Positions 1 to 64,000 of a stretch of DNA of 64,000 nucleotides are shown in pieces. The DNA lies in assembly GCF_008831285.2 (NCBI RefSeq), contig NC_045138.2, positions 35,269,115 to 35,333,114 on the forward strand. Direction: 5' to 3'. The translations under genes were made by a program, and so were the position numbers. The stretch comes from Nymphaea colorata (lineage: Eukaryota; Streptophyta; Magnoliopsida; Nymphaeales; Nymphaeaceae). The notes under the pieces are model-generated. The model did no database searches. It was not told the DNA's origin and saw nothing but the letters and a program-made list of their open reading frames with translations. Every line of letters starts with the position of its first letter. Position 1 is the stretch's first letter.

Positions 1-3000
1 TGGATAGGCTACTGGCTTTCTGGCTCGGGGAATTTCATTTTCAGAGTTTCCTGTTCCAAGCCGAGGAATAACTCGTCGGATGAGGTACTGAAATCTCCGG
101 TTCCTGTTGTCTTTCTTTTTTTTATTTTTCTTTTTTTGGTTTGTCCCATTGTCACGAGAGCTCGTTTTAAACATAATCAGCACTTCTCCATGAAATCCTT
201 TTCTCCTCCTTCTTGGGGAACAGTTATCTTTATTTAAGACATTGGCCTGGCATGGAAATTGTTCATCAATTATGCGTGGGTAAGTCAACTAATGAATGTG
301 CAAACGACTGAAAAAGAGATGTGAACTAATCAATTAAATCCTACCGTTCTGTCAAACTACAGCCACATCTCAGTCCTGGCAAATGTGCACGGGGAAACTG
401 GTTTAGTGAGACGTCGCTTGTTGTTAAGTTCGGATTAGATGGCTACCGATGTTTGGCATTAGGAATCAATTCCAACCCTAGAATTCTATCAAACTACGGC
501 CACATGTCAGTCCTGGCAAATGTTTACCTCGCAGAAGCTGGTTTGATGAGACGTCGCCTTGTTGACATATAGATTTGGATTAGAATGTGGCTAGCTTGCA
601 TGTTAAGGAAACCGGAATAGTTCAATTAGTGGTCATTCACTCATCTTCATTACTGGGTACTTTTCTTTTTTCTGAGAAGTTCATTTCCATATTCTCTTTC
701 GGCGTGTTTCTCGTCTTCGTCATCAAATATTTATTGCATGAATTGTTGTATTTGCAGATCCATGGAATGAAAGACCTGCAGATTCTGAAATCATGGAATG
801 TTCCATGGGACTGGCTGACTGTTGTGTGTATCATGTTGCCATACGTGCTGATGTAAGTTGTATGGTTTTCTTATTCTGCAATGGATTAATCGCTTCTCGT
901 ATTAATTTATAGATGCATCTTCTTGGCCCGTTATTTGGTTTCCTCCACAAGCCAACTCGCTTCTTCTAGCCTGTTTGCTGGTCTCTCGCCATTCTCATAC
1001 TTTCAGACAGGCAAATACGGTGTCTTCTAACTTCATCTTTGTTTTTTGACGAACCTGTATCTCATGCACCATCCTACTATTTAGTGTGTTTATACATTCT
1101 AACCCTCAACAGGATAAAAAGAAAGAAACATGAATACAAGGGTAGGCAAAAGTTGATTGGTGGCCACTAAATTCTCCGTCTAGCGGTAGATGATAAGCTT
1201 CGTAAGACTTAAGAATGACTTCCCTGGTTGGTGATGTAGACAGAACGTGGAGATTAGGGGTTTAAAGTTTAAGCAACGTTACCATAAGATGCATCTCGTT
1301 ATGGTTTGCTCAAGAGGCTTTGGCCTTTTCTTGCTGGACTCTACTGTGGAACATGATATTGCGTGTGGTTCAGACGTTCCTTACCGGATCCTCGTTTATC
1401 CAGCATCTCAAGAAAGGTTCTTCACTTAATTTATTGTGGCCTGGCTTGGCACCCTGCCTACTCTTGCTGGATGATTCTCTAGAGTGTGTTGCTTCCAGTC
1501 CATACTGTTGTGGATGGTCATTCTTTTTGTATTAGTTTCACCTAGGGGACGGAAAGGAAGCCATATATTATGCATAAAATTGGAATTAATTGGGAAAAGA
1601 AAATTTCATTTGAAGCTTGATTTTTGCTGATCTGGTACTATCCCCATGATTTTGCATGTGATATTTGTGTACCTTACAATGTTACAAATAGAATTGTTTA
1701 AATATGTACATATGATTGTCTGTAATTACATTGTTTCCTTAAATATGCATGAATGGGACTTGTTTGTCCAATAATCATGTAGCTTTAACAGAAAAAAGGT
1801 TAAAACCTATATTTTATAAATCTACAGACGAGTAAATGTTAAGCTTTCAACATGGTGTGAAGCTGTAGATATCTCACGGCAGGTCATTCTGAGGACTGCT
1901 TTAGTTGACTAGTGCAACCTAGTATGCAGCTTCCAACTCTAAGCATATTCTGCCAGCATTTTCTTCACAGGAATTATGGAATCAGCTGGTCTAAGAGGGG
2001 ATTTACAACTTTATTCTCAAAGGATGAACATAGTTCCAGAGAATGCAGATGAACTGGCAGCCAAGCTGTTCATAGATCAATTGTATTTTCTCTTTCACAT
2101 CCATATTGAAAATTTTTATCTTGGTCTTGTCTTAAGACTTATTAGTGTCTTTTGCCCATTGCAGACTGAAAACAGCTGTTAAACTTTCAATTATTTATGC
2201 ATTTGTCAGGCCGTATCAGCCATTTCCTGATGATGTGTTTTCTTATAGTAAGTTTCTTTTGGTGATTGAAGCACAAGCTTATGATTCATCCTACTTTGGC
2301 AGAAGTTTGCAATAATTTATCGTTATGAAATCTAGTTCATTTATCTTGTTAATCTTGTTAATCTTGTGAATTTCAAGTAAATCTTTTTTGCATGTAAAGT
2401 ACTTGGTACCAACATGTTGTTCTTGTTCATTGCTTTGACGTTGAAATCCAGTCCACTTTGTGTTGTATCACATGGGCATTGTGGGTCACTTGCTATACTG
2501 GAGGCAGATTTTTGATAGGTCCACAACAAGATAAGGCATTTCATCATGCATGATGCATGGCACTCCGGTTCTTTTGGCTTTATGACTTTGAGCCTCCATT
2601 GTTATTGTTTTTTTACAGTCACTTTAATGTGTCTTACAGGATGGGAAAAGCCATTTGACCTGCAGCATGGTTGGGTTGTGTGGGGAAGTTTAGGTCTGTT
2701 AGTTGCAACAAGTACCATTTTCTTGATTAAGTTCTTCCTAAGCAGCGCAGGTCAGGTGCAAAATGAGGTCGGTTTATTTCTTTGTTCTCTGTGATGCTTT
2801 ACTATTCCCTTGATTGGCTTTGGACCTTTTCCTGCACAGCCTATGTTGAAGGTGTGTGCTTCCAAGATGAATATGCTTCCAATCGGGGTTTCCTATACTC
2901 CTTGAGTTCATGTATATGATACTGCCATTATTCTCAACTTGGGCTGGTGGCAGACCTCTTGGTGGGCAGATGTGTTACTACTAAGAGCTTTATATTTGGT

Positions 3001-4479
3001 GTTGGTGCCTTCTGTCTTTATGACAAAGGGGAAAGACTGACAATACAATACATGTGCATGCCTATTTCTCAACATGTTCGGTTCAGTCATGAGATTACTA
3101 TTTATACTAGTGATGCATATCTGTGGCTATTACGACTTATCAAGTACTATTTATAGGGTTTCATACTGATTGTTTTCTATGGATTTTACTGCTTGTTACT
3201 AATTAGAATTGCCATTGATTTGGTTTCAGGCTGATCCTTTATTGATGTTGTTGCCATTTATTGGTACATCAAATTTCAGGTGTTTAACACTATATTCTAT
3301 ATACTTATCTGGAACCCATTTTAGTTCATATGATCAATGTTTTTTCTTTAGATGTCACATTTTGAAATTTGTCAGTAGCATTGTTTATCAATTCTACCTT
3401 GCAGTACTGCTTGTGTACTTGGTACCGTTGGAGTTCTGGCACCAGTTTGTGAGGAAACATTATACAGAGGTTTTCTTATGGTGTCTTTAACAAAGTGGTG
3501 AGTCTTTCTAGTAATGATGGATTTTCTTTAGGTGACAGTTACAAAGCTCATAGCAGCAGACTGCATGATTAACTTTACCATACATTTTATGATAAAACTG
3601 TCAGGTTTCCTGTACCTCTGTCTGTGCTTCTCAGTGCATTTACTTTTGCTCTTGCACATCAATCCTCTGGAAAATTCCTTGAGATCTTTACTTTTGGTAT
3701 GTCCTAAGAACATTTTTTAGTCTTATTTCTGACTTACAAAAATTTGTGTACGCATGATACGTTTCTTGCAGTCTGCATCAGTGTGTCAGTGACATTGCCG
3801 AAGGTTTATGGAAGGAACTCCTAGGTCCTACGAAGTATATTTCACTCTCATGTGTCCCTTTTTATCCTTTGCTTTATGGGTAGCCTGTGCGCATACCAGA
3901 TCAGCTGTTTCTGCCATAAAATGTGCCAGGTAATAGAAGTAAGGACACCACTCTGGCTGAACGTAAGGACGCACCTTTGATGGCAAACCATGATACTTGA
4001 TTGAAGGCCATGTAGGAGACATTGACATCCTTTGTTAAAGGCAATGGCTAAATATAATTGGAGAAAGTCCTAAAACAAGCGAATTGCAAACCCCAACTGA
4101 TTGATCAAAAGCTTAATATTGGTCTGCCGTGCATAGTTATATAGCAGGGATTTTTGTGATAACTAATTTCTTGTGCATCTGCACTTGGTTATGGTATATC
4201 CATTCATCACCAACTGCACATCTTATTTTTGTTGCACAACATGGCTATAGGTGTGGTCCTCGGACTTGTTTATGCTCAAACAAGAAATCTCTTTTCTTCA
4301 ATTGCAATACATGCATGCTGGAATTTTGGTGTCATCCTCTTGCTGAAACTCCTTCAAGTAAGCTGTTTATGGCGGTAGTTGCATTTGAAATTGTTTTTTG
4401 CTATTGCTGAATCTGAAACATATGTTAATTTTTGCAGTTGCAGGGATACAATATAGAAGAATACACTCTCACCATGTGA
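1..4479 (+). CDS. CAAX (ABI/Rce1-type) membrane protease, 5' part outside window
   Basis: Ten exons join in phase: 1-84 (partial), 758-852, 1957-2082, 2165-2247, 2640-2767, 3230-3279, 3405-3497, 3605-3696, 4251-4357 and 4438-4479. They total exactly 300 codons including TGA. Of the 299 visible residues, the family's active-site motifs are EETLYRG (205-211), FALAH (234-238) and HACWN (271-275), all embedded in hydrophobic helices. The glutamates and histidines of these motifs form the catalytic site of intramembrane CPBP/Rce1-type peptidases. The first visible exon is Ser/Arg/Cys-rich (FRVSCSKPRNNSSDE), consistent with the end of a chloroplast transit peptide, so a plastid membrane location is inferred. 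The third exon starts at the acceptor before 1957, not the nearby AG at 1969-1970. Only the first keeps the frame and gives an acceptable helix (LIIFFTGIMESAGL). Substrate is unknown for this subgroup. The start codon lies upstream of the window. Confidence 0.88.
351..597. repeat. Diverged tandem duplication, period about 137 bp
   Basis: Within intron 1 of the CAAX protease gene. The segment starting gtcaaactacagccacatct at 351 recurs as atcaaactacggccacatgt at 488. Shared blocks include cagtcctggcaaatgt and gagacgtcgc, and both copies end near a gattaga...tggct block. The copies have many substitutions and small indels, so the duplication is old. Confidence 0.7.
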
Positions 4480-6661
4480 AGGCTTTGATTAATGAATGTT
4501 TTTGGGCTTTCATCAAGGGGAGATGAGTCATCCTCTTTGATCCAGTCTTTGTCAGGTAAGTTCCAGAATCGTGGAGTTCCTGATCATATCTCCATCTGCA
4601 GTCTGTTGCGATGTCTCATTTTCAGATTAACCATCACAGATAGGTTATATTAGAATCTGTGCTTGAAGAGATACAAGTAGGCGTTAATCATGGCATTTGG
4701 CCTTATCGACAGAAGAAAGATGGGTCAAGGCACACGAATCACACAACAGTGGGGATCTCAGTTCTGTATTGTACTTTGATGGTGAGCAATGTAATTCAGC
4801 CAAGTTGTTTAACAGTATTCTCTGTCTTGAATTTGTTGTTTATATCTTTAGTTCACAAAAAAGATTCAGGAAGGAAGCATTCTCTTTCCCTCTTTAAAGC
4901 AGAACCAACAGTTGTCAATCATCACGTTGACGACCGAGATGAGGTTGAACGGGATTCGCGTCGGATAAAAGCATTACTATTAGGCTTGCTTCTAATTACT
5001 TGACCTCTAGGACCGGTTCCGATTGCGAATCCATGTAAACAAAACGAGATGTTTTCTGAACGCAAATTTGGATTGATTTTCATGCGAGTTCATCGGAGGC
5101 ACGACCGCAGGTTACGTATGCTAGCTACTATTTTATTGGATTTGGGTTGGAATGCAAACGTGGATTTTGTTAGTCCTGAACCCTTTATCGGATGTCTCCG
5201 AAGAGACGGGTCCTGAACCCTTTGCCTTGGGTAAATTTCCTGAGGAAATGGCGTTGAACATCAGCCCTTCAAATGATCTGATTTTTGTTCCCGTTAGTTG
5301 CACCTACGTACTGCAGTTGGCACGCATTATCAGCGATTCAGCGGCCGGTTAAAGTTGGTCCGGGACAGGTCACCAGCGCGATGCCCGTAAACGTTACTGG
5401 CCCTTGTTTTCTTCTCCATGTCTCAGTCATCCTACACTTTGATTCGTCTAGGTCTCTATTGGCTAAAGTTGTCTACTTATATAAAGTGATTGAACTGCGA
5501 CAGGTTCACGAGCACACCAGTGGACGAGCATCAGTTAGAGGGCCCAACGATGTGAGGGCTTCCTCTGCTTGTCCTTCCTCGGGGCAGCAGCATGCAGAAT
5601 GAAAAAGGTAATGCCAATAACTACCTAATAATAGTAAGTCACAATTAAGCTGTGCCGCCCGGTCTATTCGGCTCGGCAAACCTATTATGAAGCCAACGAA
5701 GGTTTAAGCAGCAGTAGTTCCAAGAGTTCCACTTCTCTTTTCACTTGCTATCTGAATTGCGGCAAAACCAGCAAGAGCTTGGTGTTTCCCTTTGGGCCTT
5801 TGGACAAATCCGCTCAACCTCTGTTAGTGAGCACAGCACAGTCGATGGATGAGGAACCCTTTTTGAATGATGACAGTAGTGGAGCTACCATGGGCCTGGT
5901 GTGGGCAACTGCCTACCTCAGTCTGGGAAACCTTCTTAAAAATTTTATCTATCATGTGTTAGACTCAAGCCTAACCCTACGGGGATGCCCACGCCTGACA
6001 TTAGCTCTCCACTCAAGTGGCCCAGGGCATGTCACTGTTGTTATGCCACTTTTGCAGGGAAAGCACGGCCTACGTACGTTTATCAAAAAATTTCTCTTAA
6101 AGGGTAGGCTGCAACTACCTAAATCCGCTGCTTACAGCCAGTGGGTCGCGCAAGGCATGCTTGGAAAGGCATGCATACACCTTGCTTCTTGAGTTCCCTT
6201 TGCAGGTGAGCTTGTGTTGTCTTGTCTCCTCTTTTACATTCCCGTTGGTGTGATTGGTGGTTGGTGAACATCGATTCTCCTCCACCGTTTTCAATGGTGT
6301 CGGAGGATGAAGTAATTATTTGAAGGAAGTCAATCATGTGAGAAACATTGTGAACTGGCGAAAATATTGAAAACCTGCAGATACTGGGAAGGTGAGAGGT
6401 TGACGGTTTGGCGCTGTTGTTACAGTGGTGAAAAGCTTTTCATTCTGAAGCTTCCCGTTTCTCGCCAGTTGCCGCCGTTGATAGTGCGCGGTTAGCCAAT
6501 CTTAGCTCAGAAAAGCACCCGGTTGAGTTAGCATTTTGCTCCGACCAATAGATGCACAACTAGTCAATATACATAGCACCTCGTTTTAGCGGGCAGATCT
6601 TTTGATCAGGCCGGGACACAAACTTTTTGTTCGGGTTTGCGGAGAAGAATTAAAATTCATT
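4480..6661. other. Intergenic region, no gene recognised
   Basis: The first few hundred bases after the TGA at 4477-4479 are probably the 3' untranslated region of the CAAX protease gene. The rest has only short open frames, the longest being 137 codons at 5779-6192. That frame has no recognisable domain and no convincing splice structure around it. No RNA gene or repeat family was recognised. Confidence 0.5.
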
Positions 6662-6666
6662 GAGAA

Positions 6667-7379
6667 TGTTGCCGGCCGGCCAATTATGTCTGGCCCGGCC
6701 AAGCTAGTAGAAGGATATGCTACTTGGCTAGCTTAGGCACAGCTCGGAAAGCATGTGAGATCAATCGGACGCTAAGTCAAGCAAAAAACAATGCACGTAG
6801 AATGTGCATCGCGGTGGTGCGGTGACGAAGCGAATCAATGCATCAAGGTGGACAGTCCCTTTGGAAGTGCAAGTCCGTCATTGGGGAAACCAGTGGGTTC
6901 CCCACGCGTAGTGTTTGGATGCACAAAAGGGTGCGCGTGGGTTAGGGGCAATTCCCCCAGTGGGCGCATACGCTGCATTCCACAACCGCGTAGAGTCACG
7001 CAGGGGTGAGCAAGTGAATGTTCATCGTCGAGTAGGGCGATGGTCGGCCGCCTTACTTAATGACATATAGTCGTCAATTGGCTTCGGTTGGGGACTTCTT
7101 CTCAACGGAAGTCTACCCCCACCCAGATTTCGCATGGATGTAGATAGGCACTTGGAGGAATGACGACGTTCTGACAGGGCCTCATGGCCACGGCTTGCCG
7201 ATGGCCGACAATAGGATAAACCTGGGTGATGGTGTGCCGAGTGCTTAGCACTCCTCGTCTAGTCCACAGTCCCGAAGAAAAGATGAATGCTTCTGCTAGC
7301 TTAAGAGAGAGTCGGCTGGCCGAAGGCTTTGGGGAACGTCTTCGGCGCCGCACGGGCTCGAGAAACTCGGCCCGTGACA
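6667..7379 (+). repeat. 5' LTR
   Basis: It begins TGTTGCCGGCC and ends CCCGTGACA, and it is the left copy of the LTR pair. Compared with the right copy it has scattered single-base changes and small indels, for example an extra few bases in the ggccggccaatta stretch close to its start. It is preceded by GAGAA (6662-6666), the 5' target duplication. Confidence 0.92.
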
Positions 7380-7381
7380 AG

Positions 7382-7393
7382 TGGTATCAGAGC
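7382..7393 (+). other. Primer-binding site (initiator tRNA-Met type)
   Basis: TGGTATCAGAGC lies two bases after the 5' LTR end. This is the standard plant PBS complementary to the 3' end of initiator tRNA-Met. It fixes the orientation of the retroelement as plus strand. Confidence 0.93.
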
Positions 7394-7699
7394 AGATGAT
7401 TCTCAGAAAGAACTTAGAAAAATGAGAACACTGCGATGATAACAAACAAATGGTTCTTTAAAATGTTGGCTTGTTTGGTGCCCTAAGGGTTTGGGCATGT
7501 TCATCGGACACTGGTTCAAGTGACCGCGTTGGTGTTGGCCAGATGGAGATCATACGTTCCGAAGATGATGTCTGGGCATCAGGAGCAAAAGGGCCAAGGG
7601 AGCCGCTCGCTGAGACAGATAGGGTGAGACCCGACGTGGAAAAGGATTGTCCAGGAAGGCAAGTGCCCTTAGTGTTGACATGTCTCGAGAAAGGAGCAT
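7394..7699 (+). other. Internal region of the LTR element, left of the hAT insertion
   Basis: Together with 13417-13680 this is all that remains between the LTRs once the hAT is removed. A 79-codon open frame (7471-7710) has no recognisable gag or pol motif and runs to the hAT boundary. I regard the interior as non-coding, as expected for a TRIM-like element. Confidence 0.6.
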
Positions 7700-7707
7700 G
7701 TGCACGG

Positions 7708-7850
7708 TAGGCCTGGGCGTCGGGCCGGGTCTGGGTCGAGGAATTTTGTTATCGGGCCGAACTTGAGCGAGCCCCGCCCAGCCCGAGATCTTAACGGGCC
7801 GGGCCTGGTTATCACTTCTACAGCCCGGCCCGGCCCGACGGCCCGTTAGG
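7708..7850 (+). repeat. Left terminal inverted repeat and subterminal GC-rich region of the hAT
   Basis: The end sequence TAGGCCTGGGCGTCGGGCC is followed by repeated CGGGCC/GGCCCG units on both strands (for example near 7797-7803 and 7823-7835). These are presumed transposase-binding motifs by analogy with other plant hATs. Confidence 0.8.
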
Positions 7851-8591
7851 AACTTAGGTCATGTTCCTCCCGCGCGGCTCCCCTTGTTTCACACTTTCAC
7901 ATTTTCCATCGAGGGAGGCTGGAGGCAGAGTAACAGAGTCTAGCAGATTCGTAGAGCCGCTACCTGCGCTGCAGAGACAGGGAGACTGAGAGTGGGAGAG
8001 ACCGTGTGCCCGCCACCGTTTCCATAGTCGATACCTGATACCCAGCCAGTCTCCGCCACTGTCACTGTCTCCGCTCCACCACTGGGCCACCGATAAAGAA
8101 ATCAATGTGTTTTGTTGATGTAGGTTCTGCAGTATTCTGTATTCATACATAAATTATCACAACCCACATTTTTTTTTCCGAGATCTTGCCTCTTGGATAG
8201 TTGGATGCCGTTGGATCTCACCGCTGCATTGTAAATTTCGTTCTGCAGGTGCGCCATTTTTGTGGTGCAGGAATCCTCAAAAATGTCTTGACAAATGAAA
8301 GGCATTTCTTAGTTTAACTTTAGAAAGCAAAAATAAAGTGATAAATGATATTTTTATTTTGTCTTTTCTTTTTTTGGGTCAAAGTATCACAAAATTTTCT
8401 TGTATTTTTTGTTTTCCTTTATTTTTCTTCTTTTTGGTGTTTCTGAAAATAATGGAAATTTCTGATAATGTTGTTGAGTTAGCACCTCGGTTCCCTGGGT
8501 TACATAGGTGGGGTTTGTTTGGACACGTGCTTTCAGTTACATAGTTATAGTACTCCATTAGCAACTTTGTCCTTTGTCTTATCATTATTAG

Positions 8592-9588
8592 ATGCAATGT
8601 AAGGGGCAGGGTTTCCATGGTAGCCAGAGAATTGTGGAACATAACCTGGGAATTCTTCTGGTGAGAGTTCTTTTATGGGTTTAACTCCATGTAGCATCAT
8701 CTTTGACTAGGATTGTTCTTCTTGTTGTAGCTTAATTGTTTTCTATGCATATCATCTTTGACTAGGATTGTTCTTCTTGTTGTAGCTTAATTGTTTTCTA
8801 TGCATATTTTTCACTAGTGAAGCCTTTCTACAGTCTATCTCTCCTTATAACATTGCAGTCCTTGTCTTTTGTAGATATGGTTCATTTGTTCCTTAATGTA
8901 GAAAGGAATAGGAGATAGAAAACTAGTCAAGGGTAACTAAAGGAGCAAGAAGTTATTATCATGTGGTTTGAGGGTTTTGTTGATTTCATTTTTAAAGACA
9001 AGTTGGTGATTGATATTTTTGGTTGGATCCGGCTGTTAGTCTCACATTCTTAGAGATGTGCTGATGTAATAATTAGCTTCATATGGATGGTGAGGAATAT
9101 AAGCAGATAATCCTTTTGTGGTTTTGTGGTTGATTGTTGCACAGTGGAGAACCTGATGTTCATTCTTGTATGAATAAACCATTAGAAATTGACTATACTT
9201 TTGGCATTTAGCTTCAATGAGAATCTTTAAATATGTATATGTCTCATTTAGCTTAAATTCTAAAAAAATGTTTGTTTTGATTGAGAACAGGTCAAGTTTT
9301 TTGAATTTTATGGACGTAAGCTAAACACAAGTGGTGTTGGGATTTCTTGCAACGTGGGAGGAGCCTTTTTCCTGAAAAGTAGCAAAGGGTACGTTGCATG
9401 TGATTTCTGATTTGCCTATTTGTTCATATGGTTTTTGTCTCCTTTTCATGTAAATATTATATCATATTCACTCTTTTGTGTATGAAATTTGTATTGTTTG
9501 ACAGTTTTATGAAGTTTGAACGGCCGCATCTTATCTCCATTGAGGATCCATCTTAGCTAAACATTGATTTTCGTCATACTGAGGTAGA
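8592..9588 (+). pseudogene. Captured exon fragments of a TRF4/PAPD5-like non-canonical poly(A) polymerase
   Basis: Three exon-like pieces can be read with their original splice signals. 8592-8660 ends EHNLGILL followed by gtgaga. 9291-9388 follows an acceptor cag and reads VKFFEFYGRKLNTSGVG through FFLKSSK, followed by gtacgt. 9505 onward follows ttgacag and reads GFMKFERPHLISIEDPS. Phases agree across both junctions, and the peptides match the PAP/25A-associated region of TRF4/TRF5-type nucleotidyltransferases. The catalytic nucleotidyltransferase domain is absent, and a TAG stop follows EDPS. Because introns are retained, capture was from genomic DNA, not from an mRNA copy. The fragment cannot encode an active enzyme. 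Confidence 0.8.
8696..8805. repeat. Perfect 55-bp tandem duplication
   Basis: The 55-bp unit beginning atcatctttgactaggattg occurs twice head to tail (8696-8750 and 8751-8805) without visible differences. It lies in the first intron-like stretch of the captured TRF4-like fragment. Identity of the copies indicates a recent event. Confidence 0.9.
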
Positions 9589-9675
9589 ACAAGGAAGTAT
9601 TGTTATGGTGGGTGATAGCTCTGTTTCACATTATTTTACTTTTGCAGAATTTTTATGTATGTTTTTTCCTTCCAG

Positions 9676-9739
9676 GTCTATATCATTGATTTTGGACTTG
9701 CAAAGCGATATCGAGATTCTGCAAGCAACCACCACATTC
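9676..9739 (+). pseudogene. Captured casein kinase I exon fragment
   Basis: After a good acceptor (ttccttccag) the sequence reads VYIIDFGLAKRYRDS followed by ASNHHI. This is the DFG activation-segment region diagnostic of casein kinase I, where other kinases differ (DFGLAK + RYRDS). Similarity stops after the HHI motif: the expected proline-tyrosine-arginine continuation is missing and unrelated AT-rich sequence follows. With only about 21 codons and no ATP-binding lobe it is not functional. It comes from a different host gene than the TRF4-like pieces just upstream. Confidence 0.8.
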
Positions 9740-10187
9740 TTTTATATTTCTTAAGGGCTACGTTCTTCTATATTTCTTATGGGGAAGGTAATTTTTTCCA
9801 CAAGACTTGAGTCTCTTTCTTTTACATAGGTTCTTCAAGTTCATATGAAGGTTTGATCCTTAAGTGTTGTTCTGCCTGTATGTTATGTTTGGACCATGGT
9901 AGAAAAATGTTGGCTTTAAAATTATTTTGTTCACTATAACTGATACAGGAAATTCATTAACTGAAAGATCTTAGATTCTACATGGACTATGGACTGTTGA
10001 TGCATTGTGTACACGATATTAAGAACCTAAAATTCGTGTTGTGCTAGTTTTCTTAAACGATTTACTGCTTTGTTGTTTGCCCATTGCAATTCTATGTTTT
10101 AGTGAATCTCTCTTGTGAGAATTTTTGTAATTGGTTTCCCTATGACTCTATGTTTAGGTTGTTCGGATATCATTCAAATAGTAAGTC

Positions 10188-12236
10188 ATGTCATCTAACA
10201 TTAGGGATGAAGAATATCGTCCGATGGCAGATATAGAGGAAGATGAACCTTTTATATGTACTGAAAAAGACGTTCAATCCAAGAGAAAAAGAACTTCGAT
10301 AGTATGGAATGACTTCAAATTAGTAGAATTTAATGGAAAAGAGTGGGCGAAATGCAAACATTGTGGTGAACGATTTACTGCACAAAGTAGCAGTGGTACG
10401 AGTCACTTGAAACGACATAGAGATATATGTGTCAGAAAACAAATACTTGATGGAAAATAAAAAATATTGTCATTGGAGTTGGTGAATCTGGAGCCTCAAA
10501 TTTAAGTCTACACAAACTTGATATGGACAGTATAAGAAAAGGTTTGGCTAAGTTGGCAATAATGCATGCACTTCCTTTCAGTATTGCAGAATATGAATAT
10601 CTTAACGATCTTCTAAAGCTTTGCAATCCAATGTTTGTGCCAATTTCTAGGAGAACACTTACAAAAGACATACAGTCAATGTTCTTGACTGAAAAAAAGA
10701 GATATCAAGAACTTGTAAATAACCAAGTGCAACGGATATCATTGACATTTGATATGTGGTCCTCACAACAGACATTAGGGTACTTATGCTTGATAGCCTC
10801 TCTTATTGATACAGATTGACAATTGCACTCTCACATACTTAATTTTATACATGTGCCTCCACCACATAATGTAATTTGTATATGTGATATTTTATTGGAG
10901 TGCATTACTACTAAGTGGAGAATTCATTTGAAGTTGTTTTCTGTCACTGCTGATAATTGTTCAACAAATGATAGTGGAATAAGTTTGTTGAGAAGGACCG
11001 TAGAAAGGAAAAATAATATTTCATTTCCATTGATAGGGGAGTACTTGCATATTCGTTGTGGTGCAAATATCATAAATCTGATAGTTAAAGATGGTATGAA
11101 TGATATGGACGATACAATTTCAAAAGTTCGTGATAGTGTCAAATATATAAGGGGATCACCAAAACGACTACATACTTTCAAAGAATGTGTAAAGACAATG
11201 GATTTGGATGAGAAAAAAGGTTTAAACTATGATGTTCCTACTCGATGGAATTCTACATTCATAATGTTGAGAGATGCATTATTATTCAAAGATGTCTTTC
11301 AACATTTGGCATCGTGTGATCCTAGTTATACATATTTGCCTTCTGAGGATGAGTGGTCTCATGCATCAGATTTATGTCAGTTCTTAAAGGTCTTTTACGA
11401 TGCAACAAATTTATTATCTACCACCAAGCAGGTAACAGCTAATCCAGTTTTTGAAGAAATCGTATCAATTTACCATCATTTGTATAGGCATCGTGGAACA
11501 TCAAATGAACATATAAGGGCATTGGCATGCAAAATACAAGAAAAATTTGACAAATACTTTAAGGGCTACAATATTCTCTTTGCAATTGCAACTATTTTGG
11601 ATCCTAGGTTCAAGTTGTCATACTTGAAGTATTTGCTTGGCAATTTAGATAAACATGATGTAATAGTGAAATATGGAATTATAAAGAGCACTCTTCATGA
11701 ATTGTATGCTAAGTACAGAAATATGTATGAGGATAGTGACACGTGTAATATGGGAAGAGCCAATGCATCCACTAGTACCATGATTGCAATGGAAGAGTAT
11801 AAAAGTGTGTCTAGATATGGGTTTAAAGCATATGTCAATTCTGTATCTCCTGTAGTGGTTCACACAGATGTAGACAAATATTTGTTTGATCCAATGGAAG
11901 AAATATCACCTAATGTAGAGTTCAACATATTATCTTGGTGAAAGGCAAATGAAAGCAAATACAAATTAGCTATTCATGTATCTACAGTTGCTTCAGAATT
12001 TGCATTCAGTACATCAGGAAGAATTATTAATGATTATCAATGTTCAACTACTCCCGAAAATGTAGAGTCATTAATCTGCACACAAAGTTGGATTCGTGAT
12101 GCAAGCAACTTGTGTGAAATGTAAGATGTTCATGCTTCATAGTTTATACATATTAACTTAATAGTGTGCTTAAATTAATAAGTGTCTTTGTTACAGTTTT
12201 CATGATGCAGAGCACCATTATGACGATGAATGTTAA
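10188..12236 (+). pseudogene. hAT transposase (BED zinc finger, RNase H-like, dimerisation domain), disrupted
   Basis: The N-terminal frame (from ATG 10188) carries a BED finger, CKHCGERF ... HLKRHRDIC, after an acidic leader. The body carries family motifs such as RISLTFDMWSS, LKLFSVTADNCSTND, DVPTRWNSTF and ATILDPRFKL. The C-terminus has the hAT dimerisation core HVSTVASEFAFSTSGRI and SLICTQSWIRDA. A last small exon (12197-12236, donor at 12121) reads FHDAEHHYDDEC and stops at TAA. Breaks: a frameshift at about 10450-10463, and TGA stops at 10817-10819 and 11939-11941. Both stops fall where the family normally has tryptophan. About ten residues also appear deleted before the dimerisation core. 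The architecture is close to DAYSLEEPER/RICESLEEPER-type proteins, but the TIRs and duplication show it belongs to a real transposon. Confidence 0.92.
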
Positions 12237-13216
12237 TCGAGTGCATGCTTATTATGGTAATTTTTGTAATTAATGTTTTGTATTCTATGTTGACAAGCAC
12301 ATGTTAATTTTTATGAACATTTCTTTTTCATGTTAAATTACAAATGGACATTTCAAGCTACAACCATGAATTCTCTACTGACGTTATCATTTCTTTGCAT
12401 TTTTTTGTTGCTCTCAGATATGGGTGTGGCATCTTTGTATAATATCTTGTGCAGAGTCTTGAAGTTCATGTCAAACTTAAACTATGTTGAAAAGTATTTG
12501 TCATTATGACAGTTGATCATATTATGGGTTTGTTCAGTAAATATTATACAGTTCTTCACATTTGTAGAGAACCTTTAACACGAGAGAGAGAGGGACAAAT
12601 TTTGTGCAAAAATTGATACGATGTAATGTAATGATGGTTTGAATGTTGTACACCTCTGGTGCAGTAAGATGAGTTTGTTTTGATTCCTTCACATCCATAC
12701 TGTTGCTGACTTTCTTCTCATGTATAATACAACCAGAGGCAAGCCAGGAGAGGACCTCCTAGACATGCAAGGTCCACCTCATCCTCTTCTAGATCTCCAA
12801 GCCTACGTAAGGTCTGCTGCAAATTTTATTCTTTCGTTGAGCTTGGAATAGATTTTTCTAAACGTTATTGTCATTCCTCTCTGCACAAGTAATGACAATT
12901 ATATGCAAAGCCTTTATCTGAGCTACCATTTTCCTTTATTTTTTTAAGAAAATATTCTCCTATTCTTATAGATAATTTGAACTCTCCAGGGAAAACATGC
13001 AACTGATTCAGGAATTGAGCAAAGCTTCACAGGTTCAGAAGAGCTCAAGTTCACATCAAGATATGCACAGAGTTTTAAGACCCAATGCATTGCTTCTTAC
13101 CTAAAACAACAGTGGTCTTTTTCCATATCTTGTTTTAGATTTCTTGTTTAATACTATCTACTTTTTTCATGTGAGGCAGTAACACGAAAAAATTCGTCCT
13201 TTTTTCAATCATACCA
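12237..13216 (+). other. hAT 3' region with unassigned exon-like segments
   Basis: Downstream of the transposase stop two stretches look like exons. 12737-12809 follows an acceptor (acaaccag) and reads RQARRGPPRHARS then TSSSSRSPSLRK, an Arg/Ser-rich peptide. About 12991 onward follows ctccag and reads GKHATDSGIEQSF and continues open for some 50 codons. I cannot assign a parent gene. They may be more captured host sequence or merely chance open frames. Confidence 0.35.
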
Positions 13217-13408
13217 AGGCCCGACCCGGCCCATCCCAACGGCCTGAGGGACCAACAAAACGGGCCGGGCTGGGCCTTGGTATGGTGGACCTAGCCCAGC
13301 CCGGCCCATCAATATTATCGGGCAGACCCGGGTTTGGGCCTGACGGGCTGACCCGGGCCGGGTCTAAACGGGTCGGGCCGGCCCGGCCCGGCCCGATACC
13401 CACCCGTA
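13217..13408 (+). repeat. Right terminal inverted repeat and subterminal GC-rich region of the hAT
   Basis: Dense CGGGCC/GGCCCG motifs in both orientations lead to the outer end, which reads GGCCCGATACCCACCCGTA on the plus strand. The 8-bp duplication GTGCACGG follows at 13409-13416. Confidence 0.8.
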
Positions 13409-13416
13409 GTGCACGG

Positions 13417-13680
13417 GTTGGCAACACAGCTTGGAAGTTTGTAACTTAGTGGTTGTCGGAGATGTTCCGGACTTTACTAAAGAAAAGTGCAAACAGTGAT
13501 AGAAAAGTGTAATGATGCTAAGGAATGGACTAGAGGCAAAACACCCGAAAGACAAGTAGCTGCGACATGACGAGTGCGTCAACCAGACGAACGGACGAAG
13601 GCTCAGTTCAAAAGAAATCAAGGGAATGGTTGTTGAACTTCTCTCGCTCGGAGCAAAGTCACTGAGGACAGTGACGATTT
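13417..13680 (+). other. Internal region of the LTR element, right of the hAT insertion
   Basis: Continuation of the retroelement interior interrupted at 7699. It has no recognisable coding motif in any frame. It ends in the polypurine tract immediately before the 3' LTR. Confidence 0.6.
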
Positions 13681-13694
13681 TGGTGGTGGGAGAG
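13681..13694 (+). other. Polypurine tract
   Basis: TGGTGGTGGGAGAG, purine-rich and directly abutting the TGTTG start of the 3' LTR. This is the expected position of the plus-strand primer. Confidence 0.75.
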
Positions 13695-14400
13695 TGTTGC
13701 TGGTCGACTATGTCTGGCCCGGCCAAGCTAGTAGAAGGATATGCTACTTGGTCAGCTTAGGCACAGCTCGGGAAGCATGTGGGATCAATCAGACGTCAAG
13801 TCAAGCAAAAAGCAATGCACGTGGAATGTGCATCGCGGTGGTGCAGTGACGAAGCGAATCAATGCATCAAGGTGAACAGTCTCTTTGGAAGTGCAAGTCA
13901 GTCGTTGGGGAATCCAGTGAGTTCCCTACGCGTAGTATTTGGATGCACAAGGGGGTGCGCGTGGGTTAGAGGCAATTCCCCCAGTGGACGCATACGCTGC
14001 GTTCCACAACCGCGTAGTCACGCGGGGGTGAGCATGTGAATGCTCATCGTCGAGTAGGGTGATGGTCGGCCGCCTTACTTAATGACATATGTCGTCAACT
14101 AGCTTCGGCAGGGGACTTCCTCCCAAGGGAAGTCTATCCCTACCCAGATTTTGTATGGATGTAGATAGACACTTGAAGGAATGGCGACGTTCTGACAGGG
14201 CCTTATGGCCACGGCTTGCCGATGGCCGACAATGGGATAAATCTGGGTGATGGTGTGCCGAGTGCATAGCACTTGTCGTCTAGTCCACAGTCCTAAAGAA
14301 AAGGTAAATGCTTCCACTAGTTTAAGAGAGAGTCGGCTGGCCGAAGGCTTTGGGAAACGCCTTCGACGCCGCGCGAGCTCGAGAAACTTGACCCGTGACA
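13695..14400 (+). repeat. 3' LTR
   Basis: It begins TGTTGCTGG and ends ACCCGTGACA, and is followed by GAGAA (14401-14405), the 3' target duplication. It is colinear with the 5' LTR, with scattered substitutions. Confidence 0.92.
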
Positions 14401-14405
14401 GAGAA

Positions 14406-15505
14406 CGGCCTTCATAAAAAAGTGATAGCAAAAACCAAAGAGAAATCTTTCTGCAAAATCAATAAAAAAGATAACAGCCCAACAAAAGTTGATGCAAAAA
14501 TTTGAGCAACCAATATATACAACACACAAAAGCGACCTTGCCGCCCAATGGAAGGATGGTATACTCTTCCTAATCTTGGTCGACGTTGGTACCACTTTTA
14601 AATGACTGACATGTTCATTGTTGTGCCTAGCGTGGTTTTTCCAACTTTTACCTCAATTCGCCGTTGGTTTCTCACTGTCCGAAATACCAGCAGTCACGAG
14701 CGGGAACAGAACCCCTTAGGTGGATACCCGGCAATAAAATCACGAAAGGACATGCCATTTCTGAGTTTGTCAGATAGAGATGCATGCAGAGAGGAGGAAG
14801 GAAAATTAGATGTGCTAGAAGCAAAAGATTTCGCTGCCCGCAACAGTGGCCAGCCACCACATGTATGTACACGTCTTCCTGATTCTCTCTCTCTTCCCCC
14901 TCCCCGACTCGAGCTCGAGTCGCGTTTCTGTAAAAGTAGAAAACTGAAAAGAAAGAAAATGATTGTCCAGTCCCTCATGGATGTTGCGTAGGATACGAGC
15001 GGGAACGACTGTCTGCCTGATGTTTGTCTCATCTGCACTGCTATTGGCTGCGGAAGTCGTCTTGTTGCGTGTCTGGACGGCTGGGCATAGCCGCTGCCGT
15101 GGATGGTGCCCAACTGGTCGGGTCATGAGAGGTACCGTACATTGCCTCGTAGACGAGCCTGTTAATCGGCCATGGGTGCCGAGCAACCCTTCACAGTCGG
15201 TGCAGCACCGCTAGCTCACTGGCACAAGCAAGCCAACTGAGTGGATCGTCACCGGATAAAACTCCGACAAGCCATCGCCTGAATCCCCTCCACGAGCACG
15301 TTACTTCTCAACTGCTACCAGATTGAACCGGTTCCACATGATCCTTTATTGCCAAATCAGGCAAACAGTGTCGAAGTGTCACTTCACGAGAAAAGGAGCC
15401 CATCCGAACGGCCGGACGCCTATGCCAATGCCCAATATCGTGCAACGGTGTACGTGGGTTCGGGGAACTGGTGACTCCCGGTACGGCGTAAGCCTTGTAG
15501 AGGCG
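14406..15505. other. Intergenic region upstream of the GST gene
   Basis: No supported gene. Several overlapping open frames of 80-144 codons on both strands (14602-15214 and 15323-15757) reflect local GC content. They carry no recognisable domain. The 3' part probably contains the GST promoter. Confidence 0.5.
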
Positions 15506-15511
15506 GAGCTC

Positions 15512-16496
<985 letters not shown>

Positions 16497-18371
16497 GCAC
16501 GGCCGACCATCCTCTGCTCGCTTCAGTTGTTTAGTTTTATCTACTGTCTGCATGGCCTGTGTCCACAACCTTCCCAGCTTGTTACTTCGAACTAGCTAGT
16601 CATCTTGTGGTATTACTGTCTAGCTGTATCAGGAACCAGTAGCTTCTGATACGCCTGTTTTAACTCGAGTGTCCCATCTACATTTGAACTACTTATGTCT
16701 GGTTTTCAACTACTGCGAACTAGCTAGCGGCTGGACGACGAAGGTATAATATAATCTCTGGATAAGCGGCTTCCTTTTCGGAACATATTTGTCAATTTAC
16801 CGGAATGGGGTTTCAGATTTATCCATCTCTCACTAGCGATTTCAGCTGGCCCCCGTTCATCTCGCAACGTTACGTAGTGATACTAAAGAAAAGTAATAAC
16901 GACCTCTCCGAAGACGCTGGCTTCTTCTTCTCATTAAACGAACATAAATGTACAGGGCAGGGCCAACAGTACTGGGACGCCATGTGTTTCCTCCCATGCT
17001 TTACTGATTGCTAGATCAACCCCAAATTAGTCTCGTGAGAGAAGTTCTATCTTCTTTCTCAGCCCCATGCTGGCTAGCAAAGTTTGGCTAGACCTAGAGA
17101 AATGAATCGGACTCTGGCCACGAAGGATGAAACAAACAAGCCACGTGGCTTTATTGCCGCCTACACGCTCCTATCCTTTTGTGACATTCTTTGTAAGGCA
17201 AACAATTTGTGATCTTTTCTCTGCTCAATTTTTCTGGAAAAGTAAAGATTGTGAATCTCGTCCCATGCGGATTTTAAGAAGCCCTGACCGAATCTGGCGT
17301 TCTTAAACCTTAATTTTGCTAATTACTTGAATTTGGTTCTTTAATGTTCTTCTCCAAATGCTTGCTAACCATATTTTCGAAACAGTACGTAATAAAAGAG
17401 TGAAAACCTTTTTGCCTACAATTTATACTGATCTACAGAGTATCACCCTCCAAAATTTGCACGGAGAAGATTAATCTTGCAGGTCATCGACAGTATTTTG
17501 GGCTCCAAATTCCCCCGTTTTGTTGGACTGATTCACTCACTTTGAGTATGGTCTTCTCTTTGTGTCTTTTGCCTCAGAATGTTGGGTCGGGTTTGTTGAT
17601 TCAGCATGGTCTCTTTGTATATCTCTTTTGTTCATCCATTCACCCTGTTTTTTGTACAGCTCTTTTTTTTATTAATAAAGGTTAGGGAGACCCATTTGGC
17701 CGCAGATTTGCATCGGAAAGCACAACCCCTTTTTAAGCTGGGGCAAAGCATGCAAATTATGCAACATCAGGTTATGGTAAAAGAGAAACGCCTGGCGTTG
17801 AACTATTCACTTCCTTGAGCCTGAGGGTTCTTATGCCCTACCATCTACTTGATGGACGGAGCCCATGCTGGCTAAAGTGTAGTCGATTCTTGCGTTGACC
17901 ATTGAGCTCAGTGGTCGACACTTCCTAGCCTCCTTCGTCTCTTTGTGAGGGACGTTTTGTCCTTTTACCAGCCACATGGGAGGCCTTCTTTGTCTTGGTC
18001 TTTTTAGAACGGTGACTTTTTGTCATGTTTTTTCCACCTTGTAGGGGAAAAGGTTTTTACTAATAAAGATAATTTCTTTCATTTTAAAATCCGACCATTT
18101 AGTTCAATGATCGGGCGTGTGCATTAAATGTGCCTTGCCTGTAGGGGCAAACATGGGTATGCAAGTTACAACTTCCAAGTTAAGGGATGTCAAAAGTTTT
18201 CATACACCCCAAGGCACAACCTCTTTGTAGCTTTGATTGGTAATTTTTTGTTCACATTAAAATCAGAATATAAAACCGAAATTTTTCAAGAACTTAGCCT
18301 TCTGATAAATGAGTTAAACCGTGCCTAAAAGTTTTCAAGCATGATATATCTTATGGTTCAAAATTTGGTTT
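16497..18371. other. Intergenic region with possible retroposon tails
   Basis: No gene recognised. T-rich stretches ending in attaataaag (about 17650-17682) and actaataaagataa (about 18058-18072) resemble 3' ends of LINE-type retroposons. No reverse transcriptase or endonuclease motif is visible, so this is only a suggestion. Confidence 0.3.
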
Positions 18372-19660
18372 ATGTACCAATTCTCCCAAAACGATTTGGG
18401 CCTTGTTCCGGACAAATACGCTTCTTCTTCTCTGGAGCATGCGTGCGCTGGCTTAATCAATTTGGAAATGGGCAAGAAGCTGAACGAGCGGGCGAATGAT
18501 ACTTATGTGACCACTTTGAGGGATAACCACCAGTTGTTCGTTAAAATTCCGCAGCGGCATATCGTTTCGTCGAATGCCCTGATGCCTGTCTATCCGTCGA
18601 ACAAACAGTGGGAAGTGGCATCACTTCTCTACCAAGAAATTAGATTGTTCTGGTGGAAGCGTTTTGCTTGCTTTGTGGTTGTGCAGGCCATCTTCTGGAG
18701 GGTCAACTGAAGCATGGCATTGCTCATAAAATTGGAATGAAATAAACATTTCAGTAGGGAATTCTCCTCTCTATGTAGGCCAAGTGCAATGGTTTGGATG
18801 ATGCCTACCATGACTTATGTAGGATGCTTCAGAGAGACACAGTTATTTGGATCACAATGATTTGTACATGCATCCAATTGGAATTGTTCCATGAAGTCAT
18901 CAAACATTTTCATAAGATGACTTTAAGATCGACTGTGGTGATTGTCCTTCATACATCCGATCACCTGGAGGAGTTGGAGCAGGGGAGATCTGTTCGTGAA
19001 TGGTCGGTGAACCATGGGTATGAGCTTGATGATACGTAGTAACATTCTGATAACAATTTACGGGAGATGCGGATGTCTGATTCAGTCAAGAAGCATTTGA
19101 TCAGAGGATGAAGCTGGATTTGGTCGCACCGCATGCTCTGACCAACGCATGTGCCTGTGGTGGATATAACCTTGAAGGAATCCAGAATCAAGTAGATGAA
19201 AATGGGACCCGGTTCTGTCACAATCCACAAACGGCGAAGAGCGTGGACGATGATAGTAGAAAAGTTGGGTTCGAAAAATGGTCTCCTCATTTGCAATTTG
19301 ATCATTGAAACACATGCAAAATGTGGCAGTGCACTGGACGTTGTCACAATATTTGAAATCACCAATGTGATTGGTTCATGTCTTCATTTCAAGAGTTGGT
19401 CATGATGGGGATGTTCCATTCATTAATGATATGACTGGGATGTAGTCGACGAGTGGGGATATAAAGTACTTCTTCCACGTACAACTATGGTTTATGCATA
19501 TGGAATGCATGGTCTCGGGAAGAAGGCGAAACTTTCATAAAGATGGAGGAAATCGGTGGAAAACTTGAGATATACATGCTTGTAGCGATGCTGATTAATT
19601 TGGTGGATGAAGGTTTGGGATTGTTAAATCGAATGCCAAAATGAGATCAACTCCCTCCAA
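18372..19660 (+). pseudogene. Decayed pentatricopeptide-repeat (PLS-type) gene fragment
   Basis: Pieces in shifting frames resemble plant PPR repeats. Near 18400-18520, LVPDKYASSSLEHACAGL and NLEMGKKL match the typical 'PDxxT...LL.ACA.L..LE.G..LH' repeat. At 18794-19036, DAYHDLCRMLQRDTVIWITM and LEELEQGRSVREWSVNHGY follow the P-L-S repeat pattern. From about 19040 onward the similarity is interrupted by many stops and shifts. There is no complete frame and no terminal E or DYW domain. Editing or splicing of organellar RNA would have been the ancestral role. It is flanked by nothing related. Confidence 0.72.
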
Positions 19661-21468
19661 AGCTAGTGACACTGACAGCCTCCGAACCAAATCTATTTGT
19701 AGTCAAATGTATTCAGGAATAGAATAGGTTGAAAAACCCGCTGTTTTCTTCCAACCAACCTTTGTCCGCAAATGTGTATGTGACTCCTAGTTTCTAACCT
19801 AGACAGACATTATCGCAGCGGCAGTGCGCTGCTCATGTCTAACCTAAACGTCGGTGTCAATAAGGTTGCCATAATTGTGACGCCCCATGGGATCATATAG
19901 CCACTCATGAAGGGTGTAAAACAGCAGCACAAAATTGAAGTTCCTTCCGGCACACGTGAAACCATGGCGAATCATCACGATGTCCCAGGCAGAGAGAACC
20001 AATCACCATCATCATCAAGATTTGAGACCTCAAGAAGTTAGTGTGTTCGTTGTGCTATATGGAACACAACCCGATATATGTCAAATCATAGGCACCTTCC
20101 CTTCTTTTGTCGGCAATTATGCGCCTAGATTACCAGGTCGAGGTTAATTCCATATCTTCATTGTTAGAACAAGCCCGCAGGCCATACAAACGCCTTTAAC
20201 ATGAAAGGAAGCGCCAACCATCTACCCAGTTCAAGAAGATTTACATTGTTTCCTAATGTATGAAATGCATAAACTAGGACACCAAAAGAAATAATCAAAT
20301 GAAAAACTCAGCGAAAAGAAGAGCAAATAGCACTTTCAAATGACAAATTACCCAATAAGTTGTAGTTCTACAGCGCGGAGAGTAGATATTACTGAATTGC
20401 GTCCAGCTGTGCTGGTTCTCCCCATTTTCCAGTCCCCAGAGACATGGTAAAATATCCACTTCTTGTGCAGATAAAAGATTATTCCCATTGGAAGTGACAT
20501 AAGAAGAGGGACAACAATAGCAGAGAGCTAACGAAGATAAACCTAAAGTGAATTGCAAGAACCATATTTCCAAAGCCCCATGAAGACATCAGACCCGTCT
20601 ACTAGGAAGATAACCTTAAAGGTATTCTCCAAATCAAACTGCAACACAACCACCGAGTACATAACAGAACTAAAATTTATTTGTTCGTAACCAGCAAGAG
20701 CAAATAGGGCACTCAAAAAGGGATAACAGAGCACATTCTATAAGCATAAAGACAGCCCTCCGCTTCAATAAATAAGGTAAAGAATTTCAAAACAGTAAAA
20801 CAGAGGCTTGTAATAGTATAAAATTAGATTTGAGGCCAAAAAAGAGAAACCTAAAGTAAGCAATGTGCCAAGACCTCACGAACTGGACTGACAGTGAAGA
20901 CTGAAAAAAGATCTGATGACCCAGTGCTTGGACAGCTTAACACAAACAAGCAAATGAACTTGAAATACATTCAGATACTACTTACTACTTTCACTTACTG
21001 CTTTCATTTTAAGAGTATTCAATGTTGGTATATTGTTTCCTGAACTCTAATATATTTAAAAAAAATTAGGAATATATGAGACGTCATGTGATGAAAATTA
21101 AGACAGATATATAGAGTAGCAAAAAAAAATTCCCCATGTTCAGTGCAGATTGTCATGTCCATGAATTTTTTTTGTGCTCAATACTCTTCCAGATTTAAGA
21201 GAAAAAAAAAAAACATCCAGCAAATTAAGTTTTATAAAAACCCTAAAAACGTTCTCTCCCTTTTCCCCATCTTCAACTTTTTTGTCACCAGGCAAGAGAA
21301 AAGTTCAGTTGTGTCTGATTACCTCAAACAAGTTGCCATTGATGGAATTTGTCACGGTCGAGCACTTCAGTCCATGCACTGACAAGATTTACTATTCCTG
21401 AAAGAGCGCAAAATCACACTAAGAAACATACACCATTTCTACTTTGCATCTTCATCTGTAATAAATTT
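19661..21468. other. Intergenic region and probable 3' UTR of the ARAD1-like gene
   Basis: No coding sequence recognised on either strand. The part close to 21469 is AT-rich with A-runs (for example 21120-21130 and 21200-21212) and would be the 3' flank of the minus-strand gene. Small open frames here lack domains. Confidence 0.5.
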
Positions 21469-24178
21469 TCATGGCATTTGAACCATAGATCTTCTAAACC
21501 GGTTGCTCCTGTTGAGCTTCAATCTGATTGATGGAACTTTACGTGATACTGCTTTCCAAATCATTTGAACAGCATCATCACCCTGGGATGGGTATTGATA
21601 CTCAAAATGGTGCTCAATTTCCTTTAACCTTTCCCACATTTTCATCCATTCTTCCTTTGTGATGCTTCTAACTAATTTAATGAGAAAGCCTTCTTTAAGA
21701 GCATCAGATGTACGGACAAAAATGCAGAATTCTGAGTAGTCAAGGACGTCTTCATAAGGGAGCTCAATTTCATCGCTAATAATAACAGGCACACAATGGC
21801 TGGCAATAGCATCAAACAGACGATTGGAGGATGGTGTGTCACCAGCAATGTTCAAACAGAATTTGGAAGAATGCATTCCTTTAGTTGCTTGATTTATCCC
21901 ACCTCCACGTATGCTGCCAAAAGAAAAGTGCACATCCTTCTCATCTTTAAGAATATAGTATAGCTCCTGTCGAATATATCCACCCTGACAATAAATAGAA
22001 AGCAAAATGATTGATTATTGAATCAAAAGCAGTAAACACAATGGAAATGCACTAAAAGAAAGCAACCTGGAAGGTTGTCTGGATGAATATTCTTTTCATG
22101 GGCACAACAAAGAATACCAGCAGCAAAATTTTGCTTTGATTAGGATCTTGAAGAAAGACCCTTAAGTCAAAAATTTTCCTGCAAGTCCTCACAACTAAGC
22201 ATGATTTGGTTGTAAAAATTCATTTTTAGGAATCATAAGCATCTGATTTCATGCAATGACCAGAGATGATGAGTAATAAGAGGACCCTTTAATAGTTTGT
22301 CATCCAAAAATTTTCAGCATCATGCAAAGAGGATCATTCAGTTTCAAATGATCAAAAACAAAACCTAACTAAAACCAACAGAATGGACATTTGTGCTATT
22401 CTTCATGTCCCATTGTATCATCAAACTTCCAAAAACAATCCGTGCTCATTGCTGAGAGATTACAGCAGCCCTTTTTTCTACTTAGGGAGGAAGTGTACAA
22501 TTCAAATTAGAAATGATGCACGTTTATTATTGGAAGCCTGTCAGAAGATAACTTCAAAATATGTTTCATAAGAATTGAGAAAATAGTTACATCTATTGAA
22601 ATCCTATGTGAAGACCATTTTAACATACCAAGTGTCGGTCATTAACTAGGAGCACCTAAAAGAAACGACTTAAGCACCCAAGAGACCAGAAATGCATAAC
22701 AATTTGTACTTATCAAGCAGATGATCCGCTATATTCAATCCTGCAAAAGTTATGGAGATTCAATTCAGCAACAGTACAATTTCTTGTGAACTTTCAGACC
22801 TCAGTTTTGGAATAAGGACAGCTATAAGCAGCAATTTTACTTAAAGTAGTGCACTATTTACTTGGCACAAAAGGTCAATAATGTATATTCTGTTAAATGA
22901 AAAAAATGTCAGTCCTAATTTTGAGAACACTTGTAACAAAGTGAAATTGCAGTGCAAACTTGCTGTAACAAAGTGAAATTGTACGTAGCAACTTTCATTG
23001 AACATCAAGAATATCCAAACTCACTTTCAGATCATTAAGTGCTAATGCGGACTTGAGCGATCATGTATTCAATTTAAAGAAGATGTGATGAAAAGACATA
23101 TTTAATGGCAATTCTGCATTTAAATTGTTAAAAAGGAAACATTACATGAACCTCTAGTGCACTAAAACAGAATGGAAACAATGTTGCTACTCACATCTTT
23201 GCGGTAAATTGCTCCTTGAAAATACAGCAAGATAGGCCGGCTATCAAAGGTGGACGAATCATTATCATAATTTCTGATGACATGCTTGTAAGGAGCAATA
23301 ATATCCTTGTCTATGTTTGCTACATTCGGAGGATACCTTCCAAAGTCAGAAAGTATAAACATGCATGGCCACAACTTCATCCTTGCGTCCAGCATACTGT
23401 TTGGGTGATGTGCAAGTATCACATGATCACGTCCACCTGATCTCTTCCATTCGTGCTGCACTCTTAGATAAGCTACCAGTTTATCCTGTAATGCCCTATT
23501 CAAGCTTACTTTTTCTTTCGGGTTCACCTTTGAATACCGATTATAACTCAATGAAGAGAAAAATGGAACAAATATGATATCAGCCTTACTGGAATTGTCA
23601 ACTCTTACAGCATTACAAGGGCCTCTTCTGTTAGAAAACCTAGATGATAAAAGATCCAAAGTAAGCCAATATTCTGTACTATGTTGAAGATTTAATCCAC
23701 CAGGATAATCTGGAACTCCGTTCGAGATATCAGGCCAAACGCTGTCTGTCCCTTTCCAGCCTAGCAAACCAAAATGAAATTCAGAAGGCAGGTCATACAT
23801 AAAAACTTTCAGAGTCGTCTTGTTAGGCTCACAAGCGCTGGGTTGTTCTTTAACTTCGTCCTGGATGGTTGCTATTGTAGGCGGCGATTCATGATGCTCT
23901 TTGCTAAGGTCCCTCGGTGTTGATTTAAAATTGTCAACTACAGAGAAGAGCTTTTTGTCAGGCAGAAAACCGTGTTCAATGAAATGCGGGGATCCTGCTG
24001 ATTGGAGGAAAAAGAACCACGAGAAGACGAAGACAAACACAGACACAGTGAAGAGGCAGAACAAGTATCTCCTTCTTTCAAATCCAACTGAATGTGGAAT
24101 CCGGCCATCACCCATTGCAGTATTGCATACGATACGAAATAAATTTCTACTGATACATGAAGAAATAGATATGCCCAA
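21469..24178 (-). CDS. ARAD1: ARAD1-like arabinosyltransferase (GT47 exostosin family)
   Basis: Two exons on the minus strand, 24178-23195 and 21984-21469, with a 1210-bp phase-0 intron, encode 499 residues. A type II membrane anchor follows RRR near residue 35 (YLFCLFTVSVFVFVFSWFFF), then a low-complexity stem. The exostosin domain starts at LKVFMYDLPSEFHFGLLGWK. It includes PGGLNLQHSTEYWLTLDLL, HHPNSMLDARMKLWP, and after the intron HSSKFCLNIAGDTPSSNRLF and DAIASHCVPVIISDEIELPY. The last are the usual donor-binding motifs of the GT47 C-terminal half. These match the ARAD1/ARAD2 subgroup, Golgi enzymes implicated in pectic arabinan side chains. I used the first Met (24178); a second Met at 24115 (MGDGRIPHSVG) still precedes the membrane segment and is equally possible. 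Confidence 0.9.
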
Positions 24179-27100
24179 ATTGGTGTTTAAGGCAATATAG
24201 GGAACCGCCGTAAAAATTTAGAGGTGTAGTGAAAACTGTTCAAGACGGTGGGAATCAATTTTCTCTGTCATACACCAAATTACATTCACAGAAATCACGT
24301 GGGCACATCAAAACCATGCAAGGACCTCAGTCTTGCTTGCAAGTCCGACCGGGTACTCACCTCCACCAATCTTCTCCGACTTGGTGTATCTCATGGGCGA
24401 GAAGGTAAGGAAACCCCATTCTTTTATTTTCCAATGATCTCCTCATTCTGAAAAAAGCACAGCGCACGCGCTGGATGATTCAAAAGGTAGCATCCTTTTT
24501 ATTCCGAAATCAAAAATGTCGATGTACTTACATAGTGGTTTCCTCAAGATGGTGGCATTTCTCGGAAGAAGGGTATTTTTTGCTCAGCGTCAATCGTTTT
24601 ACGCTCACAAAAAAGGAATCGGGTACCCGAAAAAGGATGGCACAGGCACGTAACCTTCTTCTGCAAGCACCGAAGCGTAAACTCACCGAAAAATGGTGGT
24701 GATCTAAACTAACAAAGGATTACCCACTCCATCGTGCAGATCTAATTCACATCTTTAGCGACGACGAAGGAGGAATTTCGCTGCAACAACCAAATCCCAA
24801 CGCATGAACGATGGTAACTGTTCAAAGAAAGAAGGAAAAGGCCAAAGAAAGAAACATATGGCAAGTTAAATCTCGTTTTCAATACAGGAGTAAGGGAGGG
24901 GGTAAGGCAAATCAATGGAATGCATCCAAAGAGGGGGGGGGGGAGCTTCACCAGAAACAGGCGTGGTTACTCTTCTATCCGAACAGCCCGCGATGGTCGG
25001 GCTGATCTGTGGTTCCGGTCTCTTGTGGGCCAACCATTTCCTTCTATTTCTCATTTCTGCCGCTTCATTGAGAAACCTTCAAGCGCCTACCGCAATTTCG
25101 CCACCATTTTGAAAAGAAACCTTCGACTTCTCTCGTACAGGTGTACGTTTTTCTAGTAATTGCCAAGAAGGAATCTGGTTTTGAGCGCGGCCAACCTTCC
25201 GCAGCAGAGGCAGAATTATCTCAGACCACTTACGCCTTGAGTTTGTGGAGCCTCCAAAATTCATACTTAAGCCCACCTGGAAAAAAGAAGGAAAGAAAAA
25301 GCGCTACAAGGAAAAGTCATTAATTTGTAAATAAGGAAAAATAGGCCTTTGATCTCCGAGTTTTTATGAATGCATGTTCTTCAAGTAATTTGAGAGTCGA
25401 GGTCTTCCCAGTACAATTAAAAATAGGCCGCCACTGGTATCCCTAATACAATTTAAAATAGGCAACTTGAATTAAAGGATCGCATACAAAAAAAAGTGAA
25501 ACAAGTGCCAGAGTAAACCATAGTTAGCATAAAAAATTATTGAAGTATCATTTAAATAACTCTCTCACTCTCTTCTAAAATAGATCTCGCTATTTCATGC
25601 TCTTCGTGTCAAGAGATTTTCTCCTTTTTCTCTCTCATCGAAGTGATGTAAGGGGCGATCTCAGCGCAATGAAGATGGAAGCGTGTGATTCGTGAAACCC
25701 TGCGGACAACGGCGGTATCGATGAAGCAGAGAGGATGATATTAATGTTAATATAGCTGGGGAGGATGGAATGGCACGGGCTGTCGACTATGCATGCCCAT
25801 GCAATTGGTGCTTACTTGAGGAGGCCAGTTGAGGGACAAACTGGAGCGGTTTTCAAAGGAACACATGACATGAGTTGGGTCGATTATCTTATCTGGGAAC
25901 AAAAGTGGTGGCAGGCAGTATCTTACTTATCACCCTTTCCCTTGGTTGGTTTGCCCTTTCACCTAGTGCAGTATCTGCAGTAAGCTTTGACACTTACGTG
26001 TAAAAATCAAGAGGAGGAGAATATGCATATCCTACCAGCTTCTCCATCTTACTGCATAAAATACAATAATAACGTCTGGTGACTGGTTCCATCTCAATGG
26101 CAGGGTTACAATGCCATCACTGTCTGATGTAAGTTGCTGATAGAAATCAAAATTTTTCTCGTCTCAGGAACAACAAGCACATTTTCAACTGTAGAAAATC
26201 CATGAGCAGTAGGAATGCTGCTAGCAGTCCCAACGTGGGTAATGGCCAATTTTGTACCATTTAATTTCAACCGCGATTTTGTTTCCGACCACTTGCTCTT
26301 TTTTCAAGCCTAGGAAAACCATAAATCATCCTCCGCCGTTTGGTGATGATCGAAGCCCCCCCTCAAGAGCTTGGAGCCACGTTGCGAGATTGATACATCT
26401 CTTTGAAGTGAGTAAAGCATCGGATGGTAGCACTGTTCTTGCTTTCCACAAAGTTTGGCATATAATTCCCTTTTCTAGAGATCAAATCATTTATTCCCAC
26501 TGGAGTTGCCCTATTATATTAATTGTTGTGTTTTTTCTAGATTGAATAAGTCCATGCCCACGATATGAAAGCTGGTTATAGTCACTTACTTTGACCACGT
26601 CTCTTTTATTTTTAAGTGACAAAAGGGTCATATGCTGATTTGTATTAGCGATGCATATTCTTGCATGCTTCATGTGTCCTTGAAATAATTTAACAAGACG
26701 ACTATAATTTGGGATCGGTGGTTTAGTCACAAAATATTCATAATCACTCCCTAATCCATTAAGAAGGAAAAAAAAAAAACTTCGTGTTCGTTAGTTTGGG
26801 GTTAACTATCCATAACCGTGTGAGTATTTTGTGGATCAAGAGGGGTTGGCATTATTGGGAATCAAAGAGGAAGTTTTGTGAATATGATATATACTTTGTG
26901 ATTTATTTATGATATATGCCATCTCCAAAATCCCCCAACAGCGTTAGTGCTGCCCGGGAAGCGGAATACCCGGGCAAACGGGGTTGCCACTTTCTTCTTT
27001 CTTGCTTTTTATGGGATGGAGAGGGGAGGGAGAGATGTAAATGTGGTACACTCACCAATTCCAGTAAATTTTTTATTTTTTTGATACCAATGAAATAAAT

Positions 27101-28345
27101 GAAGTTCACGGAAACAGTGGGACACCCAGCGCGAGTAATAGCAATGTCAGGGCATCACGTGACGCTTTACGGTGATTCGCACAAGTGAAGTGAGTAATAG
27201 GCGGCTTTCGTGGAGCAACCTCATTGAATCTTCAGTAGTTCATGAGTGAGTGAGTTTAAGCAGGCACCATGACCATGGCACTGGCACCAGAGGTCGAGGA
27301 ACGAATTGCGCAGCTCTTTCAAAACAGGAGGGGAAGGGCTATTTTCTTCCTCTTCTCGTCTCGCCGGGCCGCAAAACGAGCGGCCACCACCATTGCATTA
27401 ATTTACTCATCGTCAAGTGAAGGCCAACTTGAAAGTAGCTAGCCTAGTTGGAGACCTGAAACTGGCCTCCCCGACGTGTAAAGACCTGCCTGCTCAAGAG
27501 TCAAGAGCCCTGCGCCTCACTAGGGCCTTACTCTTCCTTGGCCATTAAAATGAAACAACAGCCACTGTCCTCCAGTTTGCAGGTCCAACTCAACTTAAAG
27601 CTGTCGCAGGCTTCTAATTGAACTGCCAAGCAGCTGCGGCAGTTATTGTCCAGCCACGTACGGTACAGTTGAATTAATAAGGTTTGTGCAACTTAAACTC
27701 GCTCCCATTTCCTCTGTTCTCGTTAACAAGGCACTCACCATCGCTTCCTTGCTCTGGTTCCTGCGGAAGCCAAAGCTCCAACTGTGCCAATGACCCGACT
27801 CCGACCTGTGGTTGAGCTGACTGGATGTGAACTGGGTGGGTTTACAGAGTGAAATGATCTTTTCTGCACTTAAAATAAAGAGACGTGAAAGAAATAGAAG
27901 TTCCAAAACGGAGCCTGCAGAATGCCCAGGGGCCTGGGGGCCGACAGACATCCATTTTGGTGGTGATCGACGACTCTGCGGCCTCACCACTCAAAGCGCG
28001 CGCCCAAGTAGTCAAGGTGGAGCCCATTGCCCAAGCAAGAGAGGGAAGGTGGGGAGCAAGGCACGAGCAGCCATGAATATCCCCGTCGAAGCGGCGAGAC
28101 TGCCCTCGTGCTCTGCGCCTGCGAGAAGACCTTCTTCACATGTCTCTCGGCCTCATTTTTTCAACCCGCCTTTATTGCCAAAATGACTTTACGATAACAG
28201 AAATTGAAAAAGGGAAACAAAAAAGGAAAACATCTCTACTCCTTCTCCCCTTTAAATGTCCCAATTTCCCATTGCTTCCGCCCCCTCCCCTCGCACATTC
28301 TGGAGTCTGAAACGCCCTCTTCCTCATCATCCAGATTCACCAGCC
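24179..28345. other. Intergenic region between the divergent ARAD1-like and GASA genes
   Basis: About 4.2 kb, holding the presumed promoters of two divergently transcribed genes at its ends. No coding region, RNA gene or terminal-repeat element was recognised. A run of ten G lies near 24933-24943, and A-rich tracts occur around 25485-25500 and 26768-26780. Open frames up to about 119 codons (27827-28186) have no domain. Confidence 0.5.
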
Positions 28346-28975
28346 ATGACAAGGGTTGCTGGGCTCGTCTTCTTGTTACTTCTCCTCTTCTGCATTTTGG
28401 GATCCGAGGTGGTTCCTATCCACTCTGTTTTTGGCTCTGCTAATCGGGCCTTCCTTTCTGTCATTTTTTAGTTGTTTTTGTGGTTCCTTATGCTGTTGAA
28501 GCAGGTTGTGGCTGCGATGAGAGAAGGGGATGTAATGAATGTGCAGCATTCTCAGAAGGTAGCCTTTTTCCTTTTCCTGTTTTTTATTATTGCTAAAACT
28601 TGAACAGAAACTATAGACTGTTTACAATGTGCCTTTCTTTTTTAAATGTCTGGTGATATTATCTATAGAAATGAGGCGGTCTCAGTGGAACGCTGATTAA
28701 TTTCTCGTAATCTATGGAAAAATACTGGTACACTCAACCTCATGCAAGCATAGATGTAATCTTTTTCAAGTTCAACTTTTGGTTGGGCATGTTATTTTCC
28801 CTTCTCTTTCTCTCTCTCTCTCTCTTTTCCTTTTATATGTAGCATGTTTTGGTACTCTTTTCCTTTGATTAACCTCTTTTTATATTAAATATCAGCTGGC
28901 TCCAATAACGACTGCTTTTTTTTTTTTAATTGATAGGGGGGATATGGTCCTGGAAGCTTGAGGAGTTCCCGTATG

Positions 28976-29006
<31 letters not shown>

Positions 29007-30074
29007 GCACTACCGGAAAAGGGAAAAGCGGCCGGACCCACGGCCTGCTCAAGTTTGGGTTAATACGTGGAGCATCCACCATCTTTCGGAAATACAAGCC
29101 ACAGACCCCCACCATGGTCTCCAGTGACCTTAAATTATCAAAACTACTAAGTGCAAACATTTGTTAAAAATAAGACGGTGGCTGAACCAATGTCAGCCAT
29201 TGCTTCCTAGTCGGCCCGCTGTAGACAGAAAGAACTGAAACGGCCGTTTTGGATTTGCAAAGGCTGGTTGCGTTGCTCGGAATTTGAGCGCCCGCAAAAT
29301 TGCCTTGTTCAAGCAACATTATAGGCACCAAATATATACCTAAACCTTTTTTGGCTTTCTCAAGCGCAATGAATAATGATATCCTGCTGCAACACTTAAA
29401 ACTCGAGCCGTTCCCTATCTAAAATGCCTTTTACCATTCATGCAGCATTTTTCTCTGTGTCCCTGGTTTCCTAAATCATGAAATGCAGGAAAGGTTTAGT
29501 TAAGCTACGAGCTTCTCGCCTTCTACCTAATCAACCACCTGAATTTTCATTTCGCTTTTCTTTCGTGTGCTTAATTTCAGTGAACTTGTAAACCCCATTC
29601 TTGTCCCTCCCAAAGCGCAGCTTAATTTGTCTCATCATCCCCGAAACTATTATGGGTAAATTAACATGTATGCTTCACGTCCCTACCCGTATGATCTCGC
29701 GGGTCAAAGCAGTCAAAGTTGGATTTCGTTCGCCCATTTCCTTGGTTTCCTTTTTCAAGTCATGGTGTTGTTGCTTGTGAATTATAATATACTAAGTTCA
29801 AAGCCTCGTGATCCTTCTGTTGTTGGGAAGCCGTTTTTTGTGCCTCTGCGGTTGAATCTTGAATGTTTTCTGAATGTCAGAGTTATGTGCAGAGTGCCCT
29901 CATGAGTGCACGAGGAGATGCTCCAAGACACAGTATCACAAGGCCTGCATGTTCTTCTGCCAAAAGTGCTGCAGCAAGTGTCTGTGCGTCCCACCTGGCT
30001 ACTATGGCAACAAGCAGACCTGTGCTTGCTATAACAACTGGAAGACCAAGAGGGGTGGCCCCAAATGCCCTTGA
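28346..30074 (+). CDS. GASA: GASA/snakin cysteine-rich secreted peptide
   Basis: Four exons, 28346-28408, 28505-28558, 28937-28970 and 29881-30074, join in phase to give 114 residues. Exon 1 encodes a signal peptide (MTRVAGLVFLLLLLFCILGS). Exons 2-3 encode the variable linker ending GGYGPGSLRSS. Exon 4 encodes the C-terminal GASA domain with CTRRCSKTQYHKACMFFCQK, CCSKCLCVPPGYYGNK and the terminal KCP. This intron pattern and the GPGSL...KCP layout match GASA4/GASA6-type genes. These act in the cell wall or apoplast as gibberellin-responsive or antimicrobial peptides. The domain normally has 12 cysteines; here LCAECPHECTRRC supplies one extra, making 13. Intron 3 (910 bp) begins with a long TC repeat. 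Confidence 0.93.
28975..29004. repeat. (TC)n microsatellite in GASA intron 3
   Basis: About 15 uninterrupted CT/TC units start five bases after the exon 3 donor (gtatg). A likely length-variable tract right next to a splice site. Confidence 0.95.
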
Positions 30075-33000
30075 ACAGATCACAGTCGGACTCATCTCCC
30101 TATTCTCCTACTACATCTCCTCTTGTTGCGTGTCTTATCTCTAATCAGTCACTTCGTAGGTGTTATCTATCTATCATATACATCCTAGGCGATCATCCTT
30201 TTGCGCTCGTGTTTTAGCCGTAGTGTTAAGTTTGGTTCATCCTACCGGTGTGGGGGACTGGGGAGCCAGGGGAGTGCAACCCGACGGTTTCGGGATTTTA
30301 GGCGGATGGCTTGTAAATCGACGGTTGCTATTCCTCTTCCGTTTCCTTGTGTGTCTGAAGTGGATTCCATTCTCGTGATCTTATTGTTTCCTTAGAAGTT
30401 GATCTGTTATGGTTGAATGCGTATATAGCACGACCGAGCATGTGCAGTGATGGCGTAAGTTGTGCGTTTGTTTTGATCAAAGCCGTAGGCTTTGGGAAGG
30501 TAGAGTTGTTGAACTGTTGCCCGTTCTTGTGGGGGGAAGAAGCATGTGGCTAAGTGTTCTCCTGTTGAACTAGAGAAAGATTTTACTCGCTCCGATGGTT
30601 GAAACTCAGTTGGTATGCTTTGTTTGGCTAGGAACGTAACCCCGATACGTCGTTCACTGCTGTTCGATCCAAGCTTTCGCACTTGTTGGATAAACGGAAT
30701 TGGCAGCGTCACGCTTTTCCATACATTCTAGGTTGAAAACTAGGGAAATATAAGGACCATGGAAAAGGCGAAGGATGAGCTAGGTTGGTGCTCGTGACTT
30801 GATTTGTGAGCTTTGTAACTAAAATTTGCTTGGATGGAGGATGCTTCTTGCTTCAACTTTGGCTCTTATCCCTCCAGGGCAAATGGTTTCTCAGACAAAT
30901 GTAAAGGTTTAATTAAAAACGAAAGGCGAAGAAATCCGCGCATTGCGTGGACCAGGAATTGCCCGGTTGTAATTTTGCAAACCGCCTTCTAAACGTCTTC
31001 TTCTTCTTCGAAAATTGAAGGTCAAGAAGTGATTTTTTGGATTTTATAGCTAAAGCTTGTTTATCCATCCCTAGATTAACTTATTTAGGTTTGGTATACG
31101 GCTTGGTAGTCTTGGTTACATTTCCAAATGAAAGAACCTAAAAAGTGTATGTGTGAGTTCGCAAGTGATATTCATATTTTGTTTTAAATATTTGAAGAAT
31201 GATTATTGAACTTTAACCTCTTAAGGTTTTTTTGGATTAAGGCTGCACCGCAATCTCATTCTGAAAATGGCCACATGTCTTAGTGACTTATTCCCACCAA
31301 CCTACGGGCATTCAGTAGGAAATTAAGCCTGCTGCCACTGAGGCGCTCGATTTTGCCTACGGTTGATTCAAACTCCTAGTGCTCCATCGACTGAGTTACT
31401 TACAAATGAGCAAGCTCTTTGAGCCGTTCACCTTTCATAGGAAATTAATGGATATGAAAGAGTAGGCTCTCTTTTTAGTGTGGGTTACAGCGCAATGCTA
31501 AGAAATGAAGTGTTGCCGCTTACGTGCTAAATGCAAGTCATACAACCCCTCGGTGGCCTAGCGTTTTTCTAAATCTGCTCAGACAATGGAAATTAATCCC
31601 CCGTCCAAAATGTAGCCTGTCCCCAGGAAAATGGATATCGTTATCAATTTGCATTAGAAAACAAACATTTACAAGAATGGGGGGGGGTAAATGGTACCCG
31701 CCAAAATGGTTAGTACCAATGCCCATCATTTACCTTTTATAGAAAAGGATCCCTAACAGTTGAGACTTTTTGAAGTAAAAATATGAGGGGGTTGGGTGTG
31801 GTGGTCACTATTCAATTACACCACCGCACATCTACTGTGCATTAGTTCCTGAGGGCTAAAGCCTTTCATACTCCACTCCTGCTTCAGCATTTCGTTTCTA
31901 TACTGTTGGGTGCGGTGTCTAACACAACTCTCGCTCGATACTGACTGCTCTACCTTGCAAACGAGAATCTGCCCATTTTCGAAAGGGAACGAACTGGACT
32001 CTTCGTTCAACCAAACAAGAGCTAATACTTGTTGAAGGAAGCCTCGAGGAGAGTAGCGTACCGGGTGGGGCTGGTGGCATGTTAACAGCACGTCATCGGT
32101 TCCATCCTTACGGGGCTCTACTCTCCTGTGCATCAAGTTGAAAGAAAGTACTGTCACTCCATCCCAGGAAGGAAGCTTAATTTGGCCCTCTAAATCTGAT
32201 ACTGCACTCAGCCAAGAGAAGTAGGAGCTGAGCGCACACAATCCCGCAAATTTCAGTTATTTTTGCATTGGTGGTCTCCAACAATTACTAATTTCATATG
32301 TATAGGTGCCCCTTCATTATTTGCTTAGAGCATTTTTACGATTTTATTTTGTGCAAGTTTTTCTGAATTGCTGCTCCTTAGTCAAAACTTGCTAGCTCTG
32401 CTACTAAGTGGAAGACGCTTTTGCCCTACAAATTTGTACATAAAATTCCAGGGTTTCAGCATGGTGTCCGGTGATAATGTTGCCTAAGATTTTCATCCTG
32501 CAATCAAATGGAGAACACACTCTAAATACAATTAATCTTGCGCAAAGATAGAAGGGCTTGCTAAAAGGACAGAGTTCAAGGACAGAACACATGCAGAAGC
32601 ACGATCGTCTAGCTCTGGAAACCCATCTGCGTTTTCGACTAAAAGCTCGCTAGGGTCTTTTGAAGAACCAAGAACTTAACTGACGGGCAGTGGAGGGACC
32701 CAGCTCCTAGGATTAAAGCGTCACCCGTCCGAGTTTATTTCGTTTATTCAATTGTCGCGTAGGGCCACCAAAGAGGAGCGTTATAAGAAGATGCATCAAT
32801 TATTGGTGTCCATCTCGAAGGAGGATTACTTTTATGATCCTAACATGGTAACTCTACCCTGGATCTCACTCCTAGCTAGGCCGATTACTATATAGCAGAA
32901 AAGCTAAGAAATAGTACATCGCAATGTCTTCAGGATAATTAGTTCTATTATTTCCTTATATATGGTATGGGGCCGACCGTATATACTAAAAGCAAGAACA

Positions 33001-36000
33001 ATAACTAGTACTGAACATCACAAATGAACAGAAGTAACAGTAGGTCAGAAATATCTATGTTTGTCCAGGAGACTTAGTGTGATCAACTGGATAGATCGCA
33101 CTAAGCCCTTGTAAGGTGAAAGAGTGCAAACCGAAACGGGAAGCTGAAGGAGACAAGCTGGGTCACAATAGAATCAAAAGTTTGCTGCTTTTTCTTCTTT
33201 TTACGCCCCATCAAAGCTCACCACCAATTCTTTAGGTAAAAAGAGGCGTATGATTCATGTGCCAACAAGTTCATATGCCAATTTAATGAAAGAACAACTA
33301 TAAGGGTACCGAAGCTGACTCGCCTTCAGCGGCTGTGTTTGTTATTAACTTGTGGGGCACTTGGGCTGCACTTCAACCCTTCACTGTTCTTGGACTTTAG
33401 CGATGCCAGTTGATGTCATGAATCCATCAAAGCTACGCCAAAGATTTGATATGGTCGTCTTTTTGCAAAAAAAAAAACAAACACACGGTAGGGGCATAAT
33501 GAACTACCATTACTTTGAGCTCCATAGGCCTGATGCTGCATATGGTCCCAACTTACAATCACTCCTTTCGTTTTTGACAAATATACAATTTAAAAGTAGC
33601 ATGTTGCTTATCAAATCACGTCTTTCCATGTTCTCCGCAATCAAGTGCGAATCAATATGCCATGAATTTGTTTAAAAATCCACGGGGCCCTGGCCGACGA
33701 CGGGCTGAGGGGTGTAACCACCCACTGATGAATTGCTAAGAGTTGGTGAGGATGAAATGACCTTAAGATTTTAAAATAACAAAAAGCAAAACAGAAGGGG
33801 AAAAAGAGAAACTTTGATGGCCCGAAACAAATGAGCAAAACAGTGCGGCACTGCTTTTGCAGCTTATGCTTTCCCAGAAAACACATAATTAATAAGTTAA
33901 AACACATGGAATAAAATAACAAATAAGAAAACATGCTTACACAATTTAGGGAGGAACTTTAAAGAGTCAATTTGATTACTTTCCACTCATCACTCACTGT
34001 CAATTTGTTTCCTTCGTTCCTGAATCTGATATTGCTCGTTAAAGCACTCGCAACAGGGCAACGGCAGCAAGAATAATTCTTGTTATTTTCAGCAAGCGCA
34101 AGCGCGCTTTAGCTAGATCGCTTCATGCCCCATAGTTGGTTCTTTTGATCATTCGGACTCCCAACAATTTGAACAGTATGACTATGATGGTCAAGCAAGC
34201 CAGCATTTCTTTCCCTACCAAGCGTGGAAAAGCAGATCTGCTTCCGTGCAAACTATATGATCTCTTCAAGCTTGCAATTAGAAAGCAGAGCATTGAGCAC
34301 GCGTGTCTCCAAACATATTCGATAATCGAAGATCATGCATGAAAAGTTTTTTCACTTGGAGCACCATGCACTGATAGGATGCCTCTCAACAGCCACGTTC
34401 TCGTCCAGGCTTCGAAAAAATGGCAAATTTGCATGGGATTTCGAGTGAGAATGTGAAGCTTAAGATCCACACGGTGTCAGTAGACATGTACTGGAATTAT
34501 GGGACGAGAGTTGGTCGGTTGAGGGCCTCGAAAGCTGGAATACTGGACATGAATAAATTTTGAACATCCATGTCTTTTCCCGATAGAAAATTAAGAATGG
34601 CGATAAAAGTCCTTTTCCTTTTGAATAAATATTCATGCAACAACCAAGGATAAAACGCAATTTATAACTTGGTCCCAGGCAGACCATGCACCATTAGGTT
34701 TGAGATCGTCGGCCGTAATTTCTCAATATTAATTAAGTCCGTTCAGAGGAACTGTACGGACGAAATCTAGATGTTAAATATATTCGAGTAATTAACTATA
34801 ACACAGTTTGTTTTGTTTTCAGTAGAACAGGAAATGAAAGGAAGCGCGCGGCCAATCGATGTAGTGGAGATAAAACTAATAAAAGGTGGCCTCCTAGCTA
34901 GGGTAGGATCAAGATATATGTGAAACTGGGCAAATGATGATTCATGCAATGGAAGCCAAAAATAATTAATTGTTGTTAACGCTTATATTGGCCGCTAACT
35001 TGGAACCAGCACTTAGTTAATGCCCACAATATCTTCTTGAGGAGACAACATGTTGCGAGAACAAAGATGTGCTAATTAAGTTGCTTTTGTGATCTGCTGC
35101 CCTTAATTAATCAACAATATTCTTCTTTCAGGTCTCCATCCACTAACATGGAAAATATAACCAAAAGCAAAAGCACTTAGCACGTTCGATAGTCAAATGT
35201 GGGCTCCCTATATCAAGGAATTATGCAAAGCTTGTATATCTAGTGCATGGATTCCTTACTTTCTTGTACATTTTCTTTTAAAGCGATTAATTTGAAGTCT
35301 AGTGGCCGCTTTTGCTGAAATCAGCAGGGACAGACCCATCGCGGATTCCGCCGAACATTAAGTTGTTAAGTGCGATACATTCCTCCGACGCTAAAGGACT
35401 CGACGAAGAGTTTGGCATCTAACATCGAGTCAATTAGAAGTTAAAGTAGAGATCGAGTCGATACAGAAGTCGTTGGGGCATCTGCGGATTTTACCCAATG
35501 GTTGACTAAATGAGTTAACGTTTCTGGTGGCCAAGCAAGTAACAAATAAGCACCAGCAAACACGATGGCTGTGGTCGGAGAAACTCAACCATTTGCCGCA
35601 AAAGGCACACGTACCCTCTGTCTTCTAACCTTGAGTCAATACCCATTGGTTGAGATCATATGCTGAAAAAAGCAGTGCACGAATATTTATTTTGTAATTG
35701 TAATGTGGCAAAAGTAGGAAATTTTTTTAAGTATTGGGAGAGGCGGAATTATGGACGCGGGGAATATATGAAGGAAAAGTTGAAGTGGTGGTTTTGGAAG
35801 ATTATTGTCCTCGCTTTCATTTTTAAACTATATATATCGTGTGGTGGTAGATTTTGTTTGCCTGATAGTGACCCTTGTGCTAGCTTTTATGGTGATGATA
35901 ATTCTGTGCATGCTTGGAGATTGTATCAGGTGAAGCTTTTGACCCTTCAAACCGACTCCCCTCTAAAGTGGTTTTTAGTCCATCTTTGCTACCCTTTTCA

Positions 36001-36710
36001 GAACGTTCGTTTAGTTGGCCATGAGGAGATTTTGCAGATATGAGTTGGAAAATGGAGGCTCTCGCGAGACCCGCTGTGTTATCAAGCATCACTTCAAGCG
36101 CCTGCAGTTTGGTTTTCTACTAACTGATAAACAAAATACATAGCATCTGCCGCCTCGCCTTCAACCAAGTTCAGTTATTCACAGAGACCACGTTGGTTGG
36201 TTTAATTTGAAGTACTCGGGACACTTGCTAGCCAGAACAAATATGCGGGAAAAGCTTTGTACCCGACCAGTGAAGCACCCAACTGCTGCCCCTCCCGGAC
36301 AACTGGTTCTGGTGCAGCTTACAGTATATAGATAGGAATTAGGATGAAGAATGTATATAAACTGTCGTCTACGGACTTAACTTCTACCATACGAGAGAGA
36401 GGGAGATAGAATGTTCACTTAAACGGTTTACCACACACACACATATATATATATATATTCTTCGCTGATAACTTGGTTTGTTTCATGATAACTAGTATAT
36501 ATACCATATCAATTTAAATTGAAATCCAATATGGTTGGATCGAAATCAACGTACGGTGCATGATTGTTATAGAACTAAGCATGTCAAATCACAAGCATTT
36601 CAATATGTTGCGGTCGATCCTACACATAAAATTGTAAGCAGAAAAGTTAGCTGGATATATGTCATACATGAGTCAACTTTTGACCTGGAAACTAGATATA
36701 TGGAGATCTG
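30075..36710. other. Long intergenic region without a supported gene
   Basis: The first few hundred bases are probably GASA 3' UTR. 31816-32241 (minus) is an unexpectedly GC-balanced open frame of 141 codons without a recognised domain. 32763-32846 (plus) is a short exon-like segment (ATKEERYKKMHQLL ... YDPNM, flanked by tag and gtaact). 35660-36043 is open for 127 codons, without a domain. The remainder is AT-rich with short A or T runs (33468-33478). I found no tRNA, terminal repeats or transposase motifs. Confidence 0.45.
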
Positions 36711-36879
<169 letters not shown>

Positions 36880-37234
36880 AAGGAAAGACATGCATGCAAG
36901 GAATGAAATAGAAAGTTGTTCCTTAGAGAGGAGGTGACATTGTACTCATCCCAATCCCAAATCACCACCAACAGATGAAAAAAGCAGGAATCAGACCGGT
37001 TAAAGTAGACAAGTGCCCATCGGCACCATTATGGCGGGTCCACCTTCCCCCTCCCCTCTGACCTTCGCTAAATTCTATATTCCTGTTACCCATCGCTCAA
37101 TCCCTAAAACTGTAAACTGACGCCACATCTCGCTTTCTCCTCTACATTATTTGTCGTTATTCTTCATCGAAATTACCAACACAGAGAGAGAGAGTGAGTG
37201 AGAGAGAGAGAGACTCCCAGACACTTCTCTCTAC

Positions 37235-37244
37235 TTTATATAAA
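37235..37244 (+). promoter_or_regulatory. Putative TATA box of the MIF gene
   Basis: TTTATATAAA follows a GA-rich stretch (about 37183-37212) and lies 215 bases upstream of the chosen start codon. The GA repeats just before it are typical of plant core promoters. Inferred only. Confidence 0.4.
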
Positions 37245-37458
37245 GCCCAAGGCTTTCAATGACGGGGTGAGTCATGCAGCAAATATCCTCGAAATTAACT
37301 TGGAGCTTCTCATCCAACCTATGCCAATAGCTGGTTTATTTCATCCTCCATCTCAATTTCAAAGGAGACCCAAGAACGCAACTTGTCCTTTATCGGAGAA
37401 TCAGGTTTCTCAGGGCGGACCAACCAACGGCCATAGACTCCTCCTCCCTTATAATAAC

Positions 37459-37746
37459 ATGAGGTCTCAAGAATCCCAAAAGCTGAATGGGGAGTCACCG
37501 ATGAAGAAAGCCAACGTCTCCACTGCTAAGAAGGGAGTCAGGTACAGGGAATGCAGGAAGAATCACGCTGCCAGTATTGGCGGCTATGCGGTTGATGGCT
37601 GCAGGGAATTCATGGCTAGTGGGGAGGAAGGAACAAGCGGCGCTCTCAAATGCGCTGCTTGCAGCTGCCACAGGAGTTTCCACAGGCGGGAGGCTGAAGA
37701 AGAGAGCTTTTGCGACTGTTCTTCGAAAACTACTGCAAAGAAATGA
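37459..37746 (+). CDS. MIF: Mini zinc finger protein (ZF-HD dimerisation domain only)
   Basis: Intronless frame of 95 residues from ATG 37459, or 81 from ATG 37501. The ZF-HD zinc finger spans roughly residues 27-77: [20 protein letters not shown], then [12 protein letters not shown], then [16 protein letters not shown]. It has the Cys/His pairs and the invariant GGYAVDGC core. There is no homeodomain, and the protein stops shortly after the finger ([11 protein letters not shown]). That defines MIF proteins, which form inactive heterodimers with full-length ZF-HD transcription factors and affect hormone responses. The frame stays open upstream to 37198, so an N-terminal extension from ATG 37321 or earlier cannot be excluded. 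Family members are near 90 residues, which favours the start used here. Confidence 0.9.
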
Positions 37747-38600
37747 ATGGTCGGAGTGCACTCCGTTCTTGCTCTTTTTATATCTGAAATCTTGTTTGGC
37801 AAGTAAGTCTGGTCGTAAAAGTGAATAAGCTGTGGATTAATTTGGCGTCTATATCATGGCTGTGGTATATATGTTTCGCTGTTTAATTATGGCCCTATCA
37901 ATTATGTGAATTAGACTTCCATGGTCTTCTGCTTCTTGTCATGCAGGAACTGAAGTTCGTAACTAATGAGAAAAAGGTCGTGGATAGCTTTTTAACTTTG
38001 GGTCTGTGGTCATATAAAAGTGGCGGTAATAAAAATTCTACAATTGGACAGTTAAAAAATTGACCTTTCATGTCTCGTAAGGTATCTGCAAAGCTACGAA
38101 TTTATCATAAGGCTAGGTGAATGTGCAGTTTTCCTGATGTCGCTCATGTTTCTATGTCTGTTACACTCATATGCTGGCTCCTTTTATGTGTCCAAAACAC
38201 TTAGCAGATCTTGTCGTGTTGGTTATCGGATGGTTTTGACAAATAAGGAATGTATCTTGCTTCGACGATTTTTAGCCTGCTTCCATCGCTTGTAAAAGGT
38301 TCCTCTTATTTGCACCAACTCAGGCTGTCAGGCACCATTTTATGATCTCGTCCAATTTGGGTTAACTTCCTGTTTACATGCATACATATCTACAAAAAAC
38401 AAAGGGCTAGTTTTACATCTATAGAAGAGGTTTCGTCTGATATTGTGCTATACTAAATGATCAGTTTCTGCGTTGTATAATCTATTCAGCTCCCTGAATG
38501 GTCGACGAAACGAACTCGTGCTTAATTAGTATTATCTTCTTCTTCCGTTTCGCTGTTCATATCTTATCCTCGAAGCGTTATATGGTGTCGCTAATTACTC

Positions 38601-38641
<41 letters not shown>

Positions 38642-40271
38642 TGTATCAAGGAAGACAGGGCCAAAGAGCCTGTAATTGGTTTCTCTTGAAATTTCACTGT
38701 CAGCAAGAAGGTTAATGCGCAGGAATTCTATCTCACGGTGCTGACGGTACTACGTAATATTTGTTACTTGATATGAATAATAGTTATGTCAATGTTTTGT
38801 GGGTAAACTGGAAGGGTCTTGGATCAAGGATCATATAATATAGGATTGACCGCAAAACACAGACTCGTTTGTTAAAAGGTAAACCAGTGACGCAGAAAAG
38901 GGAAAAGGAACGAGAGAAGAAGCCCAGTTGGTGGGAGAAATAGGAGATCCCTTGTCTTTATTAACATTTTTTAGCCAACAAGAATAAATTAAGTTGCACA
39001 CGAATTCAGTAAATGATGCATTTAAAAGGCAGAAATTCTGGTAAATAGTAAGCATGCATGCCATCTTCAATCGAGATGCCCTTGAACTGGAAATCAAGTA
39101 AATCAAAAAGAGAGAGAGTCGATCGAGTCATTTCAAAGTGCTCAAAACTTTCCGTCTCCTCTGGCCCATGCATGAGTGCACTTGTTAACTTTTTCCCCAC
39201 CTTAAGGGGTGCGGGCGTTAAAGGTGTATGTTGTTTAATTGGCAATGGGGAGCAGAGCAATATTAGCTGTGGATTCTTCCATTTGGTCAGTAAAAAAAAC
39301 TTAAGATGTTGTTCATCTTCTGTCTGTTACAAGCTGGCAAGTGTTTCCTTTCCTCGGTTCAGTAAATTTTCAAACGCTACAGAGTGTCGGCCCATATCGC
39401 GTTCGCGTACGTTGGGGCCATGTCTGGCTGGCGCTGGCCTATCCACCCTCATTAATTTAATTGGCTACCGATCACCTGGCCGCTCCACTCTTTACAACTG
39501 ATCAATACTTCAAAAGACAGTAGTTGGCTCTACAAATTAATTTAGTAATTGGCTTCCCTACCTTTGAGTCATATATATATATATATATATATATGTGCAG
39601 GGGAGGATTGGACTCTTGCCATTTGTTATAATTGTGAATTCTCGTGAAAATAAATAAGAACTTGAGAGAGATCGAAAGCTATATACAATTCTGTTCCCTT
39701 TTCACCCTATTTGGATGCACGAAGGATTCGATAAGGATGAACATTCAAAAGCCGGCCGAAATTTTCTAGAATTTTAAAGGGCCACATTAATAATCATATC
39801 TAGACATCCCAGTCAACCAAACCGCACACATTCCTAGGTCATGAACAGCGTATGCAGATCACATCTATATGGTTATAAGTTCTAACTAATAAACTTTTTT
39901 TTAAAAAAAAAAAAAAAAGAAAGCTAACTAATTAGAAAATGGATTGTGGAGTGTCATTGCACCAACAATATCTCCACCTTGAGCTGTTGACCTGTTCGAG
40001 GAGGGTCGGTCGGACCGTATACGCAACCATCGAACGCACTGGGGTATGTGCTTATATTTCCGATTGTAGTACTGACGTGTAATTGTCAACCTGCTTAAAG
40101 TAAGGTTGTGATGCAACCAAGCCAATCACAAGGCAAAGAACCTGCATAAGTTAAGGCCATATTATTTTGGTGGGCATCACCACAAATAAGGTCTAGTATA
40201 AGAGTCGGGGTTTTGGCTTTTAGCCAAGATGAAATACCCCGGATCCTGCTCATCCTAGATACTTACTTACA
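37747..40271. other. Intergenic region with AT microsatellites
   Basis: MIF 3' flank, then AT-rich DNA. (TA)n tracts lie at about 38608-38639 and 39571-39594, and an A-run at about 39903-39918. No gene or recognisable element; the open frame 39058-39501 has no domain. Confidence 0.5.
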
Positions 40272-40279
40272 CCCACACC

Positions 40280-40754
40280 TAGGGCTGCACGCTAGCCAAG
40301 TCCAGCCAGAGCTTGCTAGCTTGAGCTTGACTCAGCTCAAAAAACTTGAGCTCGAGCCGAGCTCCTTACAGCAAGCTCAAGCTCGACTCAACTACACAAA
40401 ATCGAGCTCAAACTCGACTAGTTTAACTCATTTAGGCGTGAATTCGTTTCATATTAACTTGCGTAAGCATTAACTCGTATAAGTGTTAACTTATATAACT
40501 CGTGTAACTTGTGAAAATTTGTTCTTACCCTAAAAGTTAAAACTGGTAAATTGGTTTTGGTAGTATTATGTAGAGTACTGGTTTGAGAGTAGAGTCGAGT
40601 AGAAATAAGTCGAGTTCCTGAAACTCGAACTCAACTCGTTTATCATTTCATGTATCGGCTCGTTTATAAACGAGTCGAGCACAAGCACGAGCCAAGTTTT
40701 TTTTTAGTGAGTTTGAGTTGAGCCTGAGTTGGCTCGACCCACTGTGCGGCCCTA
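40280..40754. mobile_element. hAT-type MITE
   Basis: 475 bp bounded by inverted ends TAGGGCTGCAC (left) and TAGGGCCGCAC (right, read inward), a 10 of 11 match. Flanks are CCCACACC (40272-40279) and CCCACAAC (40755-40762), an 8-bp duplication with one mismatch. Subterminal regions on both sides are full of GAGCTCGAG/CTCGAGC-type motifs in both orientations. It has no coding capacity. Ends, duplication length and motif clustering fit a non-autonomous hAT element. Its TIR is not the same as that of the 5.7-kb hAT at 7708-13408. Confidence 0.82.
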
Positions 40755-40762
40755 CCCACAAC

Positions 40763-41309
40763 ATTTGGACTGTTCAAGGTGTTCCTTGTTTTCCCTCACA
40801 TGGAAAGGGTTCAAGATTTTAATCCTATGATCACTGCAGTGTTTACTCTGTCTTGCAAATGGCAGCAAGCACAACACTTGTAATAAGGATACATCCCAGG
40901 TACACCCAAACTTTAGAGCAAGCGACCAAAATCTTGGAGGCATAAGGGTGTTGGCTTTGAGAGGTTTTATGCCAACTCAGTTTCCCTTTAAGTAAACACT
41001 AAAAGGAACAAATAAAAAAAAAAAAAAAAAAGTTTCAGTTGCAAATTAGCATTCCATATGTCCAAAGTTAATTGGAAAAGTAAATCGCTTAGTCACTGAA
41101 AAACCTAAAATTTGTCCAAGGAACATGTAATTCGAACTACCAGATTGAAAGACATATTTCTCCTGCAAAAGGAAGCTTTTGTTTCTTGATCTGCATCCGA
41201 GCTACACTTCTCGTGAAAAGTAAGACCTTGAAACTTCCTTTGAGCATTTTTAGGTGACTTGATCGAGAAGACATAAGATTTGTTTTTGCGTCAAGTAACT
41301 GAAGAAGAG

Positions 41310-41340
<31 letters not shown>

Positions 41341-44300
41341 CTTGGGAACGATCTAATCGTAAAACTAACAACATATCCTTGTTGATGAGTCTCACATCCT
41401 CAATGTTGCTACAGAAGTTTTGCCTTCCCAATGTGCCGGTAAAGGAAGAATGAGGGTGGGAATCGATGGTCGGTGCGGGAAACCAATTTTCTCAGTTTAG
41501 CACATGCTGCATGCTTGGCTGTGACTTTACCGAATGAGGGCTGGCTTCTTCCCAGATGCCGTCCTGAGAACAAGATAATAATTATAATACATATCTCCAC
41601 ACGGTGCTCGTGCTCCCTGGGTTTTCGAAGAAGGAAAATCTGATTCGATGGGGAAATGTCCATGAACGGGGCACATGAAAGTTCCTTCTGGAAAACTGAT
41701 TGGTGACGACGGAATATTCTTAAGTCATGCTTTTGTTTCGAAAGGAAATAAAAAAAAAAAAATAGCGAACAATTTACCCAATTATGAAGCACGCTTAGGC
41801 ACACATATATCATGCGGTCAGAATATATCAAATCAACAATATATCAGACTCAAATCGGCTAAACATATGAAGAAATTCACAATAGCCAACATATTATATG
41901 CGAACCCCCCCCAGATGTATAAATGTTTCTGAAGTAGTATCAGTGGAGTGCATGAATTTCATCACAAATTCATACAAGCAGGAATCAGCGACCACACTGT
42001 TTCTCAAACCTGGGTTTGCAATTGCAACTGTTTTTGCGAAGGAATCGAGAACACAAAGGTAGAAATTAATGAAGCTTGCAAAATAAATTTGGACTATACA
42101 TGGAACTTTATATCCCTTCAGCCTTCTACCATTTAATTTCCTAAACCAAACAGCCAGAGTAAACCTAAACCATAAAAAGGACTTTGTGTGGTTCACATCT
42201 GACACCTAAGATATATTCAAGCCCGTCTACTTTATTTTGTATTGCAATGCAGAAAATGGGATCACTTTTCTGGATAGTTGGCTGAATTTCGCGTGTCGGT
42301 ATTATTGGGGTCCAAATGTTTATCAACGTTTTGCCTTGGCATCAGAAATTTCGGACCAGAATTTGTTGTATAACAGCATCTTCAATTAGGCTTAATTATT
42401 TTAACCATTCCATTAGATCCAGTACTAGAAGGTTCACTTGGGATTCAAATCCTACTCCTCTTGTCCGACCGATCTAATGGCTGTTTTTTAGTATTTCCAA
42501 CTTCTTCTCTGCTTTGCTTTTAAAAAAAAAAAAGACTTGAGGACCCCATCTCACATGCGTGCGCCCTGGATTGGGCTCACAGCGACGCATGATTTGATTT
42601 CTGCCTGTATGAATGAGCGACCTGACTAGCACGGCAACAAACCAAACTATTTTTGTGGTATTTCAACAAAGTTGTGGGTGACGTATAGGGTATAGCCAAT
42701 TAATTTATACTTTCCATCACAAAATTTTGAGTATGATAGACGACGAAGGCTCTCGAAGTAGCCGGGCTCCCACTCAAGGCTGCAGTCTTTCTCGACCAAG
42801 GTCGACGGCGACAGCCGGCCAAAATGAGGTACCTCATTTCCCATTTTCCGGTCAAACAGAGGGCTCGAAGCCCTCATCTCTGCCAAAGAGCTTCGACGCC
42901 CTCTGTTTTTTGCAGCGACAAATGGCGCTTTGCTTCTATTCTCGCCGGAAAGTCGACCTTCTTCCGGCGAGAGGGAGGATCTCGCTGTCGGATGTAGAGT
43001 ACTTTAAAAAAAAAAAACCGAATATAAGGCTTCATACCGTTGGAAATTACTTTAAACGAAGGACGTCGTTTGTGTTTTTGTGGGCAGATTCTGCAATTTA
43101 AAAAACGTTAAGAGGGTAGAAATCCGGAGGCCACAAAACCGTGTGCCTGTAAATGAAAACCGGCGGAAAGTTTACGGCCACTAAAACCGGGAATGTGAAA
43201 ACGACGGGCCACGGCCCGCCTCCTCCCCTAAGTCCAATTTAACAGGACCATCCCACCCAATTGCTTTATTACAACTCTACCGACTACAGAAAACCTACCC
43301 GCTGACACAAATCACTGAGCAATTTGATGCTGTTTCAGATTTCATAAGCATAAAATCTACACCGTTTTGTAACAGATGCAAGGGGGATTTACTCTACTTA
43401 TCTGCAAATGGAGAAAAAGCAAGAATGAGAAATGCAAATAATGACGAGGAGGTGGAGAAAATCTCGACGTCTGCTTGGATGGAGGGACGGCGGGAGGAAA
43501 ATGGTAATTGTCAATAAAATGAAAGAAAAAAAAAAAACTACAATTCAATGTAAGTCTAATTCTTCAAAAATTAGAAGAATTGAGATGAAAAGGTTGCTCA
43601 TTTTAATTATGTCTTTTACTTCATCTTCTTTTCCTCTCCATTTTTTTCCCTCCACTCAAACAAAGCCTGAAATATCGGATATCCATTACCGATGCCACTC
43701 TCTTCAACCAAAATGACATTTTTAGAGTATTTAAATGACACAAAACCAAGTTGCCTCAAAAATGAATTTCGAAAAAGCCTAGATTTCAAAAAGGATTGAG
43801 TAACTTGGTCTCCTTGATTATTCAGCAAAAATGGTGTTCACTTCATGTCATAAAACCGAGTTTTAAAGAACACTAGAAAACTACTTATTCACAAACACTA
43901 TTTTTTTAAAACAGGTGCCGTCCAGTCCAACTACACACATAGCAACGTCAATGGTTTGGATGTAATGGATCTATTTGCCATTTTCATGTGAGAGAGAGGG
44001 ATTGTAACCCTGGAACTGAAATTGCTGATGAATTTTAGTTACGGGCAGGTTCCGGCTTTCGTTCGTGAGTGGAGTGGCTGCTTTGCTTGGTCCCTTCGCT
44101 TGCCCGTGCATCATGTAGTTCGAACACGAGGCGTAGCTGACTCAGCCACCAACCAAACCAACGACCGTCCGTCTGCGTTCCCATCTGCTCTCCTTACCGT
44201 TTGCTTGGAACGGTGGTAGGTGGGTGGAGGGGGTAAGTTTAGTTTAGGCGGCCTCACCCTCCTGTACTTGCACCACCACTCTTTTGTTGGTCTCCTAAGG

Positions 44301-44359
44301 TATTCCTCGAATTCTACGGCTGCGAGCAAGCAAGGGAACAAGGAGACGGCGGCTGAGAG
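40763..44359. other. Intergenic region upstream of CBR1
   Basis: No gene recognised. It contains an uninterrupted run of 28 T at 41313-41340, A-runs near 41010-41030 and 41750-41761, and a cluster of four inverted repeats at 42792-42971 (listed separately). The last few hundred bases should hold the CBR1 promoter. No clear TATA box was chosen. Confidence 0.5.
42792..42971. repeat. Cluster of four short inverted repeats
   Basis: TCGACC-aa-GGTCGA (42792-42805); perfect 18-bp palindrome AAATGAGGTACCTCATTT (42822-42839); imperfect 18/19-nt arms AAACAGAGGGC(t)CGAAGC / GCTTCG(ac)GCCCTCTGTTT (42854-42871 with 42890-42908); and CTCGCCGGAA / TTCCGGCGAG (42941-42950 with 42962-42971). All lie within 180 bases, GC-richer than the flanks. 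No coding frame or transposon ends explain them. Confidence 0.75.
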
Positions 44360-47300
44360 ATGGAGCTGTTTCAGTCGCCCAACCTCGAGGTGATCAGCAT
44401 TACGGTGGCCATTGCTGCCGTCGCTGCCGCCGCCGCATACTTCTACCTCAACAGCAAGCCTAAAGGTTTGCACCTTCCCACTCTCATCTTTTTATCCTTT
44501 CTACTTTTTTCTTTGTTGGTCCTTCTTAAGCGGTTGTATTTTCCTTCTCACTTTGCCTTTGTTTGCGAAAACAATGTTTGGAATGCTTGTGATAGCTCCT
44601 AGTTTAGTCGGCAGTTTCGATGTTCAGGGTTTTATTCGTTGCTGTTCTGTTTCATTGTTGGTTGGTGATCCTCGAGTTTTGGGCTCCAGGCGATCGGTTC
44701 ATTTCTTATGGGGAATCGTTTGTTTCACTTGATGTTGGTTTTTTATTTTTCTGATGCGGCTAATTGTTTCATTGTTGGTTGGTGATCCTCGAGTCTTGGG
44801 CTCCAGGCGATCGTTTCATTTCGTATGGGGGATCGTTTGCTTCACTTGATGTTCGTTTTATATTTTTTTGATGCTTCTAATTGGGCGATCGATGTGGCTG
44901 GGGTTGCGTTCTTGCTGATGTCTTTCCTCTCCCCGTTTTTCCTCCTTACCCGTGCTAATTTTTGATGATCTGGATGGAGTTAAATAGAAATTTTCTATCA
45001 CTGCAGATTGGATTTGTGAGACTGACAGCTTCGAGTGTTTTGATTGCCTGCAACTTGTTAAACGAAAGGCCCTAAGATGCTAAACGTTTTCTTCGGAAAA
45101 CGTGGGTTCTGTTTATCTGAATAGGGGCATTTATCAGATTGGGAGTGCTCAGGTGCCCCGGAGTTTGAGCTTTGGTTTCCAAGCAAGAGTTAATGTTGAC
45201 CCAACTGGACATTTATTTTGATATTCTGCAGGGGTGCATCAAGACCTGTGATCAATGTCTCCCTCTCTGAATAGCAACCTAATCAAGGCAACTAAATAAT
45301 GGTTCCTTACGTAACTAGGCAGTGTCATGCAATATTAATCAACACTTTGTACCAGAATGAAATTACAACTAATTGAAACGATTCTAATCCTTGTGGTGCA
45401 ATTGCACGTGCATACTAAATGTTCTTGAAATAATGACACCTACATAGAGAAAATTTTGAAGTGAGAACTGCCATAGCCTTGGCCTTTTTGCATAATCAGT
45501 AGAAAAGATGTCTCCCTTATGATTAGGCACCAGATATCCGGAGGTGTGGAAAGAGCTGCTGTGAGAAGCGGAAAAACCATAAGAAAAGGGTTGAATGGAT
45601 TAGAAATGACTCAACACTACAGGTTCCGTTGAAAATGTAGTTTCTTTAGCATATAGCTACTCTGTTTTTACACATTCTGTTTCCCATTACATTATCTCTA
45701 GGCTCTCTAAACCATCTTTTCTTCTTCCATCTGTATCTCATTAAATTGCTATTGACGTTGTCAAACTGCATTCCTCCTCTTGTATAACAAAAGACAAGTC
45801 TTTCAAGTAATGCAGAAAAGGTTTTGAATCTTGATGTATATTGTCCATGGTACTTTAAGTGGAAATCTCTACGTTTGAGCAAATTCTGAGAATCAGTTTG
45901 ATTTGTTAGAATCATGTAGTTTGATCCCTTCACATATTTTCTCTACCACCTTATTTATTTTCGTTTGCTTTTTTGTTTTAAGTTTTCTAGATCTTTGGAA
46001 GTATAGAGAGCAAAAAGGATGATTAACAACTACGTGAAAAATTTCCATTTAACTAATTTACTCCATAAATTACTTTCTGTGTTCAAACATTAAGGTCGTT
46101 GATTTTCAACCAAAAGCAAAAAGGAAGGGAAAGCTATGGAATGGAATAACAGTTCAACAAGTCATAGCAATTATAAGCAATACTTATTAAGTAGATTCAA
46201 GTCTTTGTTAGTTTTGATCTAGGCAGTTCTTTATCCTATTCTAAGAAAGCTTAAGTTTCTAAAATGGACAAGCCTCAGGCCAGGCTCAAATGTTGAAATA
46301 GTTTTCAATTTTCCTGTGCAACTCACAAGATTGCTAGCACAATTTTCTACATATCCTGTTCCTAGGGAATTGAGTGTAGCCAAGCACTGCAAAAGTTTGG
46401 CTAGTCAAATCGATGCTACTGCTACTAAGGTTGCTTCAAATTTTTTACCATTCTTTTATGATTGATTCAGTTCCTAACTTTAGCTTGCCGGAGTCATGCT
46501 AATTACTAAAACCTCATTGACTTAGATAAACTTGGATGACAGCTCAGTCCTCCCATGAGTTCGCCCAGTAACATCAACTTCCTGGATAAGAGGCATAGTC
46601 ACAAAAAACACATGTTTTTTTTGAAAAAAAATGCGATAATAAATTAGCCATTTAAACCTTAAAAAAACACTGTTCTTTTGAAAAAACGTGAAAATGTAAA
46701 AACACAAAAAAGACATTTCCCCCCTTTTTTTAAAATTTTTTCAGTTTTTTTTTCACGTTTTTTTAATGTTGAACTGCTTCTTTTCATTTTCTAATTTTTA
46801 TTTGTTGCAAATTTACTTATGTTTTGTGTTTGTGTTATTAATTTCTCATTTATTTCCTCATTTTTAATGTTTTAAAATTTTACCATATTTTTTTTTCCAT
46901 ACTTTTCTCGTTTCTTTCAAGCTCGCCGTATTATACCCGAGAAAAACCTTGCCGTTTAAAATGGAAGAAAGTTTTTTTGTGATAATGGATAAGAGTCAAC
47001 TAAGATACTTAGTTGGCTCATGGAGCCTTCAGACATTCATTGGGAGACATGGGCCTTTTCAAGACTGCAGAATCAAGCTGGAATCCAACACCTTGATTTC
47101 ATCTGTCAGAATATGGTCGATGATGAAAACTTGCTTGGCACTGTTATTCTGCCTTTTATGTGAAAAATAGCATTATGTAGGAACTGAGACTATAATATTC
47201 ATGATGGTTGATCTCTTGTGAACTCATAGTCCTAAAAATCAAAATTGAAAACGTTAAGTTTTTGTTTGGTGTGATGTACAGGGTGCTTGGATCCTGAAAA

Positions 47301-49867
47301 CTTCAGGAATTTCAAACTGGTCAAGCGTACACAATTGAGTCACAATGTAGCCAAATTTAAATTTGCTTTGCCCACCCCTACCTCGATTTTGGGTCTTCCT
47401 ATCGGGCAGCATATAAGTTGCAGGTGAAAATATTCTCTTGTTATGTTTTCAATTTTTGTCAAGGTTTCCTCATTATTTAGCTAGTTGGTGGTTTTGCTCA
47501 TCTGGACAGAGGAAAAGATAGTGCTGATGAAGAAGTAATCAAGCCCTATACTCCTACTACATTGGATACAGATGTCGGATATTTTGAACTAGTTATAAAG
47601 GTTCATATTCCGCATCCTTTTAGTCAATTTTCCCTATTCGATAGTTACTCATTGAACTTTTTTGGCATGCTTTCTGTCTTGAATTTTCCCTATGCTAAGA
47701 TTTGCACATTGGTGTTTCAGATGTATCCTCAAGGACGAATGTCTCATCACTTCCGTGAGATGAAGGTTGGCGATTACCTTTCTGTAAAGGGACCAAAGGT
47801 ATCATCCTTCATTGAGTTGTTCTGTTTAGGACATTATCTAGGTCCAATAAAGCTTTTCTTGTTTGGCCAAACCTTGTCATTACACTACTGCTTCTAAGTT
47901 CTGCATAGAGGTCATGGCATTACCATTTGGGTACCTTGGATTCTTGTGGCATGTCTTTAGAATGTCTTTACAATATTCTGAGTCTTTAAGTGGCTGATCA
48001 GGTTAAATGTCCCATGCAATTCCATTGGCCTTTTTGAGCTCAAACTGGACTATGTAGCATAGTATCTCTAGTGATTTTCGCATCTTTATGGCTAATCATT
48101 GGCCAGGTTTCTTAACTTTTAAGTAATTTTTCTAAAATCACTTGGATGTTTAAGCAGATTTTATGTATACTGTTGTGATTTTTGTAGCTCCTTCTTTTGG
48201 AGCATCAACTTCTTAGTGTCTTAGAAAGTACTATTGTCTTCTTATTTGACGTTTGCAAGAGGAAGAGTTTGTGGTATGTATTCATTCGTCACATTCTCTA
48301 TGGTTGTGCTAATTTGCTGGTCTCCTATTGATAACAAACTGAATTTGATGGTATATGAATTATGAAGTTGGGTCCCATGGAAGTTACTGTTACACTGGTA
48401 ACAAACTTGATCTCAAAAGCTATGGTTTTAAATTTTAATCATTCTACCGTTCACTATGTTTATAACACCTGTTTGGATGTTGCTCAGCCAAAAAACTAAG
48501 ATCGCTTTTGGTTTTGGGCTGCTTTATTTTTGGAAAGGGAATTTTCGAGAACTAGAGTTGATGTTTTTTGAAGGTTATTGGAATGTTGAAACTCACAATT
48601 CTCTATAGCACCAATGCTGGTTAATTAATGGTTCTCACCGCTTTCCATATTTCCACCACTTTCCCTTGTTTCCAGTCGAGAGCCAAAACAGCCTTACCTA
48701 CAGTTGGTTGTTCTAGGAAGGCTGATTGATTGACTGTTCACGTAGTAATTTTTAGGTGTGCATGATGAGATTCTATACCTTCTTGGCAGGTCCATCTTCT
48801 GACAGTTTATGTGCATGCAGACATACAGAAAATTTATATAGACTTAGGAAGTGCTTCTGGTTTCTTTGCAGGGACGTTTCAGGTATCAACCTGGCCAATT
48901 TAGGGCATTTGGAATGCTTGCTGGAGGATCTGGTATAACCCCAATGTTTCAGGTACTAGGAACTTAAGAAAAGCTGCTAAGACTGGTTGTTTTTGAACCT
49001 TAACAATGTTTAAGCCTTTTGGGCTTTTTTTTTTTTTACGTTCTTTTTCTCCATTGAATGTCTTAGCGTTTTATTTTCATTTAGGTGACTAGGGCCATAC
49101 TTGAAAACCCAAAAGATGACACGAAGGTACACCTTATCTATGCAAATGTGACATACGAAGATATTCTGCTGAAGGTGATCCACTTGTGAACAATGAACGG
49201 CTTCTTGGAAGTTTGTTGTATTTTTTTGCTCAATGGACGGACAAGTAATGTTGAGGAATATGGCTGATAAATCCTTGTTACCTGTTGCAGGAAGAACTTG
49301 ATTCCCTTGCTAGTAGCTATCCTGATCGCTGCCATGTCTACTACGTACTGAATCAGGTGAATTGTTCAGGTCTAGTTGCTTATTCTACCAACACATTTTA
49401 TGATGTTCATATTTTTTATGATTATATGTCACTAATTCTTAGCGTTGGTCAGCCGCCTGAGACATGGAATGGTGGTGTTGGTTTTGTATCCAAGGGAATG
49501 ATTGAAGCCCACTGTCCAGCACCTGCAGCTGATATTCAGGTAACTTTCTTTGATTAAGTTGCTTCGCCATTGCCAAATCAAGTGATTGCATATTGCTTTT
49601 ACTCTTTTATTTCATCTATTGGAATATCAGTTCATTTATAAGTTTCCTTTGAAGCACACATTCTGTTATCAGATATTGAGGTGGTTGCTTACCTGCTTTA
49701 TGTCTTTTTTTTGTCGCTTAGAATATCTGATGCATTTATAAGTTTCTTTTACGTCACACCTTTTCTGCTTTCAGATATTGAGGTGTGGTCCACCACCCAT
49801 GAACAAGGCCATGGCTGCTCACCTTGACGACCTTGGATACACAAAGGAAATGCAGTTCCAGTTCTAA
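44360..49867 (+). CDS. CBR1: NADH-cytochrome b5 reductase 1
   Basis: Nine exons, 44360-44465, 47282-47423, 47510-47600, 47721-47798, 48872-48952, 49085-49174, 49291-49356, 49453-49539 and 49775-49867. Phases agree throughout, giving 277 residues, close to the usual ~280. Residues about 10-30 are an N-terminal membrane anchor ([19 protein letters not shown]). FAD-binding motif KPYTPTT is at 94-100, the NADH-binding loop GGSGITPM near 157-164, and the nucleotide motif CGPPPM at 251-256. The protein ends EMQFQF, with the terminal aromatic residue typical of this reductase fold. It transfers electrons from NADH to cytochrome b5 at the ER membrane, feeding fatty-acid desaturation and related reactions. 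Intron 1 is 2.8 kb and contains a tandem duplication. Confidence 0.96.
44650..44883. repeat. Tandem duplication in CBR1 intron 1, period 117 bp
   Basis: The block starting tttcattgttggttggtgat at 44650 recurs at 44767. It carries the common string gggctccaggcgatcg and the following cacttgatgtt. A few substitutions separate the copies. Confidence 0.85.
46679..46764. repeat. AT-rich inverted repeat in CBR1 intron 1
   Basis: AAAAAACGTGAAAA (starting 46681) is mirrored by TTTTCACGTTTTTT close to 46750-46764, separated by about 55 bases of homopolymer-rich DNA. It could form a hairpin, but the low complexity of the surroundings limits its weight. Confidence 0.5.
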
Positions 49868-51105
49868 GCTTGAGGCTTTTGGCTTCGTTTTTATTTTTCT
49901 CACATCAATGTTGGATGTTCATTGTCATGTTTGAAGGCTGTGAGAGATAGCCTCTGTAGTTGGGTGGAGATCCCGCGATTACCTCATAAACTATCTGACG
50001 CTCATATGGAACTGCTTTCGATACTTCTTCCTCTCTTTTTTGATTTGGCATTAGAGGTAGTATCACCTGATAAGAGAACATAAATACTTCCATAATTTCA
50101 TTCGATAGGGTTTTTATTCCTTGATACATATATATTGGCATATGATCCTTGGCCTTTCTTGATTTTACTTTCCTTGTAGCGTTGGATTGCTAGATGCTGC
50201 TAGAGAGCCACCGTTCTTTTTGTCCCGGATCTGCTTAAGCATCTTTGAGAATCATAGTCTTTTTTTTTTTTTTTTGTTTTCCGGTTTGGTGCTCAGAAAT
50301 GTCAAAATTTCACGTGACTTCGAACATGAGATTATACTTCCCTTTAAGTACAGTAGTTGTGTCATCGTCCTAACCAAAACTAAAAGGCTTATGCATTTGA
50401 GCTATGTAAACAGACAGGACCACGTTGAAACTAGCAGTTGCGTTATCAGAGTTTCAATGACGACCCTCCAAGGCAATTAATTACTCAAAGGCCGTGGAGG
50501 AGTGTCTAGTTTCCTCCTCCTACGAGGCTCTGATTGGTGAGTCGTTCGGAACGTTGAGTTGATGCTGGTGCTCGAAAAGTCGCGGCTGGCTTTCCCCACG
50601 CAACACTAGACGAGGCAAAGGGGTGAGTCCGGTTTAGCGGACTCGCTCAACAGAGAAAAACCAAAAAGCATGGTCAATTGCTCATTCCATGCTCTTTCTT
50701 CTTCCCCCGAAATTTATAGGGGGTACCCTCAATCAAACAGAGGACGCCCCGTCTTTTGTGAGCTCGATTCCCCATCAGTCATCACGTTCTCGTCCAATGT
50801 TTGCTACACGCACAAAATGCCAGAGGGTCGGATCAGAGATGAAGACCCGTGTTGAAATGGTTATGCCATGGCCGATGGGGTAGGGAAGGACGTAACGTAA
50901 CGTAACCTTGACCTAACGCAAGCAAAGGTGTTTGGAAAATCTGCCTGCCTCGTGGGCACGTGGTCGAAGCTTTAAAAAGAAGGACAAAAAAAAAAACGAA
51001 GAAAACCTTACCACCATTGATTGGCCCACCCCACAGCCGCGTATTCCCTCGCTTCGGGGCTAGAAGCGTCTTCTAGAATGGAAATCGTCCCGGCAGGGCG
51101 GGAGC
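49868..51105. other. Intergenic region between CBR1 and CDC45
   Basis: CBR1 3' UTR followed by the CDC45 promoter; both genes run on the plus strand. It includes a T-run at about 50262-50275. No other gene recognised. Confidence 0.55.
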
Positions 51106-51106
51106 C

Positions 51107-51114
51107 CCGCGAAA
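51107..51114 (-). promoter_or_regulatory. E2F-consensus site upstream of CDC45
   Basis: CCGCGAAA on the plus strand, TTTCGCGG on the minus. It matches the degenerate E2F consensus WTTSSCSS. It lies about 310 bases before the CDC45 start codon. Confidence 0.5.
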
Positions 51115-51121
51115 ACAAGAG

Positions 51122-51129
51122 TTTGGCGG
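51122..51129 (+). promoter_or_regulatory. Second E2F-consensus site upstream of CDC45
   Basis: TTTGGCGG, again fitting WTTSSCSS, is only eight bases from the first site and in the opposite orientation. A pair this close in front of an S-phase gene is suggestive of E2F control. Confidence 0.55.
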
Positions 51130-51426
51130 TCTTCAAAAAATTCAAAAGTTTTGTTCAAACCAAATATTTTTTCGAATTCAAAACCCCGCTCCCCCTATCC
51201 CTCTCTATCATTTCCCCTTTTTCTGATTTTGTCTACAGAGGGGGAAGATGTGCAGAACCGTCTCCTGCTTCTCCCACGATCAGCTTTCAGATGTCAAGGT
51301 ACGCCGCTTGCTTCGAGCCGTCGCAACTTTCCTTATTCGTTCACTAGTTGCTTCCGATCGCCCATGAGTTTTCCGTTCATGAAATCCCCATTTCTGCCGA
51401 AATTCAGGCTGCCCATCTAGAAAAAT

Positions 51427-53193
51427 ATGGTTAGAGAATTGGAGCCTGTGTCATTCTATAACCGTCTCCGTGAATCGGCGTCCTTGTCCTCGTCCTCGCC
51501 ACTGTTGATCTTCCCCTCAACTTCCGATGTCGATTCCCTCTGTGCCTTGAAGATCGTAACCCATGTCCTCTCCTCCGATTCAATTCGTTATTCTTGCTAC
51601 CCCATCTCATCGTTTGCGGAGGTTGATCGATTGGCCGGATCCAGCCTCCGATCTGATGATCACCCCATCTCCATCCTCTTGATTAATTGGGGATGCCACC
51701 GAGACCTGCGCCGGATCCTAAATCTGGGGCCTCTAGCTCGGGTTTTCGTCATCGACAGCCACAGGCCGATCCATTTGCACAACCTCAGCAGCAGGAACGG
51801 CCAGGTCGTCGTCCTCTACACTCGGAATGACGAGGCCATAGCCGATGTTTCCTATGGCGTCGATGTTTCCGAGCTGGCGGATGCTGTAGATTTGGACTCT
51901 GATGATGAGTTTGGCGACGAGAGCGACAGCGATCTTGATGATGACTCTGACGACAGCGAGAGTGATGCCGATGAAGACGAGGACGGTAGGAGGCGGAAGC
52001 GGCGGAGGAGATCGGGGGAGTCGGATGTTGATCGGAAGAAAAGAGAGTACTATCGATTGGGTAGCTTCCACGGGAAGCCCTCTGGTTGCTTGATGTTCGA
52101 TGTGTCCAATTCGTTGAGAAAGAACACAAACGAGCTCTTGTGGCTTGCCTGTGTTTCTCTGACTGATCAGTTTGTTCACGAGAGGCTGACCAACGAGAGG
52201 TACCGAGATGGAGCTGATGAGTTGGAGCATCACATCAATAGCTCCGGGAATCTTGACGCCGTGATGTCAATCACTCTTAAAGATGGTACCAAGATCCGAG
52301 CTCCAGACGCTTCAAGAATTGCTTATGAAGAGGAGCCTAGGTTGATGCTATTGCGGGAATGGACTCTGTTCGATTCGATGCTCTGCTCGTCATATATTGC
52401 TACCAAGCTTAAGACTTGGAGCGACAGCGGGCTGAAAAGGCTGAAATTAGCGTTGGCAACGATGGGATTTTCTCTGCTAGATTGCCAGCAGAAGTATCAG
52501 TACATGAGCAGTGAAGTGAAGGAGAACATGAAGGGCGAGTTCAAAAGGCTTCTGCCTCAGTTAGGACTAGAAGAAGTTTACTACAGGAGCTTTGTTAGGC
52601 TGCATGGTTATGGGTCTAAGGTGTCCGCTGCTGATGTGGTCTACGGAGTCACTGCCTTGCTTGAATCCTTTACTGAGTCGAAGGGTTCCTCTGCTGAACA
52701 GTTTTGGTATGCGTACTCGGCATTATCACTAGGCAATCTCGATAAGTTGCGAAAGGGGATGCACAGCGCAATACAGATACAAAGGGCTATATTGAGACAA
52801 GGTAGCTGTGCCATCACCAAAAGTGGGTATATAAGAAGTAGTAGGAAATTCAGATGGTTAAAGATTGAAGATGCAGTTGATACTAACTTGTTGGGTTACC
52901 CTCAAGCACTGACCAAATTCTGCTACTTTCTCATGGATGCTCTACTAGAAAAGGGTGCAAAGATGAAGCCTCTGATCTGCGCATGCTTAACACCAGACCC
53001 AAGCAAAGTTTTGGTTGTAGGCATTCCTGGTAGGCCGAAATTTATGCAAGGGAATCGCTTTGGCAATGCCTTCCGGGCAGCAGCAGAGCAGATTGAGGCA
53101 GAGTTCTTCCACGAACTCTTTGAGTCTTCTTGGATTATCTTGGACCGAGTTGCTGTTAATTCTTTCATGATCAGGGTCTCCGAGAAACTCTAG
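51427..53193 (+). CDS. CDC45: CDC45, DNA replication initiation factor (CMG helicase subunit)
   Basis: Single exon of 588 residues, matching the family's usual length. The N-terminal RecJ/DHH-like fold has LIFPSTSDVDSLCALKIV (conserved Asp-x-Asp) and LLINWGCHRDL. An acidic insert follows around residues 155-186 (mostly Asp, Glu and Ser), then a basic patch RRRKRRRR, both hallmarks of eukaryotic CDC45. The C-terminal half includes WTLFDSML, FKRLLPQLGL and the conserved SFVRLHGYGSKVSAADVVYG. It binds MCM2-7 and GINS to form the replicative helicase at S phase. The start fits the family N-terminus and is preceded by an A-rich context (aaaaatATGG). No frame disruption seen. E2F-type sites lie about 300 bases upstream. 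Confidence 0.97.
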   Translation: MVRELEPVSFYNRLRESASLSSSSPLLIFPSTSDVDSLCALKIVTHVLSSDSIRYSCYPISSFAEVDRLAGSSLRSDDHPISILLINWGCHRDLRRILNLGPLARVFVIDSHRPIHLHNLSSRNGQVVVLYTRNDEAIADVSYGVDVSELADAVDLDSDDEFGDESDSDLDDDSDDSESDADEDEDGRRRKRRRRSGESDVDRKKREYYRLGSFHGKPSGCLMFDVSNSLRKNTNELLWLACVSLTDQFVHERLTNERYRDGADELEHHINSSGNLDAVMSITLKDGTKIRAPDASRIAYEEEPRLMLLREWTLFDSMLCSSYIATKLKTWSDSGLKRLKLALATMGFSLLDCQQKYQYMSSEVKENMKGEFKRLLPQLGLEEVYYRSFVRLHGYGSKVSAADVVYGVTALLESFTESKGSSAEQFWYAYSALSLGNLDKLRKGMHSAIQIQRAILRQGSCAITKSGYIRSSRKFRWLKIEDAVDTNLLGYPQALTKFCYFLMDALLEKGAKMKPLICACLTPDPSKVLVVGIPGRPKFMQGNRFGNAFRAAAEQIEAEFFHELFESSWIILDRVAVNSFMIRVSEKL

Positions 53194-54773
53194 GATGTAT
53201 TCTTTATTGAACAGGTGACAGTTTAATTTTCTCATGGAACTTGTAACAAATTGTGTTGGGAATTTGAGGCTGCCCAAGATTTTCGATGTTGAAGCAACTG
53301 CAAATACTTAATTTGTTTATGGTTCTTTGTTCGCTTGAAGTGCTTTGCTTTGTTGATGCTTGTGCAGGTTTTTATTAGACGAGGAAATATCAACTGGGTG
53401 GTGTGAATTAGTCATACTGCTGGCAGTGGGAAACCCTGGGAAACTAGTACTCTAAACCCTAGCGCCTGTTCATGCTTTGCTTACATAGTAAGTGGCTCTC
53501 GTGAGTTGTGGAGTCCCGACTGTTTTAAGCACAGCGGATGCTCCAGCAACTAAATCCAACCCCCTTGAGGGGCGTTGGTGCCCAGTTCATTTTATATCGA
53601 TTGGCTGGTCTCTGATCTACATTCTTTGTTCTTTTCCACGAGATCAGCTCTTTCAAATGCTTGCGCTCAGAAAGCGTGTTGCTTATCTTGATCTTGAAAT
53701 GCCACTGCAATTTATGAATATTGTATATTGTTCTTTTTAACTGCATAACTTGAATTATGAATAACAAAAGTTTCAGCTACTAACTTTGTGAATATATATA
53801 TATATATCTGTACCACAAACACTTGAAACTGGTCGCACCGATTAATTTATGGAGGAGTTTACAGGATGAGATAGGAGTACCAAGTTATTTGGACGATTCA
53901 GCAACTCCTGGCTAAAAGAAGTTATTATGTGTAAAGGGTAGCCTGTTGTTCCTGAGTTTGCTTAGCTGACTGTTTCATTTCAATGGATAATTGTCCGAGG
54001 GTTGAAATGCAAAATGCCCGGTCGTGATCTGGTTGCAGTGGAGTTACTTAATATATGGAGGTTTTCTACGGTAGTTCATGAGAAGTTAAAAGCAGAGCAC
54101 TGGTGGTTGGAACTTCATTTCTCAAACTCGAAACTACAAGCCGAACCCGAGATTCATGAGCTAGATGCTTGTGTAGAAGGACTGATCTTTGTGGAAGTAA
54201 ATGCCTGATGAGCTTGAGGCAGTCATACCACTTGAATATAGGGCTGCAGACATGCGAAGCATGGGCTTAGAGGAGGATGGCAAACCTCTCTATTTAGATT
54301 AGCTAGGCAGAATCAAGCTCAAGCTGCTTTTAAAATAAAAATTGACTAGCTGCAGAATCAAGCTTAAGCTGATTTTAAAATGAAAATTGAGGTTAAGCCT
54401 ACAAGTATTTGCTTGGGAATTTTGCATTATATATATCAATATTTTTTAATGAATTGACTATTCTTGTAACTGCACAACTCACAAGCCATTTTAAGGGCTC
54501 TTTCCGGTGTTAAGCAGCTTTGGTCATACAAAGAAGACAAGGAAGGGAAAGGGAGAGACGGGCGGATGACAATTCCTGATCCAGGCGATGGACCCAAATC
54601 AAAACGTGGAGTTGAAAAGGTGGCTCGAGAGGATGGAGTTGTATTGTCAATCCCATCCGCATCGCAATCCAATATTTTTGGCAAAATGCCGGTGCTCCCA
54701 AACAACATTCCCTACTCGTTTAAAATTTATTCAAAACCGAATCACATCGAAGTTGGTGTTGGAACTTTGAATT

Positions 54774-54877
54774 GCGCTACAGTAGATCTAACCTATTAAA
54801 TGTTTTTTTTTTCGAATTATAAAGTGCGCTACAGTAGATCTAACCTATTAAATGTTTTTTTTTTCGAATTATAAAGT
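54774..54877. repeat. 52-bp tandem duplication
   Basis: The unit beginning gcgctacagtagatctaacc and ending in cgaattataaagt is present twice in direct succession (54774-54825 and 54826-54877). It includes the same T-run, with essentially no difference between copies. Confidence 0.88.
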
Positions 54878-55046
54878 TTTTTTTTTCTTTTGCAATCAAT
54901 ATTTACCTGTTCTAGGGGTCAGACAGTTTTGGAATACTGCAGCCTGTTTTAGTATTACAACTGGCAGGTTCCTAATATTGTCCTATCGATATCATTTGAG
55001 TACATATAATCACAGCTACATTTGATACAAGCAAGTGGAAGTGAAA

Positions 55047-55091
55047 AAGGCCCCTGGGGTCTAAGTTGGAAACCTTAGGCCCCAGGGGCTT
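55047..55091. repeat. GC-rich hairpin
   Basis: Arms aaggcccctggggtctaag (55047-55065) and ccttaggccccaggggctt (55073-55091) are near-perfect reverse complements around a short loop (ttggaaa). It stands out in otherwise AT-rich DNA. No gene end is nearby that would need a terminator-like structure. Confidence 0.8.
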
Positions 55092-57223
55092 GGTGGTTGG
55101 GGCTCACCCATGCCCTCAATAAAAAAAGAGATGGGTGCAGTGATTTCAACTGAAATCTAAACCATCCTCATGAACATCGCTCTTTGTACAATTTCAATTA
55201 AGCAGATATAAGCAAGGAGACTGCGAGGCTACCAGCTAAAAAGGGTTATGCTGAAGATGGGACATGGCGTAGGTATGGTTTGTTTGACGCAGAAATACTT
55301 TTGTTACTCGTATGAATCCACACGATATACAGGCGATAAAGATCAACGAGAACGGAGTTTTAGATCGTGGCAATTTTCCTTCCAATTAATCGTGGATTCT
55401 GGATAGTGGCTCCACATGAAGGAATTGGTCCCATTTTTGTCCCACATATCGAAAAAGCTCCGGTGCAAAGGAAAGGAATAGCATTGGACAATGCATGAAG
55501 GACATGGTGGTGGTCTATTTTAGGGGTATAAGTTCAGGAGCCCATCTAACTGGGGTTGGTCACAAGACAGCTATGAAATTGACAAACATTGACTAAGTGC
55601 ATGAAAGCACAACTAGCTCGTCAATGTGCATCTTAATTGCTGCAGCTGTTCCTTCTCTCCCTTTGTTTCAGATGGGTCGCCATATCTCTGGTCCAAGCAG
55701 CATACGTAGTGAGGGGACGGTGTATGTATCGGAGAATATGTGGTACAATGACCGAAAAAAGTGAGGTCTATAATTTATGGCTACAGCCACGCCGGCAATA
55801 AGTACGCTAACCCCTGTGCTTCCAGCCCACATGTCACGTCCGCATGATACTTTGAGCATTACTTGGGCGTAACATGGCAACTTCTTCGTAGCTACCACGT
55901 TAGCCTTCTCCTTTTCATCATTCACTTTCCTCCAACCTCTGCGGTGCAATCTTCTCATTCTTTCCGCTACGCCTTTAAGCATCGATCTCGGGCTTCAATA
56001 TGGTTTGCTATTTATGTTTCGACAGATTCTTTGTTTCTTTACTTCTCATAGTTATGTAATGGTCCTTAGTTATGCGTTAAATCAATTTCCGCACATTGTT
56101 TATAGCTTATTTCTCAGATCTTGTTCTCCCATGCATGTTCATTACCAACATATGTCGACAGAATTTTGGAGAATGCTTTTAGCTAAAAATAAAACATTGA
56201 ATTTTGTTAATAAATTTGTCCTAATATCAGGGGAGAGAGAGAGACTTATGAAAAGTTATTATTTTAAACATGACCTGTTGTACATGAACTGATAGGTATG
56301 TGAAGTTCCGACAAGGTTTAAATAACTTTGCACTTGTCGCACACTGTTGTTGCATTTGTCACAGTAATTTTGAGCATAATTGGCAGTACGTATGTGAAGT
56401 TGCTTATGTTATAGACAGTACGTATGAAACAACTCTTTTTTCATTTGTACAACTGTTGGCCAGCTCATCTACAATGCCGACCCATGCCATTACGCCTGCC
56501 GCTAAATTTTTTCCGACCACATCCAGCTTGCATCAAGACTTAGACATCGTGACACATCTCAATTACATTCATGCACGCCAATGAGATATGGTCTCTTGCA
56601 GATAGTTTGGTAATTTTGACGACAATTTTGTTGTTCTTATCTCGTCATTCTATGGTCTCTACACAATTAGTACAGGGTATGCATGGGGGCACAATAAGTT
56701 AACCGCGATCAATATAAAATACAAATATACGCGGTAGATTTACACATATCTAAATGACATTTTCTTCATCTATTGCCTCAACTCATCGCATTTTTGCAAC
56801 AACATCGTCATGAGTATAATAGTTGATGCTGCAATCTAACCCGCTTAATAAATTTAGAGAACATGGATATATTTATTGCCTTGAAACTACCGCAAAAATA
56901 GTGATATGCTGCATGCACCTATATATGACCATATTTGCTAGTAATCTACATGTTGGTAACAATAGATTACATTGGTATACTGTGACGCACAAGTATAACC
57001 ATGCACCGATGAACTCATGACGTTCTAGTTTATGGCAATCATCATTTAAAGCCATTTATGCACTATATCGTGTGCTTACTCGAAGGTCGGAAGCCTCCAA
57101 TCAACCTTGTTCTCTTAGATCTATATAGTTGTACAATTGGACAAGAACCGTAGCATTTTGTGTAGTTTGTTTACATCTTTAAAATATTCAGGGAATTGTA
57201 AATAAGTAGGTTTAATATGTTAT

Positions 57224-57227
<4 letters not shown>

Positions 57228-57279
<52 letters not shown>
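57228..57279. repeat. (GA)n microsatellite
   Basis: About 26 perfect GA units in intergenic DNA. Confidence 0.95.
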
Positions 57280-57282
<3 letters not shown>

Positions 57283-60200
57283 CACACTACGCTTGATACG
57301 TTGCTTCCCCAAGATGTGTCATGCTAATAATCTACTTATGGCTTCATTCACTGCAACAATATTGGAGTAGTGTCGCTTATTGTGCATCCCTTCTATTCTT
57401 TAGTACTAATCCTTAAATACAATATATGCAATTATGCATCTTTGCTACATGAGTGCGTTGCAGCCCTCATACTTGAGACTTGTAGTAAATTGTTTGATGT
57501 CTTTCAAGTAATCATCATTTTAAAATCACCAAATGGAAGGGTGTTCGTATTCACATTTCTTGCAAATCATGGCCATTGATGGTCTGTCCCAACATATTTT
57601 TTCAAAGCCAGCTAACTCTCCAGACCACTACAACACTCTGTGCCAACAACCATGCACTGCACTTGTGTTAGCTGACGAAGTATATATTTAAAACCATGAA
57701 CAACCAAAAAATAATTGAAATTAACAACCCAACAATTACTAACATTACACCAAAACTCATAATATAATATAAATGCTAACCACTGAATTAAGCATGTACT
57801 CTCCATAATTACAATTATACATCTTATATATATAACATTTCTTGATGATCATTCTTAAATAGCACTTGTTCTTTCTTTTTGCTTAGTTCTCTTTCCGTTT
57901 ATTGTCATCACTTTCCATCTTCCGTATCCTCTCTTTCTTTCAACTTGCACCTTTCATTTCCTTCACTGTGTTCTCTTTCATGAACTCCTATTCTTATAGT
58001 ATTTCTTCTTCCTTCTCTTGACCTTTTCTTGTCCCTCTTCTTCTTTATCTTTCTTGCTCCATTTCTCGCTGTCAACCAACTTTGGTTAGGTCTAAATATT
58101 GTCACTCCTTTTCCCTCATGTTCGTTCATTATCTATCAAACCACCAAGTTTACCATTTTATATTCTTCTGAAAGTTTTCTCCACTCTATCTCCCGAATGA
58201 GCAGTTGGCACCCAAAACTTTACAAACATTTTTGCCATGATATGACGTTGGGACGCGCTCTGGAGAGGCGATTCTTCTTTTCTCTTGATCTCTTTCATCT
58301 TGCTTCTTTGCATGTAGTATCATAAGAGACATAAACAAGAACCTATGTTATAAAATTGCAGAAATAGCACAACCAAACAATGATTTACTTAAGGTTATAT
58401 GGATACAACAACTTACTAGTAAAATAATTACTATTAACGTATGCGCTGTAGAATTTTTTGTACAGATTCATGCAAAGCTTTACTTAATACTATAAATTAG
58501 CAAGCAAGAATTTACCTACTTACAAATAGTGTTATGATACTTAGCAACACATTCTGCATTTTGCACACCAAGTTTGCCTACATATACAACTTAGTAGTGT
58601 ATATACACTAGTAGTTTACATGAACCCACAAGCTATGGATGCCGCATTGACATTATGGACTTAACTTACTAGCAAATCAATATCAGAAAAAGCGGACATG
58701 ATTTCTAACGGGTCATTATATGCAAAAACAATTTACTCACCTTACAATAGCAATTGACACTAACCAGCAATTTTAACAGCTTAATGACATCGATGTACTA
58801 TGACAACAAAAAAAATGAAGACACAGACTTAGTGACGAATCTATGATTAGTACTATCAAAACGATCCATTTTTAAAAGTTAAGTTTGTTCCAATAAGGAT
58901 TTATATCGATCGCAATGCTAAGGTAGACATTTTCACATGAAAACCCACGACATTTTTGGGAAAACTAATTTTGATCAAAGATGCGGTTTAGTTGGACGTG
59001 AAGAAATAACGTCTTGGGTGGCAAAGCCCACGATCGATGAGCCGATGGGATCTGCAAACCTGGCATACATACACAAATTAAGCAATTGTGGTGATTTCAT
59101 CAACCACAAGCACCCCGGTGGCCGCTAATAGCAACAGGACGAACAGAAGATGATCATGTCTTCAATACACTGCTTGAGACTTTTTGTAGGAAGATGAAGG
59201 ACGAAAAAGGTCCGTGAATGGCTTTTTCCCTACCGGCATCAAACGCGCCCTAAGGGCATGATAGATGCAGTTAATTTTTAAAGAAAATTACATGACGTGA
59301 TGTGTAGTTGAAGCGGCGGCCTCAAATGAACACGATGTAGAGATGGGGGAGAAGGTTGATAAGGTGCAGCACAGAGACGTGAGGGTTGGATGGTGGAACG
59401 AGTTAGTGGCGGAGGGACATTCAAAACATGTTTAAACATGTCGAGGTGAAATTGAGGATCATCCAACGGGAAGGAGGAAAGGGGGGAAAAGGGATTCTAA
59501 ATATCGTGTTCTCGGGCTTGACAGATATTGCCAAAAACAGGATTTTCTTCTACCGGGTTTGCAAGCTGCCAACCAAAAGACGGTTAATTTGACATTCAAG
59601 TTCTCAAAATTATGTCATTTACCTAATTCCTGGAATTAGTGGAGGAGATTTTGTGATATGCAATGGAAAAGGTATGAAAGGATAAGATTTTTTTTTTTTC
59701 TCCTTTCATATGAAAAAGACCACTGGCACTGGATGGTTTCGTTTCTCAGAGAAAAAGAAAAGAAAACCAACTTCCTCCATTTGAAATCGCGAACCATGCC
59801 CGTATGGTGTTATGACATATTTTTTAACGTCTAATATTATACAATTTTTTTTTTTTTACCTAGTTCTGACTTGCTTAGAAAGTCTCTCACTGATCACATA
59901 CACACACAACACAATGTCTCTGTGAGCACATAAGCAAGCCGATTATGCAGATACGCATATGCGTATGCATAGCGGAGGAGGTGTCCACGACAATAAATTC
60001 TTTTCTTATAGAGGGACCAGTTGGTTTCTAAATATGGGGGAAGCTTCTGGAAATTAATGAGTACAGACTGAGTCGCCTTCCTTCTCGGCCCTCCCATAAT
60101 TTTTCCCATGCTCACTTTTGAGCAGGCATTCACATGCGCAGCCTTTATTGCTATTACCATTAAAAAGATGGACATTTTATTTATTACTCCATGGCTTTTA

Positions 60201-60489
60201 CCATTTCTTTTGAGGGCTTTACAGTTTTCATGCAGGCCATGCAATGAACACTTCCCTTCCCCACAGCAAAGCAACGACAGGTCACATGTTGGCCTTTCTT
60301 CATTTTCCCTCTTCCATCCCTCAATTTGCGTCGCTCCATTTGGAGAACGACACCCCCACTTGCACTTTTTGCATTGTCTGCTATTTCCTGCCGGCCCACA
60401 AATGACTACATATCATCATCATCATCATCTCTCTCTCTCTGACTCTCTCTCTCTTCGTCTCTCTAGCTTACCCGCATATATATGTGAGA

Positions 60490-60521
<32 letters not shown>

Positions 60522-61842
60522 CTATATATTATCGTTTCATTTTACTGCTTAATTTGCCCAGCTGAGCTCACCACGTTGTGGCCGAGAGCAACTTGGCAGG
60601 GGAGCTGGGCGGGCCTACTAGCTGACCGGACCCGCCCTACTGGCTTAACAATTAAAGTGGTCATTTAAGCCTGAATTGCCGGCAGTCTGGGCCCAATGCC
60701 TTAGTCGTGATCATCAGCTTGACAAGGAAACCTAGGACCTCATTAAGACGACACTGGATGAGCATATGGAAGGATGTCTGAGAAGCAAAGGTAAAACTGA
60801 AAAATCCATCTCTTACATGCATGGGGCTGGTTGAAATGCATTCCACATGATATATACACCGTTATATGGCTGCCCAAGCCGGGCTTGGCGGTCATCAAAT
60901 GTACTTTAATTTCAAAAACCAAGTTATGTAGGCCAGGTGAATATAAATTAAAATGTAGAATAGTAAAGTTTGATATCTATATGTCATTTTTTATGAGCCA
61001 AAGCACCGTCAACAGTAAAGTCCTCATCAACAAATTAAACTTGCATCCCTTTTAGTATACCATTTTGGAACTCTGCATCCATGATCATATGGCTGACTTG
61101 CGAAGGCTAGCTAGCTGAATGAACCAGAAAGCCGGGTCTGCTACTTTTTCAAGAAGCTAGCGGCAACATAATTGCTATACTATTGATCTGACTGCTTTTT
61201 TAAACAAAGGATGAACTCAGAAGGTCTAAATATATATTCCAAATGCATCTAAATATGATGAAGGCATTCAACTTTGTTGTAAGGATTTAAACAATGTATG
61301 TGTGTGTATATTTAATTGTTTGTTTATCTATTAAAAATTGGGAGCTAGCTCACAAAATCTATGGACTCTTGCAAATTCTTTGGTAGCGGATTTCCATTTA
61401 GTCAAACCAGCTGAGTAGCCAAAAGTAATCGATCGACATATTGCTGTATAGATGTAGCGAAAGAGAGGGAGATAGGGGGAGAGATGCGTCTGTCCTTGAA
61501 ATTACGCGTTCCCATATGTTGTTATCTTGGCCACAGGGATCTCGCAAGCAAATTTAAATAAGGCAAAAGTTGCAATCTTGTGGAAGAAGGAAAACGAAAC
61601 AATTCTAATAACCCGTTTAGGGTCTCGGAAAAGGCAACGAGTGTTCCCCCCAGATATTATTGCAGCTGATACAATCTTAAAATAAGAAAATAGTTCATGG
61701 TGCGAAAGATCTTCTGGATGCATAACGCAATGGACAATTTGAACCAGTGGAGTATTGACTACCTCTTTTATAATGACAAACTCAAGGAAGAAAGGAGTAA
61801 TTTCAGTTTATTATTAGAGTTATTTACTGAACAGAGACGGCT

Positions 61843-63041
61843 TCAGAACAATGCGTCCGGGTGACAAACTTCTGGGATCTTGATGATGTCTTCCTCTTGT
61901 CCTGCTGCCTCTTCTAGAAGCCATTTCTCTAACATGGAGAGAGGTGGGTGGCCCTCAATTCTTTGTTTGCTTTCGTTCATGGAGCAATCGGAGGAAGATT
62001 TTTCGTGCGTAAGGCAGCTGACATTCTCGAAGGCGAGTAGAGAGTCTAGCTCTTCCTGCGACATGAGCTCTCCTTGAAATTGCTCAGACTTAGGTTGACT
62101 GCATGCACCGATAGCAGTAGCAGCGGCGGTGGCATCACTAGCAACCTGTTGGACTGGCGGTTTGCGAGGCGACTTGGGGGAAGACCTTAACCAACCTTCA
62201 AGAAGTCGTGATATGTTCTCCGTGCTTGACGCATAGGTCGAACTCTGACATAGCCTGGAATCTGAGTTCATACGATCGCCTTCTGACCTTGATCTCTGGT
62301 TGCTGTTCTGACTAATGAGCTGCGAGTTGCTTATGCCAGATCCCGTATGAATGTCCAGTGCTGCTTGGAATTTTTTAATCTTCTTCTTCAAATGGGTATT
62401 CCAGTAATTCTTGATATCATTATCGGTCCTTTGGGGAAGGTATGAAGCAATGGCAGCCCATCTGAATATTAATGTTCCAAAACCGCGTAAAAACAAAACA
62501 GGATGAGCAATCGCAGGGATTCCTTTAGAATGAGGTAGAAATTTTGATAAAGGAAGCATACGCCTCCGACTCCGAACAAAAATTTCATACCGCAAACCAT
62601 GCAATTTCCAGTTGAGCAAGTACCTGTTTCCTAACAAGGCCTGAAGGTGGATAATCATGCCTTCTTCGTGCGGAGTAAAATTCCCACGTTTGATTCCTGG
62701 TCTCAGGTAATTAGTCCATCGGAGTCTACAGCTTTTACTGCATCGCATCAGACCTATAGAACCCAAAAAGCACGGAATAAGATTATTATTGGAGATGTTT
62801 TGTCATGAAAATTGTCCTCAACTGTAAGCCACCTTGCTTGAGATTAGACTAGTCAGAATTACAATTTAAAAAGAGGAGAACATTTTTCCGCTAACCTGGG
62901 AGCACTAGATGGAGGGAAAAGTTACAACTAGTTGAAAAAACAAAACCCAACTCTCCGCTAAAATTCATACAAAGGGGCGGTCCATATGGTTCAGCTTATG
63001 TTAAATTGCGTCGTCAGTTTCGAATGAACAAATAGATACAC

Positions 63042-63080
<39 letters not shown>

Positions 63081-63450
63081 TGGTGGGGGGATAAACATGA
63101 TCAGGAAACAGGAAGACAGCCCCGCAAATTCAACATGATAATTGAATGAACAGCATCAACATGAGAAAACCACCGAAACATTTTGTAGAAATTAGAAAAC
63201 CGGTTACAGATGTAGCAAATGCGATCGAAACCAAGAAAGTCCTGGTTCCTCCACTTCCACTCTTGCAAAGGGTTGTGGAGTATAGAGAGCGAGAGAGAGA
63301 GAGAGAGAGAGAGGTACCAGTGTTGGTGGGCACCGATCTCCAGTTTCCAGGGCCATGTTCTTGTATGTATGAAACCAGTATGACATCTTCTTCAGGCGTC
63401 CATGGTCCCTTCTTGATCCCAACCTTATCGCAGCAGGGCGGTCTTCCCAT
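61843..63450 (-). CDS. R2R3-MYB transcription factor, subgroup 1 (MYB30/60/94/96 type)
   Basis: Three minus-strand exons, 63450-63318 (133 bp), 62753-62624 (130 bp) and 62461-61843, encode 293 residues. The 133/130-bp first exons are the standard R2R3-MYB pattern. It starts [21 protein letters not shown]2 contains [20 protein letters not shown], and R3 starts [20 protein letters not shown] and ends [17 protein letters not shown]. The C-terminus includes [10 protein letters not shown], resembling the subgroup-1 tail. Members regulate cuticular wax, hypersensitive response or stomatal genes; which applies here cannot be told. Arg for the more common Lys directly before WAAIASYLP and Met in GLMRC are unremarkable. 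Intron 2 (162 bp) is in frame and free of stops. Confidence 0.94.
63042..63080. repeat. Compound (TA)n(GA)n microsatellite in MYB intron 1
   Basis: About ten TA units are followed by nine GA units. A second (GA)n tract (about 63290-63313) abuts the exon 1 donor, so the intron begins with a CT-rich run on the coding strand. Confidence 0.9.
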
Positions 63451-63519
63451 CTCTCTTTCTTGCTCGCTCGCTCTCTGCGGACTCTTTGGTTGTAACTACA
63501 GCAATGATCGAGTTCTCTG

Positions 63520-63527
63520 TTTATAAA
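63520..63527 (-). promoter_or_regulatory. Putative TATA box of the MYB gene
   Basis: TTTATAAA (palindromic) lies 70 bases before the start codon on the minus strand. Position fits a short leader. Inferred. Confidence 0.45.
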
Positions 63528-64000
63528 CAAAGAGGCTTGACAAAGAGAACCCCTTTTTTTCACCATAAAACTACCACGCTGACCTTCTTTGCTTTTTAGT
63601 CAGCTTTTTTGTTAAAAGGGAAATTATAAATAGGGAGTGAGGTATGGGGACAAAAAAAATTTCACCAGCATGTCATCACATGAATCACCTCATCTCCTAT
63701 CAAAAAAAGATGTCCCAAATTCAATCAGAAATAATAGCAGTTAACTTCACTCGGGCATCGAGAAAAAAAAAGACAAAAATCTGTTCCTACCATAAGTTTC
63801 GGTCAATAACTCTTCCTAGACAAGCATAAGATACACACACACACACACGGCGGGCAGAGGTAGCCCTCAGCTTGCTAGCTAGGTCTTTATACGTATTTTA
63901 GTTCCTTGTTTGTCATAATTGCACCACCTTGGTTAGTTGGCTTCCAGTGTGGATCCTGTAGACCAGATTTATGGGGGGGAAGGGGGGGGGGGGAGAAAGA
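63528..64000. other. MYB promoter region and window end
   Basis: No coding sequence. It contains an (AC)n tract (about 63833-63848) and a G-rich end (63973-63995, with a run of 12 G) that could form G-quadruplex structures or mark a low-quality stretch of assembly. Confidence 0.5.

Follow-up and report, generated by a model that had tools for sequence, protein, structure and literature searches.

Host gene exons lying inside a DNA transposon raise two questions, namely whether the element captured them and, if so, by which route they came in. We addressed both in a 64,000-nucleotide stretch of Nymphaea colorata DNA (C1:35269115-35333114 of the 407.8-Mb assembly, hereafter the window; C-labels are contigs, and genome searches were run within this same assembly), where a first-pass annotation had proposed a hAT element carrying exon pieces of two unrelated host genes.

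The element itself was borne out. Consistently with the 8-bp target site duplication (TSD) of the hAT superfamily, exact copies of GTGCACGG flank the window element, and AAATGATT flanks E42, a relative described below; the terminal inverted repeats of the superfamily are present in imperfect form, with 9 of the first 14 bases matching in the window element and 11 of 12 in E42. The insertion lies between two repeats that are 91% identical, the first directly followed by a TGGTATCAGAGC stretch that we take to resemble a primer-binding site; together these point to a small LTR retrotransposon as the most likely insertion site. No convincing TSD of the LTR retrotransposon was found, the sole 5-bp match sitting off the LTR edges. 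The features are as follows.

6685-7379, + strand: probable 5' LTR of the host retrotransposon, 91% to 13709-14400
7700-7707, no strand: left TSD GTGCACGG, exact match to 13409-13416
7708-13408, + strand: hAT element, 5701 bp, with imperfect terminal inverted repeats
13409-13416, no strand: right TSD GTGCACGG, exact match to 7700-7707
13709-14400, + strand: probable 3' LTR of the host retrotransposon, 91% to 6685-7379

The internal region of this retrotransposon (6685-14400) is short once the hAT insert is set aside. Two inverted repeat pairs were also seen inside the hAT element: one at 12413-12456/12879-12922 (44 nt, 70% complementary), whose second arm ends where the match between the window and the relative E41 stops and which may be due to chance, and one at 13205-13232/13262-13289, within the end region. 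Elsewhere in the window, an uninterrupted 588-aa reading frame at 51427-53193 encodes CDC45 (Pfam 1.6e-158), and reading frames for exostosin GT47 (two frames), for a member of the plant-specific ZF-HD family and for MYB lie near transposons (21469-24178, 37198-37746, 61843-62766).

Between the ends lies a transposase gene that is recognisable, as had been claimed, but broken.

10188-12124, + strand: broken hAT transposase gene, with Pfam hAT-like_RNase-H at 9.9e-21 in its open part, 10823-11941

Besides this hAT domain, it aligns at 53-56% with a frame of 652 aa found in this genome. A frame change, together with one and two in-frame stops in its two aligned parts, rules out an intact transposase in the window copy.

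Upstream of the transposase, and in the same orientation, we recovered the three phase-consistent TRF4-like exons with introns that the first-pass annotation had described. They belong to a longer segment of a TRF4-like gene.

8311-9550, + strand: TRF4-like gene segment carried by the element, 1.24 kb, introns included, 94.9% to parent C9:1694802 over 1206 aligned bases
8592-8660, + strand: TRF4-like exon piece 1 (reading frame, Pfam, PDB)
9291-9388, + strand: TRF4-like exon piece 2 (reading frame, Pfam, PDB)
9505-9550, + strand: TRF4-like exon piece 3, with parent and cargo diverging after GAGGATCCA

The pieces splice in phase (ILL/VKFF and SSKG/FMKF, the slash marking the junction), pieces 1 and 2 being followed by GT and pieces 2 and 3 preceded by AG, and the spliced peptide matched Pfam PAP_assoc (2e-15) and, in PDB, Poly(A) RNA polymerase protein 2 (1.8e-4). 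Relative to the C9 parent, the window differed at 4 of 209 positions in exons and 58 of 997 outside them (exon borders being approximate), and the parent has more coding sequence beyond the cargo end point. A genome DNA search with 8560-9820 gave 10 matches, all 10 candidates being scored: the window itself, two full-length cargo copies (C5, 92%; C1:22.74 Mb, 91%), the TRF4 parent on C9 (89%), two CK1-bearing copies (C463, C11), the casein kinase I (CK1) parent in two pieces on C1, a CK1-like sequence on C2 (87%) and 46 bases at C1:24581924. The exons thus match nucleotidyltransferase and CK1 genes, whose parent loci lie on C9 and C1.

The CK1 cargo was less simple than the single exon with a 3' acceptor that had been proposed: the exon and its AG stand at 9676-9742, and a second, non-adjacent piece of CK1 runs on to 9923.

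9565-9610, + strand: short filler, 91% to locus C1:24581924
9620-9742, + strand: CK1 piece 1, comprising intron end, acceptor and exon start VYIIDFGLAKRYRDSASNHH; exon part 9676-9742; 118/123 bases match C1:29364656-29364778
9743-9923, + strand: CK1 piece 2, lying ~900 bp beyond piece 1 in the parent gene; 155/170 bases identical to the parent over 9755-9923

The exon at 9676-9742 matched a PDB casein kinase I-like entry (1.4e-6), while a Pfam search with it gave no match. In the C1 parent gene a ENKNLTGTARYAS exon separates the two pieces, and this parent, like the C9 TRF4 parent, has further exons absent from the cargo. At the joint, the cargo tracks parent positions 2530-2553 and restarts at 2525, leaving a short repeat that is also present in E42; the path within the parent gene is thus a jump of ~900 bp forward and then of some 28 bp back. 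Template switching would leave such a repeat, and a deletion joint followed by tandem duplication equally would.

A further set of pieces was found on the other side of the transposase.

12656-12839, + strand: piece of an RS-rich locus (named by eye from its reading frame), 91% to C13:12503210-12503387
12837-13119, + strand: PDR/ABCG-transporter-like piece 1 (tentative label), 96% to C10:10414987-10415270
13119-13200, + strand: piece 2 of the same C10 region, ~2.1 kb further along, 90% to C10:10417406-10417496

Where the C13 piece meets the C10 piece, they share a TTG overlap. The search with 12640-13200 returned 14 matches (14/14 candidates scored), which were the window and two full-cargo copies, three copies sharing 12640-12923 (C581, C13:17.23 Mb and C463), loci on C13 (91%) and C11 (86%) for the RS-rich piece, the C10 region in two pieces (96%, 90%), and four others for the C10-derived piece on C10 (93%, 90%, 83%) and C9 (76%). 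Two of the copies sharing 12640-12923, C581:9820-10103 and C13:17233496-17233778, lie near hAT domain matches. The C10 frame reads ENMQLIQELSKASPGSEELKFTSRYAQSF(stop)TQCIACYLKQQWSYWRN, presumably a PDR-type ABC transporter; because of the stop in this exon of the C10 locus, the true donor may be a relative of the locus matched. Searches of the C10 and C13 pieces in Pfam, NCBIfam and PDB gave nothing convincing, the RS-rich piece being without a family match and the C10 parent exon matching CDR1 in PDB only at E 0.35. Two host genes within 8592-9739 therefore describe only part of the cargo: TRF4 and CK1 stand, but TRF4 spans 8311-9550, CK1 extends to 9923 and 12656-13200 comes from two further loci, so that at least four loci are represented.

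To follow the cargo in other copies, we used 20 stretches of ~10 kb around 20 of 150 scored Dimer_Tnp_hAT places (1113 candidates in a first look), plus stretches around the cargo matches. Same-cargo copies do exist. L040 is a full sister of the window element, with the same cargo and 92% identity over 7721-13408 at another site (TSD 7/8), and L039 has kept the same cargo and lost the transposase and 3' end. Among window, L039 and L040 the TRF4 segment was 95.5-96.7% identical in the alignment, and 94 bp of the C9 parent, directly upstream of exon piece 1, were absent from all three, as expected if the segment was captured once and then spread; had the parent acquired the 94 bp later, the picture would be the same. 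The window TRF4 intron also contains a perfect 55-bp tandem duplication (8696-8805), absent from L039, L040 and the parent.

Other relatives differed in what they carry. In E41, TRF4 is reduced to its tail (from 9485); CK1, the transposase and the sequence as far as 12923 are retained, and a PGK exon with its stop follows (6.3e-17). E42 has CK1, a FolD exon with a stop (1.9e-23) and an SPB4-like helicase C-terminus (6.8e-18), and holds 133 bp of the filler locus C1:24581924 at 97%. The C10 piece is common to the window, L039 and L040 and in part to E41, and one or both end regions of the window element are shared with L040, E41 and E42. L021, a more distant relative, has EMP70 (4.7e-20) between transposase and 3' end region. 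No family emerged when the 5' cargo of L021, E41 and E42 was scanned with Pfam in the sense direction, and Pfam scans of the L027 cargo gave no family match on either strand.

The transposase DNA of the window, L040, E41, E42 and L027 was 94.3-96.0% alike (L027 to window, 95.4%) and 91.4-92.8% alike when compared with L021; the L040 alignment contained one in-frame stop, and L039 had no transposase match. L022-L024 (83%) have open 657-aa transposase frames; two of these related hAT copies, L022 (1133-6504) and L023 (1133-6488), combine such a frame and ~83% DNA identity to the window copy with exact TSDs. In the remaining 15 fetched loci, the transposase was 70-71% alike in 12 and gave short matches only in L016, L025 and L028. 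Exact TSDs were confined to the window, E42, L022 and L023; none was found at L021, L024, L027, L039 or E41, the E41 search allowing at most 2 mismatches and no gaps (its flanks, by eye, are GTGAAAA and GTGAAAGA).

The pieces thus sit inside the element, between its TSDs, have counterparts at four or more loci elsewhere, are common to copies at other sites and vary among copies, and the parents are colinear with the cargo across introns at 89-96% identity. From sequence comparison, we consider it highly likely that the hAT captured the host gene pieces and that the window element, now decayed, belongs to a hAT family with its own transposase, which appears to have copied pieces of unlinked host loci time and again, together with their introns, to both sides of that transposase. 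Among the copies examined we identified no element free of cargo, and the capture step itself is inferred.

As to the route, the pieces were probably gained by template-switching repair, in which the gap left by excision would be filled by synthesis that switches templates to other loci, after which the element would transpose with its cargo. This is favoured, though not proven, because the source loci are unlinked, one junction shows an overlap and the CK1 path jumps forward and back. A less likely though serious route, under which the capture would still be by the hAT, is the formation of a hybrid element, proposed for Pack-TYPE elements (PMC8903248, and summarised in PMC13317346; both in the portions available): two neighbouring members lose their facing ends, and the outer ends mobilise the DNA between. 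Such a step could account for each contiguous piece, such as the TRF4 segment, but sits poorly with cargo that has matches at five loci (C1 contributing two, and C9, C10 and C13 one apiece) and with the forward-and-back jump within the one CK1 gene. Self-comparison of the window element also revealed no internal copy of the ends, a weak control in that the outer-end pair went unreported too.

The two readings in which the hAT did not do the capturing fare far worse. Helitrons frequently carry multiple gene pieces that all face the same way, and cargo of this kind could have been brought by a Helitron or a Pack-MULE nested in the hAT; this is highly improbable, given that the pieces lie on both sides of the transposase, that sharing boundaries differ between copies and that neither TRF4 nor CK1 pieces are enclosed by the two inverted repeat pairs listed above. 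That the pieces are remnants of host genes already at the insertion site, for which nothing was found in favour, is contradicted by the TSD-bounded element lying within an LTR retrotransposon and by the same cargo at other sites with parents elsewhere, and we regard it as virtually dismissed; the pieces stay inside the hAT and travel with it to L040 and L039, as the first-pass annotation would have it.

An order of events can also be suggested. CK1 would have been gained before TRF4, because E42 joins CK1 to a longer stretch of the C1:24581924 filler without TRF4, the alternative being a later loss of TRF4 in E42. E41 would then have lost most of TRF4 and gained PGK, and the window copy would have jumped into the LTR retrotransposon and decayed.

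All six pieces with a Pfam or PDB match (TRF4, CK1, EMP70, PGK, FolD and SPB4-like) read sense to the transposase, which by coin toss would happen 1 time in 64, although the count is small and was made after the pattern had been seen. When the antisense strand was scanned with Pfam, the cargo of the window, L021, L027, E41 and E42 gave no hit, at low sensitivity: the same type of scan on the window sense strand detected only TRF4, at 1.5e-4 and just under the Pfam cut-off, and missed CK1 and the 3' pieces. The sense-only pattern is therefore a lead, not a result. A doubtful extension of it is that orientation selection makes the family a serial collector of exons, which would keep exchanging sense host exons on both sides of the transposase because these supply splice sites and 3' ends to its transcript; the PGK and FolD pieces do bring stop codons and following sequence. 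If true, captured genes would become working parts of the transposon. Titles and abstract openings from a literature search contained no account of sense-only cargo in hAT elements, which does not imply its absence from print.

Whatever the orientation means, TRF4, CK1, PGK or FolD exons met when annotating such a genome may belong to the cargo of a transposon. The first-pass annotation had also held that capture is rarely seen next to a recognisable hAT transposase. A 2011 maize study (PMC3260210, in the part available) does call gene capture rare in the hAT superfamily, but transposase together with captured gene pieces is a kind of hAT element already in print: in grapevine Hatvine-6 (Benjak et al. 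2008, PMC2528002), as described in the excerpt available, transposase and terminal inverted repeats are shared, while the remaining sequence is frequently copy-specific and in many cases matches introns and exons of genes. The window family likewise has a shared transposase and ends with copy-specific genic cargo (that of L027 being without a family match); it differs, the likeness being one of description, in that its donor loci, junctions and likely capture order have been worked out. The Pack-hAT elements of maize and rice (Gisby and Catoni 2022, PMC8903248), in the sections available, have hAT ends, an 8-nt TSD and captured coding DNA, which in Pack-TYPE elements sometimes comes from several loci. 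The window element similarly has host coding DNA between hAT ends, but the packFinder rule for Pack-TYPE elements admits no transposase match and the window copy retains its broken transposase, whereas L039 is without a transposase match but has also lost its 3' end. Maize Ds2 and Ds-l4, as covered in the same part of PMC3260210, belong to the hAT superfamily and hold intron-bearing gene pieces from other chromosomes, with repair errors after excision being discussed; the window element resembles them in carrying gene pieces with introns from elsewhere, and differs in that they are Ds-type and non-autonomous, whereas its own pieces lie on either side of a transposase gene and derive from several loci. 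The value of the present family thus lies in its identified donor loci, the turnover of cargo between copies and the jump within CK1: a single genome shows the donors, the junctions and both the shared and the copy-specific cargo, which makes the capture order and the repair route arguable from sequence.
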